Translations under genes and position numbers: made by a program
Part shown: one piece after another, positions 1 through 64,000 of the stretch
How the letters are laid out: each line of letters opens with the position of its first letter
Position numbering within the stretch: the stretch's first letter is position 1
Assembly: GCF_033546935.1 (NCBI RefSeq)
Contig: NZ_CP137854.1
Coordinates: 4,340,001-4,404,000 of the forward strand
Length of the DNA stretch: 64,000 bases
Direction: 5' to 3'
Source of the DNA: Xylophilus sp. GOD-11R
GTDB taxonomy: Bacteria > Pseudomonadota > Gammaproteobacteria > Burkholderiales > Burkholderiaceae_C
The notes under the pieces: generated by a model
Seen by the model: only the letters and a program-made list of their open reading frames with translations
The model's database searches: none
Told to the model about the DNA's origin: nothing

Positions 1-1
1 C

Positions 2-85
2 GATCTCTACTTCGCCATGATCAACCACGGCATCACGCCCAGCACAGAGGTCGAAGCCACGATGCGACCTTACCTGCCTGCGTGA
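2..85 (+). CDS. 3' end of a PPR-like protein (partial)
   Basis: The open frame entering from the left edge ends with TGA at 83-85 and encodes about 27 residues. It ends FAMINHGITPSTEVEATM, then RPYLPA. This lines up with the C-terminal PPR-like stretch of the next gene (TSMWRHGVAPHVHLDAML): an xMxxHGxxP helix-turn followed by a short capping helix. I therefore read it as the end of a tandem paralogue of that gene. Everything upstream, including its promoter, is outside the window. The alignment is short, so the family call is an inference. Confidence 0.55.
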   Translation, partial: DLYFAMINHGITPSTEVEATMRPYLPA

Positions 86-116
86 CTGCCGCGCCTGCTG
101 TCGCGGCCAGGTGACC

Positions 117-141
117 TTCGCCGGGAGGCAGGCGGTTTCGC
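117..141 (+). promoter_or_regulatory. perfect PIP-box / hrpII-box
   Basis: TTCGC at 117-121 and TTCGC at 137-141 are separated by exactly 15 bases. This is the plant-inducible-promoter consensus (TTCGB-N15-TTCGB) bound by HrpX, and also satisfies the Ralstonia HrpB box (TTCG-N16-TTCG). Thirty bases downstream lies GACACT (172-177), an imperfect -10 hexamer at the spacing expected for PIP-box promoters. It lies 42 nt before the ATG of the PPR gene and points at it. Confidence 0.65.
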
Positions 142-183
142 GAACCGTCGGGTCCCATTTGGGGCGGACCGGACACTGGCCAC

Positions 184-1041
184 ATGTACACGCCGCAACC
201 CATCCACCAACCCTCTGGATTCGAATCGGTTCTGCGCACGCGGGCTGCGAATGAGCGACGTCCGCACCACGGCCCGATTCCCCTTCCGGAGCCGACGACA
301 GCCGCTGACCAGATCGGACTTCCGCCCCGTCCGCTGATGGCCAACCGGGTCGATTTCTGCGCCGTCCCGGTCGAGCCGGATGCGCAAGATATCGAAACCA
401 GAACTCCGCAGGAACGCCGGGAAAGATTGGACCAGGAGGTCTGCCGCTACAACCGCAACGGCGGCAGCGAACGGCCGCTGCTCATGCTGGCCACCGGGCT
501 GATCGCCAAGGCAAGGACGTGGGAAGAGGCCATCGAACGCCTTCGCCAGATCAGCGAGGCCATCCATCCGCTCACCGGCCACCGTGTGCGGCCCGACACC
601 ACGGCCTATAACGCGGCCATCGCGGTCTGCTGCAGACAAAAACAGGTCGCCAAAGGCGAAAAACTCTTCGACGAAATCGTGAAGGCCGACATGCAGCCCG
701 ATGCGGTGACGTATAGCCACATCATCCTGGGCTACGCCCGAACCAAGGGATTCCATTATTCGACGGCCATCTTCGAATACATGGTGCGTCACGCCGCCAC
801 GAGCGACATCAAGCCGGACTCGGTGATGTATCACATGATGATCAAGTCCTACCTGCTGCGCAAAGACCTCGGCAGCGCCCAGGCGGCGGTCACGTCCATG
901 TGGCGGCACGGTGTGGCGCCGCACGTGCATCTCGACGCGATGCTCCGCAGTCACGGCCTACGGCTCCGTGCGGATGACAACCAGGCACCGGAAATCGTTG
1001 ACATTGGTATGGGTGGGTCCCGTCACCAGCAAGTCGCCTAG
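184..1041 (+). CDS. pentatricopeptide-repeat (PPR) protein, candidate type III effector
   Basis: This 285-aa protein has three recognisable PPR units: residues 139-173 (TTAYN to QPD, exactly 35 aa), 174-212 (AVTYS to KPD, with a 4-residue insertion) and 213 to about 247 (SVMYH to VAP). A degenerate unit lies at about 98-138. PPR tracts bind single-stranded RNA and are common in plant organelles but rare in bacteria. The first 55 residues are Pro/Ser/Arg-rich and lack a Sec signal, as in type III secretion substrates, and a PIP-box lies just upstream. The start is uncertain: ATG 184 has no clear ribosome site, and ATG 337 is an in-frame alternative that would remove the putative secretion signal. 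The last 27 codons overlap the convergent glycerate kinase gene. Confidence 0.75.
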   Translation: MYTPQPIHQPSGFESVLRTRAANERRPHHGPIPLPEPTTAADQIGLPPRPLMANRVDFCAVPVEPDAQDIETRTPQERRERLDQEVCRYNRNGGSERPLLMLATGLIAKARTWEEAIERLRQISEAIHPLTGHRVRPDTTAYNAAIAVCCRQKQVAKGEKLFDEIVKADMQPDAVTYSHIILGYARTKGFHYSTAIFEYMVRHAATSDIKPDSVMYHMMIKSYLLRKDLGSAQAAVTSMWRHGVAPHVHLDAMLRSHGLRLRADDNQAPEIVDIGMGGSRHQQVA

Positions 1042-2283
1042 CCCTTTGAAAAAGGCGTAGGCATCGTTCCGATCGAGATGGTCGGTAACCGACAGGCCGG
1101 CTGCACCAGCGCGCGCCAGTGAATCGGGCGTGACGAAGGCACCGGCGTTGTCTTCCACGCCGTCGATGCCGTCGGTGTCGGCCGCCAGCGCCCAGACGCC
1201 GGCCTCGCCTTGCAGCGCCTGCGCCAGGCCCAGGCAGAACTCGCCGGCACGCCCGCCGCGCCCCTTGGCAACGCCGTCGGCCCGGGGACGCACCGTCACC
1301 GTAGTCTCGCCGCCGGACAGGATCACGCAGGGTGCGCGAAACGGCTGGCCGCGCCGCGCCACCGACCGCGCCAGTGCCGCATGCACCTTGCCGACCTCGC
1401 GCGACTCGCCTTCGATCTCGTCGCTGAGGATGTGCGCCTCCAGGCCCGCCGCCCGCGCCGCTTCGGCCGCGGCTTCCAGCGACTGCTGCGGCGTGGCGAT
1501 CAGCTGCATCCGCTGCCGCGCGAAGACGGCGTCGCCCGGCTTGGGTGTTTCGAGCGCGCCGGATTCCAATGCAGCCTGCACTGCCGCAGGCAGGGCGATG
1601 CCATAACGGCGCAGGATCGCCAGCGCGTCTGCGCAGGTCGTCGGATCCGGCACGGTGGGGCCGCTGGCGATCACTGCCGGATCGTCGCCCGGCACGTCGC
1701 TGATCGCCAGGGTCAGCAGCGGCGCCGCACCACAGGCGGCGGCGAGCCGCCCGCCCTTGATGCGCGAGAGATGCTTGCGCACGCAGTTCATCTCGCCGAT
1801 GTGGGCGCCCGAGAGCAGGAGTTCGCGGTTGATGCGCTGCTTGTCGGCCAGGCTCAGGCCTTCGCAGGGGAGGGTCAGCAGGGCCGAGCCGCCGCCGGAG
1901 ATGAGGCACAGCACCAGATCGTCCGGCCCCAGCCCCTGGACCATGGCCAGCATGCGTTCGGCCGCTGCCTGGCCCGCCGCGTCCGGCACCGGGTGCGCGG
2001 CCTCGACGACTTCGACGCGCGCCGACAGGCCCTCGGGCCGTTGCGGCACATGGTGGTAGCGGGTGACGACCAGCCCCTGCAGCGGCGCGTCGGCCGGCCA
2101 CAGGGCCTCGACCGCCTGGGCCATGGCGCCGCCCGCCTTGCCCGCGCCGATGACCACGGTGCGGCCGCGTGGCGGCGGCGGCAGGTGCTCGGCCAGGCTG
2201 TGCAGCGGCTGGGCGCGGCGCACGGCCACGTCGTAGAGGTGGCGCAGCAGCGCGCGCGGATCGGAGATGGCGTTCAAGGTCAT
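958..2283 (-). CDS. ttuD: glycerate 2-kinase (TtuD/GckA, MOFRL family)
   Basis: 441 aa, the usual length for the DUF4147-MOFRL glycerate kinases that phosphorylate D-glycerate to 2-phosphoglycerate in tartrate, glyoxylate and hydroxypyruvate catabolism. Visible landmarks are the N-terminal GAGKAGGAMA loop, LCLISGGGSALL, SDVPGDDPAVIASGPT, LSGGETTVTV and the C-terminal THTNVNDFR typical of the MOFRL domain. The start ATG overlaps the stop of the upstream hydroxyacid dehydrogenase by 4 nt, so the two are probably translationally coupled. The family is often annotated 'hydroxypyruvate reductase', but the fold is a kinase. Its 3' end overlaps the PPR gene on the opposite strand by 84 nt. Confidence 0.9.
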   Translation of the reverse strand: MTLNAISDPRALLRHLYDVAVRRAQPLHSLAEHLPPPPRGRTVVIGAGKAGGAMAQAVEALWPADAPLQGLVVTRYHHVPQRPEGLSARVEVVEAAHPVPDAAGQAAAERMLAMVQGLGPDDLVLCLISGGGSALLTLPCEGLSLADKQRINRELLLSGAHIGEMNCVRKHLSRIKGGRLAAACGAAPLLTLAISDVPGDDPAVIASGPTVPDPTTCADALAILRRYGIALPAAVQAALESGALETPKPGDAVFARQRMQLIATPQQSLEAAAEAARAAGLEAHILSDEIEGESREVGKVHAALARSVARRGQPFRAPCVILSGGETTVTVRPRADGVAKGRGGRAGEFCLGLAQALQGEAGVWALAADTDGIDGVEDNAGAFVTPDSLARAGAAGLSVTDHLDRNDAYAFFKGLGDLLVTGPTHTNVNDFRCLVVIRTEP

Positions 2284-3242
2284 GCGGCCGGCCGCACCTG
2301 GTTGGCAGGCTCGCCGCGCTCGAAGGCTTCGATGTTGTCGACGAGCTGGTCGGCCAGGGCCTGCACCGCTTCGTCGGCGGCCCAGGCGACGTGCGGCGTC
2401 AGGATGAAATCCGGTCGGTCGAGCAGCGCCATGAAGGGATGGTCGGCCGGTGGCGGCTCGGTGCTGGTGACGTCGAAACCGGCCCCCGCGATCTGCCCGG
2501 CCTCGAGCGCCGGACCCACCGCCGATTCATCCACCAGCCCGCCGCGCGCGGTGTTGATCAGCAGCGGCTTGCGCCGCATCGCCGCGAACTCCGGCGCGCC
2601 GATCATGTTGCGCGTGGCCGGACGCAGCGGGCAGTGCAGTGTGAGCACGTCGGCGCGCGCCAGCACCTCGTCGAACGGGGTGTAGAGCGATCCCTGGCCG
2701 GTGCGTCCCTTGTGCGCGGAGAACAGCACCTTCATGCCCAGCGCCCGGCCCATCGCCGCTACCGCCTGGCCGAGCGCACCGTCGCCGACGATGCCCAGCG
2801 TGGAGCCGGCGAGGTCGCGGATCGGGTGGTCGAAGAAGCAGAACTGCCGCGCTTGCTGCCAGCGCCCGGCGCGCACCGAGGCGTGGTAGGCCAGGAGGCT
2901 GCGGCGCAGGGCGAAGATCAGCGCGAAGGTGTGCTCGGGCACCGAATGCTTCGCGTAGTTGCGGATGTTGCTCACCACGATGCCGCGCGCCGCGCAGGCC
3001 GCGAGATCGACGTTGTCGGTGCCGGTGGCGGCCACGGCCACGAACTTCAGGCTTGGTGCTCCGGCCAGCAGATCGGCAGTCAACTTGACCTTGTTCACGA
3101 TGAGGATGTCGGCCCGCGCGATGCGGACTGCCACCTCGTCGGGCGCGGTGCGGTCGAACACCTCCAGGGTGTGCGGAAAGCCCACGGTGCGCAGCGTGGT
3201 CTGGGGCGAAAGCGTGGCGCGGTCGAGAAAGACGATGTTCAT
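2280..3242 (-). CDS. D-2-hydroxyacid dehydrogenase (glycerate/hydroxypyruvate type)
   Basis: 320 aa. NAD(P)-dependent enzyme interconverting a 2-oxoacid and a D-2-hydroxyacid. The nucleotide-binding core shows LGIVGDGALGQAVA. The catalytic region has LINTARGGLVDE (Arg), the DVTSTEPPPADHP segment with the conserved Glu, and LTPHVAWA carrying the catalytic His. Placed directly before glycerate kinase (4-nt overlap), it most likely reduces hydroxypyruvate or glyoxylate, or makes glycerate for TtuD. The Bug binding protein lies 27 nt upstream, suggesting that an imported organic acid feeds the pathway. The exact substrate is not deducible. Confidence 0.88.
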   Translation of the reverse strand: MNIVFLDRATLSPQTTLRTVGFPHTLEVFDRTAPDEVAVRIARADILIVNKVKLTADLLAGAPSLKFVAVAATGTDNVDLAACAARGIVVSNIRNYAKHSVPEHTFALIFALRRSLLAYHASVRAGRWQQARQFCFFDHPIRDLAGSTLGIVGDGALGQAVAAMGRALGMKVLFSAHKGRTGQGSLYTPFDEVLARADVLTLHCPLRPATRNMIGAPEFAAMRRKPLLINTARGGLVDESAVGPALEAGQIAGAGFDVTSTEPPPADHPFMALLDRPDFILTPHVAWAADEAVQALADQLVDNIEAFERGEPANQVRPAA

Positions 3243-3269
3243 GGCTGGCGAAGATGAATGTCCGAAAGC

Positions 3270-4250
3270 CTATTCAAGTTTGATGCCGGCCTTGGCGATG
3301 ATGGCCTGCGAGGTCTGGTTGTCGGACTTCACCATGGCGGCGAAGGCGGCGCGGCTCTCGGGGCGCGGCTCCTGGCCCTGGCCAAGGATCACGGTGCGCA
3401 CCTCCGGCCGCTGCAGCACCTTGTTGACCTCGGCATTGAGCCGGTCGGCGATGGCCGGCGGCAGGTTGGCCGGACCGAACACGCCATACCACTCGACCAT
3501 GTTGAAGCCGGGGTAACCCAGCTCCGACAGCGCCGGTGCATTGGGCAGCGCCGTCGCCCGCTTGGCCGAGGTCACCGCCAGCGCGCGGATCTTGCCGCTC
3601 TGCAGCAGCGGCAGGGCCGAGGCCAGCGAGGTGCCGGCGAGGTCGAGGTGGCCGCCCATCAGGTCGGCCAACGCCGGTGCGGAACCCTTGTAGGGCACGT
3701 GCTGGAGCTTGAAGCCGCTCTTGTCCTGGATCTGTTCGGCGGCCACCTGCGCGACGCTGCCGGTACCTGAAGTGCCGAAGTTCAGCGGCTTGGACGGATT
3801 GGCCTTGGCGAAGGCGAGCAGGTCGGCCCAGGTCTTGTAGGGCGAGTTCTCGGCCACGGCCAGCACCATCGGCGCCTCGACCGCGAGCGCCACCGGGGTA
3901 AGGTCCTTGGCAGGGTCGAAGCTCAGCTTCATCAGCCAGGGCGCGAGCGAGACGTTGGCGGTCTGGCCGATGACCAGGTCGTAGCCGTCGGGCTTGGCGC
4001 GCGCGGTCTCGGCAAGGCCCAGCGTGCCCGCCGCGCCGGGGCGGTTCTCGGGCACCAGCGTCCAGCCGGCTCCGGCGGACTCCGCAAGCTTCACGCTCAG
4101 CGTGCGGGCGATGAAATCGGTGCCACCGCCGGGCGTCGACGGGATGATCAGGCGGATCGTCTTGGTCGGGTACTGCGGATCCTGCGCGACGGCGGTGCAG
4201 GCGATGGCCGCCACCGTGGCGGCGCAGGCGATTCGGCGGATGAGGTTCAT
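3270..4250 (-). CDS. Bug-family (TTT) periplasmic substrate-binding protein
   Basis: 326 aa with a Sec signal peptide (MNLIRRIACAATVAAIACTAVAQ) and the Bug/TctC signature just after it (YPTKTIRLIIPSTPGGGTDFIAR), followed by AGAAGTLG and KPDGYDLVIG. Such proteins bind carboxylates in the periplasm, usually for a tripartite tricarboxylate transporter, but Burkholderiales encode dozens of orphan copies. No TctA/TctB genes are in this window. ATG 4250 is chosen because AGAAGGAA sits at the correct spacing and the signal peptide begins there; a longer in-frame start would bury it. It belongs to the 7-kb catabolic operon. Confidence 0.92.
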   Translation of the reverse strand: MNLIRRIACAATVAAIACTAVAQDPQYPTKTIRLIIPSTPGGGTDFIARTLSVKLAESAGAGWTLVPENRPGAAGTLGLAETARAKPDGYDLVIGQTANVSLAPWLMKLSFDPAKDLTPVALAVEAPMVLAVAENSPYKTWADLLAFAKANPSKPLNFGTSGTGSVAQVAAEQIQDKSGFKLQHVPYKGSAPALADLMGGHLDLAGTSLASALPLLQSGKIRALAVTSAKRATALPNAPALSELGYPGFNMVEWYGVFGPANLPPAIADRLNAEVNKVLQRPEVRTVILGQGQEPRPESRAAFAAMVKSDNQTSQAIIAKAGIKLE

Positions 4251-4310
4251 GGCTTTCGTTCCTTCTGTCTTGTCTCTGTCTTGTGATGAACGCTTCGGGC
4301 GGCGCAAGCC

Positions 4311-5204
4311 TCAGGCGGCCGTGTACTTCTGCTCCTGCGCCACCGCTTCCGGCAAGCCGACGAAGGCGTTGTATTCCTCGAACGGCGTGAGCTGATCCTG
4401 CACCGCGCGGGTGTCGCAGCCCTGGCGCATGAAGGTTTCCATCATGGTCTTGACCGCCTTGTGCATGGCCAGCAGCGGCTCCACCGGGCAGAGCGCGAAG
4501 GAGAAGCCCAGGTCGCCGACTTCCTTCAGGCTGAGCGTCGGGCTCTTGCCCGAGGTGACCATGTTGAACAGCAGCGGCTTGCCCAGCGGCGCCAGGCGGC
4601 GCTGGAGTTCGCGCATCTGCTCCACGCTTTCCACCGCGTCGGCATAGAGGCCATCGGCACCCGCGCCGGCGTAGGCGGTGAGGCGGTCGATCGCGTCCTC
4701 GATGCCGTTGACCGCGATCGAGTCGGTGCGGGCGACGATGAAGAAGTCCGGGTCCTGCCGGGCCTCGACCATGGCGCGCACCTTCTGCACCATCTCATGC
4801 TTGCTCACCAGCTGCTTGCCGGCGAAGTGGCCGCATTTCTTGGGCAGGGCCTGGTCTTCCAGGTGCAGACAGGAGGCGCCGGCCTCTTCCCACAGGCGGA
4901 TGGTGCGCTGCACGTCGAGCATGCCGCCGTAGCCGGTGTCGGCATCGGCGAATACCGGCAGGTTGGTGGCGCGGCAGACGCGGCGGATGTGCTCGAACAT
5001 GTCGCGCTGCGACAGTGCGCCCATGTCCGGCTCGCCCGCCTCGATGCCGCAGGCGACGAAGCCGCTGACGAAGATCGCCGGCGCGCCGGCCGCCTCGGCG
5101 AGCTTGGCGCTGATGGCGTCGAAGGCGCCCATGCAGACGAAGGCTTCGCCCTCCTTGAACAGGGCGCGGAAACGTTGGTTGCGGCTGAGGGTCGGGGTGG
5201 TCAT
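4311..5204 (-). CDS. isocitrate lyase/PEP mutase family lyase
   Basis: 297 aa. A single-domain TIM barrel of the ICL/PEPM superfamily that cleaves or forms C-C bonds next to a carboxylate (2-methylisocitrate lyase, oxaloacetate decarboxylase and dimethylmalate lyase are relatives). It shows the Mg-binding FADADTGYGG, the LHLEDQALPKKCGHF active-site loop with the lyase Cys (KKCGH), and IVARTDSI. The KKCGH motif favours a true lyase over phosphonate enzymes. Its ATG overlaps the stop of the GMC oxidoreductase by 4 nt (5201-5204), so the two are co-translated. The substrate is probably a C4-C7 dicarboxylate produced upstream in the pathway. Confidence 0.88.
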   Translation of the reverse strand: MTTPTLSRNQRFRALFKEGEAFVCMGAFDAISAKLAEAAGAPAIFVSGFVACGIEAGEPDMGALSQRDMFEHIRRVCRATNLPVFADADTGYGGMLDVQRTIRLWEEAGASCLHLEDQALPKKCGHFAGKQLVSKHEMVQKVRAMVEARQDPDFFIVARTDSIAVNGIEDAIDRLTAYAGAGADGLYADAVESVEQMRELQRRLAPLGKPLLFNMVTSGKSPTLSLKEVGDLGFSFALCPVEPLLAMHKAVKTMMETFMRQGCDTRAVQDQLTPFEEYNAFVGLPEAVAQEQKYTAA

Positions 5205-6889
5205 GCGATGGTCTCCGGGATGGTGGTTGTCGGTTTTGCCGCGCGGGGCCGCGCTTCGGCGATCACCCATGCGGCGGCCTTTTCGGCGAGCATGAGCGTG
5301 GGGCTGTTGGTGTTGCCGCTGGTGATGGTGGGCATGGCGCTGGCGTCCACCACCCGCAGGCCGGCGATGCGCCCGCCCCGGCCGTCGCGCAGGCGCAGGC
5401 GGGAGTCGAGCACCGCCATCGGATCGCCGTCGGCGCCCATGGCCGCCGTGCCGACGGGATGGAAGATGGTGGTGGCGATGTCGCCCGCCAGGCGCGCCAG
5501 TTCCTCGTCGCTCTGGTACTGCACGCCGGGCTTGTATTCCTGCGGCTTGAAACGCGCCAGCGCCGGCTGGGCGGCGATGCGGCGGGTCAGGCGCAGCGAG
5601 TCGGCGGCCACCTGGCGGTCTTCGGCGGTGGACAGATAGCAGGGCGCGATGGCCGGCGCATCGGCGAAGCGCGGGCTGCGCAGGCGCACCGTGCCGCGGC
5701 TGGTCGGGTTGAGGTTGCAGACGCTGGCGGTGAAGGCCGGGAACGCGTGCAGCGGATCGCCGAAGGCTTCGAGCGACAGCGGCTGCACGTGGTATTGCAG
5801 GTTGGCGAAAGGCTGCTCCGGCGAGCTGCGGGTGAAGGCGCCGAGCTGCGAGGGCGCCATGCTCATCGGGCCGCTGCGCGAGGCGAGGTACTGCAGTCCG
5901 ATGCGGGCCTTGCCCAGCCACGACGAGGCCAGCACGTTGAGCGTGGGCGCGCCTTCGATCTTGAAGACGGCGCGGATCTGCAGATGGTCCTGCAGGTTGG
6001 CGCCGACGCCCGGCAGGTCGGCGACCACGTCTATGCCCTGCGCGCGCAGCACCTCGCCCGGGCCGACGCCCGACAGCTGCAGGATCTGCGGCGAGCCGAC
6101 CGCGCCGGCGCAGAGCAGCACTTCGGCGGCGGCGTGCACCGTCACCTGTTCGCTGCCGTTCCACACGTCCGCGCCGGTGCAGCGCCGGCTTCCATCGGGC
6201 CGGGTCTCGAACAGCAGGCGCATCACCTGCGCGCCGGTCCACAGTTCGAAGTTGGGCCGGCCATAGCAGGTGGGACGCAGGAAGGCCTTGGCGCTGTTCC
6301 AGCGCAGGCCGTTCTTCTGGTTGACCTGAAAGTAGCCGACGCCTTCGTTGTCGCCGGTGTTGAAGTCGGTGCTGTGCGGAATGCCGGCTTGCTGCGCGGC
6401 CTGGGCGAAGGCGTCGAGGATGTCCCAGCGCAGCCGCTGCTTCTCCACCCGCCATTCGCCGCCGGCACCGTGCATTTCGTTAGCGCCGAGGTAGTGGTCC
6501 TCGTGGCGCTTGAAGGCCGGCAGCACTTCGCTCCAGCGCCAGGTGTCGTCGCCGGTGATGCGCGCCCAGCCGTCGTAGTCGCGCGCCTGGCCCCGCATGT
6601 AGATCATGCCGTTGATGCTGGAGCTGCCGCCCAGCGTCTTGCCCCGCGGGTAGCGCAGGCTGCGGCCGTTGAGGCCGGGTTCGGATTCGGTGCTGTAGAG
6701 CCAGTCGGTGCGCGGATTGCCGATGCAGTAGAGATAACCGACCGGGATGTGGATCCAGTGGTAGTCGTCCTTGCGGCCGGCCTCGATCAGCAGCACCCGC
6801 TTGGCCGGATCGGCCGACAACCGGTTGGCCATGAGGGCACCGGCCGTGCCGGCGCCGATGACGATGTAGTCGAAGCTGGGGTCGCTCAC
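5201..6889 (-). CDS. GMC-family FAD-dependent alcohol/choline-type oxidoreductase
   Basis: 562 aa starting at GTG 6889, preceded by a CGGAGAC ribosome site. The N-terminal FAD-binding loop YIVIGAGTAGALMANRL begins at about residue 8, followed by GGSSSINGMIYMRG (GMC signature 1), AGAVGSPQILQLSGVG (signature 2), and the C-terminal FHPVGTAAMG with the catalytic His and MPTITSGNTNSPTLML. Members oxidise choline, alcohols or PEG-like alcohols to aldehydes. The 4-nt overlap with the downstream lyase and the divergent LysR gene indicate an inducible operon. The substrate cannot be told from sequence. Confidence 0.92.
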   Translation of the reverse strand: MSDPSFDYIVIGAGTAGALMANRLSADPAKRVLLIEAGRKDDYHWIHIPVGYLYCIGNPRTDWLYSTESEPGLNGRSLRYPRGKTLGGSSSINGMIYMRGQARDYDGWARITGDDTWRWSEVLPAFKRHEDHYLGANEMHGAGGEWRVEKQRLRWDILDAFAQAAQQAGIPHSTDFNTGDNEGVGYFQVNQKNGLRWNSAKAFLRPTCYGRPNFELWTGAQVMRLLFETRPDGSRRCTGADVWNGSEQVTVHAAAEVLLCAGAVGSPQILQLSGVGPGEVLRAQGIDVVADLPGVGANLQDHLQIRAVFKIEGAPTLNVLASSWLGKARIGLQYLASRSGPMSMAPSQLGAFTRSSPEQPFANLQYHVQPLSLEAFGDPLHAFPAFTASVCNLNPTSRGTVRLRSPRFADAPAIAPCYLSTAEDRQVAADSLRLTRRIAAQPALARFKPQEYKPGVQYQSDEELARLAGDIATTIFHPVGTAAMGADGDPMAVLDSRLRLRDGRGGRIAGLRVVDASAMPTITSGNTNSPTLMLAEKAAAWVIAEARPRAAKPTTTIPETIA

Positions 6890-7031
6890 GGGCTTGTCTC
6901 CGTCGGTGTACTTGCACCGCGTGTTATTTGCCGCAACGCCTGGCGAGGCAGCGGCTTGAGGCCAAGTTTGCAACGTGCGACGGGACGTGCGCCAATGATT
7001 TCGGCAAAACAGCGATATAAATGCCGCAAAT

Positions 7032-7943
7032 ATGATCCTTGCCGCCATCGACCTCCAGACCCTGCGTACCTTCGTGGCCGTAGCCCAGGAAGGCAGCGTT
7101 TCGCGCGCCGCCGTGCGGCTGCATCGCTCGCAGCCCGCGGTCAGCCTGCAGCTCAAGCGGCTGGCCGACATGACCGGCCTGGTGCTGTTCCAACGCACCG
7201 CCCACGGTCTGGTGTTGAGCGCCGACGGCGCCGCCTTGCTGCCACAGGCCGAAAGGGTGATGGCCGCCACCGACGATTTCGCGCAGGCCGCCGGCCGGCT
7301 GCACGGCACGGTGCGCGGCCAGTTGCGCATCGGCACCATCCTCGAGCCGCCGTTCATCCGGCTCGGCGACTTCCTGGGCGAGCTGGTCGATGCCGCGCCG
7401 CAGGTGGCCACCGAACTGCGCCACGGCATGAGCGGCGATGTGCTGGCCCAGGTGCAGCACGGCGACCTGGACGTGGGCTTCTATCTGGCGCCGAGCCTGG
7501 AAACCACCCGCGCGCTGCAACCCGAGCTCGCGGTGCGCACCCTCAACCGCTTCACTTACCGGGTCGTCGGCCCCGCCGGCTGGGGGCCCCAGCTGCAGGG
7601 CCGCGACTGGGAGGGCCTGGCCGCCCTGCCCTGGCTGGGCACGCCGCCCGAGTCGGTGCACCACCGGCTGCTGGGCGATGTCTTCGGCCCGCGCGGGTTG
7701 TCGCCCCGGTTGGCCGCACTGGTGGACCAGGAGTCGTCGATGCTGGATCTGATCAAGTCCGGCGTCGGCCTGAGCCTGGTGCGCGACGCCATCGCCATGC
7801 GCGAGAGCCAGACCCACGGCCTGGCGGTGGCCGACCGGGTGATGCTGCCCTGCGAGCTGCAGTTCGTGTCGCTGGCCTCACGCGTGCAGGAGCCCGCCTT
7901 GGCGGCCGCGTGGGAGGCGCTGGAGCGGGTGTGGCGGCGGTGA
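7032..7943 (+). CDS. LysR-family transcriptional regulator
   Basis: 303 aa. An N-terminal winged HTH (LQTLRTFVAVAQEGSVSRAA, then RSQPAVSLQLKRL) is followed by a periplasmic-binding-like effector domain beginning RGQLRIGTI. It is divergent from the GMC-to-ttuD operon, with a 142-bp shared control region, the usual arrangement for a LysR activator of its neighbour. ATG 7032 is preceded by an AT-rich stretch but only a weak ribosome site. A strong hairpin terminator follows the stop codon. Confidence 0.93.
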   Translation: MILAAIDLQTLRTFVAVAQEGSVSRAAVRLHRSQPAVSLQLKRLADMTGLVLFQRTAHGLVLSADGAALLPQAERVMAATDDFAQAAGRLHGTVRGQLRIGTILEPPFIRLGDFLGELVDAAPQVATELRHGMSGDVLAQVQHGDLDVGFYLAPSLETTRALQPELAVRTLNRFTYRVVGPAGWGPQLQGRDWEGLAALPWLGTPPESVHHRLLGDVFGPRGLSPRLAALVDQESSMLDLIKSGVGLSLVRDAIAMRESQTHGLAVADRVMLPCELQFVSLASRVQEPALAAAWEALERVWRR

Positions 7944-7961
7944 CCGGGCGGCCGCAAAACT

Positions 7962-7992
7962 AAAAAAGGCCGGCGAAACCGCCGGCCTTTTT
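7962..7992. terminator. bidirectional rho-independent terminator
   Basis: Eight-bp perfect stem GGCCGGCG (7968-7975) / CGCCGGCC (7980-7987) with an AAAC loop, preceded by six A and followed by five T. It can therefore terminate both the LysR gene on plus and the convergent DUF1840 gene on minus. Confidence 0.9.
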
Positions 7993-8009
7993 GTTTCAGG
8001 GCAGCGTCC

Positions 8010-8336
8010 TCACACGCCCCAGACCACGTCCTGCCGTTCGTCGAGGCTGCGGGTCAGCATGTCGATGAAGGGGGCCACCCGGCGGCGCAGGCTGATGTTG
8101 CCGTCGCTGTGCAAATGGTCGTCGCCCTGGTGGTGGTCGCCCACCGACTCGACAACGTCGGGCTGGGCTTCGTGCTCGGCGACTGCGCGTCGCAGGGCGG
8201 CGACGGCGTCGGGAATCTGCTCGACGGTGATGATGCCCTGGGGTCCGGGATCCTTGCCGATGATGCGCAGCACCTGCTGGGCGCTGGTCTCGAGGAGGAT
8301 GACTTCGGCGGTGGCGCGTGACTTGAACTTCAGCAT
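8010..8336 (-). CDS. DUF1840 domain protein
   Basis: 108 aa matching the small DUF1840 family of beta-proteobacteria. It begins MLKFKSRATAEVILLE with LRIIGKDPGPQGIITVEQIPDA, and the middle (residues about 60-80) is His/Asp-rich (DHHQGDDHLHSDG), which could bind metal. The function is unknown. Its start overlaps the 3' end of the CFA-synthase-like gene by 7 nt, so the two form one transcription unit. The His-rich linker is only a visible property, not proof of metal binding. Confidence 0.8.
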   Translation of the reverse strand: MLKFKSRATAEVILLETSAQQVLRIIGKDPGPQGIITVEQIPDAVAALRRAVAEHEAQPDVVESVGDHHQGDDHLHSDGNISLRRRVAPFIDMLTRSLDERQDVVWGV

Positions 8337-9613
8337 GCGGCCTTCCTTTCTTCTGTGTAGATGTAGCCCCGTTCGAAGGGATAGACGGATTGTGCGCCTG
8401 CCATGCGGCCCGAATCGAGCTTGCCGTCGGGCTTGATGGCCAGGATCTGGTGCAAGGATATCCAGCCCCGCTCGAAACTCATGGCGCTTCCGGACAGATA
8501 AAGCCTGTAGGCGCGCAGGACGCGTTCGGCCCGGTCGGCATTACTGCCGGCCGTCAGAATCCGGCGGGCTTCGTCGAGCTGGCCTTCGAGCGAATCGGAC
8601 CAGGCCCAGAGCGTGCGCGCGTAGTGCGGCCGCAGGCTTTCGACGTCGACCGACTCGAGCCCTGACGCCGCCATGTCGGCCAGAACGCGGCTGACATGCA
8701 GCAGTTCGCCGCCGGGAAAGATGTACTTCTCGATGAAGTCGCCCATGCCGGCGCCGAGCTGCGAGTTCTCCAGGCCGCCGGCGGTGATGCCGTGGTTCAT
8801 CACCAGGCCGCCCGGCGCCAGCAGGCGCATGAGCTGGCCGAAGTAGGCGGTCATGTTGGCGCGGCCCACGTGTTCGAACATGCCCACCGACGAGATCTTC
8901 TCGAAAGGCTGCGCCGGATGGAGATCGCGGTAGTCGCACAGCAGCACCTGCACCCGATCGCCGAGGCCGCGCTCGGCGATGAGCTTCTGCACATGCGCAT
9001 GCTGGTTGCGCGACAAGGTGATGCCGGTGGCCTGCACGCCGTAGTGCTCGGCCGCCCAGAGCAGCAGCGCGCCCCAGCCGCAGCCGACGTCCAGGTAACG
9101 CTGGCCGGGCTGCAGATCGAGCTTGCGGCAGATGTGGTCGAGCTTGGCTTCCTGGGCCTGCGCCAGGGTCATCGTGTTGTCGCGGTAGTAGGCGCACGAA
9201 TAGACGCGGCGGGGGTCGAGCCAGAGTTCGTAGAACCGGTCGGAGACGTCGTAGTGGAACTGGATCTGCTCTGCGTCGCGCTCCCGGGTGTGCGCGGCCA
9301 GTGACTTCATGCGGCGCAGCATCGGCGTCCACCAGCGCTGGTCCGGCGAGGTGGGGTCGTTCGGCAGGATGCCGGCCACGGCCTGCATCAGGTCGCGCAT
9401 GCGGCCCTGAATCTCGACGCGGCCTTCGACCACCGCCTCACCGAGTGCCCCGACCTGCCCGGCCGCCAGGCGGGCGAGCGCCGCCATGTCGCGTATGTGA
9501 AGCATGACCGCGGCCTTCGCCGGCCCGACCCATTCACCCCCGGGAAGCTGCAGCGCGACGGTGACCGGAAGTTGTCGCAGCCGCTCCTCTATTTGTCGTT
9601 GTAAAGCGTGCAT
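8330..9613 (-). CDS. cfa: cyclopropane-fatty-acyl-phospholipid synthase-like SAM methyltransferase
   Basis: 427 aa. The C-terminal two-thirds is a Mycolic_acid_cyclopropane-synthase domain: FHYDVSDRFYELWLDP, YSCAYYRDNTMTLAQAQ, the SAM motif YLDVGCGWGALLLWAAEHYG, GITLSRNQ and FEKISSVGMFEHVG. These are hallmarks of Cfa enzymes that add a methylene bridge from SAM to unsaturated lipid chains in the inner membrane. The N-terminal 100 residues contain a sterol-carrier-like region. It is co-transcribed with DUF1840. The upstream 170 bp is unusually AT-rich. The alternative is a SAM-dependent lipid methyltransferase of the same fold. Confidence 0.88.
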   Translation of the reverse strand: MHALQRQIEERLRQLPVTVALQLPGGEWVGPAKAAVMLHIRDMAALARLAAGQVGALGEAVVEGRVEIQGRMRDLMQAVAGILPNDPTSPDQRWWTPMLRRMKSLAAHTRERDAEQIQFHYDVSDRFYELWLDPRRVYSCAYYRDNTMTLAQAQEAKLDHICRKLDLQPGQRYLDVGCGWGALLLWAAEHYGVQATGITLSRNQHAHVQKLIAERGLGDRVQVLLCDYRDLHPAQPFEKISSVGMFEHVGRANMTAYFGQLMRLLAPGGLVMNHGITAGGLENSQLGAGMGDFIEKYIFPGGELLHVSRVLADMAASGLESVDVESLRPHYARTLWAWSDSLEGQLDEARRILTAGSNADRAERVLRAYRLYLSGSAMSFERGWISLHQILAIKPDGKLDSGRMAGAQSVYPFERGYIYTEERKAAC

Positions 9614-9785
9614 GGAGAAAAATTTTTGCGCCGCTGTTAAAAATCGTCAACAGTCAAAATGTCGGACAAGTCCGCAAAATTGTTGTCAAAAGCGGTCGTT
9701 ATTTCCCATCGAAATGCATCGAATGACAACAAGCGCGCAATTGCACCGATTTCGAGCGCGTAGCTTTCAATCTGCTTTCCAAACG
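9614..9785. other. AT-rich divergent intergenic region
   Basis: The 172 bp between the divergent cfa-like and aminopeptidase genes is strikingly AT-rich compared with the window. It holds A/T runs near 9622, 9640 and 9678 and continues AT-rich into the first codons of the aminopeptidase. It probably carries both promoters. I see no confident operator. A 69-codon minus-strand frame here has no family resemblance and is not called. Confidence 0.4.
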
Positions 9786-10904
9786 ATGCGTAAGTTATTT
9801 CAAATTTTTGATCGACATGCACGTCTTGCCATGGTTTTGGCTCCACTGCTGGCCGGATGCACCGGCCTGGGCAGCACCGGACCGGGCTATTACTGGCAGT
9901 CGATCACCGGCCATCTGGAGCTGATGCGCTCGGCCCGGCCGGTGGACGACTGGCTGGCAGACCCCACCACCAGCCCGGCTCTGCGCGACCGGCTGCAGCT
10001 GTCGCAGCGCATCCGGGCCTTCGCGTCGAAGGAACTGGGCCTGCCGGACAACCCGAGCTACCGGCGCTACGCCGACCTGCATCGCGCCGCGGCCGTGTGG
10101 AACGTGGTCGCCGCGCCGCCGCTGTCGCTGACGCTGCAGACCTGGTGCTTTCCGGTCACGGGCTGCATCGGCTATCGCGGCTACTACAACGAGCGCGCGG
10201 CGCGAGAGGAAGCCGCCGGCCTGCGCGGCCAGGGGCTGGAGGTGTCGGTCTACGGCGTGCCGGCGTACTCCACGCTCGGCTGGCTCAACTGGGCCGGCGG
10301 CGATCCGTTGCTCAGCACCTTCATCGGCTACCCGGAGGGCGAACTGGCGCGCATGGTGTTCCACGAGCTGGCGCACCAGGTCGTCTACGCCGAGGGCGAC
10401 ACCACCTTCAACGAGTCCTTTGCGACTGCCGTCGAGCAGATGGGTCGCGAACGCTGGCTGGCCCGCGAGGCCTCGCCCGAGGCCCGCACGGCCTACGAAC
10501 GTTATGCCGGTCGGCAACGCGATTTCCGCGACCTGACGCGCGACACGCGGCGCTCGCTCGAGGTGGTGTACGAGGCGAGCGATGCCTCGATCGAGGAAAA
10601 GGAAACCCAGAAGGCGGCGATCATGGCCGAGTTCCGTGCGCGATACGCCGCGCTGCGCCAGGGCTGGGGCGGCGATGCGGCCGGCGTTGGCGGCTATGAC
10701 CGCTGGGTGGCGGAATCCAACAACGCGTCGTTCGGCGCGCTGGCGGCCTACGACACCCTGGTGCCGGCCTTCCAGGCGCTGTTCTCCCAGGTGGCCGCGA
10801 CCCCGGGCGATCCGTGGCCGCGCTTCTATGCCGAGGTGCGCCGGCTCGCCGCGCTGCCCAAGGCCGAGCGGCTGGCGGCGCTGCAGGCGCTCGCCCCGCC
10901 CTGA
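9786..10904 (+). CDS. lipoprotein aminopeptidase (DUF2265, HExxH zinc protease)
   Basis: 372 aa. It has a lipoprotein signal ending LLAGC (Cys at about residue 25), so it is probably outer-membrane-anchored. The zinc motif is HELAH in MVFHELAHQVVYAEGDTTFNESFAT, with the downstream Glu typical of gluzincins. YGVPAYSTLGWLNWAGGDPLLST is conserved in the PF10023 putative aminopeptidases. Its length matches that family. The start is uncertain: ATG 9786 puts the signal peptide at the N-terminus, while ATG 9723 lies 21 codons upstream. The substrate is unknown; peptide trimming in the periplasm is the family-level guess. Confidence 0.85.
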   Translation: MRKLFQIFDRHARLAMVLAPLLAGCTGLGSTGPGYYWQSITGHLELMRSARPVDDWLADPTTSPALRDRLQLSQRIRAFASKELGLPDNPSYRRYADLHRAAAVWNVVAAPPLSLTLQTWCFPVTGCIGYRGYYNERAAREEAAGLRGQGLEVSVYGVPAYSTLGWLNWAGGDPLLSTFIGYPEGELARMVFHELAHQVVYAEGDTTFNESFATAVEQMGRERWLAREASPEARTAYERYAGRQRDFRDLTRDTRRSLEVVYEASDASIEEKETQKAAIMAEFRARYAALRQGWGGDAAGVGGYDRWVAESNNASFGALAAYDTLVPAFQALFSQVAATPGDPWPRFYAEVRRLAALPKAERLAALQALAPP

Positions 10905-10914
10905 GCGGCTCGCT

Positions 10915-12120
10915 TCAGCGCAGCGGCGCGGGTGCGTCGAACCAGGCGCGCACCAGCTCCACCCAGCAGCGGGCGCCGGTGGGAATGAGGGCGTCGTTGA
11001 AGTCGTAACTCGGGTTGTGCAGCATGCACGGCCCCATGCCGTGGCCCGCGTCGCGATGGCCGCCGTCGCCGTTGGCCAGGAAGGCATAGGCGCCGGGGCG
11101 GGCCATGAGCATGTAGGAGAAGTCTTCCGCGCCCATGGTGGGCTCCTGCGCCGGCACGTTGTGCTCGCCCAGCACCCGCTGCGCCACGCCGCGCAGGAAG
11201 TCGGCTTCTGCCGCGTGGTTGATGGTGGGCGGATAGTTGCGGTCGAAAACGAACTCGCAGTCGGTCTCGAAGGCCGCGCAGGTGTGTTCGGCCACCTGGC
11301 GCATGCGCCGCTCGATCAGGTCGAGCACCTCGATGCTGAAGGTGCGCACCGTGCCCTCGATCACGCAGGTGTCGGGCACCACGTTGGTGGCCTCGCCGGT
11401 GTGGATCATGGTGACCGAGATCACGCCGGCGTCCAGCGGCTTCTTGTTGCGGCTGACGATGGTCTGGAAAGCCTGCACCATCTGGCAGGCCACCGGCACC
11501 GGGTCGATGCCCAGATGCGGCATGGCGGCGTGGCAACCCTTGCCGCGGATGGTGATCTTGAATTCGTTGGACGAGGCCATGACCGGCCCGGCGCTCACCG
11601 CCATCTGGCCGGGCAGCATGCCGGGCCAGTTGTGCAGGCCGAAGACCGCCTCGCAGGGAAAGCGGTCGAACAGCCCTTCTTCCACCATCGCACGGCCACC
11701 GCCGCCGCCCTCTTCTGCCGGCTGGAAGATGAGGTGCACCGTGCCGTCGAAGTCGCGGTGCTTCGACAGGTGCTCGGCCGCGGCCAGCAGGATCGCCGTG
11801 TGGCCGTCGTGCCCGCAGGCGTGCATGCGGCCCGGATGCCGGCTGGCGTGGGCGAAGGTGTTCTTCTCGAGGATCGGCAGGGCGTCCATGTCGGCGCGTA
11901 TGCCCAGCGTGCGGCGGCCGCTGTCGCGATCGCCGCGAATCACGCCGACCAGCCCGGTGCGGCCGATGCCCCGGTGCACCTCGATGCCCCAGGCCTGAAG
12001 CCGGTCGGCCACCAGGCCGGAGGTGCGCACTTCCTCGAAGCCGAGCTCGGGATGGGCGTGGATGTCGCGCCGCAGGGCGGTAATGGCCGGCAGGTCGGCG
12101 TCCAGGGTGTCGGTGGTCAT
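10915..12120 (-). CDS. M20 family amidohydrolase (hippurate/N-acyl amino acid hydrolase type)
   Basis: 401 aa. Cytoplasmic two-metal peptidase/amidohydrolase that releases an amino acid from an N-acyl or amide derivative. Metal and active-site motifs are visible: IRADMDALPI, MHACGHDGHTAILL, FQPAEEGGGG, GLHNWPG, the dimerisation segment KGCHAAMPHLG, and TMGAEDFSYML near the C-terminus. ATG 12120 has GAGGAA at the right spacing. It lies downstream of the UbiC-like gene on the same strand (50-nt gap) and is convergent with the aminopeptidase. The physiological substrate cannot be read from sequence. Confidence 0.92.
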   Translation of the reverse strand: MTTDTLDADLPAITALRRDIHAHPELGFEEVRTSGLVADRLQAWGIEVHRGIGRTGLVGVIRGDRDSGRRTLGIRADMDALPILEKNTFAHASRHPGRMHACGHDGHTAILLAAAEHLSKHRDFDGTVHLIFQPAEEGGGGGRAMVEEGLFDRFPCEAVFGLHNWPGMLPGQMAVSAGPVMASSNEFKITIRGKGCHAAMPHLGIDPVPVACQMVQAFQTIVSRNKKPLDAGVISVTMIHTGEATNVVPDTCVIEGTVRTFSIEVLDLIERRMRQVAEHTCAAFETDCEFVFDRNYPPTINHAAEADFLRGVAQRVLGEHNVPAQEPTMGAEDFSYMLMARPGAYAFLANGDGGHRDAGHGMGPCMLHNPSYDFNDALIPTGARCWVELVRAWFDAPAPLR

Positions 12121-12170
12121 CGCAAATTCCTCGATTGAAAAGCCGGTCCGGCGCCGGGCCCGATGCGGCC

Positions 12171-12731
12171 TCAGTCCAGGCCCATCAGCATGCCACGCCG
12201 CCAGGTTTCGGTGATCAGCATCAGCGGCCCGTCGGGCGTGATCACCCGGTAGCTGCGGGTGGCTTCGGCGTCGGGCTGGCCAACGGCGTTCCACAGCCGT
12301 TCGCGCACCGGCGCCATGCCCGCGTCGTCGAAATCGCGCTTGGCCCAGAGCCGCTCCAGCAGGTGGCCGATGGGCGTGGTGCCGGCTTCGAGCTCGGCAC
12401 GCACGGCCGGTGCCAGGCCTTCCAGGGCGATGTAGCTGAGGTTGTCCATCATCACCTGCCCGTGCGCCGCGAGGCAGACACGGCGTTCGATGAAGCGCTC
12501 GCCCGGCAGACGTTGCCGCACCACGGCCGGCACCTCGGCGGTGAGGTGTTGCAGCGGCACGTAGAGGTCGATCGGCCTGCCGGCCACCGTCTCGCACAGG
12601 CGGGTGGTGGAGCCGTCCTGCACCATCAGCAAGCGAAGGAAACGGCGTTCGACACGTTCGCGATCCGGCACGGCACCGGCCTGGAGAAAACGCTGGCGCA
12701 GCAGGCCGGCGGGCAGTTCGGACAAGGGCAC
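12171..12731 (-). CDS. chorismate pyruvate-lyase-like protein (UbiC/DUF98 family)
   Basis: 186 aa from GTG 12731 with GGGAG upstream. Similar to the DUF98/UbiC group: an early GSTTRLCETVAGRPID segment, ERRVCL in the middle, and a C-terminal Tyr-Arg-Val-Ile strand followed by LMLITETW. Relatives convert chorismate to 4-hydroxybenzoate plus pyruvate. It is divergent from an AaeAB-like efflux operon, and p-hydroxybenzoate is the classical AaeAB substrate in E. coli, which makes a functional link plausible. Whether this copy is catalytic is unproved; DUF98 members are often uncharacterised. Confidence 0.65.
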   Translation of the reverse strand: MPLSELPAGLLRQRFLQAGAVPDRERVERRFLRLLMVQDGSTTRLCETVAGRPIDLYVPLQHLTAEVPAVVRQRLPGERFIERRVCLAAHGQVMMDNLSYIALEGLAPAVRAELEAGTTPIGHLLERLWAKRDFDDAGMAPVRERLWNAVGQPDAEATRSYRVITPDGPLMLITETWRRGMLMGLD

Positions 12732-12810
12732 GGACCGGAATCTCCCGAAGCTCGGTGAGGTGAAAAAGAGACGCTGCCGAGTGTAGTCGCGCCATTTCCC
12801 CTAAAATAGA

Positions 12811-12839
12811 TAGCAAGCTAACTAGTTTGAAGCTAGCTT
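12811..12839. promoter_or_regulatory. MarR-type operator cluster between ubiC-like and efflux operon
   Basis: Three small palindromes are packed together: TAGC-AA-GCTA (12811-12820), AACTAGTT (12820-12827) and AAGCTAGCTT (12830-12839). They follow a TAAAAT -10-like hexamer (12802-12807) and precede the MarR start by about 30 nt. The positions suit autoregulation of marR-FUSC and possibly of the divergent gene. Confidence 0.55.
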
Positions 12840-12869
12840 TCAATCACCTTTCCCCGGATCACGAATTCC

Positions 12870-13373
12870 ATGAGCAAGACCTCCGCTGCCAAGAGCCGTG
12901 CCGCCGCCCTGATGACGGTCACCAGCTCCCTGGCGACACTGCAGCGCGGCTACCGCTCCGCTGCAGACCGTGCGGTGGCGCACGTCGGCATGTCGCAGGC
13001 CATGGCCTGGCCGCTGGTGATGATCGGCCGCCTGGGCGACGGCATCCGTGCCGGCACGCTGGCCGAAATGCTGGCGATCGAAGGCGCCTCGCTGGTGCGC
13101 CCGCTCGACCAGCTCGCCGACGCCGGCCTGATCGAGCGCCGCGAGGACGCCACCGACCGCCGCGCCAAGGGCCTCTACATCACCGAGGCCGGCCAGGCCG
13201 CGCGCGACCAGATCGAACGCGCCCTCGAAGAGCTGCGCGCCGACATCTTCGGCGGCGTGTCCGACGACGATCTCGCCGCCTGCCTGCGCGTGTTCGCCTC
13301 GCTGGAGGCGCGCGTGGGCAAGGGAGGCGCCGGCGCCGCCGCGCAAGCCTCCGCCCAGGAGCCGGCAACGTGA
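12870..13373 (+). CDS. MarR-family transcriptional regulator
   Basis: 167 aa winged-helix regulator: recognition-helix region GASLVRPLDQLADAGLIERRED and the wing ATDRRAKGLYITEAG. First gene of a five-gene efflux operon; its TGA overlaps the GTG of the FUSC gene (13370-13373). MarR proteins of such operons usually repress them and are released by phenolic or aromatic acids. The Ala-rich C-terminal tail appears disordered. It probably binds the palindromes at 12811-12839. Confidence 0.9.
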   Translation: MSKTSAAKSRAAALMTVTSSLATLQRGYRSAADRAVAHVGMSQAMAWPLVMIGRLGDGIRAGTLAEMLAIEGASLVRPLDQLADAGLIERREDATDRRAKGLYITEAGQAARDQIERALEELRADIFGGVSDDDLAACLRVFASLEARVGKGGAGAAAQASAQEPAT

Positions 13374-15538
13374 CCCAGCTCCTCGTGCTGCCGCCCTTCC
13401 TGCGGCAGTTCAACCGCCGCGACTGGCTGTTCTCGGTCAAGACCTTCGGGGCCGCGATGCTGGCGATGTACCTGGCCAACCGGGTCGGGCTGCCGCGCCC
13501 GTTCTGGGCGATGACCGCCGCCTACATCGTGTCCAACCCGCTGGCCGGCGCCACGCGGTCCAAGGCGCTCTACCGCTTTCTCGGCACGCTGCTGGGCTGC
13601 ACCGCCACCGTGCTGCTGGTGCCGGCCTTCTCCAACGCGCCCGAACTGCTGTCGCTGGTGCTGGCGTTGTGGCTGGGGCTGTGCCTGTTCCTGTCGCTGC
13701 TCGACCGCACGCCGCGCTCCTATGTCTTCATGCTGGCCGGATACACCGCCGCGCTGATCGGGTTTCCGTCGGTGGAGGCGCCCGCCGCTCTGTTCGACAC
13801 CGCCATCGCCCGGGTCGAGGAGATCGGCCTGGGCATCCTCTGCGCCAGCGTCATCCACGCCATCGTGCTGCCGCAGGGCATGGCCGGCACGCTGACCGCC
13901 ATGCTCGACCGCTCGCTCGGCGATGCGCGCACCTGGCTGGCCGACCTGCTGGGCACCACCGGCTCGCGCGTGGCCGAAACGCCCGAGCGGCGCCGCGCGC
14001 TCACCGTGGACCGCCGGCGCCTGGCGCTGGACATCACCCAGCTGCGCCTGCTCTCCACCCACCTGCCCTTCGACACCAGCCATGTGCGCTGGACCGCCGG
14101 CGCCATCGGCGAGATGCAGGACCGCGTGGCGGCGCTCACGCCGACGCTCTCGGCACTGGAAGACCGGCTGGTCGCCATGGAGCAATGCGAGGGCGCGCTG
14201 CCCGACGACGTACTGGCCGTGCTGGCGCGCGCCGGGCGCTGGCTGGAAGACGGCGCCGATGCCACCGACCTGCCCGCGCTGCGCCAGGAGATCCAGGCCT
14301 TGGCCGACCGGCGCGTGCCGCCGGTCGAGTTACCGACCGACGACGGCTTCGTCGGCCCGCCCGCTCCCCTGTCGCCCTGGAACCGCGCGCTGCGCATCGA
14401 CCTCGCCGCGCGCCTGGACCAGTTGCTGTCGGGCTGGCGCACCTGCCTGGCGCTGCGCCAGGACATCACCGACGGCCTGGCCGGAAAACCCGCACCGCTG
14501 CGCCGTTCGGCCGCGCTGGGCCGCAAGGTGCTGCATCGCGACGTCGGCATGGCGCTGCTCTCGGCGATTGCGGCGGTGCTCGCGGTCGGCCTGTGCTGCA
14601 CCTTCTGGATCGCCACCGGCTGGCCGAGCGGATCGGTAGCCGCCATGATGGCCGGCGTCTTCTGCAGCTTCTTCGCCACCATGGACGACCCGGTGCCGGC
14701 GATCCACGGCTTCCTGGTCGCCACGCTCTGGTCGCTGCCGATCGCCGCCATCTATGTGCTGGTCGCCCTGCCGCTGATCCACGACTTCGCCATGCTGGTG
14801 CTGGTCTGCGCGCCGGTATTCCTGGTGCTGGGCTGCTACGCCGGGCGGCCCGCCACCATGCTCATCGGCCTGGGCATGATCATGGGCATCAGCGGCTCGC
14901 TGGCGCTGCACGACACCGCCACGGCCGACGTGGCGACCTTCCTCAACATCAACCTCGGGCAGATCGTCGGCATCGTGGCCGCCGCCCGGGTGACCCGGCT
15001 GGTGCGCTCGGTCGGCGCCGACTGGAGCGCCGAGCGCATCCGCCGCGCCACCTGGCGCGACCTCGCCGGCATGGCCTCGGCCCGGCGCTCCGACGTGCAG
15101 CGCGAGGCCTACGCCGCCCGCATGCTCGACCGCATCGCTCTGCTCGCGCCGCGCGTGGCAGCCGGCGACAGTCAGCCCGACTCGCCGCGCACCCAGCGGG
15201 TGCTGCGCGAGCTGCGCCTGGGCGACGACATCGGCCGGCTGCAGCAGCTGCGCACCCGCCTGCCGCGCACCAGCGTGGCCGGCCTGCTGGCGGGCATCGC
15301 CGAGCTCTACCGCGACCGCATCGCCGGCCGGGTCGATCCGGCCGCCAGCGAAACCGCCCGGTCGCCGGCGCTGCTGCGCGAGCTCGACCGCATGCTGGTC
15401 GCGGCGCTGCACGACGTGTCGCGCCCCGGCGTCGACACGCAGGGCGCCGTGTCGGCCATGGTCGGCCTGCGCCGCAACCTGTTCTCGGATGCGCCCGCTG
15501 CCATCCACTCCCCTGTTCCCGGAGGTTCGATTCCATGA
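13370..15538 (+). CDS. FUSC-family inner-membrane efflux protein (AaeB-like)
   Basis: 722 aa from GTG 13370, inside the 4-nt overlap with marR. Two halves each contain a cluster of hydrophobic helices (about residues 25-170 and 390-530) separated by a soluble region, typical of AaeB/FUSC proteins that export aromatic carboxylic acids with an HlyD partner. Landmarks are RPFWAMTAAYIVSNPLAGATRSKALYR near the N-terminus and a repeated membrane block starting CCTFWIATGWPSGSVAAMMAG. Followed immediately (ATGA overlap) by DUF1656 and then HlyD and outer-membrane genes, giving a complete tripartite pump. Confidence 0.92.
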   Translation: MTQLLVLPPFLRQFNRRDWLFSVKTFGAAMLAMYLANRVGLPRPFWAMTAAYIVSNPLAGATRSKALYRFLGTLLGCTATVLLVPAFSNAPELLSLVLALWLGLCLFLSLLDRTPRSYVFMLAGYTAALIGFPSVEAPAALFDTAIARVEEIGLGILCASVIHAIVLPQGMAGTLTAMLDRSLGDARTWLADLLGTTGSRVAETPERRRALTVDRRRLALDITQLRLLSTHLPFDTSHVRWTAGAIGEMQDRVAALTPTLSALEDRLVAMEQCEGALPDDVLAVLARAGRWLEDGADATDLPALRQEIQALADRRVPPVELPTDDGFVGPPAPLSPWNRALRIDLAARLDQLLSGWRTCLALRQDITDGLAGKPAPLRRSAALGRKVLHRDVGMALLSAIAAVLAVGLCCTFWIATGWPSGSVAAMMAGVFCSFFATMDDPVPAIHGFLVATLWSLPIAAIYVLVALPLIHDFAMLVLVCAPVFLVLGCYAGRPATMLIGLGMIMGISGSLALHDTATADVATFLNINLGQIVGIVAAARVTRLVRSVGADWSAERIRRATWRDLAGMASARRSDVQREAYAARMLDRIALLAPRVAAGDSQPDSPRTQRVLRELRLGDDIGRLQQLRTRLPRTSVAGLLAGIAELYRDRIAGRVDPAASETARSPALLRELDRMLVAALHDVSRPGVDTQGAVSAMVGLRRNLFSDAPAAIHSPVPGGSIP

Positions 15539-15744
15539 TCGGTGAAGCCAGTTTCTACGGGCTCTACCTGCCCTGGCTGATGTTGCTGGCCGGCGGCGCG
15601 CTGCTGGCGAGCTGGGTGCTGCGCCGCCTGTTGGCGACAGCCGGCGTCTACCGCTGGGTCTGGCATCCGGCCCTGTTCGACATCGCGCTGTACGTGCTGG
15701 TGCTCTACCTGCTGGTCCGCCTGACCGAAGTGCCTTTTCAGTGA
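15535..15744 (+). CDS. DUF1656 small membrane protein (AaeX-like)
   Basis: 69 aa, two transmembrane helices (about residues 8-26 and 45-62), with the family pattern EASFYGLYLPWLMLLA near the N-terminus. DUF1656 proteins are the constant small partner of FUSC efflux proteins; their role is not established. The start overlaps the FUSC stop by 4 nt. Confidence 0.9.
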   Translation: MIGEASFYGLYLPWLMLLAGGALLASWVLRRLLATAGVYRWVWHPALFDIALYVLVLYLLVRLTEVPFQ

Positions 15745-15778
15745 ATTTCCTGCCTCGCCCAAAATTTCAGAGACCGCG

Positions 15779-16759
15779 ATGACCGCCCCCGCCACCTCCC
15801 GTTCCATTCCCGCCCTCTGGCTCGCCCGCATCGCGCGGGTCGTGCTGACCCTGCTCGTGGTGCTCGCCGCCGTCTGGGCCGGCCTGCAGCTCTGGGACCA
15901 CTACGAACTCGCCCCCTGGACGCGCGACGGCCGGGTGCGCGCCAACGTCGTGCAGATCGCGCCGGATGTCTCCGGCCTGGTCACCGCCGTGCCGATCCAG
16001 GACAACCAGCGCGTGGCCGCCGGCACCCTGCTGTTCGAGGTGGACCGCGCCCGCTACACGCTCGCGCAGCGCCAGGCCGAGGTCAACATCGGCATGCTGC
16101 GCGCCGCGCTGTCGCAGGCCCAGCGCGAGAACACCCGCAATGCCGACCTGGGCAATCTGGTGTCGCAGGAAGTGCGCGAGCAGACCCGGGTGCGACAGCA
16201 GGTGGCGCAGGCCAACCTCGACGCCGCCATGGTCGCGCTCGACAGCGCCAGGCTCAACCTCGACCGCGCCTCAGTGCGCGCGCCCACCGACGGCCTGGTG
16301 ACCAACCTCGACCTGCGCCAGGGCGCCTACGCCGCAGCGGGCCATCCGGTGCTGGCACTGGTGGACGCCGGCTCGCTCTATGTCGAAGGCTATTTCGAAG
16401 AAACCAAGCTGCCGCGCATCCACATCGGCGACCGGGTGAAGGTGTTGCCCATGGGCGGCGGCCGGCTGAGCGGCACGGTCGAGAGCATCGTCGCCGGCAT
16501 CGCCGACCGCGACCGCAGCACCAGCGGCAACCTGCTGCCGAGCGTCAATCCCACCTTCAACTGGGTGCGGCTGGCACAGCGCATTCCGGTGCGTGTGCGG
16601 CTCGATCCATTGCCCGAAGGCACGCGGCTGGTGGCCGGCCAGACGGTGACGGTGGCGGTCGAGGAGGCCGGGCGCAAACCCTGGATGCGGGTCGGCATGC
16701 CCATCGCACCGGACACACCGGTCGCACCCACTGCCGCTACACCGGAGCGCAAATCGTGA
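15779..16759 (+). CDS. HlyD-family periplasmic adaptor (AaeA-like)
   Basis: 326 aa membrane-fusion protein with one N-terminal transmembrane helix (about residues 15-40) and the biotinyl-lipoyl segments VRANVVQIAPDVSGLV and RAPTDGLVTNLDLRQGAYA flanking a coiled coil. It bridges the FUSC inner-membrane protein to the outer-membrane factor. It lies in the operon, with a 34-nt gap after DUF1656 and a 4-nt overlap with the next gene. Confidence 0.92.
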   Translation: MTAPATSRSIPALWLARIARVVLTLLVVLAAVWAGLQLWDHYELAPWTRDGRVRANVVQIAPDVSGLVTAVPIQDNQRVAAGTLLFEVDRARYTLAQRQAEVNIGMLRAALSQAQRENTRNADLGNLVSQEVREQTRVRQQVAQANLDAAMVALDSARLNLDRASVRAPTDGLVTNLDLRQGAYAAAGHPVLALVDAGSLYVEGYFEETKLPRIHIGDRVKVLPMGGGRLSGTVESIVAGIADRDRSTSGNLLPSVNPTFNWVRLAQRIPVRVRLDPLPEGTRLVAGQTVTVAVEEAGRKPWMRVGMPIAPDTPVAPTAATPERKS

Positions 16760-18189
16760 TCCGCCGCGGCACGCTCACCGCGATCGGCCTGGCCGCCTGC
16801 CTGGCCGGCTGCGCCACCCACCCGGTCGGCCCCGACTACCAGGCGGCCGACCCGCTGCAGGCGGCGCACCCGGCGTCGGCCGGCGCCTTCCTGTCGGCGG
16901 AACCGGCCACCGCCTCGGTCGCGCCGCTGCCGGACCACTGGTGGCGGCTCTACCAGGATCCTCGGCTCGACGCGCTGGTGCAGCAGGCCTTCGCCCACAA
17001 CACCGACCTGCGCCAGGCGGTCGCCAATCTCGAACGCGAGCAGGCGGTCGACCAGGAAATTCGCGGCGCACAGCGGCCTTCCATCGCGGTGGGCGGCGGG
17101 CCTTCCTACGGCCACAAGTCGGGCATCGACCTGGTCAAGCCCGGCTTCACGCCGCCGAGCACCTTCAATTACAGCTCGCAGGCCAGCCTGTCGTACCAGC
17201 TCGACCTGTTCGGCCAGATCCGGCGCGCCATCGAGGCGGCCGAAGCCGGTACCGGATCGGCCGAAGCCGCGGTCGATCTGGTGCGGGTGAACGTGGCGGC
17301 CGGCACCGCGCGGGCCTATGCCGAGGTCTGCTCGACCGGCCTGCGACTGCGCAGCGCCCGCACCTCGGTCGACCTGCAGCAGCAGGCGGTCACGCTGTCG
17401 GACCGTCTGCAGCAGGCCGGCAAAGTGGGCGTGATCGATGCCGCCCGCGCCCGTGGACAGCTCGAGCAATTGCGCGCCGCGCTGCCGCCGCTGCAGGCCC
17501 GGCGGCAAACCGCGCTGTACCGGCTGGCCACGCTCACCGGATCGCCGCCGCGCGAGTTTCCGAGCGAGGTGACCGACTGCGTGCAACCGCCGCAACTGGC
17601 CGGCGCGATTCCGGTGGGCGACGGCGCCGCACTGCTGCGCCGGCGGCCCGACATCCGCCAGGCCGAGCGCGGCATCGCCGCGGCCACTGCGCGCATCGGC
17701 GTGGCGACGGCCGATCTCTATCCCAAGGTGTCGCTGGGCATCGCAGCGGCCAGCACCGGCCGCATGAACGACTTCGGCGGCTCCGACACCTTCGGCTACA
17801 GCCTCGGGCCGCTGATCTCCTGGACGATTCCCAACACCGGCGCGGCGCAGGCCCGCATAGCGCAGGCCGAAGCCTCCACCCGGGCCGCCGTGGCCCGGTT
17901 CGACGGCACGGTGCTCAACGCCCTGCGCGAAACCGAGACGGCCCTGAGCGCCTACGCCCGCGAGCTCGATCGGCGCGCCGCACTGCAGGCGGCGCGCGAC
18001 CAGGGCGCCGTGGTGGCCGACCAGGCCCGCCAGCTCTATCGCAACGGCAAGACCGGCTCGCTGGACGCGCTGGACGCCGAACGCGCACTCGCCGCCAACG
18101 AAGCGGCGCTGGCCGCCTCCGACGCGCAGCTGGCCGACGACCAGGTCAGCCTGTTCCTGGCCCTGGGCGGCGGCTGGGAAAACCCCTGA
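16756..18189 (+). CDS. RND-type outer-membrane efflux lipoprotein (NodT/OprM family)
   Basis: 477 aa from GTG 16756. Lipoprotein signal MIRRGTLTAIGLAACLAGC, with lipidated Cys at 19. Two OEP repeats follow, containing WWRLYQDPRLDALVQQAF, LDLFGQIRRAIEAAEAG and LLRRRPDIRQAERGIAAATARIG, the classical NodT signature. It forms the outer-membrane channel for the FUSC/HlyD pump encoded just upstream; the start overlaps the hlyD stop by 4 nt. It ends the operon, with no obvious terminator before the convergent phasin gene. Confidence 0.93.
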   Translation: MIRRGTLTAIGLAACLAGCATHPVGPDYQAADPLQAAHPASAGAFLSAEPATASVAPLPDHWWRLYQDPRLDALVQQAFAHNTDLRQAVANLEREQAVDQEIRGAQRPSIAVGGGPSYGHKSGIDLVKPGFTPPSTFNYSSQASLSYQLDLFGQIRRAIEAAEAGTGSAEAAVDLVRVNVAAGTARAYAEVCSTGLRLRSARTSVDLQQQAVTLSDRLQQAGKVGVIDAARARGQLEQLRAALPPLQARRQTALYRLATLTGSPPREFPSEVTDCVQPPQLAGAIPVGDGAALLRRRPDIRQAERGIAAATARIGVATADLYPKVSLGIAAASTGRMNDFGGSDTFGYSLGPLISWTIPNTGAAQARIAQAEASTRAAVARFDGTVLNALRETETALSAYARELDRRAALQAARDQGAVVADQARQLYRNGKTGSLDALDAERALAANEAALAASDAQLADDQVSLFLALGGGWENP

Positions 18190-18210
18190 CGGCGCGCCGG
18201 GCCACCGGAC

Positions 18211-18612
18211 TCAGCCAGCGCTCAGCCGCTTGACGTTGGCAACGGCTCGGCGGCTGATCGGCTCCATGCCCTTGCCCAGGATGGACCACGAGGCGCGTTG
18301 CCATTGGCGCTCGAAGGAGCGCATGGTCGGCGCGCGGTGGGTCAGCGGAAACCAGAAGGCCATGGCCATCTGCCAGGCCATGCGCTGCTGGGTCTGCACG
18401 ACCTGGCCGAACATGGCGATCCACGACTCCTGGAAGGCCGCGACCTTCTCGTCGCTCATCAGTTTGAATTCGTCGCGGTCGCGTTGCGACGGCGACGCGC
18501 CCGCCAGGGCCATGCGGCCCAGCCGATGGGCCACGACCTGCGGTACGGCGAAGGCCAGTTCGGTGGTCTGGGCAGCAAGGGATCGTGCCCCGCGCATGTG
18601 GTGAACGGTCAT
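18211..18612 (-). CDS. phasin-like PHA granule-associated protein
   Basis: 133 aa. Mostly helical, with the pattern of polyhydroxyalkanoate granule proteins: PQVVAHRLGRMALAG, FQESWIAMFGQVVQTQQRMAWQ and ending VANVKRLSAG. The ATG at 18612 has GGGAGAG at good spacing. Phasins coat storage granules; no other PHA gene is nearby. The family match rests on overall pattern rather than catalytic residues. Confidence 0.7.
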   Translation of the reverse strand: MTVHHMRGARSLAAQTTELAFAVPQVVAHRLGRMALAGASPSQRDRDEFKLMSDEKVAAFQESWIAMFGQVVQTQQRMAWQMAMAFWFPLTHRAPTMRSFERQWQRASWSILGKGMEPISRRAVANVKRLSAG

Positions 18613-18739
18613 GGCTATCTCTCCCGGTTGAAACGACCGGCCCATGATGCGCCCCGCTTCCCCGGCCGGCGTGGGAGGAATACCACGTCCACGATAGGTA
18701 GATGCGCCCAGTCGGCCCTCACTCGGGCCGCAGGCAGCG

Positions 18740-19075
18740 TCAATCGGCGCCTTCGAGCAGATGGCGTTTATCTCGCACGTCGCGCCAGTCGGCATGGTCG
18801 GCCGGGGGCGCCTGGGTGCGGCGGATGGGTTTCCAGCGCGGGTCCTGCGCCAGCCGGGCATTGAGCGCGATATAGGGCTGCTGCTCCGGCGTAGCCTCGG
18901 CCGCATTCACGATGGCGCCGACCGGGCACTCGGCCACGCAGACCGAGCAGTCGATGCAGCCGACCGGATCGATCGCCAGGAAGTTGGGTCCCTCGACGAA
19001 GCAGTCCATCGGACAGACCTCGACGCAGTCGGTGTATTTGCAGCGGATGCAGGGCTCGGTGACGATGAAAGGCAC
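18740..19075 (-). CDS. 7Fe/8Fe ferredoxin (FdxA-like)
   Basis: 111 aa from GTG 19075, preceded by GGAGA. Two cluster motifs: CIRCKYTDCVEVCPMDCF (CxxCx4CxxxCP) and CIDCSVCVAECPVGAI (CxxCxxCxxxCP), the pattern of Azotobacter-type FdxA ferredoxins with a [3Fe-4S] and a [4Fe-4S] cluster. It starts 11 nt after the siderophore-interacting reductase on the same strand, so it may be that enzyme's electron partner. Confidence 0.88.
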   Translation of the reverse strand: MPFIVTEPCIRCKYTDCVEVCPMDCFVEGPNFLAIDPVGCIDCSVCVAECPVGAIVNAAEATPEQQPYIALNARLAQDPRWKPIRRTQAPPADHADWRDVRDKRHLLEGAD

Positions 19076-19086
19076 GCCGTCTCCGC

Positions 19087-19842
19087 TCAACCGCCGCGCG
19101 GCGCCTCGAAGCCGGCCTCGCCATCTTTCCAATAGGCGGCGGCGCTGATCGCGTAACGGTCATGGCCTTTTTCCTCGACCAGAAACCGGCGCAATTCGGC
19201 GCTGGTGCGGCCTTCGCCGGCGCACCAGGCGTAGCCCTCGCCCGGCGGCAGCGCCAGCGCGCGCACCGCATCGACCAGGCCCTGGTTGCCGTCGACCCAC
19301 TGCACCGACAGCGCGGCGCGGCTCGCCAGCGCCCGGCGGTCGCCCGGCTCCGGCACGGTGGCGACGACGATGGCGCGGGTGGTGGCGGGCAGCTCTTCGA
19401 GCCGGCGGGCGATGGCCGGCAGCGCGGTCGCGTCGCCGACCAGCAAGTGCCAGTCGAAATCGGTCGGCACCACCGAGGAGCCGCGCGGCCCGGCGATGAA
19501 GGCGGCCTGACCGGGCGCGGCCTGCGCGGCCCAGGTGGAGGCCGGGCCGTCGCCGTGCAGCACGAATTCGAGCGTGAGTTCGTTGCGCACCGGGTCGTAG
19601 TGGCGCGGGGTGTAGTCGCGCATGGCCTGGGCGTCGGTACCGGGGTTCACGATGAATTTCAGGTGATCGTCGAAGGAGGCGCTGATGAAGCCGGCAAGCT
19701 CGGCGCCGCCGAGCACGACACGGCGGAAGCTCGGCCCCGGCGCATCGACGCGCAGCACCTGCAGCTGACGCCGCACGATGTCGTGCCGCACGCGCTGCGC
19801 CCGGCGGGGCGAGACGATGTCGGAATCGATGGAGTTGGACAT
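19087..19842 (-). CDS. siderophore-interacting FAD protein (ferric-siderophore reductase, ViuB/YqjH type)
   Basis: 251 aa. N-terminal FAD-binding domain (FRRVVLGGAELAGF, ARHYDP-like TPRHYDPVRNELTLEFVLHG) and C-terminal NADPH domain (WHLLVGDATALPAIARRLEELP, YAWCAGEG), characteristic of the SIP family that reduces Fe(III)-siderophores in the cytoplasm. Upstream gene of a two-gene unit with the ferredoxin. Divergent from a MarR regulator, with two matching 17-bp operators in between. That is a variant of the E. coli yqjH/yqjI pair, in which the regulator is PadR-like. Confidence 0.9.
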   Translation of the reverse strand: MSNSIDSDIVSPRRAQRVRHDIVRRQLQVLRVDAPGPSFRRVVLGGAELAGFISASFDDHLKFIVNPGTDAQAMRDYTPRHYDPVRNELTLEFVLHGDGPASTWAAQAAPGQAAFIAGPRGSSVVPTDFDWHLLVGDATALPAIARRLEELPATTRAIVVATVPEPGDRRALASRAALSVQWVDGNQGLVDAVRALALPPGEGYAWCAGEGRTSAELRRFLVEEKGHDRYAISAAAYWKDGEAGFEAPRGG

Positions 19843-19873
19843 GTGGATGATTCCTGGCGGCTTTCCGCCAAGT

Positions 19874-19890
19874 GGTTGACAATATCATCC
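19874..19890. promoter_or_regulatory. MarR operator copy 1
   Basis: GGTTGACAATATCATCC, an imperfect palindrome (GGTTGA-N5-TCATCC) in the gap between the SIP gene and marR. It shares TTGAYAAWRTCAWCC with a second copy 31 bp away. Confidence 0.6.
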
Positions 19891-19893
19891 ATC

Positions 19894-20361
19894 ATGCGAC
19901 CTACGATTGATAAAGTCAACCATTCCGGTGACGACGTGCTGGACATCGTCCACACCGTCATGCACCAGGTGCGTTCGCTGCAATACCGCGTGCTGCGCGA
20001 CGGACCACACGACATCACCCACATGGACAGCCGGGTGCTCGGCTATTTCGGCCGGCATCCGGGCGCCACGCAAAGCGAGCTGGCGGCCTTCAGCGGGCGC
20101 GACAAGGCGCAGCTCGCCCGGCTGGTGAAAGGCCTGCGCGACCGCGGCCTGCTGCAGGCCACGGCCGACCAAGCCGACCGGCGCAACGTGCATCTGCATC
20201 TCACCGCCGAGGGCGAAGCCGTGCAGGCCGCGCTGCGGCAGCAGGCGCAGCGCCTGGGCGAGAAGGCGGTGGCCGGCTTCAGCGACGAAGACCGCGCCCG
20301 CCTGGCCGGCCTGTTGCGCCGGGTGCAGGCCAACCTGGACGCCGCGGACCCAGCGCCCTGA
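19894..20361 (+). CDS. MarR-family transcriptional regulator
   Basis: 155 aa. HTH region with TQSELAAFSGRDKAQLARLVKGL, then the wing DQADRRNVHLHLTAEG. Divergent from the siderophore-reductase/ferredoxin pair, which it probably controls. Two 17-bp near-identical operators overlap its upstream region and its first codons, implying strong autorepression. ATG 19894 is the natural start; the second operator would then lie inside codons 4-10. Confidence 0.88.
   Translation: MRPTIDKVNHSGDDVLDIVHTVMHQVRSLQYRVLRDGPHDITHMDSRVLGYFGRHPGATQSELAAFSGRDKAQLARLVKGLRDRGLLQATADQADRRNVHLHLTAEGEAVQAALRQQAQRLGEKAVAGFSDEDRARLAGLLRRVQANLDAADPAP
19905..19921. promoter_or_regulatory. MarR operator copy 2 (inside marR 5' end)
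   Basis: GATTGATAAAGTCAACC has a TTGA-N5-TCAA palindromic core and matches copy 1 in the same orientation at 11 of 17 positions, including the TTGA and TCA half-sites. It falls within the first codons of marR. Confidence 0.55.
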
Positions 20362-20419
20362 GTCACGACGCGGTCATTCATCTGCGCGAACATGCCGGGC
20401 CAACCGAGGAAAGCTCCCC

Positions 20420-21334
20420 ATGTCGCCAAGCCAGATCCCCGACAACGACCACCTGCTGCAGCGCATCTCGCGCGACCTGGTCGACAGCTACGACGAAGAG
20501 CTGGAGCTCGAACTCGAGGACCGCGCTTTCGACGCCGAGGGCAACATCACCCAGGACGACAAGGTCGCGCGGCAAGCGTATTTCCGCGAGCTGTTCCGGC
20601 TGCAGGGCGAGCTGGTCAAGCTGCAGGACTGGGTGCAGCACAGCGGGCAGAAAGTGGTGATCTTGTTCGAGGGCCGCGACGCCGCGGGCAAGGGCGGGGT
20701 CATCAAGCGCATCACCCAGCGGCTCAATCCGCGCGTGGTGCGCGTGGCCGCGCTGCCGGCGCCCAACGACCGCGAACGCACCCAGTGGTATTTCCAGCGC
20801 TACGTGGCCCATCTGCCGGCCGCCGGCGAGATGGTGCTGTTCGACCGCAGCTGGTACAACCGCGCCGGCGTCGAGCGGGTCATGGGCTTTTGCGACGACG
20901 CCGAATACGAGGAGTTCTTCCGCTCGGTGCCCGATTTCGAACGCATGCTGGTGCGCTCGGGCATCAAGGTGATCAAGTACTGGTTCTCCATCACCGACGA
21001 AGAACAGCACCTGCGCTTCCTGGGCCGCATCCACGACCCGCTCAAGCAGTGGAAGCTGAGCCCGATGGACCTGGAAAGCCGCCGCCGCTGGGAGGCCTAC
21101 ACCAAGGCCAAGGAAACCATGCTGGAACGCACCCACATCGCCGAGGCGCCGTGGTGGCTGGTGCCGGCCGACGACAAGAAAAAGGCGCGGCTGAACTGCA
21201 TCTCGCACCTGCTCGGCCAGCTGCCCTACCAGGCGGTGCAGCATCCGCCGGTGGAACTGCCGGCGCGGGTGCGCAACCCCGACTACCTGCGCAACCCGCC
21301 GCCGCCGGAGATGACGGTTCCGCAGCTCTACTGA
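20420..21334 (+). CDS. ppk2: polyphosphate kinase 2
   Basis: 304 aa single-domain PPK2. Walker A FEGRDAAGKGGVIKRI, the conserved ALPAPNDRERTQWYFQRYV, the Walker B/lid region VLFDRSWYNRAGVERVMGF and a C-terminal APWWLVPADDKKKARLN. These enzymes transfer phosphate between polyphosphate and (d)NDP/NMP. An acidic N-terminal tail (YDEELELELEDRAF) is typical of the short class I group. Apparently monocistronic. Confidence 0.95.
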   Translation: MSPSQIPDNDHLLQRISRDLVDSYDEELELELEDRAFDAEGNITQDDKVARQAYFRELFRLQGELVKLQDWVQHSGQKVVILFEGRDAAGKGGVIKRITQRLNPRVVRVAALPAPNDRERTQWYFQRYVAHLPAAGEMVLFDRSWYNRAGVERVMGFCDDAEYEEFFRSVPDFERMLVRSGIKVIKYWFSITDEEQHLRFLGRIHDPLKQWKLSPMDLESRRRWEAYTKAKETMLERTHIAEAPWWLVPADDKKKARLNCISHLLGQLPYQAVQHPPVELPARVRNPDYLRNPPPPEMTVPQLY

Positions 21335-21361
21335 GCTTCCCTGATTTCAGGCGTATCCCTG

Positions 21362-21386
21362 AACGGTATAAACTGTTTATACCGTT
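21362..21386. promoter_or_regulatory. perfect 25-bp palindrome (12-1-12) upstream of H1-like/RHH gene
   Basis: AACGGTATAAAC (21362-21373), one T, then GTTTATACCGTT (21375-21386): arms match at all 12 positions. It contains TATAAAC/TATACC promoter-like hexamers and ends directly at the AAGGAG ribosome site of the next gene (ATG 21402). The position and symmetry suit an autorepressor operator for a dimeric ribbon-helix-helix protein. Confidence 0.75.
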
Positions 21387-21401
21387 TAAGGAGATTCGCG
21401 C

Positions 21402-21914
21402 ATGGAAAACACTGCATCCGAGACCAAGTCCGCGACCGCCACCGCGCCGGTAAAGGCCAAGGCGCCCAAGGCTGCCCAGGTCGCCGTGAAGAAGACCACC
21501 GCCAAGTCGGCCACCGCGCCCCGGACGGCAGTCGCCAAGACGCCGAAGCTCGCCAAGCCGGTCAAGCCGCCGGTCGCCGCCCAGCCGAAGCCGGCCGCCA
21601 CGAAGCGCGCCGTCGCTGCCAAGCCGCCCAAGGTCGAGAAGGTGGCCAAGGTCGAGAAGGTCGAAAAAGCCGAGAAGCCCGTCAAGCCGGCCAAGGCCGA
21701 GAAGCTGGTGCGCGACAGCTTCACCATCCCGCGCGGCGAATACGCCCTGCTCCAGGAACTCAAGCTGCGTTGCGCCCAACTCGGCCGCGAAACCCGCAAG
21801 AGCGAAGTCCTGCGCGCCGGTCTCCAGGCGCTTAAGGCCCTGGACGACGCTGCCCTGCTGGCCATCTTCGGCCAGGTGCCGGTCATCAAGACCGGCCGCC
21901 CTTCGCGCGACTGA
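21402..21914 (+). CDS. histone-H1-like Lys/Ala/Pro-rich protein with C-terminal RHH-like domain
   Basis: 170 aa in two parts. Residues 1-102 are a low-complexity Lys/Ala/Pro/Val tract (repeats such as KVEKVEKAEKPVKPAKAEK), like AlgP or histone-H1-like bacterial proteins that coat DNA. Residues 103-155 are folded: a strand (RDSFTIPRGEY) then two helices (LLQELKLRCAQLGRE, KSEVLRAGLQALKAL), matching the ribbon-helix-helix layout. A perfect palindrome abuts its ribosome site and a hairpin terminator follows, so it is an independent, probably self-regulated gene. I infer DNA binding; no target is known. Confidence 0.7.
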   Translation: MENTASETKSATATAPVKAKAPKAAQVAVKKTTAKSATAPRTAVAKTPKLAKPVKPPVAAQPKPAATKRAVAAKPPKVEKVAKVEKVEKAEKPVKPAKAEKLVRDSFTIPRGEYALLQELKLRCAQLGRETRKSEVLRAGLQALKALDDAALLAIFGQVPVIKTGRPSRD

Positions 21915-21937
21915 CCGCTCGCGGCGCGCACCCCACG

Positions 21938-21975
21938 AAAAAGCCGCCGGGCCGTGAGGCCGGGCGGCTTTTTTT
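21938..21975. terminator. rho-independent terminator
   Basis: AAAAAGCCGCC (stem and A-tract), inner GGGCC-GTGA-GGCCG, then GGCGGCT followed by seven T. It serves the H1-like gene on plus and possibly, through the A-tract, the convergent Bug gene. Confidence 0.85.
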
Positions 21976-21999
21976 ACCGACAGGGATCGTGCGACGCCA

Positions 22000-22992
22000 T
22001 CAGTCGGCGTACACGCCGGCGGCCTTGATGATCGGCGTCCACTTGGCGATCTCGGCGGCCACGAACTTCTTGTGCTCGGCCGGCTCCACGCGCTTGTCGC
22101 TGGCGACCACGGCGCCCAGGCCTTCCTCGTTCTTCACGAAGGTCGGATCCTTCAGCGCCACCTTCAGCGCGTCGTTGATCTTCTTGACCACCGCCGGCGG
22201 CGTGCCCTTGGGCGCGTACAGGCCGTGCCAGATGGTCACTTCGAAGTTGGGCACGCCCACTTCCTGCATCGTCGGCAGGTCCTTCAGGCCGGGCGTGGTC
22301 AGGCGCTTGGCGGTGGTCACCGCGTAGGCCTTGACTTTCTTGCCCTCGATCTGCTGGCTGGTGTTGGTGGTCTGGTCGCACAGCAGGTCGACCTGGTTGC
22401 CCATCAGGTCGGCGATGGCCGGGGCCGCGCCCTTGTACGGCACGCCGGTCAGTTCGGTCTTGATGGCGCTCTGGAACAGCAGGCCGCACAGGTGCGAGGC
22501 CGAGCCGATGCCGGCGTTGGCCAGGTTGATCGTGCTCTTGTTGGCCGCGATGTAGCTGGTCAGTTCCTTGTAGTTGCTGGCTGGCAGGTTGGGCTTGCCG
22601 ATCAGCGTCATCGGCACGTCGTTGATGACGCCGAGGTAAGCAAAGTCGTTCTCGACGTCGAAGGGCAGCTTGCGGTAGAGGCCCGGCATCGTCGCCATGC
22701 CGATGTGGTTGAGCAGCAGGGTGTAGCCGTCCGGTGCCGCGCGGGCGACCTTGGCGGTGCCGATGGAGCTGCCGGCGCCGGCCGTGTTGTCGACGACGAT
22801 GGTGGCGCCGCCCAGGGGCTTGATGAGGGCCTGGGCTAGGTCACGGGCCACGCGGTCGGTGGGGCCGCCGGCGGTGAAGGGAACCACGATGGTGATGGTG
22901 CGGCCGGCGGCCGGGAACTCCTGGGCCTGGGCACCGAAGGCCACCAGGGCGGTCACCGCTGCAAGGACGGAATAGGAGAAAAGCTTTGGCAT
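22000..22992 (-). CDS. Bug-family (TTT) periplasmic substrate-binding protein
   Basis: 330 aa with signal peptide MPKLFSYSVLAAVTALVAFGAQA and the Bug signature ITIVVPFTAGGPTDRVARDLA, then VDNTAGAGSSIGTAKVARAAPDGYTLL. Solitary: no permease or enzyme gene adjoins it, so it is one of the orphan Bug proteins that share a distant TctAB or act as sensors. The ligand is probably a carboxylate. About 200 bp without genes follow its start, with no recognisable operator. Confidence 0.92.
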   Translation of the reverse strand: MPKLFSYSVLAAVTALVAFGAQAQEFPAAGRTITIVVPFTAGGPTDRVARDLAQALIKPLGGATIVVDNTAGAGSSIGTAKVARAAPDGYTLLLNHIGMATMPGLYRKLPFDVENDFAYLGVINDVPMTLIGKPNLPASNYKELTSYIAANKSTINLANAGIGSASHLCGLLFQSAIKTELTGVPYKGAAPAIADLMGNQVDLLCDQTTNTSQQIEGKKVKAYAVTTAKRLTTPGLKDLPTMQEVGVPNFEVTIWHGLYAPKGTPPAVVKKINDALKVALKDPTFVKNEEGLGAVVASDKRVEPAEHKKFVAAEIAKWTPIIKAAGVYAD

Positions 22993-23193
22993 GGAAAGGG
23001 TTCCTCGGAGCTCGGCAAGAGAGGTGAAAAGGGCGCCGATCTTATGCAGCCTCCCCCCACCCGCTGGAGGGTGGAAACACCTAATGAAAGGTCTCTTGCG
23101 GCCCCCGTCGCCATCGGCTAGAGGAAGCGCGGCGATCGCCCCGCGCGAGTCGTCAGCTTTCTGAAAGCTTCGAACCCCCGAACCCGGTGCCGG
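22993..23193. other. intergenic stretch between Bug gene and psd
   Basis: Contains the promoter side of the Bug gene. At 23155-23169 there is a perfect 7-1-7 inverted repeat (AGCTTTC-T-GAAAGCT) 25 nt beyond the psd stop, without a T-tract, possibly a weak transcription end. Nothing else is recognised. Confidence 0.35.
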
Positions 23194-24051
23194 TCAGGCG
23201 CTGGCGACCGGCCAGTCGGCCATCGGCTCGCCCAGCCGCACGGCGCCGCCCGGCGCCCAGCCGGACTCGAACCGCAGCGGTGCGTTCGGGAACAGCAGCA
23301 CCACGGTGGAGCCCAGCATGAAGCGCCCCATCTCCTCGCCCTTTTTCAGGCGGATCTGCTCGTCGGAATAGTCCCAGTGCCGGATCTCGCCGTCGCGTCG
23401 GGGGTTGACCGTGCCGTGCCAGACGGTCGCCATGCTGCCGACGATGGTGGCGCCCACCAGCGCCAGCACGAAGGGGCCGGCCTCGCCGTCGAACACGCAC
23501 ACCACCCGCTCGTTGCGGGCGAACAGGCCCGGCACGCCGCGCGCGGTGACCGGGTTCACCGAGAACAGGTCGCCCGGCACGTAGACCATGCGGCGCAGCA
23601 CGCCGTCGCAGGGCATGTGGATGCGGTGGTAGTCGCGCGGGCTCAGGTAGATGGTGGCGAAGTGGCCGTCGTCGAAGCGGCGCGCCAGGGTCTCGTCGCC
23701 GCCGACCAGCGCGCAGGTCGAATAGCGGTGGCCCTTGGCCTGCACGATCTGGTCGTGGGCGATGGGGCCGAACTGGCTGATGGCGCCGTCGACCGGGCTG
23801 ACCAGCGCGGTGTCGGCGATCGGCCGGGCGCCCTCGCGCAGCGCGCGGGTGAAGAAGTCGTTGAAGGTGGCGTAGTGCGCCGGATTGGGGTCAGCCGCCT
23901 CGGACATGTCCACGCCGTACTTGCGGATGAACCAGCGGATCAGCCCGACCGTGCGGGCGCCGCCCTCGTGGCCGGCGACACGGCCGGCGAAACGGGTCAA
24001 CGCCTTCTTGGGCAAGGCGTACTGGGGCAGGACGGGAAGGCGTGGATGCAA
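23194..24051 (-). CDS. psd: phosphatidylserine decarboxylase proenzyme
   Basis: 285 aa from TTG 24051. That start aligns with the normal N-terminus of beta-proteobacterial Psd (xxRLPVLPQYALPKKALT); the longer ATG 24159 start would add 36 Pro/Arg-rich residues. The proenzyme self-cleaves at the visible LGST (FMLGSTVVLLF), converting Ser to the pyruvoyl cofactor. Other landmarks are FNDFFTRALREGARP, SPVDGAISQFG, and HFATIYLSPRDYHRIHMPCDG with the catalytic His. It makes phosphatidylethanolamine from phosphatidylserine in the inner membrane. It may be co-transcribed with the DHp-like gene upstream. Confidence 0.93.
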   Translation of the reverse strand: MHPRLPVLPQYALPKKALTRFAGRVAGHEGGARTVGLIRWFIRKYGVDMSEAADPNPAHYATFNDFFTRALREGARPIADTALVSPVDGAISQFGPIAHDQIVQAKGHRYSTCALVGGDETLARRFDDGHFATIYLSPRDYHRIHMPCDGVLRRMVYVPGDLFSVNPVTARGVPGLFARNERVVCVFDGEAGPFVLALVGATIVGSMATVWHGTVNPRRDGEIRHWDYSDEQIRLKKGEEMGRFMLGSTVVLLFPNAPLRFESGWAPGGAVRLGEPMADWPVASA

Positions 24052-24174
24052 GGGCGGGTCCGGTTGGCGCGGGCGGGGTGGCCCGAAGGTGGCGGCGATT
24101 CTAGTCGTGCCATGGGCAGCGAACGCTTGCACGGTATCCGGGTGAAACGCGCACCGCATGCCCGGCCGGCGCCG

Positions 24175-24579
24175 TCAGGGGGGCGTGCCCTGCTCCTGCT
24201 GCTTTTGGCCGGTGCGCAGCCCGCCGACGATGCGCTCCAGGCTGGCGGCCACCTGTTCGAGCTGGTCGTCCATGGTGTCGCAGCGGATGCGCATCTGCAT
24301 CCGCATGGTCCGCACCGTCTCGCCGTTGCTGCCGGCCTGCTCGGCCAGGCAGCGGTCGAGCCAGGCGAGGTCCATGCGCAGGCCGATCAGCAGGCTGTCG
24401 ATCTGCGCATGGATCTCCTTGGCCAGCCGGGCCCGCTCCTCTTCGCGCGCACCGGCGTGGCGCCCGCCGCCGTTGGCCGACGGCGTCTGGCGCGGACCGA
24501 TGGGCCGGCTGCGCGCGACCACCGCCGCGCGCGGAGCGGCCGGGCCACGCGGGCTGGGAGTGTTGGCGTTGGCAGGCAT
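24175..24579 (-). CDS. isolated HisKA_3-type dimerisation (DHp)-like protein
   Basis: 134 aa. After a disordered Pro/Arg/Ala-rich head (1-45), residues 46-80 read EEERARLAKEIHAQIDSLL then IGLRMDLAWLDRCL. This is the H-box and first helix of NarX/DegS-type histidine kinases (usually ER.RLARELHD..GQ.L..L.M.L..L), with candidate phospho-acceptor His57. Residues 85-125 form a second helix (MRMQMRIRCDTMDDQLEQ), completing a DHp hairpin. There is no HATPase domain: the frame ends at 24175 and psd follows. It could be a phosphotransfer or dominant partner protein, or a relic of a kinase. No response regulator is adjacent. Confidence 0.55.
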   Translation of the reverse strand: MPANANTPSPRGPAAPRAAVVARSRPIGPRQTPSANGGGRHAGAREEERARLAKEIHAQIDSLLIGLRMDLAWLDRCLAEQAGSNGETVRTMRMQMRIRCDTMDDQLEQVAASLERIVGGLRTGQKQQEQGTPP

Positions 24580-24672
24580 GCCAGAGTCATAGCAACGGAT
24601 GTGCCGGACCCGTGTTCATTCTGGTGCTCGGAACGATTGTTACTTCTTCGCTCCGTCGACACGTCGCCTGCG

Positions 24673-25500
24673 TCAGACCGAAGCGGGCGCCGTGCAGATT
24701 TCGCCCATCAACAAAGCGAGCTGCGAAGCCGCCGCGTCGATCAGCGCGTGGCCCTTGTCGGCCGTGGCGGCGGCCGCGTTGCCGACCGCGCCCTCGGCGT
24801 TGTAGTCCTCCATGCGCCAGGACAGCTTGGCGCTGCGGCCGTCCGCCAGCAGAGTGTATTGGCCGGCGCGCGCCTCGGACGCCGAGGCGAAATCACGCGC
24901 GGCCGCCATGTCGACGCGTTCGGGGTGCAGGGCCAGCATCATCGAGGTTTCGCTGTCGCCCGCATGGATGCCGTAGCGGTGCTCGCGGGCCGAAAACAGC
25001 GCGGCCACCTCCGGCGGCTGCGGCAGCGAGAACCAGCTGGTGGACCACACCGTGAGCCCGCATCGGGCCCGCAGGTCGCGGCCCACGATGTCGAGAAAAC
25101 CCACCTGCCCGCCGTGGCCGTTGACCAGCAACAGCTTCTTCACCCCCGTACGTGCCACCGCTTCGCCGAGTTCGGTCCAGATGCGGATCAGCGTCTCCGC
25201 CCGCAGGCTGAGCGTGCCGGCAAAACCCTCGTGCTCCGGACTGAAGCCTACCGGCTGTGTCGGCAGCACCAGCACCGGCAGGCCTTCGGGCACGAGGGAC
25301 AACGCGCGGGAAACCACGCCGTCGAGCAGATTCGTATCCACGCCCAGCGGCAGGTGCGGCCCGTGCTGCTCGGTCGCGGCCACCGGCAGCACCGCCAAGG
25401 TGCGGGCCAGCGTTCCATTCTGGGCCAGCCGGTCGAAATCGGTGGTGCGCAGCTCGGCCCAGTAGTGGCTGGGCAGGCTCGGGGGGATGGCGGCGGTCAT
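24673..25500 (-). CDS. creatininase-family amidohydrolase
   Basis: 275 aa. Motifs of the creatininase/MftE fold: VLPVAATEQHGPHLPLGVDT (metal ligands Glu, His, Asp), LLLVNGHGGQVGFLD, and HAGDSETSMML, a slight variant of the usual HAGExETS. Members hydrolyse cyclic amides or process peptide cofactors. A TATAAG hexamer lies about 12 nt before ATG 25500, so the transcript may be nearly leaderless. It appears monocistronic; the substrate is unknown. Confidence 0.88.
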   Translation of the reverse strand: MTAAIPPSLPSHYWAELRTTDFDRLAQNGTLARTLAVLPVAATEQHGPHLPLGVDTNLLDGVVSRALSLVPEGLPVLVLPTQPVGFSPEHEGFAGTLSLRAETLIRIWTELGEAVARTGVKKLLLVNGHGGQVGFLDIVGRDLRARCGLTVWSTSWFSLPQPPEVAALFSAREHRYGIHAGDSETSMMLALHPERVDMAAARDFASASEARAGQYTLLADGRSAKLSWRMEDYNAEGAVGNAAAATADKGHALIDAAASQLALLMGEICTAPASV

Positions 25501-25534
25501 CGGGCGATCTTATAAGCCGCACCGCCGGCCGGCA

Positions 25535-26407
25535 CTAGAAGCGGTCGATCGGAATCTTGAGATAGACCGTGCCGTTGGACTCCTGCGCCGGCAGCTGGCC
25601 GGCGTGGATGTTGACCTGGATCGACGGCAGCATCAGCCGGGGCATGGCCAGCGTGGCGTCTCGCGCCTGGCGCCGGGCGACGAAGGCTTCCTCGCTCACG
25701 CCCTCGTGCATATGGACGTTGGCCGCGCGCTGTTCGGCCACCGTCGTCACCGGGCAGACCTCGCGGCCGGCGGGCGGGTAGTCGTGGCAGAGGAACAGCC
25801 GGGTCTGCGGCGGCAGCGCCAGCAGGCGGCGGATGGAGCGGTAGAGCTGATGCGCATCGCCGCCGGGGAAGTCGCAGCGTGCGGTGCCGACGTCGGGCGC
25901 GAATACGGTGTCGCCGACGAAGACGGCGTCGCTGGCGCCTTGCGGGTCGAACACGCGGTAGGCGACGTCGGCGGGCGTGTGGCCCGGCAGGTGCATCACC
26001 TCGGCCCGCAGGCTGCCGATGAAAAAGGTTTCGCCGTCCTCGAACAGCCGGCCGAAGGGCGACACGGCGGCCTGCGGATCGTCCAGATTGAAGATGCCGC
26101 GGAACACCTGCTGCACCTGGCGGATGCCCGAGCCGATGGCCAGCGTGCCGCCCAGGCGCTTCTGCAGCAGGGGCGCGCCGGAGAGGTGGTCGGCATGGGC
26201 GTGGGTTTCGAGCAGCCAGTCGAGTTGCAGGCCACGCGCCTCGATGGTGTCGCCGATGCGCTCGGCCGGCGTGCGGTCTACCCGGCCGGCGGCCGGATCG
26301 AAACCCACCACCGGATCGACCACCGCGCAGCGGCCCTGGCCGTCGTCCACCAGGTAGGAGAAGGTGGCGGAATCAGGGTCGAAGAAGGACTGGATCGACA
26401 GCGTCAT
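25535..26407 (-). CDS. MBL-fold hydrolase (persulfide dioxygenase/Blh-like)
   Basis: 290 aa. Metallo-beta-lactamase fold with THAHADHLSG (metal motif HxHxDH), MHLPGHTPADVAY, DAVFVGDTVF and RLFLCHDYPP. The C-terminal extension (ANVHMHEGVSEEAFVARRQARDATL, then PRLMLPSIQVNIHAGQLP) is that of the ETHE1/Blh persulfide-dioxygenase-like group involved in sulfide/persulfide detoxification. A short AT-rich palindrome lies in the promoter region shared with the divergent MmgE/PrpD gene. The glyoxalase II alternative is less likely because of this C-terminus. Confidence 0.85.
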   Translation of the reverse strand: MTLSIQSFFDPDSATFSYLVDDGQGRCAVVDPVVGFDPAAGRVDRTPAERIGDTIEARGLQLDWLLETHAHADHLSGAPLLQKRLGGTLAIGSGIRQVQQVFRGIFNLDDPQAAVSPFGRLFEDGETFFIGSLRAEVMHLPGHTPADVAYRVFDPQGASDAVFVGDTVFAPDVGTARCDFPGGDAHQLYRSIRRLLALPPQTRLFLCHDYPPAGREVCPVTTVAEQRAANVHMHEGVSEEAFVARRQARDATLAMPRLMLPSIQVNIHAGQLPAQESNGTVYLKIPIDRF

Positions 26408-26439
26408 CAGAAGGCGGCCCCCATGCCGTCGGTTTATAT

Positions 26440-26457
26440 AATGAAATGAATTTCATT
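26440..26457. promoter_or_regulatory. palindromic operator between MBL and MmgE/PrpD genes
   Basis: AATGAAAT-GA-ATTTCATT: perfect 8-bp arms around two bases, centred in the 62-bp divergent promoter and adjacent to TATATAATG. This is the size and AT-content of ArsR/SmtB-type operators such as those controlling blh-like genes, but the binder is not in the window. Confidence 0.55.
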
Positions 26458-26469
26458 GGATAAAACATT

Positions 26470-27849
26470 ATGGCCCAGTCGCTGCCCGAGGAAAGCCTCG
26501 TCGCCCAACTGATGGAACGCCGCGCGGCCCCGGTGCCCGCCGCCACGCGCAAGCGGCTTGCCCAGGCCTTGCTCGACTGGTTCACCGCCGGCTGGTCCGG
26601 CCTGGAGATGGCCGGTGCCGAGCCGATGCGCCGGGCCGCACTCGACGTGCTCACCGGCCCCGGCTCCGCGCCGGTCTTCGGTGCCGGCAGCGCGACTGCA
26701 CTGGCCGCTGCCTTCGCCAACGCCGGCATCGCCCATCTGCGCGAGATCGACGACGCCCATCGTGCGGCGATGTTGCACCCCGGGGTGATCGCCGTATCGC
26801 CGGTGCTGGCATTGGCCGCCGCCATGCCGTTGAGCCAGCGCCGCACCATCGACGCCATCGTCGCGGGCTACGAGGTTTCGCTGCGACTGGGCGAAGCGCT
26901 GGGCGCAGGCCACGCCGCGCGTTTCCATGCCACGGCCACCGCCGGTGCGGTGGGCGCCGCCGCTGCGGCCGCTACCGCGCTGGGTCTGCCGGCCGCGCAG
27001 CTGCACCACGCCATGGGCATCGCGGCCACGCAGGCGGCCGGCCTCTGGCAGCTGGTCGACGACGACGCGCACGAGGCCAAGTCGCTGCATCCGGCCTTCG
27101 CGGTACGCAACGGCCTGATGGCCGCCTTCGCCGCACGGGCCGGCCTGCCCGGGGCGCGCGCCTTCTTCTCCGGGCGACGTGGCATGTACGCGCTGCTGGC
27201 CGGCGACGGCCCGATGTCAGCGGTGGCCGAGGCGCTGCCGGCGGCCGACCAGCTCACCACCGCCACCATCAAGGCCTGGCCGTGCTGCGCGCAGATCTTC
27301 ACGCCGCTCGACGCCACCCGCGCCCTGATGGACGAGCACCGCATCGTGCTCGACGACATCGAGCGGGTGGAGATCACCATCTTCGCCCACGCGCTCAAGA
27401 TCGCCGGCGTGGCCTGGCCGACCAAGCCGGCCGAAACCGCCTTCTGCCTGCGCTACGTGGTCGCCACGCTGCTGCTCAAAGGCCGGCTCGGCATCGCCGA
27501 GATGGAATCGCCCGATCTGCACGACCCCGCCCTGCTGGCCCTGGCCGCCAAGATCGTGGTGCGCACCGACGACGAATTCCAGAAGGCCTTCCCCACCCGG
27601 CGGCCGGCCCGCGTGGAGATCGTCGACCACGACGGCCGCACCGTCGGCGCCTACCGCGAGCTGCGCCGGGGCGACCCCGAAGACCCCTTCGACTGGCAAC
27701 AGCTGCAGCAGCGCATGCGCGCCTTCGCGCCCGCCATGGACGATGCCGCCGCCGCGCGCGTCACCGACTGGTGCGCCGGCTTCGCCGACCACACGGCCGA
27801 CGCGCGCGACTGCCGCATCGACCCTGCCCTGTTCGCCTCCACCGACTGA
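26470..27849 (+). CDS. MmgE/PrpD-family protein
   Basis: 459 aa, the normal length for the MmgE/PrpD fold (2-methylcitrate dehydratase, cis-aconitate decarboxylase, iminodisuccinate epimerase). Visible family blocks: LLDWFTAGWSGLEM, FANAGIAHLREIDDAH, HPGVIAVSPVLALA, AIVAGYEVSLRLGEALG, FHATATAGAVGAAAAAA, and KAWPCCAQIFTPLDAT. It is divergent from the MBL gene across a 62-bp palindrome-bearing promoter. No methylcitrate-cycle genes adjoin it, so it is more likely another dehydratase/isomerase acting on a polycarboxylate. Confidence 0.88.
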   Translation: MAQSLPEESLVAQLMERRAAPVPAATRKRLAQALLDWFTAGWSGLEMAGAEPMRRAALDVLTGPGSAPVFGAGSATALAAAFANAGIAHLREIDDAHRAAMLHPGVIAVSPVLALAAAMPLSQRRTIDAIVAGYEVSLRLGEALGAGHAARFHATATAGAVGAAAAAATALGLPAAQLHHAMGIAATQAAGLWQLVDDDAHEAKSLHPAFAVRNGLMAAFAARAGLPGARAFFSGRRGMYALLAGDGPMSAVAEALPAADQLTTATIKAWPCCAQIFTPLDATRALMDEHRIVLDDIERVEITIFAHALKIAGVAWPTKPAETAFCLRYVVATLLLKGRLGIAEMESPDLHDPALLALAAKIVVRTDDEFQKAFPTRRPARVEIVDHDGRTVGAYRELRRGDPEDPFDWQQLQQRMRAFAPAMDDAAAARVTDWCAGFADHTADARDCRIDPALFASTD

Positions 27850-27862
27850 AAAGGCGCCCGCG

Positions 27863-28771
27863 TCAGGCCGCGCGCCGGACGTGCCACTCCGCCCCGCAGA
27901 AGGCCCGGATCAGCATCTCGACAAAAGCCTGCACCGCGCGCGAAGCCTGCCGGTGCTGCGGATAGACGGCATACACGGTCAGCGGCGGTGGCACGAACGC
28001 TTCGAGAATGGCCACCAGCTCGCCCCGCGCCATCGCGTCGCGCACGATGAAGCTCGGCAGCAGCGCGATACCCAGATCCTGCGTTGCCGAAGCCAGCGCC
28101 AGTTCGCCGTTGTTGGCCAGCAGACGCCCGTTCACCGCCACGTGGCAGGGCTCGCCGTCCACCACGAACGGCCATTCCACCCCACGCCCGTGGCCGTAAA
28201 GCAGGCATTCGTGGTGGGCCAGGTCGCGCGGGCTTTCCGGCCGGCCGTGGGCGGCGATATAGCCCGGACTGCAGCAGGCGATGAGATCGGTCTGGCCGAC
28301 CGCGCGCGCGATGAGCGACGAATCGGGCAGCACGCCGATGCGGATCGCCATGTCGAAGCCCTCGCCCACGATGTCGACGGTGCGGTCGTTGAGCATGACT
28401 TCCATGCGCATGTCCGGCTGCTCGGCCAGGAAGCGGCCGATGACCGGCCCCAGGTGCAGCGTGCCGAAGGACATCGGCGCCGACACCCGCAGCATGCCGC
28501 GCGGCCGGCCGCCCTGGTTGGCGACCATGCCTTCGACGTCGTCGACCTCTTCGATGATCTTCACCGCCCGCTCGTAGTAGGCGCGGCCCAGGTCGGTGAC
28601 GCTGAGGCGGCGGGTGGTGCGCAGCAGCAGGCGCACGCCGAGCCGCTCCTCGAGGGCGCCGACGCGACGGCTGACGAACTGCTTGGAAAGGCCCAGCCGA
28701 TCCGATGCCGGGGTGAAGCCACGTGCATCCACGGTGGCCACGAAGATGCGCATGTCGTCCAGGGCGTCCAT
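27863..28771 (-). CDS. LysR-family transcriptional regulator
   Basis: 302 aa. HTH DMRIFVATVDARGFTPASDRLGLSKQFVSRRVGALEERLG in pieces typical of the AaeR/DsdC-like group, followed by the linker EDVDDVEG and effector domain (RGMLRVSAPMSFG, YGHGRGVEWPF). Convergent with the MmgE/PrpD gene (13-nt gap) and divergent from the secreted-repeat gene at 28982. No obvious target operon adjoins it; the 210-bp gap on its 5' side is the likely operator region. Confidence 0.92.
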   Translation of the reverse strand: MDALDDMRIFVATVDARGFTPASDRLGLSKQFVSRRVGALEERLGVRLLLRTTRRLSVTDLGRAYYERAVKIIEEVDDVEGMVANQGGRPRGMLRVSAPMSFGTLHLGPVIGRFLAEQPDMRMEVMLNDRTVDIVGEGFDMAIRIGVLPDSSLIARAVGQTDLIACCSPGYIAAHGRPESPRDLAHHECLLYGHGRGVEWPFVVDGEPCHVAVNGRLLANNGELALASATQDLGIALLPSFIVRDAMARGELVAILEAFVPPPLTVYAVYPQHRQASRAVQAFVEMLIRAFCGAEWHVRRAA

Positions 28772-28981
28772 GGGTCGATTGTTCGTTGGGCGGCTGCCGA
28801 AGGCCGGCGATTGTCGCCAGATCGTTGACGATCTTATTCAGTTCAGGTGGTTTATCCGGAGCGCGGCAATCCCTAAAGTTCATCCCATCGCAGCGCCAGC
28901 GCCTTGCGAGACCGGCTCCGCCCTCCAGCGCAGACGGTAAGACAAGCCCGACCCGAACGCATCGCTCCAAAGGAATACGCC

Positions 28982-29425
28982 ATGAACACGAACCGCACGC
29001 TCTACGCTCGCAACGCCTTCGCCGCCGCCGCTCTCGCGATGATCGGCACCGTGTCCACCGCACCGGCCTTCGCCCAGGACGCCACCCGCATCCAGTTGCG
29101 CGCCGACGTCGCCGCCGCCCAGGGCGATGGCTCGCTCGGCTCGGTGGCCGCGCAATACGGCCTCGACAGCCAGGGCCGCCCGCTCGCCGGCACCAGCACC
29201 GCCACCCGCGCCGAAGTCCGTGCCGTGGCCGAACGCGCGGTGGCCGACGGCGAGATCGAAGCCCAGCTCGGCGAGAGCTACGGCGCCGCAGTGCCGGTCG
29301 CCGCCAGCGAGCTGAGCCGCGCGCAAGTCCGCGACAGCGCCGTGCAGGCGCTGCGCGACGGCCGCATCGAACGCCAGCTCGGCGAGAGCTACGGCGCTGC
29401 CTCTGTCGCCCGCCGCGTGCTGTAA
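28982..29425 (+). CDS. secreted DUF4148-like protein with internal duplication
   Basis: 147 aa with a Sec signal (MNTNRTLYARNAFAAAALAMIGTVSTAPAFA, cleavage before QDA). The mature part holds two copies of one module: RAEVRAVAERAVADGEIEAQ then LGESYGAA, and RAQVRDSAVQALRDGRIERQ then LGESYGAA. The R-A-x-V-x-x-x-A-x-x-A-x-x-x-G pattern resembles DUF4148, a small periplasmic family of Burkholderiales of unknown role, normally with one module. ATG 28982 has AAGGAA 8 nt upstream. A short GC hairpin follows the stop. Confidence 0.65.
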   Translation: MNTNRTLYARNAFAAAALAMIGTVSTAPAFAQDATRIQLRADVAAAQGDGSLGSVAAQYGLDSQGRPLAGTSTATRAEVRAVAERAVADGEIEAQLGESYGAAVPVAASELSRAQVRDSAVQALRDGRIERQLGESYGAASVARRVL

Positions 29426-29432
29426 CCCCTCC

Positions 29433-29449
29433 GGGCGGCCTGGCCGCCC
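29433..29449 (+). terminator. weak hairpin after DUF4148-like gene
   Basis: GGGCGGC-CTG-GCCGCCC, perfect 7-bp arms with a 3-base loop, followed by TTCTCATTTG rather than a clean T-tract. Plausible attenuating terminator before the DedA gene. Confidence 0.4.
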
Positions 29450-29476
29450 TTCTCATTTGCCCCGATCGGAACCGCC

Positions 29477-30118
29477 ATGACCACCGCCGCCCTCCCCACG
29501 ATGCTGCTGCAGCACGGCCCCTTGCTGGTGCTGGGGGTGACGGTGGCCGCGCGCATCGGCCTGCCGGCGCCGGCGGCCGCGCTGCTCATGGCGACCGGCG
29601 CACTCGCCGCTGCCGGCCGTTTCTCGATGGCCTGCCTGGTGATGCTGATCGCGCTGTCGGTGCTGGCCAACCTGATCGGCGACGGCGTGTGGTTCTGGGC
29701 CGGGCGCCGCCACGGCGACCGCGTGCTGCGCATGCTCTGCCGTGGCAAGGCCGCCGACGGCCAATGCCGCGAGCGCGGCGCCAGCACCATGCGCCGCTGG
29801 GGCGCCGCCTCGCTGCTGGCCGCCAAGTTCGTGCCGGGCGTGTCGGCCGTCGCACCGCCGATGGCCGGCGCCATGGGCATGTCGCTGCGCCGCTTCGTCA
29901 TCGCCGAATCGGTCTCGGCCCTGGTCTGGACCCTGTTCTTCATGGGCCTGGGTGCCATGTTCGGCAAGGAAGTCGAGATGCTGCTGCAGTGGATCTCCGG
30001 CCTGGACACCACGACCGTCGCCAGCGTGATCGTCGCGATGGCCCTGGCCGGCGCCCTGGTGTGGAGCTGGAGCCGCTACCGCCGCGCCCATCCGGACGGC
30101 GGCATGCTCGCCCCCTGA
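29477..30118 (+). CDS. DedA/VTT-domain membrane protein
   Basis: 213 aa with 5-6 hydrophobic segments. DedA/SNARE-associated family marks: ARIGLPAPAAALLMATGAL near the N-terminus, GDGVWFWAGRRHGDRVLRM, and AAKFVPGVSAVAPPMAGAMGM with the conserved F-x-P-G/Arg-type re-entrant loop (usually R-F-x-P-G-x-R; here K-F-V-P-G). Such proteins are lipid flippases or scramblases supporting envelope stability. It stands alone between the secreted protein and the MFS gene. Confidence 0.87.
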   Translation: MTTAALPTMLLQHGPLLVLGVTVAARIGLPAPAAALLMATGALAAAGRFSMACLVMLIALSVLANLIGDGVWFWAGRRHGDRVLRMLCRGKAADGQCRERGASTMRRWGAASLLAAKFVPGVSAVAPPMAGAMGMSLRRFVIAESVSALVWTLFFMGLGAMFGKEVEMLLQWISGLDTTTVASVIVAMALAGALVWSWSRYRRAHPDGGMLAP

Positions 30119-30173
30119 GCGCGCGACAACACGCCCTCACAAGCCGGCCGGGAGCGCCGCCCAGAATCGCGGC

Positions 30174-31610
30174 ATGACTTCTGCCGCCGCCCGCCCACCC
30201 GCCGCCGACGCGGTCACCACCGACATCCCCGGCCGGCTCGACCGCCTGCCCTGGTCGCGCTGGCACTGGCGGGTGGTGATCGCACTCGGCATCGCCTGGG
30301 TGCTCGACGGCCTGGAGGTGACCCTCGTCGGCTCGATCGGCTCGGTGCTGGAGCGTCCCGACACCCTGGCGCTGACCGCCGCGCAGGTGGGCGCCGCCGG
30401 CTCGCTCTACATCGCCGGCGCGGTGGTCGGCGCCCTGCTCTTCGGCCGGCTGGCCGACCGGCTCGGCCGCAAGCGGCTGTTCATCGTCACGCTCATCGTC
30501 TATGCCGCGGCCACGCTGGCCACGGCCCTGTCGCCCGGATTCGCCTTCTTCGCGGCCTGCCGCTTCTTCACCGGACTCGGCATCGGCGGCGAATACGCGG
30601 CCATCAATTCGGCCATCGACGAACTCGTGCCGGCGCGCGTGCGCGGTCGGGTCAACCTGGCGATCAACGGCAGTTTCTGGATCGGCGCGGCGCTCGGCGC
30701 CGGGCTGTCGCTGGTGCTGCTCGACCCGCGGGTGATTGGCCCGGTGGCGGGCTGGCGCGTGGGTTTCGGGCTGGGCGCGGTGCTGGCCCTGGCCATTCTG
30801 CTGGTGCGCCGCGACGTGCCGGAGAGCCCGCGCTGGCTGGCCGCCCACGGTCGCGGCGAGGAGGCCGAGCGCATCCTGGCGCGCATCGAGGCCGAGGTAC
30901 GGGCCGAGCACGGCGCGCTGCCACCGGTCACCGCCGAGCCCGGCGCGCTGCGGCCGGCGTCGCCGAGCCTGCGGCACGTGGCGCAGGTGCTGCTGCAGCG
31001 CTTTCGCCGCCGCAGCGTGGTGGCGCTGGGACTGATGGTGTCGCAGGCCTTTTTCTACAACGCGATCTTCTTCACCTATTCGCTGGTGCTGACCCGCTTT
31101 CACCACGTGCCCGAAGGCCGGGTCGCGCTCTACATCTTTCCCTTCGCGCTCGGCAACGTGCTCGGGCCGCTACTGCTGGGGCCGCTGTTCGACAGCTGGG
31201 GCCGGCGCCGGATGATCGGGCTGACCTACGGGCTGTCCGGCATCGGCCTGGCGGTCACCGGCTGGGCCTTCATGGAGGGCCACTTGGACGCCATGACGCA
31301 GGCACTGGCCTGGTCGGCGGTGTTCTTCCTGGCGTCGGCGGCGGCGAGCTCGGCCTATCTCACGGTGAGCGAAGTTTTTCCGCTGGAGATGCGGGCGCTG
31401 GCGATCTCGCTGTTCTACGCGGTGGGCACCGGCGCCGGTGGCTTCGCGGCGCCGTGGATCTTCGGCCTGCTGATCGAGAGCGGCAGCCGCGCGGCGGTGG
31501 CGGCCGGTTATGCGGTGGGCGCGGCGATGGTGATCGCCGCCGGGCTGGTGGCCTGGCGCTGGGGCGTGGATGCCGAGCGCCGCAGCCTGGAAGAGGTGTC
31601 GGCGCTGTGA
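30174..31610 (+). CDS. MFS transporter (sugar-porter / metabolite:H+ symporter type)
   Basis: 478 aa, 12 predicted transmembrane helices. MFS signature GRLADRLGRKRLFIVTLI between helices 2 and 3, the family mark FFTGLGIGGEYAAINSAIDEL, VPESPRWLAAHGRGEEAERIL before the central loop, and the second-half GPLFDSWGRRRMIG. An uptake permease of the SP/MHS-like group; the substrate is unknown. ATG 30174 has only a weak ribosome site. Convergent with the gamma-glutamyltransferase-like gene (16-nt gap). Confidence 0.92.
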   Translation: MTSAAARPPAADAVTTDIPGRLDRLPWSRWHWRVVIALGIAWVLDGLEVTLVGSIGSVLERPDTLALTAAQVGAAGSLYIAGAVVGALLFGRLADRLGRKRLFIVTLIVYAAATLATALSPGFAFFAACRFFTGLGIGGEYAAINSAIDELVPARVRGRVNLAINGSFWIGAALGAGLSLVLLDPRVIGPVAGWRVGFGLGAVLALAILLVRRDVPESPRWLAAHGRGEEAERILARIEAEVRAEHGALPPVTAEPGALRPASPSLRHVAQVLLQRFRRRSVVALGLMVSQAFFYNAIFFTYSLVLTRFHHVPEGRVALYIFPFALGNVLGPLLLGPLFDSWGRRRMIGLTYGLSGIGLAVTGWAFMEGHLDAMTQALAWSAVFFLASAAASSAYLTVSEVFPLEMRALAISLFYAVGTGAGGFAAPWIFGLLIESGSRAAVAAGYAVGAAMVIAAGLVAWRWGVDAERRSLEEVSAL

Positions 31611-31626
31611 GGCCGACGCCTGTCGC

Positions 31627-33099
31627 CTAGGCGCCCCAGGCCAGCCCGTCCTTGCGTTTGTCGGAGGCGCCGACGAGGCCGCCGTCCGGCGCACGCATCA
31701 CCCATTGCGCACCGCCGAAATCGCTGCGGCCGCCAAGCTCGCCCTGGCCGAGCGGGTCGGTATAGCCGGCGCCGCGCAGCACGGCGGCGACAGCCGGGTC
31801 GTAACCGGCCTCGATGGCCAGTGCCGTGTCCGACTCGAGCCGCCAGCGCGGTGCGTCCAGCGCGGCCTGCAGCGGCTCGCCGAAAGCCGCCACGCGCAGC
31901 ATCAGTTGCAGCTGACCCTGCGGCTGCATCGCGCCGCCCACCACGCCGAAGGCCGCGTGGAAGCGCCCTTCGCGCAATGCCGCCCCCGGCACCACCGTGT
32001 GATAGGGCCGCTTGCGCGGCGCCGGGCCGTTGATATGGCCGGTGCCGGAGAAACCGAAACCGCGGTTCTGCAGCACGAAACCGCAGCCCGGTGCGGCGAT
32101 GCCGGAGCCGAAGCGTTTGAACACGCTGGTCATCAGGGTCACGGCCAGGCCGTCGCGGTCGACCACCACGGTGCAGACGGTATTGCCGGCCGGGTCGGCC
32201 ACCGTCTTCTGCGCCCAGCGCATCGCCTCGCCCATGGCCTGCACCGCCTGCAGCGTGGTGCGCGGATCGGCCGGGTCGAGCGGCTGGGCTTCGAGCGTGT
32301 CGAGCGCGCGCAGCACCGCCACGCCGTGGGTGTTGGGCGGGCATTCGAGCACCGTCAGTCCGCGAAAGCGGGTGGAGGCCGGGGTGCAGAAAAGGCCGTC
32401 GTGCGCCGCGAAATCGGCTTCGGTCAGCACGCCGCCGAGCGCCTGCACCTGCTGTGCGGCGGCCCGCGCGGGCGCGCCGAGGTAGAAGGCATCCGGTCCG
32501 TCGGAGGCGATGGCCTGCAGCACCTGGGCGAGTTCGGGATTGGCGAACACCTCGCCCGCGCGCGGCGGCTCAGCGGCGCGGTAGAGCGCGGCGCTGTGGG
32601 CATCGCGCATCAGCACCTTGGCGAACAGCGCCCATTCGCGGGCGCACACCGGTGCCACCGCGAAGCCCGAGCGCGCCGCCGCGATCGCCGGCGCGAAGAG
32701 CGAGGCCCAGGGCAGCCGGCCGAAGCGACCGTGCATGTCGTGCCAGCCGCGCACCGCGCCGGGCACCGTCACCGCATACGGGTGGCGTTCGCCGATGCGT
32801 CCGTTCGGCAACGCGTCGACCAGCGACGGCTCCAGCGCCGCCGGCGCGCGACCGGTGCCGTTGTAGCTGAGCGGCTCGGCATCGACCGGCACCACCATGG
32901 CCAGCATGTCGCCGCCGATGCCGGTGGCCATGGGCTCGACCACGCCCAGCACCGCGTCGGCGGCGATGGCCGCGTCGATCGCCGAGCCGCCGGCTTCGAG
33001 CATGGTGCGCGCGGCCTGCGAGGCCAGCGGATGGCCGGTGGCCACCATGCAGCCGGATGCGTGTACGCCCCGGGCGTCGGTGGATGCGGTCGCGGCCAT
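31627..33099 (-). CDS. gamma-glutamyltransferase-family Ntn hydrolase
   Basis: 490 aa, no signal peptide, so cytoplasmic like YwrD-type relatives. N-terminal block ATGHPLASQAARTMLEAGGSAIDAAIAA and PMATGIGGDMLAMV are GGT signatures. The autoprocessing site lines up at GNTVCTVVVDRDG: nucleophile Thr307 is kept, but the usual T-T-H-x-S reads T-V-C-T-V. The glycine-rich loop GSGIAAPGCGFVLQNRG follows. The canonical family cleaves gamma-glutamyl amides. It starts 2 nt after the permease stop and lies in the GntR-operator regulon, suggesting hydrolysis of an imported conjugate. Confidence 0.85.
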   Translation of the reverse strand: MAATASTDARGVHASGCMVATGHPLASQAARTMLEAGGSAIDAAIAADAVLGVVEPMATGIGGDMLAMVVPVDAEPLSYNGTGRAPAALEPSLVDALPNGRIGERHPYAVTVPGAVRGWHDMHGRFGRLPWASLFAPAIAAARSGFAVAPVCAREWALFAKVLMRDAHSAALYRAAEPPRAGEVFANPELAQVLQAIASDGPDAFYLGAPARAAAQQVQALGGVLTEADFAAHDGLFCTPASTRFRGLTVLECPPNTHGVAVLRALDTLEAQPLDPADPRTTLQAVQAMGEAMRWAQKTVADPAGNTVCTVVVDRDGLAVTLMTSVFKRFGSGIAAPGCGFVLQNRGFGFSGTGHINGPAPRKRPYHTVVPGAALREGRFHAAFGVVGGAMQPQGQLQLMLRVAAFGEPLQAALDAPRWRLESDTALAIEAGYDPAVAAVLRGAGYTDPLGQGELGGRSDFGGAQWVMRAPDGGLVGASDKRKDGLAWGA

Positions 33100-33101
33100 G
33101 T

Positions 33102-34649
33102 TCAGTGGCCCCAGAGGTAGACCGCCACCAGCGTGGCCACCACCAGGCCGGTGATCACCGGCACCAGCAGCGCACGCACCGCCGACAACACCGGCACCCG
33201 GGCGAAGCCGGCCACCGCGATCAGCGACGACCAGGCGACGAGCGTGCCGCCGCCGGTCCACACCGCGCCCATCTGGCCGATGGCAGCCAGCGTGGCCGCG
33301 TCCATGCCGGCAGCCGGTGCCAGCGCGCCGGAGAGCGAGCCGGTCAGCGGCAGGCCGGCGAAGCCGGAGCCGTCGATGCCGGTGATCATGCCGACGATGA
33401 GAATGCCGAAAGCCACGAACAGATGGCTGTGCGGAATCAGGTGCTCGGCCGACTGGATGAGTTCGAACAGCAGGTGCGGCGGCGTCGCGCCCTGGGCGAT
33501 GTTGAGGATGGGGCCTGCGGTCTCGCCCGCACCGATGAAGAAGAAGCCGGCGATCGGCAGCACCGAGCCCATGGCCTTGAAGGCGAAGACGAAACCGCTG
33601 GTGATGTGGTCGGCGCTGACGTCGAGCATCTTGCGCGGGCCTTCGGCGGCCAGCGAGGCCAGGATCATCAGCAGCGCGGCCATGCCGCCCACCAGCGTGG
33701 CGGCCTCGCCGCCGCGCAGCGGTGGCAGCGAGGGCATGAGCTTGGGCGCGACCATGGTGACGATCACCGCCAGGAAGGCCAGCGGCGTCAGCACCGCGAA
33801 CAATTTGGACCAGCCGATGCGCCGGCGCGAGGTGGCCGAGAGTTCGCCGTCGATCGCCTTGTCGCTCAGGAAAGGCTCGCGGCCGTCGGTGCCGCGCGCG
33901 AGCTCGGCCTTGTCGAAGGTGCCGGCTTCTTCCAGGCGCGCGGTCTCGCTGCCCGTCGTCTGCGCCTGCCACTCCACCAGCAGCGCATTGCTTGCCGGCC
34001 GGATCTGCTTGCGCAGCCGCAGGTAGGCCAGCACCAGCGCGATGCCACCGACGATCAGCGACAGCACCAGCGCCCGGTCGGCGACCACCGCCGCGCTGAC
34101 GGCGGCGCCCGCGGCCTTGGCGCTGATGCCGGGCGCCACGCCGATCACGTAGTCCGACGACAGCGCCATGCCCTGGCCGGCGATGGCGATGGCCACCGCG
34201 CCCATCAGCGGCGGCAGGCCTGCGGCGATGGCCGCGGGCAGCAACACCGCCGAGACCAGCGGCACCGCCGGCGTCGGCCAGAAGAACAGCGAGATGAAAT
34301 AGGTGATGGCCGCCAGGATGAAATAGGCGCTGTGGCCGTTCTTCATCACCGCGCGGAAGGGCTCGACCATGCGGATGTCCGAGCGCAGCTCCTTCAACGA
34401 GTTGAGCAGCGCGGTCATCAGCGCGATCACCAGGAAGATGTTGAAGAGTTCCTTGGCCGCGACGAAGCTCGCCGTGAAGATGCTGCCGAGCGCGGCCACC
34501 GGGCTGTGCGTCCAGGCCAGGGCGACGCAGAAGGTCGCCAGGATGGAGGGCACCACCACGTTGGCGCGGAAGATCATCGTCAACACGATGACCGCGACCC
34601 CCGCCAGATAAGTCCAGTGCGCCGCAGCGATGGAGACATGCTGATCCAT
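33102..34649 (-). CDS. IT-superfamily-like permease (GntP/CitM/DctM-type)
   Basis: 515 aa with 11-12 hydrophobic helices and a cytoplasmic loop (about residues 215-275, rich in charged residues). Conserved-looking membrane blocks include FFWPTPAVPLVSAVLLPAAIAAG, GQGMALSSDYVIGVAPG and IGQMGAVWTGGGTLVAWSS, and the half-repeat layout of ion-transporter-superfamily carriers for organic anions. The substrate is not deducible. The promoter carries two copies of the GntR-type palindrome and the GGT-like gene follows 2 nt downstream, so uptake is probably coupled to that enzyme. A CAGGAGTTCC ribosome site precedes ATG 34649. Confidence 0.75.
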   Translation of the reverse strand: MDQHVSIAAAHWTYLAGVAVIVLTMIFRANVVVPSILATFCVALAWTHSPVAALGSIFTASFVAAKELFNIFLVIALMTALLNSLKELRSDIRMVEPFRAVMKNGHSAYFILAAITYFISLFFWPTPAVPLVSAVLLPAAIAAGLPPLMGAVAIAIAGQGMALSSDYVIGVAPGISAKAAGAAVSAAVVADRALVLSLIVGGIALVLAYLRLRKQIRPASNALLVEWQAQTTGSETARLEEAGTFDKAELARGTDGREPFLSDKAIDGELSATSRRRIGWSKLFAVLTPLAFLAVIVTMVAPKLMPSLPPLRGGEAATLVGGMAALLMILASLAAEGPRKMLDVSADHITSGFVFAFKAMGSVLPIAGFFFIGAGETAGPILNIAQGATPPHLLFELIQSAEHLIPHSHLFVAFGILIVGMITGIDGSGFAGLPLTGSLSGALAPAAGMDAATLAAIGQMGAVWTGGGTLVAWSSLIAVAGFARVPVLSAVRALLVPVITGLVVATLVAVYLWGH

Positions 34650-34702
34650 GAAGAAGGAACTCCTGTTGGCAAACCGTGGAAGAGATGCAAAACGGCCAAT
34701 CG

Positions 34703-34715
34703 GTATACTGTATGC
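34703..34715. promoter_or_regulatory. GntR-type operator, copy A
   Basis: GTATACTGTATGC, consensus GNATACWGTATNC. It sits within a longer imperfect palindrome (34696-34722) whose outer ends are CCAAT and ATTGG. About 54 nt upstream of the permease start on the minus strand. Confidence 0.7.
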
Positions 34716-34879
34716 GTATTGGCGCTAGTTCTTCATTAGCAAGTACCCTGCCTGCTTTGGCTTCGGTGGAAAGTGATTTTTCCAGCATCTACGCCCTCTT
34801 GCAGTGCTGACTCGGAATGCGGCGCTCCGTCTTGGTGCGGATCTATCGATCGCCCATCGCCGGGTTGACCTCGGATTCG

Positions 34880-34892
34880 GTATACTAAATGA
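34880..34892. promoter_or_regulatory. GntR-type operator, copy B (degenerate)
   Basis: GTATACTAAATGA keeps the left half of the palindrome exactly (GTATACT) with a decayed right half. It lies 177 bp from copy A in the same control region; a possible auxiliary site. Confidence 0.5.
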
Positions 34893-34896
34893 CGAT

Positions 34897-34924
34897 AGGC
34901 CCGTGGCTTGGCAGCGACGGGCCT
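34897..34924 (-). terminator. hairpin terminator after the reductase operon
   Basis: Perfect 8-bp stem AGGCCCGT / ACGGGCCT with a 12-base loop, 22 nt beyond the reductase stop on the minus strand, followed by ATCGTCATTTAG. The T-tract is weak. Confidence 0.55.
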
Positions 34925-34946
34925 CGTGGGGTGGAGCGATGGCTTG

Positions 34947-35948
34947 TCAGCTGGCCTGAAAGGTGAAGCTGTCCGCGTAGACGTGGTCGATGCTGGCGCC
35001 CCGCGCCAGGAATTCGCGCCGGCTCTGCTCCACCATGGCGGGTGAGCCGCAGAGGTAGATGGCGTGCTCCGACAGGTCGGGAAAATCTTCTATCGCCGCC
35101 TGTTGCACGTAGCCGCGCCGGCCTTGCCAGCCTTCGCCCGCGCGGGAAAGCACCGGCACATAGCGGAAGTCGTCGAAGCGATCGGCCCAGCCCGCCACTT
35201 CCTGGTGCAGATAGAGGTCGCGCTCGTCGCGGGCGCCCCAGTACAGCGCCACCGGCGGGCAGTCGTCCGAGTCCATCAGCGATTCGAGGATGCTCTTGAG
35301 CGGCGCCAGGCCGGTGCCGGTGGCCAGCAGCAGCAGCGGCCGGTAGTCCTCGGGGTGATGGCAGAAGGTGCCCAGCGGCAGCTCCACCTCCAGCGTGTCG
35401 CCCGCGCGCAACCCGCCCACCCGGTGGTGCGTGAAGCGGCCTTCGGGAATGCGGCGCAGATGAAAGTCCACACCCCGACCGTCCGGCCGCGAAGCCATCG
35501 AGAAGCTGCGCGGGCTGCCGTCTTCCAGGAACAGGTTGCCGTACTGGCCGGGGCGATACACCAGCTCGCCGGCTTCCGGCGGCAGATCCAGCCGCAGGTG
35601 CGTGACGCCCTCGCCCAGCGCCTGCACCGCCTGCACCGTGGCGCGGTAGCGCTGCGGTGGCGAGCATGGCGCGAGCAGGCGTTCGGGCTGCAGGGTCACA
35701 TCGGCCAGCGCATGGGCCTGGCAGGCCAGCGCGAAGCCGGCCGCGTCTTCCTCGGGGCTCAAGCCGGGCGGGAAATCTTCATAAGCGACGCGGCCGGTGG
35801 CAATGCGCACCCGGCAGGTGCCGCAGGTGCCGAAGCGGCAGTCGTGCGGCAGGCGGATGCCCGCACGCTCGGCGGCGTCGAGCAGGGTTTCGCCCTCCTC
35901 CGCATCGAAGGCGGCGGCGGGCTCGAGCATCTGGATGCGGTAGGCCAT
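34947..35948 (-). CDS. [2Fe-2S]/FAD/NAD(P)H oxygenase reductase
   Basis: 333 aa three-domain electron-transfer protein. Residues 1-90 are a plant-type ferredoxin domain with Cys37, Cys42, Cys45 (CRFGTCGTC) and Cys76 (FALACQAH). The FAD domain has PRSFSMAS, and the NAD(P) domain has LLLLATGTGLAPLKSILESL, WGARDERDLY and YLCGSPAMVEQSRREF. This is the architecture of phenol-hydroxylase/benzoate-dioxygenase reductases and AscD. It is last in the aldehyde-dehydrogenase operon and is the obvious electron source for the two ferredoxins and HDO-like oxygenase encoded divergently. ATG 35948. Confidence 0.93.
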   Translation of the reverse strand: MAYRIQMLEPAAAFDAEEGETLLDAAERAGIRLPHDCRFGTCGTCRVRIATGRVAYEDFPPGLSPEEDAAGFALACQAHALADVTLQPERLLAPCSPPQRYRATVQAVQALGEGVTHLRLDLPPEAGELVYRPGQYGNLFLEDGSPRSFSMASRPDGRGVDFHLRRIPEGRFTHHRVGGLRAGDTLEVELPLGTFCHHPEDYRPLLLLATGTGLAPLKSILESLMDSDDCPPVALYWGARDERDLYLHQEVAGWADRFDDFRYVPVLSRAGEGWQGRRGYVQQAAIEDFPDLSEHAIYLCGSPAMVEQSRREFLARGASIDHVYADSFTFQAS

Positions 35949-35977
35949 GGCGGTTCTCGTCGGCGGCGCGTGGCCCC

Positions 35978-36457
35978 TTATTTCTTGATGTCGGCCTGCA
36001 CCAGCACCTGGTGGCCCAGGGGTGCGAGCAGTTCCTGCAGCGCGGCCAGGGCGGCGACGCCGGCCGCCGTGTCCTGCTCGCCGTTGCCGCCCGACAGGCC
36101 GACCCCGCCGACGACCTGGTCGTCGATCACGATCGGGAAGCCGCCGACGAACACCGCGAACTTGCCCTCGAAGCTCCACTGGATGCCGAAGGCTTCGTTG
36201 CCCGGCAGCGCCGGGCCGTTGGGCGCGGTGTTGAACAGGTGGGTCGAGCGCTTGTGGCCGGCCGCCGTGAAGGCCTTGTTCCAGGCGATCTGCGGGCCGG
36301 TGATGCGGGCGCCGTCCATGCGGTCCATGGCGATCGGATAGCCGCCGTCGTCGCAGATGCAGATGGTTTCGAGCACGCCGATTTCCTGCGACTTGGCGAT
36401 GGCCGCGGCGATCATGTGGCGGGCTTCGGCGAGTTCGAGGCGGATGACTTTTTTCAT
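35978..36457 (-). CDS. GlcG/HbpS-family (DUF336) protein
   Basis: 159 aa, matching the GlcG/HbpS/PduO-C fold: LAEARHMIAAAIAKSQEIGV, ICICDDGGYPIAMDRMDGA, and PIVIDDQVVGGVGLSGGNGEQD. Some relatives bind heme or cobalamin-related ligands, but many accompany catabolic operons without known roles. Encoded between the aldehyde dehydrogenase (50-nt gap) and the reductase (29-nt gap) in one operon. ATG 36457. Confidence 0.88.
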   Translation of the reverse strand: MKKVIRLELAEARHMIAAAIAKSQEIGVLETICICDDGGYPIAMDRMDGARITGPQIAWNKAFTAAGHKRSTHLFNTAPNGPALPGNEAFGIQWSFEGKFAVFVGGFPIVIDDQVVGGVGLSGGNGEQDTAAGVAALAALQELLAPLGHQVLVQADIKK

Positions 36458-36507
36458 GGTGGTCAGTTCGACAAAAAGATGGAGAAAGCGGGTAGCCCGG
36501 CGCGGGC

Positions 36508-37980
36508 TCAGATGCCGCGGTAGACGGTCTTGATCTGGGTGTAGAACTCCAGGCCGCCGCGACCGGACTCGCGGAAAGTGGAGGTGCTGGAGCGCTTGAG
36601 GCCGCCGAAGGGCGCGTTCATCAGGTTGCCGGTGGTGGTTCGGTTGATCTTCACCGTGCCCGATTCGATGTCGAACGCGAACGCATGTGCGTAGCGCGGA
36701 TTGCGGGTGCAGATGGCCGCCGATAGGCCGTATTCGGTGTCGTTGGCCTGGGCGATCGCATCGGCGTAGTCGGCCACTTCGATGATCGCCAGCACCGGGC
36801 CGAAGATCTCCTCGCGGGCGATGCGCATCTGCTGCGTCACGCCACCGAACACGGCCGGCGACACGTAGTAGCCGTGCGCGAAATCGCCTTCGGTGAGGCG
36901 CTCGCCGCCGCACAGCAAGGTGGCCTCGGACTTGCCGATGTCGATGTAGTGCAGCACCGACTTCAGCTGCGCGGCGGTGGCCAGCGGGCCCAGGTCCATG
37001 CCCTTGGTCATGCCGCTGCCCACCTTCAGCGTGCGCACCTTGGCGACCAGCTTGTCGGTGAAGGCCTGCAGGACCGACGACACGACCAGGATGCGGCTCG
37101 TGCCGGTACAGGCCTGGCCGGAGAGCGACAGCCCGCCCTTCACAGCCAGGTCGACCGCCAGGTCCAGGTCGGCGTCTTCCATGACGATCAGCGGGTTCTT
37201 GCCGCCCAGCTCCATCTGGGTGCGGGTGGTGAGGCTGGCGGCGCGGTGGATCTGTTCGCCGGCCGCCGTGGAGCCGGTGAAGGAGATGGCGCGCACGGCG
37301 GGCGCGGTGGTGAGCACCGGGCCGACTTCGGACGCCCGGCCGGTGATGAAGTTGAGCACGCCCGGCGGCAGGCCACCGTGCACCAACGCCTCGGCCAGAC
37401 GCAGGCCCGACAGCGGCGCCTCCGACGAAGGCTTGAACACCACGGTATTGCCCATCACCAGCGCCGGCGCGATCTTGCGCGCGGGAATCGACACCGGAAA
37501 GTTCCAGGGCGCGATCACCGTCACCACGCCCAGCGCCTCGCGCTGGGTAAAGACCAGCATGTCCGCGTCGTCCTGCGCAAAGGTCTCGCCGGAGAAGGAC
37601 TGGCCTTCGATCGCATAAAAGCGCAGCGTCTGCGCCGAGCGCAGGAATTCGTCGCGCGCCAGCGCCAGGCCCTTGCCCTCTTCGCGGGTCAGTTCTTCGG
37701 CGAAACGGTCGACATGGGCTTCCAGGTAATCGGCCGCGGCCAGCAGCATCTTGGCCCGGCGGGTGACCGGCGTGCGGCGCCAGCCGTCGAACGCGGCCTG
37801 CGCGGCCTGCACCGCTTCTTCTGCGTCGTCCGCTGCGGAGGCCTGGAACAGGCCGACGGTCTCGCGTGCGTCGGCCGGATTCAGGCTGGCGAAGGTGGCG
37901 CCGCTGCGGCAGGGCTTCCAGGCGCCGGCGATGTAGTTGGGGAAGGTGGCAGGTACGGTGGCAGGAGAGACGGTGTTCAT
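36508..37980 (-). CDS. NAD(P)-dependent aldehyde dehydrogenase
   Basis: 490 aa class ALDH. Catalytic Asn160 (APWNFPV), Glu257 (MELGGKNP) and Cys291 (SGQACTGTSR), plus the cofactor loop FTGSTAAGEQIH and the late EEIFGPVL. The sequence most resembles semialdehyde dehydrogenases (ketoglutarate-, succinate- or vanillin-type). ATG 37980 is chosen because a normal ALDH N-terminus follows; an upstream in-frame start adds 22 unlikely residues crossing an operator site. First gene of the minus-strand operon under GntR-type palindromes; it presumably oxidises the aldehyde released by the HDO-like enzyme. Confidence 0.93.
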   Translation of the reverse strand: MNTVSPATVPATFPNYIAGAWKPCRSGATFASLNPADARETVGLFQASAADDAEEAVQAAQAAFDGWRRTPVTRRAKMLLAAADYLEAHVDRFAEELTREEGKGLALARDEFLRSAQTLRFYAIEGQSFSGETFAQDDADMLVFTQREALGVVTVIAPWNFPVSIPARKIAPALVMGNTVVFKPSSEAPLSGLRLAEALVHGGLPPGVLNFITGRASEVGPVLTTAPAVRAISFTGSTAAGEQIHRAASLTTRTQMELGGKNPLIVMEDADLDLAVDLAVKGGLSLSGQACTGTSRILVVSSVLQAFTDKLVAKVRTLKVGSGMTKGMDLGPLATAAQLKSVLHYIDIGKSEATLLCGGERLTEGDFAHGYYVSPAVFGGVTQQMRIAREEIFGPVLAIIEVADYADAIAQANDTEYGLSAAICTRNPRYAHAFAFDIESGTVKINRTTTGNLMNAPFGGLKRSSTSTFRESGRGGLEFYTQIKTVYRGI

Positions 37981-38012
37981 GGCGTGCGGGCTTTTCAGAC
38001 TGGTGGCGTCAC

Positions 38013-38025
38013 GAATACTGTATAC
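38013..38025. promoter_or_regulatory. GntR-type operator, copy C
   Basis: GAATACTGTATAC, an exact fit to GNATACWGTATNC. Positioned 33 nt upstream of the aldehyde dehydrogenase start in the divergent promoter region. Confidence 0.7.
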
Positions 38026-38082
38026 CAAATAGCACGATTTACTCAAGCAATGCCGCGAAATGCTTGCGTATCTGAGATTACG

Positions 38083-38095
38083 GTATACAGTATGC
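38083..38095. promoter_or_regulatory. GntR-type operator, copy D
   Basis: GTATACAGTATGC, an exact fit to the consensus and identical to copy A except the central base. It overlaps a likely -10 element and lies 69 nt before the HDO-like gene, 58 bp from copy C, so each divergent operon has its own site. Confidence 0.7.
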
Positions 38096-38164
38096 CCATG
38101 GATGGGGTATCCAACGCCATCCTGAGTCGTTCACCACCACCCCTCTCTCGTGCAGGAGCCCGCC

Positions 38165-38896
38165 ATGTCCGAACTGATGTCCCGCGACGAATTCCGTACT
38201 GCTCTCGAAAATGCCATCAAGGGCAAGAGCGCCAACAAGTCCCCGTTCAGCCTGGCCTGGGCCGGCGGCACCCTGAGCCGCGCGCAGCTCGCACGCTGGG
38301 CCGAGAACCATTTCCACTACGTCGGCCCGTTCGCCGACTACCTGGGCTATGTCTACGCCCGCATGCCGGCGCAGCACGTCGAGGCCAAGGACTTCCTGCT
38401 GGCCAACATGTACGAAGAGGAAATCGGCGGTGATCGCCACACCGATCTGCTGATCCGCTTCGCCGAAGCCTGCGGCACCACCCGCGAACGCGTGACCGAC
38501 GAAGACAACATGTCGCCCACCACCCGCGCCCTGCAGGCCTGGTGCTATGCGGTCGCCATGCGCGAAGACCCGGTGGTGGCGGTCGCCGGCCTGGTGGTCG
38601 GCCTGGAATCGCAAGTGCCTTCCATTTATCGCAAGCAGACGCCCACGCTGCGCGAGAAGTACGGCTTTTCCGACGAGGAAGTCGAGTTCTTCGACCTGCA
38701 CATCGTCTCCGACGAAATCCACGGCGAGCGCGGCTACCAGATCGTGCTGGAGCTGGCCAACACGCCCGAGCTGCAGCAGCGCTGCCTGAAGATCTGCGAA
38801 GTCGGCGCCCAGATGCGCCTGCTCTACACCACCGCGCTCTACAACGACTACGTGGCGGTGCAGCCGGAAGAAGCGGCCGAAGCCGTCGCGGCCTGA
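38165..38896 (+). CDS. heme-oxygenase-like diiron oxidase (HDO; TenA/PqqC-like)
   Basis: 243 aa all-helical TenA/PqqC-like protein. It carries all six ligands of HDO diiron enzymes at CADD-like spacing: Glu85 and His92 (EEEIGGDRH), Glu148 (GLESQVP), then His179, Asp183 and His186 (DLHIVSDEIHGERG). CADD has Glu81/His88, Glu142 and His174/Asp178/His181, so intervals of 7, 4 and 3 are reproduced. HDOs (UndA, BesC, SznF) oxidise amines, amino acids or fatty acids with O2. ATG 38165 follows CAGGAG; GTG 38150 is less likely. The neighbouring ferredoxins and reductase would supply electrons. Thiaminase activity is unlikely given these ligands and context. Confidence 0.82.
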   Translation: MSELMSRDEFRTALENAIKGKSANKSPFSLAWAGGTLSRAQLARWAENHFHYVGPFADYLGYVYARMPAQHVEAKDFLLANMYEEEIGGDRHTDLLIRFAEACGTTRERVTDEDNMSPTTRALQAWCYAVAMREDPVVAVAGLVVGLESQVPSIYRKQTPTLREKYGFSDEEVEFFDLHIVSDEIHGERGYQIVLELANTPELQQRCLKICEVGAQMRLLYTTALYNDYVAVQPEEAAEAVAA

Positions 38897-38924
38897 TCGC
38901 GTCCATCGCCCGAGAGCCCGGCCC

Positions 38925-39230
38925 ATGCCCCAAGTCGTATTCCACAAGAACGGCCAGACCTTCACCGACGAGGTGAAGGACAACACCAACCTGGTGGTGC
39001 GGGCCGGCATCAAGCAGTTTCCGTTTCCGCATCTCAAGTACCAGTGCGGCATGGGCAAGTGCGCCACCTGCGCCTGCGAAGTGCTGGCGGGCGGCGACCA
39101 GCTGCCGCCGCCCAACTGGAAGGAAAAGAAGCAGCTCGGCGACCGCCTGGATGCCGGCTGGCGCCTGGCCTGCCAGCTCTGGCTGGAACACGACATCGAG
39201 CTGCGCCAGGACGACCCCGTCGGCGCCTGA
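38925..39230 (+). CDS. [2Fe-2S] ferredoxin 1
   Basis: 101 aa plant-type ferredoxin with Cys41, Cys46, Cys49 (QCGMGKCATCAC) and Cys83 (RLACQLWL); an extra Cys51 follows the third ligand. It lies 28 nt after the HDO gene in the same operon. Longer and more basic in the middle (PPPNWKEKKQLGDRLDAG) than the second ferredoxin, so the two probably have different partners. It likely carries electrons from the FAD reductase to the oxygenase. Confidence 0.92.
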   Translation: MPQVVFHKNGQTFTDEVKDNTNLVVRAGIKQFPFPHLKYQCGMGKCATCACEVLAGGDQLPPPNWKEKKQLGDRLDAGWRLACQLWLEHDIELRQDDPVGA

Positions 39231-39242
39231 ATCGCCCACACC

Positions 39243-39545
39243 ATGTTCCTGATCCTCACCAGCAAGCCGGGGCTCTTCCGCACCGAGATGGGCGACGGCC
39301 TCGCCGCCGTCGAATCCTACGACTACCTGTTCTGCGAACGGGTGAAGGCGCATTTCGTCATCGCCGAACTCGTCGGTGAACTGTCCCGCACCCGGGTGCG
39401 GGTGGTCGACGAATCCGGCGAGCCCAGCGTCAATTCGGTGCCGGCCAAGTTCCTGGAGAAGTTCGACTCCATCGCCGCCGCCCGCCAGGAACTGCAGCAC
39501 CTCTGCGCCTTCGGCAGCCAGGACACGGCGCTGGTCCGCACCTGA
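39243..39545 (+). CDS. conserved-looking 100-aa protein of unknown function
   Basis: I do not recognise this family with confidence. 100 aa, soluble, mixed alpha/beta by pattern: MFLILTSKPGLFRTEMGDG, YDYLFCERVKAHFVIAEL, TRVRVVDESGEPSVNSVPAKF and LEKFDSIAAARQELQHL. A single Cys in YLFCE and an aromatic-rich core are visible; there is no metal or nucleotide motif. The 12-nt gap after ferredoxin 1 and 36-nt gap before ferredoxin 2 place it firmly inside the operon. A small effector or assembly subunit of the oxygenase is a reasonable inference. Confidence 0.8.
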   Translation: MFLILTSKPGLFRTEMGDGLAAVESYDYLFCERVKAHFVIAELVGELSRTRVRVVDESGEPSVNSVPAKFLEKFDSIAAARQELQHLCAFGSQDTALVRT

Positions 39546-39581
39546 TTCACCTCTCTCTTCCTTTTTGCCGAAGCGCCTGCC

Positions 39582-39872
39582 ATGGCCCAGATCACCTTCA
39601 TCACCAACAACGACCAGGTCGTGCAGGCCCCCGACAACAGCAGCCTGCTGCGCGTGGCCCTGCGCGAGAAGGCGGGCATTCCGTTCAAGTGCGGCGGTGG
39701 CCTGTGCGGCACCTGCAAGTGCCGCATCGAGCAGGGCCGCGAGAACATGGACGCGATCAAGCCCAAGGAACGCAAACACCTGAAAGACGAAGACTTCGCC
39801 GCCGGCTACCGCATGGCCTGCCAGGCCTTCGTGGTCAGCGGCGAGATCGCCGTCTCCTGGGACAAGAAGTAG
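39582..39872 (+). CDS. [2Fe-2S] ferredoxin 2
   Basis: 96 aa ferredoxin with Cys37, Cys42, Cys45 (KCGGGLCGTCKC) and Cys80 (YRMACQAFV). Lys-rich segment at 55-68 (MDAIKPKERKHLKDED). Only about one third resembles ferredoxin 1, so it is not a fresh duplicate. Encoded 9 nt before the ornithine-cyclodeaminase-family gene. Confidence 0.92.
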   Translation: MAQITFITNNDQVVQAPDNSSLLRVALREKAGIPFKCGGGLCGTCKCRIEQGRENMDAIKPKERKHLKDEDFAAGYRMACQAFVVSGEIAVSWDKK

Positions 39873-39882
39873 CAGGCCCGCC

Positions 39883-40803
39883 ATGCACCACGTCACCGAC
39901 GCGATGATCGACGCGGCCGTCACCCCGGCCGACGCCCAGGCCGTGCTGCGCGATGCGCTGCAGCGGCTGGGCCAGGGTGAAGCCGCGATGCAGGAGCGCA
40001 TCCGCACCGAAGCCGGCGGCGTCAAGCTGTCCACGCTGGGCGCGGTGATTCCCGGCCAACACGTCGCCGGCGCCAAGGTCTACACCACCATCGCCGGGCA
40101 GTTCAATTTCGTGATCCTGCTGTTCTCCACCGAGGACGGCCGGCCGCTGGCCTCGTTCGACGCCGGCGCCATCACCCGGCTGCGCACCGCCGCCTGCTCG
40201 ACCATCGCCGCGCGCCACCTGGCCCGGCCCGACGCGCGCCACCTCGGCCTGCTGGGCTGCGGCGTGCAGGGCCAGGCGCATGCGCGGCAGCTGTCGAGCG
40301 CCTTCGGGCTGCGCCGCATCCGCGTGTTCGACCCGCATGTGGCGCCCGGCGTGCTAGCCGCGTTGCAGCAAGACTGCGGCGTCACCGTGGAGCACTGCGC
40401 CACGGCCGAAGCGGCCATCGACGGTGCCGACATCGTGGTGACCGCCTCGCGCGCCACCGAACCCCTGTTCCACGGCGACCGGCTGCCGGTCGGCTGCTTC
40501 GTCGCGGCCATCGGTTCGAGCCTGCCGCACACCCGCGAACTCGACGACACCGCCCTGCGTCGCGCCTCGCTCATCGCCATTGAATGGAAGCAGCAGACGC
40601 TGCGCGAAGCCGGCGACCTGGTGCGCGCCGCGCCCGACGCGCTGCTGCCCGAAGGCAAGGTCGTGGAGCTGGCCGACCTGGTCACCGGCCGGGTCGCCGG
40701 ACGCCAGGGCGACGACGAGATCACGCTCTACAAGTCGGTCGGCATCGGCCTGCAGGACGTGGCGCTCGCGGGCCTGGCGTGGAGCCGGCTGGCGCTGGCC
40801 TGA
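39883..40803 (+). CDS. ornithine cyclodeaminase / mu-crystallin family enzyme
   Basis: 306 aa. NAD(P)-binding family that deaminates or reduces amino acids and cyclic imines. Typical blocks: GGVKLSTLGAVIPGQ, LASFDAGAITRLRTAACSTIAARHLAR, the Rossmann loop HLGLLGCGVQGQAHARQL, IVVTASRATEPLF, FVAAIGSSLPHTREL and ITLYKSVGIGLQDVALA. Members include ornithine cyclodeaminase, ketimine reductase and tauropine-type enzymes. Its presence in the oxygenase operon is the strongest hint that the substrate or product carries an amino group. The catalytic Asp/Lys set was not mapped, so the reaction is open. Confidence 0.9.
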   Translation: MHHVTDAMIDAAVTPADAQAVLRDALQRLGQGEAAMQERIRTEAGGVKLSTLGAVIPGQHVAGAKVYTTIAGQFNFVILLFSTEDGRPLASFDAGAITRLRTAACSTIAARHLARPDARHLGLLGCGVQGQAHARQLSSAFGLRRIRVFDPHVAPGVLAALQQDCGVTVEHCATAEAAIDGADIVVTASRATEPLFHGDRLPVGCFVAAIGSSLPHTRELDDTALRRASLIAIEWKQQTLREAGDLVRAAPDALLPEGKVVELADLVTGRVAGRQGDDEITLYKSVGIGLQDVALAGLAWSRLALA

Positions 40804-40903
40804 GCCGCATCGCCGGGCGGTGGCAGAAGGCCCGGCCCCTACAATCGGGGCCCCGTTTCCCCCCCAACGCGGCCCGCATGTGCAGGCCGAACTCCAGGCG
40901 CGC

Positions 40904-41644
40904 ATGTCCGACAACGCAAGCTCCAGCTTTCCGGCAGAGGTCGTGGACCTCCCCGCCGCCGCGCCGAGCGCCTTGCCCAGCGTGGGTGATCAGCATGCCT
41001 CGCTCTTCACCATCGTCACCGACGCGCTGCGTCGCAAGATCCTCGACGGCGAGTACGCCCAGGGCGACCGGCTGGTCGAAGGCCGCATCTCCGAGCAATT
41101 GGGCGTGTCGCGCATTCCGGTGCGCGAGGCGTTACGCGCGCTGGCCTCCGAAGGCCTGGTGCGCATCGAGCCGCGGCGGGGCGCCACCGTGGCCAGCGTC
41201 TCCAGCCAATTGGCCGAAGACCTGGTGGAGGTGCGCGCCACGCTGGAGAGCCTCAACGCCCGGCTGTCGGCGCAGCGGCGCGACCAGGCCATGGTGGAGC
41301 GGCTGCGCGGCCTGCTCGACGCCGGCCGGCGCGCGGCCGCGGCCAACGACGTCGATGCCCTCGTGGCCGCCAATGCGCAGGTGCACGACCTGATCGCCAT
41401 CGGCGCGGGCAACGAGGTGCTGGCCGACATGACGCGTTCCCTGCGCGACCGCACCGCGCTGCTGTTCGCGCCGATCAATCGCGGCCGGGCCTTCGACAAC
41501 TGGATCGACCACAGCCAGATCCTGGAAGCGTTGGTCGCCGGGGACGGCGAACTGGCCGCCCTGCTGGCCGCTCGCCACGTACACAAGGCGGCCGCGGCGT
41601 ATCAGGCCAATCAGGCCCGCGCCGGGCACAAGACCGGCGCCTGA
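40904..41644 (+). CDS. GntR-family regulator with FCD ligand domain
   Basis: 246 aa. Winged HTH at about residues 35-95 (ALRRKILDGEYAQGDRLVEG, SEQLGVSRIPVREALRALASEGLV, RRGATVA), followed by an all-helical FCD domain with the metal-binding Asp/His pattern (EVRATLESLNARL, ANAQVHDLI, WIDHSQILEAL). FCD regulators typically bind short palindromes of the kind found at 34703, 34880, 38013 and 38083 and are released by a carboxylate ligand. Encoded 100 nt after the cyclodeaminase gene, it is the best candidate regulator of this block. ATG 40904. Confidence 0.92.
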   Translation: MSDNASSSFPAEVVDLPAAAPSALPSVGDQHASLFTIVTDALRRKILDGEYAQGDRLVEGRISEQLGVSRIPVREALRALASEGLVRIEPRRGATVASVSSQLAEDLVEVRATLESLNARLSAQRRDQAMVERLRGLLDAGRRAAAANDVDALVAANAQVHDLIAIGAGNEVLADMTRSLRDRTALLFAPINRGRAFDNWIDHSQILEALVAGDGELAALLAARHVHKAAAAYQANQARAGHKTGA

Positions 41645-41654
41645 CACCGCCGCT

Positions 41655-42686
41655 TCAGGCGCTGCCCCGCTCCACCAGCGAGAAGCCCACGTCCACCAGC
41701 GACTCGTCCACCGGGCGCCCCTCGGCCCGGTCGGCGATGAAGCCGGCGGCGATGCGCCCGATGCCGGTGCCGTCGATCCGCACCGTGGTGATCGCGGGAT
41801 GTGCGTCGCGCGCGAAGGCCAGGTCGCCGAAGCCCATCACCGCGATGTCCTGCGGCACCCGCAACCCCTGGGCCTGTGCTTCCACGATGGCGCCATGGGC
41901 GAGCACGTCCGAACTGCAGCACAGCACGTCCAGGCGGGAATGGGCCTGCAGCAAGGCGCGCAGGGCGGACCGCCCGCTGCCGAGCGTGGTCGGCGCCGGC
42001 ACCGTGAACACCGGCACCCCCGCGATGCCACGCGCGGCGAAGGCGTTTTCGAAGCCGCGCCGGCGCTGATTGGCCCGGTCGTCGTCGCCGGTCACCACCG
42101 CCGGCCTCCGATAGCCCTTGTCGACCAGGAACCGCGCCGCCACCTCGCCCACCTGGCCGTGCGAAAAACCCACCAGCATGTCGACCGGCGTGGGTGTGAG
42201 GTCCCAGGTCTCCACCACCGGAATGCCGGAGGCGATGAGCCGGCGCCGGCCCTCGGGCGACCGCATGATGCCGGTGAGCACCACGCCGTCGGGCCGGCGG
42301 CCGACGATGGCGTCGATCAGCGCGTCTTCACGTGATTCGCCATAGCCGCTCTGACCCAGCATCAGCTGGTAGCCGCGCGCGGCGAGCGCCTCGGTGAGCG
42401 CCTCGATGGTCTCCAGGAAGACCGGACCGGCGATGGTCGGCACCAGGGCGGCGACGAGCCGGCTGCGGTTGGAGGCCAGGCCCCCGGCCAGCAGGTTGGG
42501 CACGTAGCCGGTCTGCTCGACCGCCGCCCGCACCTTCTCGCGCGTTTCGGGCGAGACGAGGTCCGGGTTGTTGAGCGCGCGCGACACGGTGATCGCCGAG
42601 ACGCCCGCCAGCCGGGAAACGTGCTGGAGCGTGATGCCGCCGCTGCCGCGTCGCGCGCTGCGGGCGCCTGCCTTGATCGGGGTCAC
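41655..42686 (-). CDS. LacI-family transcriptional regulator (GntR-gluconate subtype)
   Basis: 343 aa from GTG 42686, with a longer GTG 42746 as alternative. LacI HTH GITLQHVSRLAGVSAITVSRAL with hinge NLLAGGLASNRS, then the periplasmic-binding-like core (VAALVPTIAGPVFLETIEAL, DVLCCSSDVLAHGAI, VMGFGDLAFA). The Gly/Arg-rich head before the HTH is common in this branch. No sugar or sugar-acid operon adjoins it, so the target is unknown. Convergent with the GntR gene (10-nt gap). Confidence 0.9.
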   Translation of the reverse strand: MTPIKAGARSARRGSGGITLQHVSRLAGVSAITVSRALNNPDLVSPETREKVRAAVEQTGYVPNLLAGGLASNRSRLVAALVPTIAGPVFLETIEALTEALAARGYQLMLGQSGYGESREDALIDAIVGRRPDGVVLTGIMRSPEGRRRLIASGIPVVETWDLTPTPVDMLVGFSHGQVGEVAARFLVDKGYRRPAVVTGDDDRANQRRRGFENAFAARGIAGVPVFTVPAPTTLGSGRSALRALLQAHSRLDVLCCSSDVLAHGAIVEAQAQGLRVPQDIAVMGFGDLAFARDAHPAITTVRIDGTGIGRIAAGFIADRAEGRPVDESLVDVGFSLVERGSA

Positions 42687-42943
42687 TGCTGGATCGGTTC
42701 CGGATCGATGAAAAACGGGAATCGGCTGGGAAGGCCAGGCCGCCACTTGCCGGCTTTTTTACCTTGCCGGCATTATGGTGGAGCGAACTTCGCGCATCGT
42801 TGCCTACAATTTCACCTGATGCCCAGGCGATGCCGGCCGCCTCCCGGCGCCGGCACCCCGAAAAACAACCAGCGCTTCTCCCGTGTCTTCCGCGCTTCGC
42901 TTCGCGGCGCGCGCAAGACAATGCAGCTTGAGGAGTTTTCGAG

Positions 42944-43333
42944 ATGGACCTGCAATACGAGCTCAAGGCCGGCAGCTACTACCTGTACGACATGCGGGAG
43001 CCGCCGAGCGCGGCGACCGGCGAGCGCCGCTTCAAGCTCAAGACCGACGACGTGGCCCTGGCTTTCGACGTGAGCACCGGCGCGCTGCACCAGCACGGCA
43101 CGCCGCAGCGCATCCTGAGCTGGGCACTGGGCCATCGCCGCCGGCTGCGCGCCGCCGGCAACCAGGCCGCGGCCAACGACCTGGTGGTGGTGTCGGGCCC
43201 GTTGCCGGTGGAAGAGATCAACAACTGCCTGGCCATTTCCGGCTACTGCCGCCGCATGTTCAAGCGCTTGGCCACGGTGCCCCATGGCAAACTCCAGCGC
43301 CCGGCCAAGCCGCGCGCCAGTGCGGCGCGCTGA
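42944..43333 (+). CDS. hypothetical protein, 129 aa
   Basis: I do not recognise the family. Cytoplasmic and basic at the C-terminus (KLQRPAKPRASAAR). The N-terminus reads MDLQYELKAGSYYLYDMRE; the middle has a Leu/Arg helix (ILSWALGHRRRLRAAGN), and a Cys pair lies in EINNCLAISGYCRRMFKRL. Normal codon bias, its own promoter gap of about 250 bp and a strong terminator directly after the stop (43361-43390) support a real monocistronic gene. ATG 42944 is preceded by TTGAGGAG-like bases at good spacing. Confidence 0.75.
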   Translation: MDLQYELKAGSYYLYDMREPPSAATGERRFKLKTDDVALAFDVSTGALHQHGTPQRILSWALGHRRRLRAAGNQAAANDLVVVSGPLPVEEINNCLAISGYCRRMFKRLATVPHGKLQRPAKPRASAAR

Positions 43334-43360
43334 GCGCCGCGTCTACGCCCTCTCCCATCG

Positions 43361-43390
43361 ACGGCCGCCCTCAGCGGCCGTTGCTGTTTT
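43361..43390 (+). terminator. rho-independent terminator
   Basis: ACGGCCGC-CCTCA-GCGGCCGT: perfect 8-bp stem with a 5-base loop, followed by TGCTGTTTT. It follows the 129-aa gene and precedes mgtC by about 30 nt. Confidence 0.75.
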
Positions 43391-43421
43391 CCGCGACACG
43401 CCAAGAAAGACGATTCGAACG

Positions 43422-43952
43422 ATGGTAGCCTCGATCTGGGATGCGACCACCACCGTGCTGCAACAGGAATTCTCCGACGTGCACGACCTGGAGCAGGCGA
43501 TCCGCATCGGCCTGCGCCTGCTCATCGCGGCCCTGCTCGGCGGCCTGCTCGGCCTGCAGCGCGAGCGCAGCGGCAAGGCCGCCGGCATCCGCACGCACAT
43601 GCTGGTGAGCATGGGCTCGGCGCTCTTCGTGCTGGTGTCGCAGCAAAGCGGCGTGACGCCGACCGACATCAGCCGGGTGGCGCAGGGCATCATCGCCGGC
43701 ATCGGTTTTCTCGGCGCCGGCACCATCCTCAAGGACAGCGACACCGCCCACGTGCGCGGCCTCACCACGGCAGCCGGCATCTGGCTGACCGCCGCGATCG
43801 GCATGGCCGCCGGCCTGGGCCGCGAGATGACCGCGGTGCTCAGCACCGTGCTCGCGGTGGCGGTGCTGTCGCTGGAGCCGGTGCTGCGCGGCATCTCCGA
43901 CCGCAGCCGTTCCCGCAGAAAAGACCAGGCGCCGGTCGACCCGCTCGACTGA
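43422..43952 (+). CDS. MgtC/SapB-family membrane protein
   Basis: 176 aa. Four hydrophobic helices in an MgtC domain: LLIAALLGGLLGLQRERSGK, GIRTHMLVSMGSALFVLVSQ, GIIAGIGFLGAGTILK (hallmark loop) and GLTTAAGIWLTAAIGMAAGLG. It lacks the cytoplasmic ACT-like tail of Salmonella MgtC, so it is the short SapB-like form. Relatives modulate the F-ATPase and Mg/acid adaptation. ATG 43422 was chosen because it begins the first helix; an upstream in-frame extension would run through the terminator. Confidence 0.9.
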   Translation: MVASIWDATTTVLQQEFSDVHDLEQAIRIGLRLLIAALLGGLLGLQRERSGKAAGIRTHMLVSMGSALFVLVSQQSGVTPTDISRVAQGIIAGIGFLGAGTILKDSDTAHVRGLTTAAGIWLTAAIGMAAGLGREMTAVLSTVLAVAVLSLEPVLRGISDRSRSRRKDQAPVDPLD

Positions 43953-43964
43953 AGCGCCGGTCGT

Positions 43965-45185
43965 TCAGACCGCCGCCACCGCCGCTCGCTGCCGCCGCAC
44001 GCCCACCACGAAGGCGGTGCGCGCCACCAGGGCCATCACCGTCATGACGCCGGCCGCCGATATGGCCGGGTCGCTGCCCAGCGTGACCATCGCCGTGCTG
44101 ATCGCGCCGACCACCATCTGCCCGCAACCGTACAGGCCGGCGGCCGAGCCGGTCAGGCGCGGATCGACGCTGATCGCCTTGGCCATGGCCACCGGGCTCG
44201 ACGCGCCGGCGCCCATGGCGAACAGGAACATCAGGCCGACGACCGAGAACACCGCGAGGTGCCCGGTCACCGACAGCGCCAGCAGCGCCACCGCGCTGAC
44301 CACACTCAGCAGGTTGGCCGCCAGCAGCACCTTTTCGGACTCGAAACGCCGCACCAGCCGGCTGGTGCCGGCATTGCCCACCGACACGCCCACCATCAGC
44401 AACGCCAGGTAGACGCCCAGCTCCTGGGGCGGCCGGTGCAGCTGCGTCGCGAAGATGAAGGGCGCCGCCGCCAGGAAGGCATAAAAGGCTGTGGTCGCGC
44501 AGCCCCCACCGATGGTGAAGCCCACGAACACCGGCGAGCCGAACAGCTCACGGTAGTCGCGCGCCAGGGTGCGGGCGCTGAGCTGGCCGCTGGGGCGCGC
44601 GGTTTCGGGCAGCAGCTTGGCGGTGCACACCAGGGCCAGCGCGCCCATGGTGGCCAGCAGCAGAAAGATGGCGCGCCAGCCCACATGGCCAGTGACCATG
44701 CCGCCCACGATGGGCGCCAGGCCCGGCCCGATCAGCGTCATGAGGTTGAGCAGCGCAAGCTTGCGCACCGCGTCGTCGGAGCGCACCGTGTCGCGCACGA
44801 TGGCCCGGCCCAGCACCAGGCCGGCGCTGCCGCCGAGCGCCTGCATCAGGCGCGCGGCGATCAGGGCATGGATGCCGGTCGACAGCGCCGCCACCACGCC
44901 AGCGGCGGTGTAGAGCGCCAGTGCGCCGAGCAGCAGCGGGCGCCGGCCGAAAGCGTCGGACAGCGGGCCGTAGACCAGTTGCCCCACCGCCAGCCCGGCG
45001 ATGTAGAGGCTGATCGTCATCTGCATCGCCGCCGGGCCGGTGCCCAGGTCCAGCGCGGCCTGGGGCAGCGCCGGCACGAACATGTGCATGCCGAGCGTGC
45101 CGCTGAGCGTGATCAGCACCAGCAGCCACAGCGGCACCGACCGGCGCTCGGCGCCGGCGGAAATCTCCGAAGGCAGGGCGCTCAT
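43965..45185 (-). CDS. Bcr/CflA-family MFS drug efflux transporter
   Basis: 406 aa, 12 transmembrane helices. DHA1 signatures: TLGMHMFVPALPQAALDLG in helix 1, LVYGPLSDAFGRRPLLLGAL between helices 2 and 3, and motif C-like LIGPGLAPIVGG in helix 5, the antiporter mark of drug exporters. Its ATG overlaps the stop of the upstream MarR gene by 4 nt, so the pump and its repressor form one operon induced by the MarR ligand. Confidence 0.92.
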   Translation of the reverse strand: MSALPSEISAGAERRSVPLWLLVLITLSGTLGMHMFVPALPQAALDLGTGPAAMQMTISLYIAGLAVGQLVYGPLSDAFGRRPLLLGALALYTAAGVVAALSTGIHALIAARLMQALGGSAGLVLGRAIVRDTVRSDDAVRKLALLNLMTLIGPGLAPIVGGMVTGHVGWRAIFLLLATMGALALVCTAKLLPETARPSGQLSARTLARDYRELFGSPVFVGFTIGGGCATTAFYAFLAAAPFIFATQLHRPPQELGVYLALLMVGVSVGNAGTSRLVRRFESEKVLLAANLLSVVSAVALLALSVTGHLAVFSVVGLMFLFAMGAGASSPVAMAKAISVDPRLTGSAAGLYGCGQMVVGAISTAMVTLGSDPAISAAGVMTVMALVARTAFVVGVRRQRAAVAAV

Positions 45186-45646
45186 CCGACGAGCTCCTGA
45201 ACCGCGGCGGCAGGCGACAGCGCGGCCGACACCTTCTCCAGCACCCGCAGCGCGACCGCCAGTTCCTCGGCGCCGATATCGGCCAGGTAGCGCCGCCGGG
45301 CGTCGTCGACGACCCGCTCCACGTCGACCACCACGGCGCGTCCCGCATCGGTCAGGCGGATCGCCTTGGCGCGACGGTCGTCGGTGGCGGTGCGCTCCAC
45401 CAGGCCGGCGGCTTCCAGGCCGTCGAGCAGGCGCACCACCGAGGAGCTGTCCAGCGTCATCGCCTGGGCCAGCGCCTTTTGCAGCATCGGACCGTCGGCG
45501 CGCGCCAGGTGGAGCAGCGGCAGCCAGGTCGCCTCGGTCAGGCCCTGCGGGCGCAGTTCCTCGTTGATCGAACGCCGCCACTGGCGGGCGTTCTGCGAGA
45601 GCAGCGACGAAAAACGCCGCATGTCGTGTTCGTGGGGATCGGTCAT
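45182..45646 (-). CDS. MarR-family repressor of the adjacent MFS pump
   Basis: 154 aa from ATG 45646; TTG 45670 would add eight residues. MarR HTH with LQKALAQAMTLDSSSVVRLLDGLEAAGLV and wing RRAKAIRLTDAG. Overlaps the MFS gene by 4 nt. An 18-bp palindrome TAGATGCTATGTCATCTA lies 30 nt upstream, the likely autoregulatory operator. Confidence 0.9.
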   Translation of the reverse strand: MTDPHEHDMRRFSSLLSQNARQWRRSINEELRPQGLTEATWLPLLHLARADGPMLQKALAQAMTLDSSSVVRLLDGLEAAGLVERTATDDRRAKAIRLTDAGRAVVVDVERVVDDARRRYLADIGAEELAVALRVLEKVSAALSPAAAVQELVG

Positions 45647-45675
45647 TCGGGCGGGCGACAAAGGTGACAAGCCAA

Positions 45676-45693
45676 TAGATGCTATGTCATCTA
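45676..45693. promoter_or_regulatory. MarR operator upstream of marR-MFS
   Basis: TAGATGCTATGTCATCTA: perfect 6-bp arms TAGATG/CATCTA around CTATGT, in the AT-rich gap before the MarR gene. Confidence 0.65.
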
Positions 45694-45737
45694 AATTTAG
45701 GCCGGGTCACCCTATCCGTCATTTCCCTGAGGTCGAC

Positions 45738-46703
45738 TCAAGCGTTGGCCTGGCCCAACAAATGATCGCGCCGCTGGCGAAAGCGCCCGGCCTCGGCGGT
45801 GATCCAGCTCTGCACCAGCGCGGTCCGCGGCGAGGGCGCCATGCCGGTGACGAAGTGGTAGGACGCCCGCGACCGCACCGGCCGGCCGAAGGGCATGAGC
45901 AATCGCCCGGCCTCGAGGTCGTCGAGCACCAGCGCCGCACGCCCCATCGCGATGCCCTGGCCGGCCAGCGCCGCGCCCAGCGCCATCTGCGACAGATTGA
46001 AGTGGTGGCCCGCCGCCAGGTCGCCCAGCGCGGGCGGCGTGACATCGGACTGCTGCAACCACCATTGCCATTCCTCGAACGGCCCGGCGCCGGCCCATGC
46101 GCTCGTGTCGTGCAGCAGGTGGGACGCGTGCAAGCCATCGGGCGCGCGCAGCCCGGGATGCGCCGCGATGAAGGCGGGGCTGGCCACCGGCAGCAGCCAT
46201 TCGTCGAGAAACTCGGTGGCCAGCAGGTCGTGGTAATCGCCCAGGTCGAAACGAATGGCGGCGGCGACGTCGTCGCTTTCCATGCGTTCGCGGTCCAGCG
46301 CATGGAATTCACCCACCACCCGCAAGCCTACCTGCGGATGCGCGCGAAACAGATCGCCCAGGCGCGGCGTGAGCCAGCCCATGGCGAAGGACGGCGCACA
46401 GCTCAGCGTCGTCGGCTTGTCGTCCTGCACCACGCGCAGTTGTCCGAGCGTGCCCTCGATCGCCTGGAAGGACTCGTGCAGCACGACCGACAGCCACTGC
46501 CCCTCGGGCGTGGGCATGAGCGCGCGCGGCGTGCGCAGGAACAACGGTCGCTGCAGAAATTCCTCCAGCTGCTTCACCTGCTGGCTGACCGCACCCTGGG
46601 TAATGCACAGTTCCGATGCAGCCTTGGTGAAGCTTCGGCACCGTGCGGTGGCCTCGAAGCACCGTAACCATGCAAGCAGCGAGGGCGTGAGGCGAATTTG
46701 CAT
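45738..46703 (-). CDS. LysR-family regulator (GcvA-like)
   Basis: 321 aa from ATG 46703. GcvA-type HTH: LLAWLRCFEATARCRSF, then KAASELCITQGAVSQQVKQL. Effector domain begins TTLSCAPSFAMGWLTPRLGDL. Divergent from dsdA with a 98-bp gap containing CTAAT (46721-46725), the pentamer recognised by GcvA-like proteins, and a separate palindrome near the dsdA start. Probably activates the D-amino-acid operon. Confidence 0.92.
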   Translation of the reverse strand: MQIRLTPSLLAWLRCFEATARCRSFTKAASELCITQGAVSQQVKQLEEFLQRPLFLRTPRALMPTPEGQWLSVVLHESFQAIEGTLGQLRVVQDDKPTTLSCAPSFAMGWLTPRLGDLFRAHPQVGLRVVGEFHALDRERMESDDVAAAIRFDLGDYHDLLATEFLDEWLLPVASPAFIAAHPGLRAPDGLHASHLLHDTSAWAGAGPFEEWQWWLQQSDVTPPALGDLAAGHHFNLSQMALGAALAGQGIAMGRAALVLDDLEAGRLLMPFGRPVRSRASYHFVTGMAPSPRTALVQSWITAEAGRFRQRRDHLLGQANA

Positions 46704-46720
46704 GGCGACGATAAGTTTCA

Positions 46721-46790
46721 CTAATACCTTGCGGAATATAAATGCTTTGTGCCGGTCGGGGTGCGGCGCGAACAATCGGGTCGACCGATT
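46721..46790. promoter_or_regulatory. dsdA promoter/operator region
   Basis: Contains CTAAT (46721-46725), a TATAAA -10-like hexamer (46737-46742) and a 17-bp palindrome AATCGG-GTCGA-CCGATT (46774-46790) ending 11 nt before the dsdA ATG. The palindrome is downstream of the -10, so a repressor bound there would block transcription. Confidence 0.5.
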
Positions 46791-46801
46791 CCCATCCGAC
46801 C

Positions 46802-48154
46802 ATGACCTCCCCCGCCACGCCTCTCTCCCTAGCCGCGCTGCGCACTGGCCTGCCGGTGCTCTGGGCATCGTCCGCCGACCGCGCCGCCGCCGCATTGCCG
46901 GCTTTCAACGGCATTAGCCGAGCTGATGTCGACCGCAGCGTCGCCCGCCTCGCCCGCTTCGCCCCGCTGCTGGAGCGGCTTTTTCCCGAGCTCGAAGCCA
47001 GCGCCGGCCGCATCGAATCCGACCTGGCGGCCACGCCGCACCTGCAGGAAGCGCTCGGCCTCGGCGCCGGACACGGCACGCTGATGGTCAAGGGCGACCA
47101 CGGCCTGCCGGTCGCCGGCTCGATCAAGGCGCGCGGCGGCATCCACGAAGTGCTGGAGCACGCCGAGGCGGTGGCCCTGGCCGCCGGCCTGCTGCCCGAA
47201 GGCCTGCAGAGCGACTACCGCCTGCTCGCCACGCCGGTGGCACGCACGCTGTTCGGCCGACACAAGGTCGCGGTCGGCTCCACCGGCAACCTGGGCCTGG
47301 CCATCGGCGTGATGGCCTCGGCGCTGGGCTTCCAGGCGGTGGTGCACATGTCGGCCGACGCCAAGCAATGGAAGAAGGACCGACTGCGCCGACGCGGCGT
47401 GGAAGTGGTCGAGCATGTGGGCGACTACGCCGAGGCGGTGGCCGCCGGCCGTCGCGCGGCCGATGCCGACCCGCTCTGCCATTTCGTCGACGACGAACAA
47501 TCGCTCTCGCTGCTGCTGGGCTATTCGGCCGCCGCGCCGCACCTGGCGCGCCAGCTGGCCGCGGCCGGTCGCACGGTCGACGCCACGCATCCGCTTTTCG
47601 TCTACCTGCCCTGCGGCGTGGGCGGTGCGCCGGGCGGCATCGCCTTCGGCCTGGCGCAAATCTACGGACCGCACGTGCACTGCTTCTTCGCCGAGCCCAC
47701 CCGCTCGCCCTGCTTCCTGGTCGAGATGCTGGCCGGCACGCCGCTGCTGTCGCACCTGGGCGAGCATCCTTCGGTCTACGACGTGGGCCAGGACAACCGC
47801 ACCGAGGCCGACGGCCTGGCCGTGCCGCGCGCCTCCGAGATGGCCGCCGCCGTGGTGCGCCCGTTCATCGGCGGCGTCTACACGGTGGAAGACGAAACCC
47901 TGTTCCGCCAGCTGCACACCGCTGCCGTCACCGAAGGCATTCGCATCGAGCCCTCGGCCGCCGCCGGCATGTCCGGTCCCGCGATGCTGCTGGGCAGCGA
48001 CGCCGGCCGCGACTACCTGCGCCGCCACGGCCTGGAGCCGCACCTGCCCAATGCCACCCACATTGCCTGGACCACCGGCGGCCTCTTCGTCCCCGACGAG
48101 GAATACGCCCGCTTCCGCGCCCGCGGTGCCATCGCCGCGGGCCAGCCGGCCTGA
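46802..48154 (+). CDS. dsdA: D-serine ammonia-lyase
   Basis: 450 aa PLP enzyme of fold type II, matching DsdA in length. PLP Lys109 in [20 protein letters not shown], phosphate loop [29 protein letters not shown], and the late SAAAGMSGP. Converts D-serine to pyruvate and ammonia in the cytosol. First gene of a four-gene operon with a Bug binding protein, a second unrelated D-serine/D-threonine-type enzyme and an amidase, under a divergent LysR regulator. Confidence 0.93.
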
Positions 48155-48210
48155 TCCCCGATTTTTCTCATCCGTCCCGTCCGCCCCCATCCTTCCTCTT
48201 CGAGCCCGCC

Positions 48211-49182
48211 ATGAAAACATCTGCCCTCCTCGCCTGCGCCGCCCTGGCCGCCGCCGCCGTCTTCGCGCCCGGCGCCCATGCCGACACCTACCCCTCGCGC
48301 CCACTCACCCTGGTGATTCCCTTCCCGCCCGGCGGCGCCACCGACGTGGTCGGCCGGCTGGTCGGCAAGACGCTGGGCGACAAGCTCGGCCAGCCGGTGG
48401 TCATCGACAACCGCGCCGGCGCCGGCACCATCATCGGCGCCACCTACACCGCCAAGGCCGCGCCCGACGGCTACACCCTGCTGATCAGCTCGGGCACCAC
48501 CTTCACCGTCAACCCCGCGCTGCAGTCCAAGCTGGCGTACGACCCGCTCAAAAGCTTCGACGCGATCGGCCTGGTCGCCCGCACCGGCCTGATCCTGCTG
48601 GCCAACAAGGACGTGCCGGCCGCCAACCCCAAGCAGTACGTCGACCTGGTGCGCGCTGCGCCCGACAAGTATTCCTACGCCTCCTTCGGCACCGGCACCA
48701 CCGCCCAGTTCACCGGCGAACTCATGCTGCGCGCCACCGGCACCAAAATGGTCCACATCCCCTATAAGGGCAGCGCGCCGGCCATGACCGACCTGATGGG
48801 CGGCCAGGTGCCGTTCTCCGTCGACACCGTCTCGGCCGCCATCCCGCAACTCAAGACCGGCAAGATCAAGGCGATCGCTGTCACCACCAAAAAGCGCTCG
48901 GCCCTGCTGCCCGACGTGCCGACCTTCGCCGAAAGCGGCTTCGACCTCGACGCCGACACCTGGATCGCCGTGGTCGCGCCGCACGGCCTGCCGGCCGACG
49001 TGAAAGCCAAGCTGGAGAAGGCCTTGCAGGACACCATCGCCACGCCCGAAGTGCGCGAGAAGCTGGTCGCCGCCGGCCTGGAACCCGCCTGGGCCAACGG
49101 CGCCGCCGCCACCTCGCTGATCGAGAAGGAACTGCCCTTGATGCGCGCCATCGCCACGCGTGCCAACATCCGGGCCGAATGA
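48211..49182 (+). CDS. Bug-family (TTT) periplasmic substrate-binding protein
   Basis: 323 aa with signal peptide MKTSALLACAALAAAAVFAPGAHA and the Bug signature LTLVIPFPPGGATDVVGRLVG, then VIDNRAGAGTIIGATYTAKAAPDGYTLL. Between dsdA (56-nt gap) and the DSD1-type gene (4-nt overlap), so the ligand is plausibly a D-amino acid or amide, although most characterised Bug proteins bind carboxylates. Confidence 0.92.
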   Translation: MKTSALLACAALAAAAVFAPGAHADTYPSRPLTLVIPFPPGGATDVVGRLVGKTLGDKLGQPVVIDNRAGAGTIIGATYTAKAAPDGYTLLISSGTTFTVNPALQSKLAYDPLKSFDAIGLVARTGLILLANKDVPAANPKQYVDLVRAAPDKYSYASFGTGTTAQFTGELMLRATGTKMVHIPYKGSAPAMTDLMGGQVPFSVDTVSAAIPQLKTGKIKAIAVTTKKRSALLPDVPTFAESGFDLDADTWIAVVAPHGLPADVKAKLEKALQDTIATPEVREKLVAAGLEPAWANGAAATSLIEKELPLMRAIATRANIRAE

Positions 49183-50303
49183 AAGCCCTGAACCTTCTCC
49201 CACCCGCCGCCGTGGCCGGCCTGCCGATGGCGCAGGTCGACACGCCCGCCCTGCTGCTCGACCTCGACGCCTTCGAACGCAACCTCGACCGCCTGCAGGC
49301 CGCCGCCGACGCCGCCGGCGTCAAGCTCCGGCCGCACGGCAAGGCGCATAAAACGCCGGCTGTCGCCCTGGCCCAGATCGCACGCGGCGCGGTCGGCATC
49401 TGCTGCCAGAAGGTCAGCGAGGCGCTGCCCTTCATCGATGCCGGCGTGGCCGACATCCACATCAGCAACGAGATCGCCACGGCGCCCAAGGCCGCCCTGC
49501 TGGCCCGTGCCGCACTGCTGGCGCGCATGAGCGTCTGCGTGGACGACGCGGCGCAGGTCGCGCTGCTCGGCGAGGCCGCGCGCGAGGCCGGCAGCGTGAT
49601 CGGCGTGTTCGTGGAGATCGACATCGGCCACGGCCGCTGCGGCGTCTCCGGCGCCGATGCGGTGCTGCGGCTGCTCGAATCCATCGCGCGGTTTCCGCAA
49701 CTGGAATTCCGCGGCCTGCAGGCCTACCACGGCACGCTGCAGCATCTGCGCTCGCTGGCCGAGCGGCGCGAACGCTCGGCCATCGCCGCCGGCCGTGCCG
49801 CCGAGGTGGTCGCCGCGCTGTCGGCTGCCGGCGTGCGCTGCGACACCGTCACCGGTGGCGGCAGCGGCAGTGCCGAATTCGATTTTTCCAGCGGCGTCTT
49901 CACCGAGATCCAGGCCGGCTCCTACGCCTTCATGGACCGCGACTATGGCGACAACGAGTACGGCGACGCGCTGCGCTTCGAGCATGCGATGTTCCTGGCC
50001 TGCTCGGTCATGAGCACCGCCGCGCCGGGCCATGCGGTGGTCGACGCCGGACTCAAGTCGCTCGCGGTCGATTCCGGCCTGCCCGGCGTCTGGCAGCGCG
50101 GCCATCTCAAGTACCACCAGGCCAGCGACGAGCACGGCGTGGTCCATGCCGACGGCGGCCCGCTGCCCATGCTCGGCGAACAGCTGCTGCTGGTGCCCGG
50201 CCACTGCGACCCCACCATCAACCTGCACGACGAGATCGTCTGCCTGCGTGGGGGCGTGGTCGAAGCCGTGTGGCCGGTATCCTCGCGCGGCCTCAGCCGC
50301 TGA
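49179..50303 (+). CDS. DSD1-type PLP enzyme (D-serine dehydratase / D-threonine aldolase-like, fold type III)
   Basis: 374 aa. Alanine-racemase-like barrel: VDTPALLLDLDAFERNL, PLP Lys55 in KLRPHGKAHKTPAVA, VFVEIDIGHGRCGV, TVTGGGSGSAEFDF. The C-terminal domain has the zinc-binding VPGHCDPTINLHD (His and Cys ligands known in DSD). These enzymes dehydrate D-serine or cleave D-3-hydroxy amino acids. The start overlaps the Bug stop (ATGA). Having this and DsdA together suggests different D-hydroxy amino acid substrates. Confidence 0.9.
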   Translation: MKALNLLPPAAVAGLPMAQVDTPALLLDLDAFERNLDRLQAAADAAGVKLRPHGKAHKTPAVALAQIARGAVGICCQKVSEALPFIDAGVADIHISNEIATAPKAALLARAALLARMSVCVDDAAQVALLGEAAREAGSVIGVFVEIDIGHGRCGVSGADAVLRLLESIARFPQLEFRGLQAYHGTLQHLRSLAERRERSAIAAGRAAEVVAALSAAGVRCDTVTGGGSGSAEFDFSSGVFTEIQAGSYAFMDRDYGDNEYGDALRFEHAMFLACSVMSTAAPGHAVVDAGLKSLAVDSGLPGVWQRGHLKYHQASDEHGVVHADGGPLPMLGEQLLLVPGHCDPTINLHDEIVCLRGGVVEAVWPVSSRGLSR

Positions 50304-50337
50304 AGCAGAAGAAGACTTCCACCCGCACCTGCACCCT

Positions 50338-51858
50338 ATGCAAAACGCCGACATCGTCGCCCTCCCCGCCACCGAAATGCGCCGCCTGATCGGCGCGCGC
50401 CAGCTCTCGCCGGTCGAACTGCTCGACGCCTGCATCGCCCGCATCGAGGCCGTCAATCCGTACGTGAACGCGGTCACCGCCACCTGTTTCGACCGCGCAC
50501 GCGGCGAGGCGCGCGCCGCCGAAGCCGCCGTCATGGCCGGCGAGCCGCTGGGCCTGCTGCACGGCCTGCCGCTGGGCGTGAAGGACCTGGAGAACACCGA
50601 AGGCCTGCTGACCACCTTCGGCTCGCCCATCTACCGTGCCAACGTGCCGTCCGCCGACAACGAACTCGTCGCCCGGCTGCGCGCGGCCGGCGCCATCGTC
50701 GCCGGCAAGACCAACGTGCCCGAGATGGGCGCCGGCGCCAACAGCTTCAATCCGGTCTGGGGCGCCACCGGCAATCCCTTCGACCCGCGATTGAACGCCG
50801 GCGGATCGTCCGGCGGGTCGGCCGCCGCGCTGGCGCTGGACATGCTGCCTGTCTGCACCGGCTCGGACACCGGCGGCTCGCTGCGCATACCGGCGGCCAA
50901 GTGCGGCATCGTCGGCTTCCGGCCCTCGCCGGGCGTGGTGCCCAGCGTGCGCAAGCCCCTGGGCTGGACGCCGATCTCGGTCGTCGGCCCCATGGGCCGC
51001 ACGGTGGCCGACGCCTGCCTGCAGATGGCTGCCACCGCCGGCATGTCGGCCGGTGATCCGCTGAGCTATCCGCTCGATCCGCTGTCGTTCCTGCTGCCGC
51101 AGCAGGTCGACCTGGGCACCTTGCGCGTGGGCTACACCGAGGACTTCGGTGCCTGCGCGGTCGACGACGGCATCCGGGCCGTCTTCCGGGAAAAGATCGC
51201 GGCGATGAAGCATCTGTTTCGCAGTTGCGAGCCGATCGCGCTGGACCTGGGCGAGGTGCATCGCTGCTTCGACGTGCTGCGGGCCGAGGCCTTCGTCGCC
51301 GGCATGCGCGAGGCCTATGAGCGCGATCCGGGCAGCCTGGGGCCGAACCCGCGCGCCAACTACGAGATGGGCGCGGCGATGAGCCTGGTCGACAGCGCGT
51401 GGGCGCAGGCCGAGCAGACGCGCATCTTGAAGCGCTTTCAGGCGGCGTACCGCGAGTACGACGTGATCCTGGCGCCGGTCACGCCGGTGTCGCCGTTTCC
51501 GTGGACCCAGCCGCATGCGGCGGTCATCAATGGGGAGCAGCAGGAAAACTACTACCGGTGGCTGTCTCTGACCTATGTGACCACGCTGACCACGCATCCT
51601 TCGCTGGCTCTTCCCTGTGGCGTGGATACGGCTGGGTTGCCGTTCGGGCTGCAAGTGGTGGGAGGGTTCCGGGAGGATCGGTTCACCCTGGGGGTGGGGT
51701 ATGCGATGGAGCAGGCTTTTGCCTCTTCCGAACTGCTGCGCAGGCCCTTGCCGGATGCTTCTTTGCTTCGGGTTTATGAGCCGGGGTTGAGGTCTATCGT
51801 GACGGCGCCGGCTGTGTTGGATGCTGTGGGGTCCGGGGGGAACGTTTCGGCGGTTTGA
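50338..51858 (+). CDS. amidase-signature-family amidase
   Basis: 506 aa. Ser-cisSer-Lys triad region: Lys in LPLGVKDLENTEG, Gly/Ser-rich NAGGSSGGSAAALAL, and nucleophile Ser in GSDTGGSLRIPAA. C-terminal blocks ILAPVTPVSPFP and LPFGLQVVGGF. Hydrolyses a carboxamide to acid and ammonia; last gene of the D-serine operon, 34 nt after DSD1. The 5' half uses the C-ending codons of the window, but from about 51,500 on codons increasingly end in G or T (GGG, TTT, GCT), mirroring the convergent GST gene across the inverted repeat. Confidence 0.92.
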   Translation: MQNADIVALPATEMRRLIGARQLSPVELLDACIARIEAVNPYVNAVTATCFDRARGEARAAEAAVMAGEPLGLLHGLPLGVKDLENTEGLLTTFGSPIYRANVPSADNELVARLRAAGAIVAGKTNVPEMGAGANSFNPVWGATGNPFDPRLNAGGSSGGSAAALALDMLPVCTGSDTGGSLRIPAAKCGIVGFRPSPGVVPSVRKPLGWTPISVVGPMGRTVADACLQMAATAGMSAGDPLSYPLDPLSFLLPQQVDLGTLRVGYTEDFGACAVDDGIRAVFREKIAAMKHLFRSCEPIALDLGEVHRCFDVLRAEAFVAGMREAYERDPGSLGPNPRANYEMGAAMSLVDSAWAQAEQTRILKRFQAAYREYDVILAPVTPVSPFPWTQPHAAVINGEQQENYYRWLSLTYVTTLTTHPSLALPCGVDTAGLPFGLQVVGGFREDRFTLGVGYAMEQAFASSELLRRPLPDASLLRVYEPGLRSIVTAPAVLDAVGSGGNVSAV

Positions 51859-51870
51859 TTCGGTGCGGGC

Positions 51871-51917
51871 TGGGCCTGGCCTGGCCTTGCCTGGCCCTGC
51901 TTGGCCTTGCTTGGCCG
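51871..51917 (+). repeat. 10-bp tandem repeat, about five copies
   Basis: Units in exact 10-base register: tgggcctggc, ctggccttgc, ctggccctgc, ttggccttgc, ttggccg. Located 13 nt after the amidase stop. Confidence 0.7.
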
Positions 51918-51950
51918 TGAGCGGTAATTGTTTTTCTTCTACTGAACGTA

Positions 51951-52222
51951 GGGTGGAGCTGGGGGCTTGCGCGCCCCCAGACCCGCGGTAACTTTTTTTT
52001 CGCGAAAAAAAAGTCACCAAAAAAACGCTAAGACGAGCTCGAGGCTCGGTCGGGCCATTGCTTCGCTCGGCCTGGGGAATGTGCCTTCGAACGCTCTAGC
52101 GGCAACAGTTTGGACAAGGGTTGATCCAGCGCCTTGGCCCCTGCTTCGCAGGGTCGGGGCTGAGAGGGTAAGGACAGGCGACCGCACTGAGCACGGTGAG
52201 GGGGCCGCGTACGTTCGATCGC
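51951..52222 (+). repeat. long inverted repeat, left arm
   Basis: This arm reappears as its reverse complement at about 52380-52663. Matching landmarks are GGGTGGAGCTGGGGGC, GCCCCCAGACCCGCGGTAAC, GACGAGCTCGA, GGGCCATTGCTTCGCTCGG, CTGGGGAATGTGCCTTCGAA, GGCAACAGTTTGGACAAGGG and GAGGGGGCCGCG. It also contains its own small hairpin (TTTTTTTTCGCGAAAAAAAA, 51993-52012). Confidence 0.85.
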
Positions 52223-52379
52223 CATGCGCGTTGCTCGCATGGGCTGAACCGCACTGGCGGGTCGAATGGGAGATTTCTCGCGACCGCTAGCCGGCCGCGA
52301 AGTGGGCGCACGGACCACATCGGCGAGCGGGGCGAATGCATGCGATTTGATCGCTCCGGCCGCACCAGGGCGCGCATTG

Positions 52380-52663
52380 AGCGTGGCGATCGAATCAGCG
52401 CGGCCCCCTCAACGTGCTCAGTGCGGTCGCCTGTTCTTATCCTCTCAGCCTCGACCCGCGCAGCGGGGCCATGGCTTTGGATCGACCCTTGTCCAAACTG
52501 TTGCCGTTAGAGCGTTCGAAGGCACATTCCCCAGGCCGAGCGAAGCAATGGCCCGACCGAGCTTCGAGCTCGTCTTCAAGGGTTTTTCTTTGGTGACTTT
52601 CTTTTGTCCCAACAAAAGAAAGTTACCGCGGGTCTGGGGGCGCGCAAGCCCCCAGCTCCACCC
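52380..52663 (-). repeat. long inverted repeat, right arm
   Basis: Reverse complement of the left arm, imperfect, with about 160 bp of less similar sequence between the arms. The outer end is CCCAGCTCCACCC. It contains a second small hairpin, CTTTCTTTTG-N-CAAAAGAAAG, in the same position as the A/T hairpin of the left arm. Confidence 0.85.
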
Positions 52664-52716
52664 TCTGCAAAGAGAAGAAAAAAAGCAAACAGCCAGCTCA
52701 GCAAGAGCAGAAAACC

Positions 52717-53346
52717 TCAAACCAGCTGAGCATCCAAAACCCCTTTGGCCCCCGCCCTCTCAGCCAACCCTCGAAACCACCGATCCAGATTCGGCCGCCC
52801 AGCAACAGCAGAAGAAGCAAACGGCAAAGCCCCCCACCGATGCACATCGCAAGCAACCGGAATATCCGCCATGGAGAACGAATCCCCCGACAGATAAGCC
52901 CTACCCGCCAGATGCCGATCCAGCAAATCGAGCAAAGGCTCCATGGAAGCCACGGAAGCAGCCACGACCGACTCGTCCCGCAACTCCGGCGCAGTCCGGA
53001 TCAGCTGAAAGAACGCCCCCCGCCCGGCAGGATTCAGACTGGTCTGCTGCCAGTCCATCCACCGCTCCGCATCGAACCGCGCCGCCAGCCCTTCCGGGTA
53101 CAACCGCCCCGGCGCATACCGCGCACAGAGATACCGGACGATCACGTTCGACTCCCACAGCAGCACCTCGCCGTCTTCGAGCAAAGGCACCAGCCCGTTG
53201 GGATTGCGCGCCAGGTAATCGGCCTCGCGCACCAGCCCGAACTGCCCACCCGCATCGGTACGCTGCACCGCCAGTTCGAGCTCCTGCAAGGTCCAGACGA
53301 CCTTGCGCACATTGATCGACGAGATCCGCCCCCAGACGCGCAACAC
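52717..53346 (-). CDS. glutathione S-transferase
   Basis: 209 aa from GTG 53346 (TTG 53343 is also possible). Thioredoxin-like N-domain with INVRKVVWTLQELELA, the glutathione-site cis-Pro region NGLVPLLEDGEVLLWESNVIVRYL, and the helical C-domain with FSMADIPVACDVHRW. Encoded 11 nt after the aminotransferase on the same strand. The 3' third is rich in G/T-ending codons, unlike the 5' part and neighbouring genes. Confidence 0.9.
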   Translation of the reverse strand: MLRVWGRISSINVRKVVWTLQELELAVQRTDAGGQFGLVREADYLARNPNGLVPLLEDGEVLLWESNVIVRYLCARYAPGRLYPEGLAARFDAERWMDWQQTSLNPAGRGAFFQLIRTAPELRDESVVAASVASMEPLLDLLDRHLAGRAYLSGDSFSMADIPVACDVHRWGALPFASSAVAGRPNLDRWFRGLAERAGAKGVLDAQLV

Positions 53347-53357
53347 GGGCCGCGACC

Positions 53358-54569
53358 TCAGGCCGGCGCCATCGCGGCGTCGCGCTCGGCGGTGGACAGC
53401 CGGTCGAGCGACTCGCGCACGGCAGCCGCCAGCGCCGCGATGCCCGCGTCGATCTGCGCCGAGGTGGCCGTCACGAAGGACAAGCGCAGCGTGCGGTCGT
53501 CGGCCTGGCCGGCATAGAAGGGCTCGCCGGGCACGAAGGCCACGCCCTTTTCCACCGCGCGCGGCAACAGGGCCGTGGCCGACAGCCCCACGGGCAGCCG
53601 CGCCCACAGGAACATGCCGCCGGCCGGCCGGTTCCACGTCACCCCCAGGCCGTCCATCTCGCGCGACAGGGCGGCGAGCATCGCATCGCGCTTGCCCTGG
53701 TAGAGCGATCGGATGGTGGGCACGTGGCGGTCCAGGAAACCGTCCTTCAGCACCTCGGCCACGACGCGCTGGTTGAAGCTCGGGCTGTGCAGGTCGGCCG
53801 CCTGCTTGGCCATGGTGAGGCGGTAGTGGATGTCCGCCGGGGCCACCAGAAAGCCCAGACGCAGCCCGGGCGCGAGCACCTTGGAGAAGGAGCCCATGTA
53901 GAGCGTGTTCTCGGGGTGGCGCGACGCCAGCGGGGCCGGCGGCGGTGCGTCGAACCACAGTTCGCCGTAAGGGTTGTCTTCGAGCACCGGCACCTGCGCG
54001 CGGACGGCCGCCTCGGCGACGGCGGCGCGGCGCGCCTCGTCCATGGTGCGGCCGGTGGGGTTCTGGAAGTTGGGCAGGGCGTAGAGAAAGCGCGCGCCCG
54101 GGGCCTTGGCTTCGAAGTCGTCGACGATCACGCCGGACTCGTCGCTGGCCACGCCGACGACCGTCGGCTCCATCGGCTGGAAGGCTTGCAGCGCGCCCAG
54201 GTAGGTGGGCGTTTCCACCAGGATGTTGCTGCCCGGATCGATCAGCACCTTGGCCGCCAGGTCCAGGCCTTGTTGGGAGCCGGTGGTGATCAGCACGTTG
54301 GCCGGATCGACCCTCCACGGCAGCGAGGCCGCGACCATTTCGCGCAGCGCGGGCAGGCCTTCGGTGGTGGCGTACTGCAGCGAGCCGCGCGCGTCGGCGG
54401 CAGTCAGGACCTTGTCGCAGGCGACAGCGAAGGCCTCGACCGGAAACGCGTCCGGCGACGGCAGGCCGCCGGCGAAACTGATGATGCCGGGCCGCTCGGT
54501 GAGCTTGAGCAGGTCGCGGATCGCGGAAGACGTCATCTTGCGGGTACGTGCCGCCAGGGTCCAGGTCAT
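53358..54569 (-). CDS. PLP-dependent aminotransferase (2-aminoadipate/LysN-like)
   Basis: 403 aa fold-type-I aminotransferase. LLKLTERPGIISFAGGLPSPDAFP at the N-terminus, the PLP-contact PNFQNPTGRTM, VLEDNPYGELWF, and the Schiff-base Lys in MGSFSKVLAPGLRLGFL. This is the MocR-domain-like subgroup (2-aminoadipate:2-oxoglutarate and aromatic aminotransferases). It heads a two-gene operon with the GST. Its promoter region has three ACAGT-type repeats. Confidence 0.92.
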   Translation of the reverse strand: MTWTLAARTRKMTSSAIRDLLKLTERPGIISFAGGLPSPDAFPVEAFAVACDKVLTAADARGSLQYATTEGLPALREMVAASLPWRVDPANVLITTGSQQGLDLAAKVLIDPGSNILVETPTYLGALQAFQPMEPTVVGVASDESGVIVDDFEAKAPGARFLYALPNFQNPTGRTMDEARRAAVAEAAVRAQVPVLEDNPYGELWFDAPPPAPLASRHPENTLYMGSFSKVLAPGLRLGFLVAPADIHYRLTMAKQAADLHSPSFNQRVVAEVLKDGFLDRHVPTIRSLYQGKRDAMLAALSREMDGLGVTWNRPAGGMFLWARLPVGLSATALLPRAVEKGVAFVPGEPFYAGQADDRTLRLSFVTATSAQIDAGIAALAAAVRESLDRLSTAERDAAMAPA

Positions 54570-54671
54570 GGGAGAAATCCTCGGGAATGCAGGAGGCGCC
54601 GTAGTCGAAAAGCAGGGAATGCAGAGGGCCCGGGCGCCTTGGGGATGCCCATTTTAAAGAGAGCGACCATC

Positions 54672-54713
54672 ACAGTACCAATACAGTTGATCCGACAAGC
54701 GCGCAATCTGTAT
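54672..54713. promoter_or_regulatory. repeated ACAGT/ACTGT motifs before the aminotransferase
   Basis: ACAGTA (54672-54677), TACAGT (54682-54687) and, inverted, CTGTAT (54708-54713). Clustered half-sites like these occur before MocR-regulated aminotransferase genes, but no MocR gene is in the window. Confidence 0.35.
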
Positions 54714-54822
54714 CCATCGGCTTGTCGGCACAGGGCCATTCGCGGTCTGTCACATTAGAGGGTTTCCCCCACGCCTCGCGCGGCCCCTTGCCCGGTTGCG
54801 AGCCGAACTCCCTCTTCGCTCC

Positions 54823-56805
54823 GTGACCAAGCACACCCCCACCGAACACATCGATACCGCGGCGCCCGCCGCCGACGCCCTGGCCGCCCAGGTCCGCCAA
54901 CTCAACGATCTGCTCGCGCGCAGCCGTGCCACGCTGATCAAGACCGACACCACCGTCGCCTATAGCGTGAAGGGCGAGGTCACCGTCGACGGCCACCGGG
55001 TCGAATACGCGCTGATTCCGCCCGACGGCGTGCTCGCCCAGCTCAACCGCTGGGTCAAGATGGCGCCGCACAAGCAGGTGGCGGCCTTGGCCGAACGCCT
55101 GCACGAGCACACCGCCGCCGACTTCGAACGCGAGGTGACCGGCTTCGTGATGAACGCCTTGCGCCGCGCCGCCGGCGCCGGCGTGGAAACCGGCGCCTAC
55201 TGCTGGGACGCGCTGCAGCGTCCGCGCGAACGCGCCGACATCGCTTTCCAGCTGGCGCTCGACCGCATCGACGCCGCCGCCGTGCAGCGCAAGGCGAGCC
55301 TGGCGGCCGACCGCACCCGCGAATCGATCAACCTGGCACGGTTTCCCGACACCTTCCGCGCCGCCGCCGGCATGCGCCGCAAGATCATCGCCCTGCTCGG
55401 GCCGACCAATTCCGGCAAGACCCACGAAGCGATGCTCGCCCTGCAATCGGCCAAGTCGGGCGTGTACCTGGCGCCGCTGCGGCTGCTGGCGCTGGAGAAC
55501 TACGAGCGCCTGCGCGCGGCCGGCGTCGCGGTGAGCCTGATCACCGGCGAAGAGCGCCGGGTACAGGCGGGCGCGAGCCACATCGCCAGCACCGTCGAGA
55601 TGCTCGACGTGCAGACGCCGGTGGACGTGGCGGTGATCGACGAGATTCAGATGCTCGGCGACGCCGACCGGGGCGCCGCCTGGACCGCCGCCGTCTGCGG
55701 CGTGCCGGCCGCCACCGTCTACCTGGTGGGCTCGGCAGCGGCGCGCGCGGCGATCGAATCGCTCGCCGGGCGGCTGGGCTGCGAATGCGAGGTGCGCATC
55801 CTCGACCGCAAGTCGAAGCTCGCCATGGGCGAGAAGCCGCTCGAATCGCTGCGCCAACTCAAGGCCGGCGACGCGGTCATTGCCTTCTCGCGCCGTGAGG
55901 TGCTGCAACTGGCCGAACAGGTGTCGCAAGCCGGCTTCTCGGTGGCGACCATCTACGGCAATTTGTCGCCCGAAGTGCGCCGGGCCCAGGCCGAGGCCTT
56001 TCGCAGCGGACAAGCGCAGGTCGTCGTGGCCACCGACGCGATCGGCATGGGTCTGAACCTGCCGATCGCACGCGTCATCTTCACCACCGCCACCAAGTAC
56101 GACGGCACCGAAGACGGCCCCGTCCCCGCCTGGCTGGTGCAACAGATCGGCGGGCGCGCCGGCCGTTTCGGCCTGGCCGAAACCGGCACGGTGCTGGGCC
56201 TGGGCGGGCCGGTGCACAAGGCGATCCGCAAGCTGCTGGCAGCACCCCTGGAGCCGATTCCGCGCACCGGCTTCTACGTGGCGCCGTCGATGGAACACCT
56301 GACGCAGATCGGCCGCGTGACCGGCGAGCAGCGCCTGCTGGAACTGCTGGCGCTGTTCCGCCGCAACATCGACGTCCACGACGTGTTCTTCGTGCCGACC
56401 TCGCTGGCCGAGCAGTCCGAACGCGCCCGCTGGCTCGACGGCACCCGCATGACGCTGGAACAGCGCTTCCTGTTCTCGCTGGTGCCGCTGGCCACCCGCA
56501 TACCGAAGTTCCAGACACTGCTGTGGACCTGGGCGCGCGCGGTGGAGCAACAGCGGCCCTCGCGCATCGACGCGGTTGGCCTGCGCGAAGGCCGCAGTTC
56601 CTTGCAGGACGCCGAGGATGCCTGCCGCACCTACTCGGCCTATGCCTGGTTGTCCTACCGCATGCCCGAGCTGTTTCCGGAAGGCGCGGCGGCGGTGGAG
56701 ATGGCGGTCGAGGCGTCGATCTTCGTCAACGACATGCTGAAGCGGCAGAACCGGGGCGGCGAGCGCCAGCACCGGCGGGCGCGGGCGCCGCAGTTGGCGC
56801 GCTGA
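54823..56805 (+). CDS. SUV3-like DExH RNA/DNA helicase
   Basis: 660 aa from GTG 54823; TTG 54796 would add nine residues and neither has a strong ribosome site. Helicase core: Walker A ALLGPTNSGKTHEAML, Walker B VAVIDEIQMLGD, motif III-like YLVGSAAARAA, and the C-terminal QQIGGRAGRFGLAE. The DEIQ box and GRAGRFG are diagnostic of the SUV3 family, known for mitochondrial RNA degradation; bacterial members are little studied. A long N-terminal helical domain (1-190) precedes the core. The C-terminal tail is basic (KRQNRGGERQHRRAR). Monocistronic. Confidence 0.88.
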   Translation: MTKHTPTEHIDTAAPAADALAAQVRQLNDLLARSRATLIKTDTTVAYSVKGEVTVDGHRVEYALIPPDGVLAQLNRWVKMAPHKQVAALAERLHEHTAADFEREVTGFVMNALRRAAGAGVETGAYCWDALQRPRERADIAFQLALDRIDAAAVQRKASLAADRTRESINLARFPDTFRAAAGMRRKIIALLGPTNSGKTHEAMLALQSAKSGVYLAPLRLLALENYERLRAAGVAVSLITGEERRVQAGASHIASTVEMLDVQTPVDVAVIDEIQMLGDADRGAAWTAAVCGVPAATVYLVGSAAARAAIESLAGRLGCECEVRILDRKSKLAMGEKPLESLRQLKAGDAVIAFSRREVLQLAEQVSQAGFSVATIYGNLSPEVRRAQAEAFRSGQAQVVVATDAIGMGLNLPIARVIFTTATKYDGTEDGPVPAWLVQQIGGRAGRFGLAETGTVLGLGGPVHKAIRKLLAAPLEPIPRTGFYVAPSMEHLTQIGRVTGEQRLLELLALFRRNIDVHDVFFVPTSLAEQSERARWLDGTRMTLEQRFLFSLVPLATRIPKFQTLLWTWARAVEQQRPSRIDAVGLREGRSSLQDAEDACRTYSAYAWLSYRMPELFPEGAAAVEMAVEASIFVNDMLKRQNRGGERQHRRARAPQLAR

Positions 56806-56873
56806 GCGGCGCCTACGCGGAGCCGGGCCGCGTTGTAAAGGGATGACACAGGGGATCGCCGGGGATTCGTAGT

Positions 56874-56894
56874 GTTGTTGCAACGTGCAACAAC
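56874..56894. promoter_or_regulatory. perfect 9-3-9 palindrome before the TonB receptor
   Basis: GTTGTTGCA (56874-56882), ACG, TGCAACAAC (56886-56894). Arms match fully. It ends 4 nt before the Fur box and overlaps the probable promoter, suggesting a second regulator. Confidence 0.65.
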
Positions 56895-56898
56895 TTAC

Positions 56899-56917
56899 AA
56901 TGAGAACCGTTCGTATT
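56899..56917. promoter_or_regulatory. Fur box
   Basis: AATGAGAACCGTTCGTATT resembles the beta-proteobacterial Fur consensus built on AATGAGAAT-type half-sites. It is 64 nt before the receptor start, implying iron repression. Confidence 0.65.
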
Positions 56918-56981
56918 TCTTTTACGAGAAATACACAACGTTTTCCGGCCGACGCCGCCTTCGCATCTTCCCGACAGTTCC

Positions 56982-59150
56982 ATGACAAAAACGCCTTCCC
57001 GGTCCGTCCGTTTCCAGACCACTCCCGTCGCCGCCATCGCCCGCCACATGCTGGGCCTGGGCGTCGTGATCGCCGCCAGCGGCGCCGGAGCGCAGACCGT
57101 CGACACCAACATCAGGCTCAAGGACACCAACGTCGCCGACCAGGCACAAGCCATCGGCGGCCTGCAGAAGACCTACTCCGGCGGCCAGTTCGCCCGCGGC
57201 GGCGACCTCGGCATCCTGGGCCGCACCGACCTGATGAACGTGCCTTTCAGCACGACCAACTACACCTCGGAGCTGATCGAGAACCAGCAGGCCCTGACCA
57301 TCTCCGACGTGGTCATGAACGACGCCTCGGTGCGTACGCTGCAGACCCGCGGCGGCTACGGCGACGACTTCCAGATCCGCGGCTACTCGGTCGGCTCGCG
57401 CGACGTGGCCATGAACGGCCTGTACGGCCTGTCGCCCGCCACCCGCATGCCGGTCGAAATGCTCGAACGCGTCGAGGTGCTCAAGGGCCCGGGCGCCTTC
57501 ACCAACGGCACCGGCCCGAGCGGCAGCATCGGCGGCGCGATCAACGTGGTGACCAAGCGCGCCAGCGACGTGCCCCTGACCCGCCTGACCACCACCTACA
57601 TGGGCAAGGCCCAGTTCGGCACCCACCTCGACGTGGGCCGCCGCTTCGGCGAAAACAACGAATGGGGCATCCGCGCCAACGGCGTGTGGCGCAACGGCGA
57701 AGGCAACATCGACGGCGGCCGCCAGCGCGTGGGCCTGGGCTCGCTGGGCATCGACTACGCCGGCACCCGCCTGCGCTGGTCCGCCGACCTGCTCTACTCG
57801 GAAAACAAGAGCGTCGAGCTGCGTCCGCAGATCGGTTTTCGCGCCGGCATCACGCAAGTGCCCGACGTGCCGGACACCCGCTCCAGCTTCTACCCGGGCG
57901 TGCAGCTGACCGACAAGGCCAAGACCGCGATCACCCGGGCCGAGTTCGACCTGAACGACCGCACCACTCTCTACGGCGGCATCGGCTACAGCGAAACCTC
58001 GAGCAACCAGAACTTCCCGACCGCGGTGACGCGCCCGACCGACCTGCGAGTGAACTCGGCAGGCAACTTCTCGGTCAACAACGGCTACTACGACGAATAC
58101 AACAAGACGTCTTCCGGGGAAGTCGGCGTACGCACCAAATTCGCCACCGGCTCGGTCGGCCACACCCTGGTGGTGTCGGCCAACGGCCTGCAGCGTGAAA
58201 CCGGCTACTTCTACCAGCTGACCACCACGCCGGTCGCATCGAACATCTACAACCCGTCGCCGCTGCCGGCCATCACCTTTCCGCGCCTGGACCCGAGCAA
58301 GACAGCCGATCTGCGTCTCTACAGCTTCGCGGTGGCCGACACCATGGCCTTCTTCGACGACCGCCTGCTGTTCACGCTGGGCCTGCGCAACCAGACCATC
58401 GACCAGAAAAGCGTGAATGGCTCCACCGCCTACAACGCCAGCGAAGTCACGCCGCTGGTCGGCCTGGTATTCAAGACGGACGCCAACACCTCGGTGTATT
58501 TCAATTACACCGCCGGCCTGCAGCAGGGTGCCGTCGCCGGCCCGACGCTGAGCAACCGCGGCGAGGTGTTCTCGCCCCAGAAGTCGCGCCAGAAGGAAAT
58601 CGGCATCAAGCGTGACTGGGGCACCCTGATCACGCAGGCCGCGCTGTACGAGATCGAGCGCCCGAGCAGCATCACCGAGAACAACGTGCTGAGCTACGGC
58701 GGCAAGCAGCGCAATCGCGGCCTCGAACTGTCGGCCTACGGCGAAGTGGTGCGCGGCCTGCGCGCCTCCGCCAGCGCCTCGTTCAACGACGCCAAGCTGG
58801 TGCGCACCGCCAGCGGCACCAACCAGGGCAACGACGCCAACGGCGTGCCGGACCGCACCTTCAACGCCGGCCTCGACTGGGACACGCCGTGGGTGCAGGG
58901 CCTGAGCCTGAACGGCCGCGTCATCAACACCTCCAAGGTCTACTACGACGCCGCCAACCTGCTGCGCATGCCCGCCTGGACCCGCGTGGACCTGGGCGCG
59001 CGCTATGCAACGCGCGTGGCCAACAAGGCCGTGGTGTTTCGTGCCAACCTGGAAAACGTCGCCAACAAGGACTACTGGGTGACCACCACCAGCTACGCCA
59101 CCGTCGGCGCGCCGCGCACCCTGATGCTGTCGGCCGCGATCGACTTCTAA
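56982..59150 (+). CDS. TonB-dependent siderophore receptor
   Basis: 722 aa outer-membrane beta-barrel. Signal peptide ending GAGAQ, then an N-terminal plug domain with ALTISDVVMNDASVRTL, FQIRGYSVGSRDVAMNGLYG and MLERVEVLKGPGAFTNG (plug hallmark), NVVTKRAS, and a C-terminal barrel finishing LMLSAAIDF with terminal Phe as required for outer-membrane insertion. Siderophore-receptor subfamily (FhuA/FpvA-like). Controlled by a Fur box and a palindrome. The stop overlaps that of the convergent peptidase. Confidence 0.94.
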   Translation: MTKTPSRSVRFQTTPVAAIARHMLGLGVVIAASGAGAQTVDTNIRLKDTNVADQAQAIGGLQKTYSGGQFARGGDLGILGRTDLMNVPFSTTNYTSELIENQQALTISDVVMNDASVRTLQTRGGYGDDFQIRGYSVGSRDVAMNGLYGLSPATRMPVEMLERVEVLKGPGAFTNGTGPSGSIGGAINVVTKRASDVPLTRLTTTYMGKAQFGTHLDVGRRFGENNEWGIRANGVWRNGEGNIDGGRQRVGLGSLGIDYAGTRLRWSADLLYSENKSVELRPQIGFRAGITQVPDVPDTRSSFYPGVQLTDKAKTAITRAEFDLNDRTTLYGGIGYSETSSNQNFPTAVTRPTDLRVNSAGNFSVNNGYYDEYNKTSSGEVGVRTKFATGSVGHTLVVSANGLQRETGYFYQLTTTPVASNIYNPSPLPAITFPRLDPSKTADLRLYSFAVADTMAFFDDRLLFTLGLRNQTIDQKSVNGSTAYNASEVTPLVGLVFKTDANTSVYFNYTAGLQQGAVAGPTLSNRGEVFSPQKSRQKEIGIKRDWGTLITQAALYEIERPSSITENNVLSYGGKQRNRGLELSAYGEVVRGLRASASASFNDAKLVRTASGTNQGNDANGVPDRTFNAGLDWDTPWVQGLSLNGRVINTSKVYYDAANLLRMPAWTRVDLGARYATRVANKAVVFRANLENVANKDYWVTTTSYATVGAPRTLMLSAAIDF

Positions 59151-60916
59151 GCAGCCGACGCGTCGCCACCGGGCCCCGCGCCCGGCACCAGCGACTGCCA
59201 CGCCCGGACGGCGGCCCATGCGGCCGCCGTTTGCGTTTGCTGGGCCAGCAGGAAGCGCTGGCCGTGCACCGTCTCGTCCGGAAACTCGGTGATCAGCGTG
59301 ACCGGCGCGCCCGGCCGGTCTACCTCGGCGATGGCGCAGGCGATGCCGTCGATGAGCTCGAACGGCAGCTCGCCGGCATGCATCCGGTAGTGCGCCAACT
59401 GCTGTCGATTGAACGCCGCCAGCGCCGGTCGCCGTGCCAGTTCGGCGCAGACGGCGCGGGCCAGCGCGCGCGCCCGCTCGCCCCAGCCGGCGTGGTGGCG
59501 CACGATGAGAAAGAAGCCCTTGGGCACCGTCCACGCCGAGAAGCCGCGCGGGATGTAGCCGCTCCACGGCCGCGTCCATTCATGCGCGGGGTAGCCGTGC
59601 AGGTTGATGTGCAGCAGTGCGCCGGACCGGGCCAGCGCCTGCCGTCGCGCGGCGGCTTCGTACGGCGGTGCATCCGGTGACCGCGCCTCCACATCGTCGC
59701 CCAGCGCGCTGTAGCGGGCGGCGTGGTGCAGATGGCGCGGCGCTTGCCGGCAGAGCTCGCGGTGCAGCGCGTAACCGTCCGGGTTCTCCAACGCGATGAG
59801 CGCGAAGTGGCTGGGCGGCCGCGCCGCGAGCCGTTGCGCGACCCGCAGCGCGCCGACCACGCCCGAACATTCGTTGGCATGCTGGCCGCCGCTGATCAGC
59901 ACCGGCGCATCGCCGCCCTCGCGGTAAAGCCAGCGCACGGGCCGGCCCTGCACGCTGGTCGCTGCGAACCGCTCGCCGCCGATCTCCGCCATCACCCGTG
60001 CGATACGGCCCGCAGACAGCGGTGAGGTAGCGCGGGCCAGCGGAGCCTCGTCGACGGCGTCGTCGGCCACGACCGGCCGCCAGGGCGTGACCGACACGAG
60101 CAACCGCACCATGCCGTCTTCGCTGCCCCGGATGTCCGGCACGATCTGGCCCGGCTGCAGCGCACGGCTGCCCGCCGACCGGCCCGCACGGCGCTCGAAG
60201 ACTTCGAGCAGCGAGAAATACAGGTCTTCGTGCAGCGCTTCGTGGCTGTCGATCCAGCCGGTTTCCTCGGCCGGCGCATGGTGCACGCCAGGGATGTCGA
60301 CGCGCAGGTCGAGCCGCTCGAAATACGGTTCCTGCTCCGGCCAGGGATGCCGCCGCACCGCGTCGATCGCGGCCCCGAAGACCCGGGCATGGTCGTCGTC
60401 GCGGGCCTCGCCAGCCAGCCAGGCGGTCGGCGACAGCACCGTCTCGCCGGCGGTGTCGAGGTGCACCCGGTTGGGCGCGAAGACACGGTCCATGCGCTGC
60501 CTGCCGTCGTGCCATCGCAGCTCGACGTGGTAGACCGGCGACTCGCTGGTCGCCGGCTGCGGCAGCAGCTGGAAATCGACGCCCTCGAGCATCATGGCCA
60601 GCGGGTAAGCCTCCAGCGCGAAGCGCCGCGCGGGCGCCGCCGCGTGCAGCGGGTAGTGCACCGTGACCGCGCGCAGCCCGTCACGCTCGACCTCCTCCAG
60701 AAAATGAAAGACCAGCGGCTTGTAGGCGCTGCGCAGTCGCACGGGCAGCCCCGCCGCCGCGAGCCGGCGCTCGGCCCGGCGCCGGGCCTGCGGGCCCTCG
60801 AACAGCCAGCCTTCGATGACCGCCGGCCGGCCCGCGCGCGCAGGCAGGGCGGACGACAGCTCGGCGACCCAGGTGTCGAGGGTGCGGGGCCAGGCGATGT
60901 CGAGCAGGACCGTCAC
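59147..60916 (-). CDS. M14-family zinc carboxypeptidase-like protein
   Basis: 589 aa, unusually long for M14 because of a 300-residue N-terminal region of unknown fold. The C-terminal domain has the zinc motif HANE in ISGGQHANECSGVVG, ENPDGYALHREL, the third ligand His in LLHINLHGYPAHEW and the catalytic Glu in TLITEFPDETV. No signal peptide, so cytoplasmic. Encoded 22 nt after the molybdoenzyme gene on the same strand, so the two may act on one substrate, such as a modified peptide or N-acyl amino acid. Confidence 0.82.
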   Translation of the reverse strand: MTVLLDIAWPRTLDTWVAELSSALPARAGRPAVIEGWLFEGPQARRRAERRLAAAGLPVRLRSAYKPLVFHFLEEVERDGLRAVTVHYPLHAAAPARRFALEAYPLAMMLEGVDFQLLPQPATSESPVYHVELRWHDGRQRMDRVFAPNRVHLDTAGETVLSPTAWLAGEARDDDHARVFGAAIDAVRRHPWPEQEPYFERLDLRVDIPGVHHAPAEETGWIDSHEALHEDLYFSLLEVFERRAGRSAGSRALQPGQIVPDIRGSEDGMVRLLVSVTPWRPVVADDAVDEAPLARATSPLSAGRIARVMAEIGGERFAATSVQGRPVRWLYREGGDAPVLISGGQHANECSGVVGALRVAQRLAARPPSHFALIALENPDGYALHRELCRQAPRHLHHAARYSALGDDVEARSPDAPPYEAAARRQALARSGALLHINLHGYPAHEWTRPWSGYIPRGFSAWTVPKGFFLIVRHHAGWGERARALARAVCAELARRPALAAFNRQQLAHYRMHAGELPFELIDGIACAIAEVDRPGAPVTLITEFPDETVHGQRFLLAQQTQTAAAWAAVRAWQSLVPGAGPGGDASAA

Positions 60917-60938
60917 GGGGAAACCTCCCCGCCGGAGC

Positions 60939-63260
60939 CTACACCGGCATCGCGAAGGCGGTGACTGCCGGCGCCTCGCCGCCCTGCCAGGCCTCGACCT
61001 GCACCAGGCAGGTGTGCGCGCTGCAACCCTGCGAGAAAGAAGACGACGGAATGTCGGCAGTCAGCACATTCGGATTGCCGTGCTTGTCGAGCAATGGGGC
61101 ACCCGAGGCGTCCGGCGCCGGATCGAACCACGCGCCGGTGGACAAGCGCACCACGCCCGGCCGGATGGCCTCGGATGGCACCGCCACCGCCAGGCAGGCG
61201 CCCCGGTCGTTGAACAGCCGCACCAGCGCGCCGGCCTCGATGCCACGCGATTGCGCATCGGCCGGATGCAGGTAGACCGGCTCGCGGCCGTCGATCTTGT
61301 CGGCGCGGCTGTGCGGGCTGTGGTCGAGCTGGCTGTGCAGCTTGTTGCGCGGCTGGTCGGAGATGAGGTGCAGCGGAAACCGCTCGGCCACCGGACTGCC
61401 CAGCCATTCGTGCGGCTCGCGCCAGCAGGCGTAGCCGGGGCAGTCGTCCAGGCCGAAGTCGGCGATGGTCTTGCAGAAGATCTCGATGCGGCCAGAGGCG
61501 GTCTTGAGCGGATGCGCCACCGGGTCGCGCCTGAAATCTTCCAGCAGCACCACCGGCTCGCCGGTCTGCGGCAGGCGCACCAGGCCTTCGCGCCAGAAGT
61601 CGTCGAAGGGCGGCAGCGCCACGTCGGCCCGCTCGGCGAGTCGGGTGCGCCATTCGCCGTAGAGACGCTGCAGCCAGCCGTCGGCGTCTAGGCCTTCGGT
61701 GAAGGCGTTCTCGATGCCGAGCAGGCGCGAGAGCTCCGCGAAGATGGCGTAGTCGTCGCGCGACTGGCCGGTAGGCGGCTGCACGCTTTTCATGGCAGCC
61801 ACCACCGGTTCGCGGGCGGCATAGAAGATGTCGTCGCGCTCCAGCGTGGTGGTGGCGGGCAGCACGATGTCGGCCATCTTGGCGGCCGCCGTCCAGTACT
61901 GCTCGTGGACCACGATGGTCTCGGGCTTCTGCCAGGCCTGCACCAGCCGGGCCAGGTCCTGGTGGTGGTGGAAGGGGTTGCCGCCGGCCCAGTACACCAG
62001 CCGGATGTCCTGGTAGCGGTAGGTGACGCCGTGGTAGGTGAAGGGCTCGCCGGGGTGTAGCAGCTGGTCGGCGATGCGCGCCACCGGAATGAAGTGCTCG
62101 ACCGGGTTGCGGCCCTGGTCCACCGTGGGGCCGAAGAAGCGCCGGTAGCGGCTGCCCATCATGTTCTCGGCGCCGTAGCAGCAGGCGAAGCCGCCACCGG
62201 GCAGGCCGATCTGGCCGAGCATCGCGGCCACGCTGAGCAAGGCCCAGTAGGGTTGCTCGCCGTGGTGGGCGCGCTGCAGTGCCCAGGCCATGTTGATCAT
62301 CGACCGGTTCGCGGCCAAGTCGAGCGCCAGTTGCTCGATGTCGGCGGCGGGCAGGCCGGTGATCTGCGCTGCCCACGCGGGCGTCTTGGGCTGGCCGTCG
62401 GTGTGGCCGAGCACATAGGCCTCGAACACCTCGAAGCCGGTGCAGTGGCTTTGCAAAAAGGCGCTGTCGTGCAGGCCGCGCACGCGCAGGGTGTGGGCCA
62501 GGGCCAGCAGCAATGCGGTGTCGGTGTTGGGTCGGATCGGCCACCACTCCACCTCGCCGCCGGTGTCGATGTCGTCGCGCACCGGGCTGACGTTGATGAA
62601 GCGCACGCCAGCGGCCTGCATGGCGCGCAGGCCGCCGCGCACCTGGTGCTCGCTGACGCCACCGACGGCCACCTGGGCGTTCTTGGACGGCACGCCGCCG
62701 AAGGTCAGAAAGATCCGCGTGTGTTCGGCCAGCGTCTGCCAGTCGGTGTGCGAATGCATGAGCTGGTCCATCGGCGCGACCAGGTAGGGCATGAGCGAGC
62801 GCGCCGCGCCCAGGCTGTAGGAGTCCATGTGCCGCACATAGCCGCCCCAGCAGTTGAGAAAGCGGTGGATCTGGCTTTGCGCATGGTGAAAGCGCCCCGC
62901 GCTGGCCCAGCCGTAGGAGCCGCCGAAGATCGACTGGTTGCCGTGCGTGTCTTTCACCCGGCGCAGCTCCTGCGCCACCAGGGCCAGGGCCTCGTCCCAT
63001 TCCACTTCCACGTACTCGTCCTGCCCGCGTGGCACCGCCGGCCCGCCCTGCCGGGCCGCCAGCCAGCCGCGCCGCACCGCCGGCTTGCGCACCCGCAGGG
63101 CCTCGGTGGCGGGATGGTTCTGGAAGTAGCCGATGGGCGAGGGATCCGGGTCGCCTTCGTAGGCGCCGATGCGGGTGCGCGGCGTGTGGGGCTCGTGGAC
63201 CCGGTACAGGCCCCAGTGCGATGCGGTGTAGGTGGGGCGGTCGTCGGTGGCGGCGGTCAT
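60939..63260 (-). CDS. molybdopterin S/N-oxide reductase (BisC/TorA-like)
   Basis: 773 aa DMSO-reductase-family enzyme. The Mo-ligand position is Ser115 in FGGSYGWASAG, with NCWGGYVRHMDSYSLGAA, FGGVPSKNAQVAVGG, and the C-terminal molybdopterin domain RFPLHLISDQPRNKLHSQLDHS. There is no N-terminal [4Fe-4S] Cys cluster and no Tat signal, so it is a cytoplasmic BisC-type reductase (biotin, methionine or other S-/N-oxides) rather than periplasmic TorA. In an operon with an M14 peptidase under an IclR regulator. Confidence 0.92.
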   Translation of the reverse strand: MTAATDDRPTYTASHWGLYRVHEPHTPRTRIGAYEGDPDPSPIGYFQNHPATEALRVRKPAVRRGWLAARQGGPAVPRGQDEYVEVEWDEALALVAQELRRVKDTHGNQSIFGGSYGWASAGRFHHAQSQIHRFLNCWGGYVRHMDSYSLGAARSLMPYLVAPMDQLMHSHTDWQTLAEHTRIFLTFGGVPSKNAQVAVGGVSEHQVRGGLRAMQAAGVRFINVSPVRDDIDTGGEVEWWPIRPNTDTALLLALAHTLRVRGLHDSAFLQSHCTGFEVFEAYVLGHTDGQPKTPAWAAQITGLPAADIEQLALDLAANRSMINMAWALQRAHHGEQPYWALLSVAAMLGQIGLPGGGFACCYGAENMMGSRYRRFFGPTVDQGRNPVEHFIPVARIADQLLHPGEPFTYHGVTYRYQDIRLVYWAGGNPFHHHQDLARLVQAWQKPETIVVHEQYWTAAAKMADIVLPATTTLERDDIFYAAREPVVAAMKSVQPPTGQSRDDYAIFAELSRLLGIENAFTEGLDADGWLQRLYGEWRTRLAERADVALPPFDDFWREGLVRLPQTGEPVVLLEDFRRDPVAHPLKTASGRIEIFCKTIADFGLDDCPGYACWREPHEWLGSPVAERFPLHLISDQPRNKLHSQLDHSPHSRADKIDGREPVYLHPADAQSRGIEAGALVRLFNDRGACLAVAVPSEAIRPGVVRLSTGAWFDPAPDASGAPLLDKHGNPNVLTADIPSSSFSQGCSAHTCLVQVEAWQGGEAPAVTAFAMPV

Positions 63261-63273
63261 GGAGAACGGTGGT

Positions 63274-63993
63274 TCAGGCGTAGAAGCGGGAGCCGAGCAG
63301 CATCGACAGCTCGGCGGCGGTGGCGTAGATGAGCGGGCGCAGGGCGTCGATGCGCTCGGGCGTCAGGCGGGCGACGGGGCCGGAGATGGCCAGCGCGCCG
63401 ATCAGGCCTTTCTGGTTGGAGAAAACCGGCGCGGCCAGGCCGCCGATCTCGGAATTGCGTTCGCCGTGCGAGATGTAGGGCAGCCTGGCGCGCACTGCCT
63501 CGCTGCCGGACTCCAGCGCGTTGGTGCGCTCGAAGTCCATCAGCACGCGGCCGGCCGCGCCCTTGTCGAGCACCACCGTGTCGCCCTCGGCCACATGCTC
63601 GCGCAGCACCTGCTGGCTGTTCTCGCGGAACAGGCACATGCGTTGGTCGCCCAGCCGCTGGAAGAAGGACACGCATTCGTCGCTGTCGCGCACCAGGGCT
63701 TTCATGCGCGGGCGGATGCGCTGCTCCAGGTCGAAGCTGTCGGCATAGCAGCAGCCCAGCCGGTAGACCTCGGGGCCGAGCATGTAGCGCTTGCTGGCGT
63801 TGACGGTGACGAAGCCTTCCTCGATGAGCGAGAGCAGCATGCGCAGCGTGGTGCTCTTGACCATGCCGGTCTGCGCGGCGATCTCGCTCAGCGTGAGTTC
63901 CGGGCGGCGGTGGTCGAAGACCTTGAGGATCTTCAAGGCGCGAAGCGCCGCGTCCACGGGCTTGGTCTTGACGGGGTTGGTGGCGGTGTCCAT
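63274..63993 (-). CDS. IclR-family transcriptional regulator
   Basis: 239 aa. HTH LTLSEIAAQTGMVKSTTLRMLLSLIEEGFV, then the ligand domain with VVLDKGAAGRVLM, ISHGERNSEIGGLAAPVFS and LIGALAISGP. Encoded 13 nt upstream of the molybdoenzyme on the same strand, so it is probably co-transcribed and autoregulated. Complete: ATG 63993, 7 nt from the window edge. Confidence 0.92.
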   Translation of the reverse strand: MDTATNPVKTKPVDAALRALKILKVFDHRRPELTLSEIAAQTGMVKSTTLRMLLSLIEEGFVTVNASKRYMLGPEVYRLGCCYADSFDLEQRIRPRMKALVRDSDECVSFFQRLGDQRMCLFRENSQQVLREHVAEGDTVVLDKGAAGRVLMDFERTNALESGSEAVRARLPYISHGERNSEIGGLAAPVFSNQKGLIGALAISGPVARLTPERIDALRPLIYATAAELSMLLGSRFYA

Positions 63994-64000
63994 GTCTCGT

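Follow-up and report, generated by a model that had tools for sequence, protein, structure and literature searches.

The window analysed here, 64,000 nucleotides from the genome of Xylophilus sp. GOD-11R, contains a gene for a predicted heme-oxygenase-like diiron oxidase (HDO) that is followed consecutively, on one strand, by genes for a ferredoxin (FD1), an orphan protein (X100) and a second ferredoxin (FD2), an order that recurs in other loci. Genes for an ornithine cyclodeaminase (OCD)/mu-crystallin family enzyme and a GntR/FCD regulator come next; an aldehyde dehydrogenase (ALDH), an HbpS/GlcG-like protein and a reductase are encoded divergently, with a permease and a gamma-glutamyltransferase (GGT)-family gene beyond them (Table 1). 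The frames and families of the operon and of the divergent genes are as the first-pass annotation had described them.

Table 1. Genes and operator-like sites of the HDO system in the window.
Feature	Position	Strand	Basis or remark
GGT-family Ntn hydrolase, behind permease	31627..33099	-	PF01019, 358.8 bits
Permease, 515 aa	33102..34649	-	ORF; two operator-like sites upstream
Operator-like site 3, upstream of permease	34702..34713	+	Exact pattern
Operator-like site 4, upstream of permease	34879..34890	+	Exact pattern
Reductase, BenC/AntC-like, N-terminal [2Fe-2S] + FAD + NAD domains	34947..35948	-	Profile matches
HbpS/GlcG-like protein	35978..36457	-	PF03928
ALDH	36508..37980	-	PF00171
Operator-like site 2, upstream of ALDH-HbpS-reductase	38015..38026	-	Exact pattern
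Operator-like site 1, near-palindrome, upstream of HDO operon	38082..38096	.	GGTATACAGTAT
HDO, predicted terminal oxygenase, 243 aa	38165..38896	+	PF14518, ligands, fold
FD1, plant-type [2Fe-2S] ferredoxin, 101 aa	38925..39230	+	Fer2
X100, orphan beta-rich protein, 100 aa	39243..39545	+	Candidate effector or coupling subunit
FD2, plant-type [2Fe-2S] ferredoxin, 96 aa	39582..39872	+	Fer2
OCD/mu-crystallin family enzyme (accessory), 306 aa	39883..40803	+	PF02423, 165.9 bits
GntR/FCD regulator, after OCD gene	~40904..41644	+	GntR + FCD domains; start chosen by eye

The HDO scored 131.6 bits against the PF14518 profile (cut-off 28.9) and carries the full Glu/His/Glu/His/Asp/His set that had been proposed for it, E85, H92, E148, H179, D183 and H186, at the CADD-like spacing of 7 (E-H), 4 (H-D) and 3 (D-H). 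In our alignment all six residues occupy the E/H/E/H/D/H columns of CADD, which we take to be the metal ligands of that protein. None of them varies across a hand-chosen alignment of 38 sequences, made up of the window HDO plus 13 proteins of the window type and 24 of the sister type drawn from 240 among the matches listed, and the ligand-motif expression fits all 88 HDO genes called in the retrieved loci. A 3-His/3-carboxylate motif is given for HDOs in the accessible part of a review (PMC13108848). The AlphaFold model (pLDDT 91.8) has CADD, PqqC and UndA among its top fold matches; CADD is the best, superposing at 1.5-1.6 Å, and TenA-labelled chains lie further off, in keeping with the earlier expectation that there would be no close TenA match. 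The superposition implies that the six ligands converge into a metal site, which would be expected to hold two metals.

Both ferredoxins contain the CX4CX2CXnC motif, as do 81/81 FD1 and 79/79 FD2 homologues called. X100 gave a confident model (pLDDT 93.0) without a counterpart among PDB folds at E<=0.001; its sequence matched nothing in Pfam or NCBIfam at the same threshold, nothing among PDB sequences at E<=10, and no MmoB/DmpM profile of Pfam. The X100 family, aligned as the window protein plus 58 of the 120 among the matches listed (275 were found), produced only weak matches, the best at E 0.0086. Among the remaining genes, the OCD-family enzyme has 3hdj as its nearest solved chain (371 bits), and the best NCBIfam model for the ALDH is KGSADH-like (545 bits, below the cut-off of 770). 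The permease itself had no NCBIfam match even at E<=1; its orthologue at L154:6595-8100 weakly resembles the C4-dicarboxylate carrier DcuC (28.9 bits).

We surveyed the 80 closest genome loci by tblastn (E<=1e-8, 40% of query length), with counts that apply inside each retrieved stretch; genes in the loci were called by a codon-usage script that can miss or truncate them (e.g. L066, L067), and of 33 places found in one locus search, L122 and 16 regions (17 places) were covered. The HDO, FD1, X100 and FD2 genes are conserved as a unit, being jointly present in 79 of the 80 loci, and the sole locus without the full set starts near a contig end. An HbpS/GlcG-like gene is found in 77 loci (median identity 81%), the GntR/FCD gene in 73, the permease in 63, the ALDH in 62, the reductase in 61 (its motif was found in 61 of 68 called reductase genes) and the GGT-family gene in 7. 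Two loci on contigs shorter than 7 kb (L014, L032) lack both reductase and ALDH in the retrieved stretch. The proposal that the HDO has dedicated [2Fe-2S] proteins is thus upheld; of the expected cluster of HDO, ferredoxins and cyclodeaminase, the first two stay together and the OCD-family gene is present in only 36 loci. What nearly always accompanies the HDO is X100, the HbpS-like protein and both ferredoxins, not the OCD-family enzyme or the ALDH. A gene set that recurs in this way across genera is not due to chance.

The pattern GGTATACWRWAT has exactly four copies in the whole genome (5.1 Mb), and all four sites lie within two promoter regions of the HDO system; the pattern was derived from these sites themselves, so that the genome count speaks for specificity and not for function. 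Site 1 also has a one-mismatch match on the opposite strand, and a looser pattern adds one further genomic site, at position 3542953. Since the pattern also precedes the permease gene, it newly suggests that the permease and the GGT-family gene are members of the HDO system. The likely reader of these GTATAC sites is the GntR/FCD protein.

A sister HDO family, 42-51% identical to the window type, points to a different [2Fe-2S] arrangement that likewise appears to be new: a short Rieske protein adjoins the sister HDO in 14 of 14 loci examined. An HbpS-like gene is beside it in the same 14 of 14, and the HbpS/GlcG-like protein is thus a partner conserved in both families of HDO.

HDOs are a growing enzyme class, so far known chiefly for biosynthetic roles. 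About a dozen members have been functionally validated, according to the accessible part of the review (PMC13108848), a text from which the word ferredoxin is absent. CADD/NePabS are nearest to the window HDO in sequence and fold (26-27% identity by Foldseek, with the same ligand columns); UndA, BesC, HrmI, PolF and FlcD share its fold at 9-20% identity in structural alignments, and their ligand sets are summarised in the same part of that review, where FlcD differs in nuclearity. The closest parallel in electron supply is the mangotoxin acetylenase MboA, reported in 2026, which resembles the window HDO in its 3-His/3-carboxylate ligand set and in being served by an FAD/2Fe-2S reductase of its own, MboB, but belongs to the biosynthesis of a peptide natural product; neither separate ferredoxins nor a small extra protein is mentioned in the available portion of that report (PMC13185094). 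The earlier statement that characterised HDOs lack a dedicated ferredoxin chain needs amending in that MboA does have a redox partner of its own. Among the matches listed in a search of the open-licence literature, neither an HDO served by separate ferredoxins, nor one with a protein effector, nor a publication on this gene cluster came up. The window HDO appears to draw its electrons from iron-sulfur proteins of its own, an arrangement hardly known among HDOs. Three-component Rieske oxygenases have a comparable chain of NAD(P)H reductase, ferredoxin and oxygenase but end in a Rieske oxygenase and not in an HDO, although the sister HDO family does have a Rieske protein alongside. Soluble methane monooxygenase (sMMO) and the toluene/phenol hydroxylases offer a possible analogy only, in that a reductase, a ferredoxin and a further small protein accompany the oxygenase there too, but their oxygenase has a ferritin-like fold. 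Searches by sequence, fold and Pfam detected no relation of X100 to MmoB-type effectors, a negative result that does not prove there is none.

These observations are probably best explained by an inducible catabolic module built around a multicomponent HDO monooxygenase, with its own electron chain and GntR/FCD control. An NAD(P)H reductase and ferredoxins are encoded with the oxygenase in the window, and X100 is a small extra protein encoded with it in 79 of the 80 loci. Electrons from NAD(P)H would enter at the FAD/2Fe-2S reductase, move on to FD1, FD2 or both, and finally reach the dimetal site of the HDO, where O2 would be activated for the oxidation of a small carboxylic compound. The oxygenation itself, or the step directly after it, may involve the HbpS-like protein, and the ALDH would act next in most lineages; lineage-specific amidases, esterases or GGT-family hydrolases, together with transporters, would supply or process the compound, and the GntR/FCD protein would control the gene set through the GTATAC operators. 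We regard it as a tentative idea, somewhat doubtful as yet, that X100 is an effector gating O2 activation by the HDO, in an sMMO-type machine on another fold, with the Rieske supply of the sister family an independent arrangement. Some observations sit less easily with a multicomponent monooxygenase. The reductase is absent from 19 and the ALDH from 18 of the 80 retrieved stretches, so where the former is missing its place would have to be taken by a general reductase; among the genes of the 13 sister stretches none was labelled as a reductase homologue; FD1-X100-FD2 are separated from the HDO in Cupriavidus-type loci, where they sit past the permease and OCD genes and on the opposite strand; and other HDOs have been run with ascorbate or mediators, as the accessible part of the MboA report indicates (PMC13185094).

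Small ferredoxins are known to reactivate ring-cleaving dioxygenases or to support class I ribonucleotide reductase. FD1 and FD2 might similarly restore the dimetal cluster once it is oxidised, by reduction or by rebuilding, instead of feeding each turnover; the HDO would then be an oxidase supplied with electrons by its substrate. The excess of loci with ferredoxins over those with a reductase (79 against 61) would fit, as would the weak resemblance of FD2 to the model of the ribonucleotide reductase maintenance ferredoxin YfaE (25.2 bits, cut-off 75) and the lability of HDO clusters noted in the available part of the review (PMC13108848), but two ferredoxins with a complete FAD/2Fe-2S reductase in 61 loci, and a different [2Fe-2S] type beside the sister family, suggest a steady electron demand, and we judge this explanation unlikely. 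Less probable again is that the ferredoxins and reductase work for a different enzyme, for instance a distant oxygenase or the HbpS-like protein, with the HDO a mere neighbour. The Pfam label of HbpS-like proteins refers to heme handling, their gene is nearly universal here, and the ferredoxin genes of Cupriavidus-type loci are not adjacent to the HDO gene; against this, the four genes are consecutive on one strand in the window and other loci, HDO and X100 have exactly the same distribution across the phylum sample, and no other oxygenase was found in the part of the recurrent neighbour clusters that was annotated.

Two further alternatives concern the HDO itself. Metal-free PqqC comes almost level with CADD in Z (27.1), but it superposes on the model at 2.6 Å, and the PqqC profile TIGR02111 gave 50.1 bits (cut-off 240); a metal-free PqqC/TenA-type enzyme is very improbable. 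The nearness of CADD in fold and a match of 101.3 bits to the CADD-type 4-aminobenzoate synthase profile TIGR04305 would favour a self-sacrificing enzyme of the CADD/NePabS kind, but that score is below the cut-off of 200, the gene context is another one, and the window HDO is without the self-sacrificed Tyr and the Lys donor (roles given in the available part of PMC11965152), which align with Ser29 and Gln158; the chance that it is such an enzyme is close to negligible.

If the multicomponent monooxygenase is real, the HDO scaffold can support NAD(P)H-driven monooxygenation over many turnovers in a widespread catabolic enzyme, and the system would show the route of electron entry into HDOs, a question opened by MboA/MboB. 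X100 would make protein gating of HDOs a testable question, and the operator-defined gene set would offer a direct path to the substrate through induction or deletion screens.

As to that substrate, an amino group is faintly hinted at by the OCD-family gene and an aldehyde product by the ALDH gene, both of which the first-pass annotation had put forward. No single substrate follows for all neighbourhoods, and hydrolase and transporter neighbours vary between lineages. We dropped dipicolinate (a literature search on it found nothing of use), nicotinate-type rings, opines, tetrapyrrole fragments and an oxidative amino-acid-to-amide route. Neighbours of the system include GGT-family, amidase, isochorismatase-like, alpha/beta-hydrolase and esterase-like genes, at least one homologue of the first four being present in 33 of the 80 loci, as well as taurine/NMT1-type ABC genes and TauE-type permeases. 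Eleven plasmid records were matched; of the three examined, two from Cupriavidus were unannotated and one from Caballeronia supplied gene names. A molybdenum hydroxylase cluster lies beside the system in five Acetobacteraceae-type loci.

The protein at the centre of the module is a heme-oxygenase-like dimetal protein (HDO) by fold and ligand set, with a predicted metal site. A check of the window found open reading frames where the first-pass annotation had placed them. In Pfam the protein scored 131.6 bits against PF14518 and 41.3 against PF03070; the CADD-family and PqqC models of NCBIfam both matched it below their own cut-offs. By sequence comparison the nearest solved proteins are 4-aminobenzoate synthases and CT610/CADD: 9pj4 (E 4.4e-18), 1rcw (E 7.5e-17) and 8va9 (E 7.9e-17). 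Residues E85, H92, E148, H179, D183 and H186 occupy the E, H, E, H, D and H columns of CADD and never vary among the 38 homologues aligned, chosen from two families (the window HDO, 13 of its type and 24 of a sister type), while the six-ligand motif expression matched 88/88 HDO genes called in the loci. The full Glu/His/Glu/His/Asp/His set originally read from the sequence is thereby upheld.

Searching genome contigs for relatives yielded 331 stretches, and we retained the best 80 loci, which are the closest relatives and no random sample. The two plant-type [2Fe-2S] ferredoxins (FD1, FD2) and a 100-aa orphan protein (X100) were missing only from L071, whose HDO lies 539 bases from the contig start. 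Gene order varies among genera: HDO-FD1-X100-FD2 are consecutive in the window and in many loci, and Cupriavidus-type loci carry FD1-X100-FD2 on the opposite strand, past the permease and the OCD-family gene. Retention of the set through this reshuffling suggests that selection maintains it, and the neighbourhood conservation anticipated in the first-pass annotation was found. Within the module, conservation across the 80 loci is highest for HDO (85-94% identity to the window) and lowest for X100 (42-74%); one locus, L059, has two window-type HDO copies.

Module proteins and associated features. Loci and median identity: tblastn, best 80 of 331. GTATAC genes: genes with a site in the interval between 320 bp before the start and 40 bp past it, 87 loci; chance accounts for some.
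Feature	Position	Loci	Median identity	GTATAC genes
HDO	38165-38896 (+)	80/80	88%	79
FD1		79/80	74%	
X100		79/80	52%	
FD2		79/80	68%	
HbpS-like		77/80	81%	
GntR		73/80	58%	48
Permease	33102-34649	63/80	70%	71
ALDH		62/80	74%	33
Reductase		61/80	57%	
TauE-type permease		51/80		44
OCD	39883-40803	36/80	66%	
Amidase-labelled				20
NMT1-type binding protein				7
GGT-family				2
Unlabelled				31
61-79-aa conserved protein (example)	L041:7548-7781 (-)			
61-79-aa conserved protein (example)	L052:13111-13302 (+)			
CmcJ/NvfI-family oxidoreductase	L122:7419-8276 (-)			

The module is patchy in distribution, like accessory catabolic modules, since HDO occurred at E<=1e-40 in only 7 of 300 genomes of the order (82-100% identity). 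In a less biased test than the 80 loci, 349 genomes drawn from the phylum, X100 was present in four; 62 had an HDO-type match at E<=0.001, but only the same four reached at least 86% identity, the next best being 47% and then 30%.

L122, the 47% HDO match of the phylum sample, represents the sister family. Its set is HDO, HbpS-like protein (56%) and GntR regulator (51%); labelling it for FD1, X100 and FD2 found none. Divergent from this set, across a GTATAC site, is a 272-aa Rieske-domain protein (58.9 bits). Among 76 genomes of the order to which L122 belongs, 32 had an HDO match at E<=1e-40, in 33 places; the 16 regions retrieved held 13 sister HDOs and three of window type (L154-L156, with HDO, FD1, X100 and FD2). 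HDO, HbpS-like, GntR and Rieske proteins occur together in 14/14 sister loci (the 13 and L122), as does the Rieske CXH...CX2H motif, and homology labelling of the 13 stretches found neither reductase nor plant-type ferredoxin. Thus one HDO group is accompanied by two unrelated [2Fe-2S] protein types, plant-type beside the window type and Rieske beside the sister type. The Rieske protein may be catalytic in its own right; in the one searched, Pfam found only the Rieske domain. In L122 and several other sister loci the Rieske gene is followed by a CmcJ/NvfI-family oxidoreductase gene, and L152 has tandem sister-type HDO copies (75% and 83% identical to that of L122).

The operator-like pattern GGTATACWRWAT was built from the very sites it describes. 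The 5,127,500-base genome contains it exactly four times (reversed control, zero): two copies lie between HDO and ALDH, and two precede the permease, whose gene is followed by the GGT-family gene. With at most one mismatch there are five in the 64-kb window against 0.03 expected; a looser form adds one distant genomic site. Of the 81 HDO copies in the 80 loci, 72 have a GTATAC in the 300 bp before them; for the nine remaining copies (Roseomonas-like loci) the permease gene stands ahead of HDO, and the GTATAC is found upstream of that gene. Across 1.33 Mb (83 loci, three plasmid-borne) GTATAC occurs 400 times, where base composition predicts about 112. The GntR/FCD protein would be the reader of these sites. 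Near them, in Achromobacter and Cupriavidus loci, is a conserved 61-79-aa protein with a common core around RDAVRHATPL.

Judged from families and wiring, electrons would most likely pass from NAD(P)H through the FAD/2Fe-2S reductase and a ferredoxin to HDO and O2. Of the proteins other than GntR and iron-sulfur carriers, only the HbpS-like one stays with HDO in both families, which probably ties it to the chemistry. Regulators of the FCD type often respond to carboxylates. This, the weak resemblance of a permease orthologue to DcuC (28.9 bits) and the mainly fatty or amino acid substrates of known HDOs, as given in a review (PMC13108848), make a small carboxylic compound the likeliest substrate class. 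The word 'ferredoxin' is absent from the text of that review. MboA/MboB is described in PMC13185094 as perhaps the first HDO characterised together with a dedicated redox partner; compared with that description, the present system adds two separate ferredoxins, X100, an HbpS-like partner and an apparent catabolic regulon. Its working principle resembles that of multicomponent monooxygenases, although it stands outside the ferritin-like kind. As for the proposed aldehyde product, the frequency of ALDH suggests an aldehyde intermediate but its presence falls short of showing one; OCD is too patchy to bear the proposed amino-group substrate, which is weakly supported.

Neither Pfam nor NCBIfam matched the permease at E<=0.001, widespread as it is. 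In five Acetobacteraceae-type loci (L029, L050, L056, L060, L061) the module lies downstream of a xanthine-dehydrogenase-type molybdenum hydroxylase, and upstream of HDO are also a PRK04334-type protein (UPF0280), an amidohydrolase and a 471-aa protein whose N-terminal part is rich in cysteine. These upstream genes look like an N-heterocycle catabolic cluster, at most putatively linked to HDO. Among solved structures the OCD-family protein has a close relative in 3hdj, annotated as a 'probable ornithine cyclodeaminase' (371 bits).
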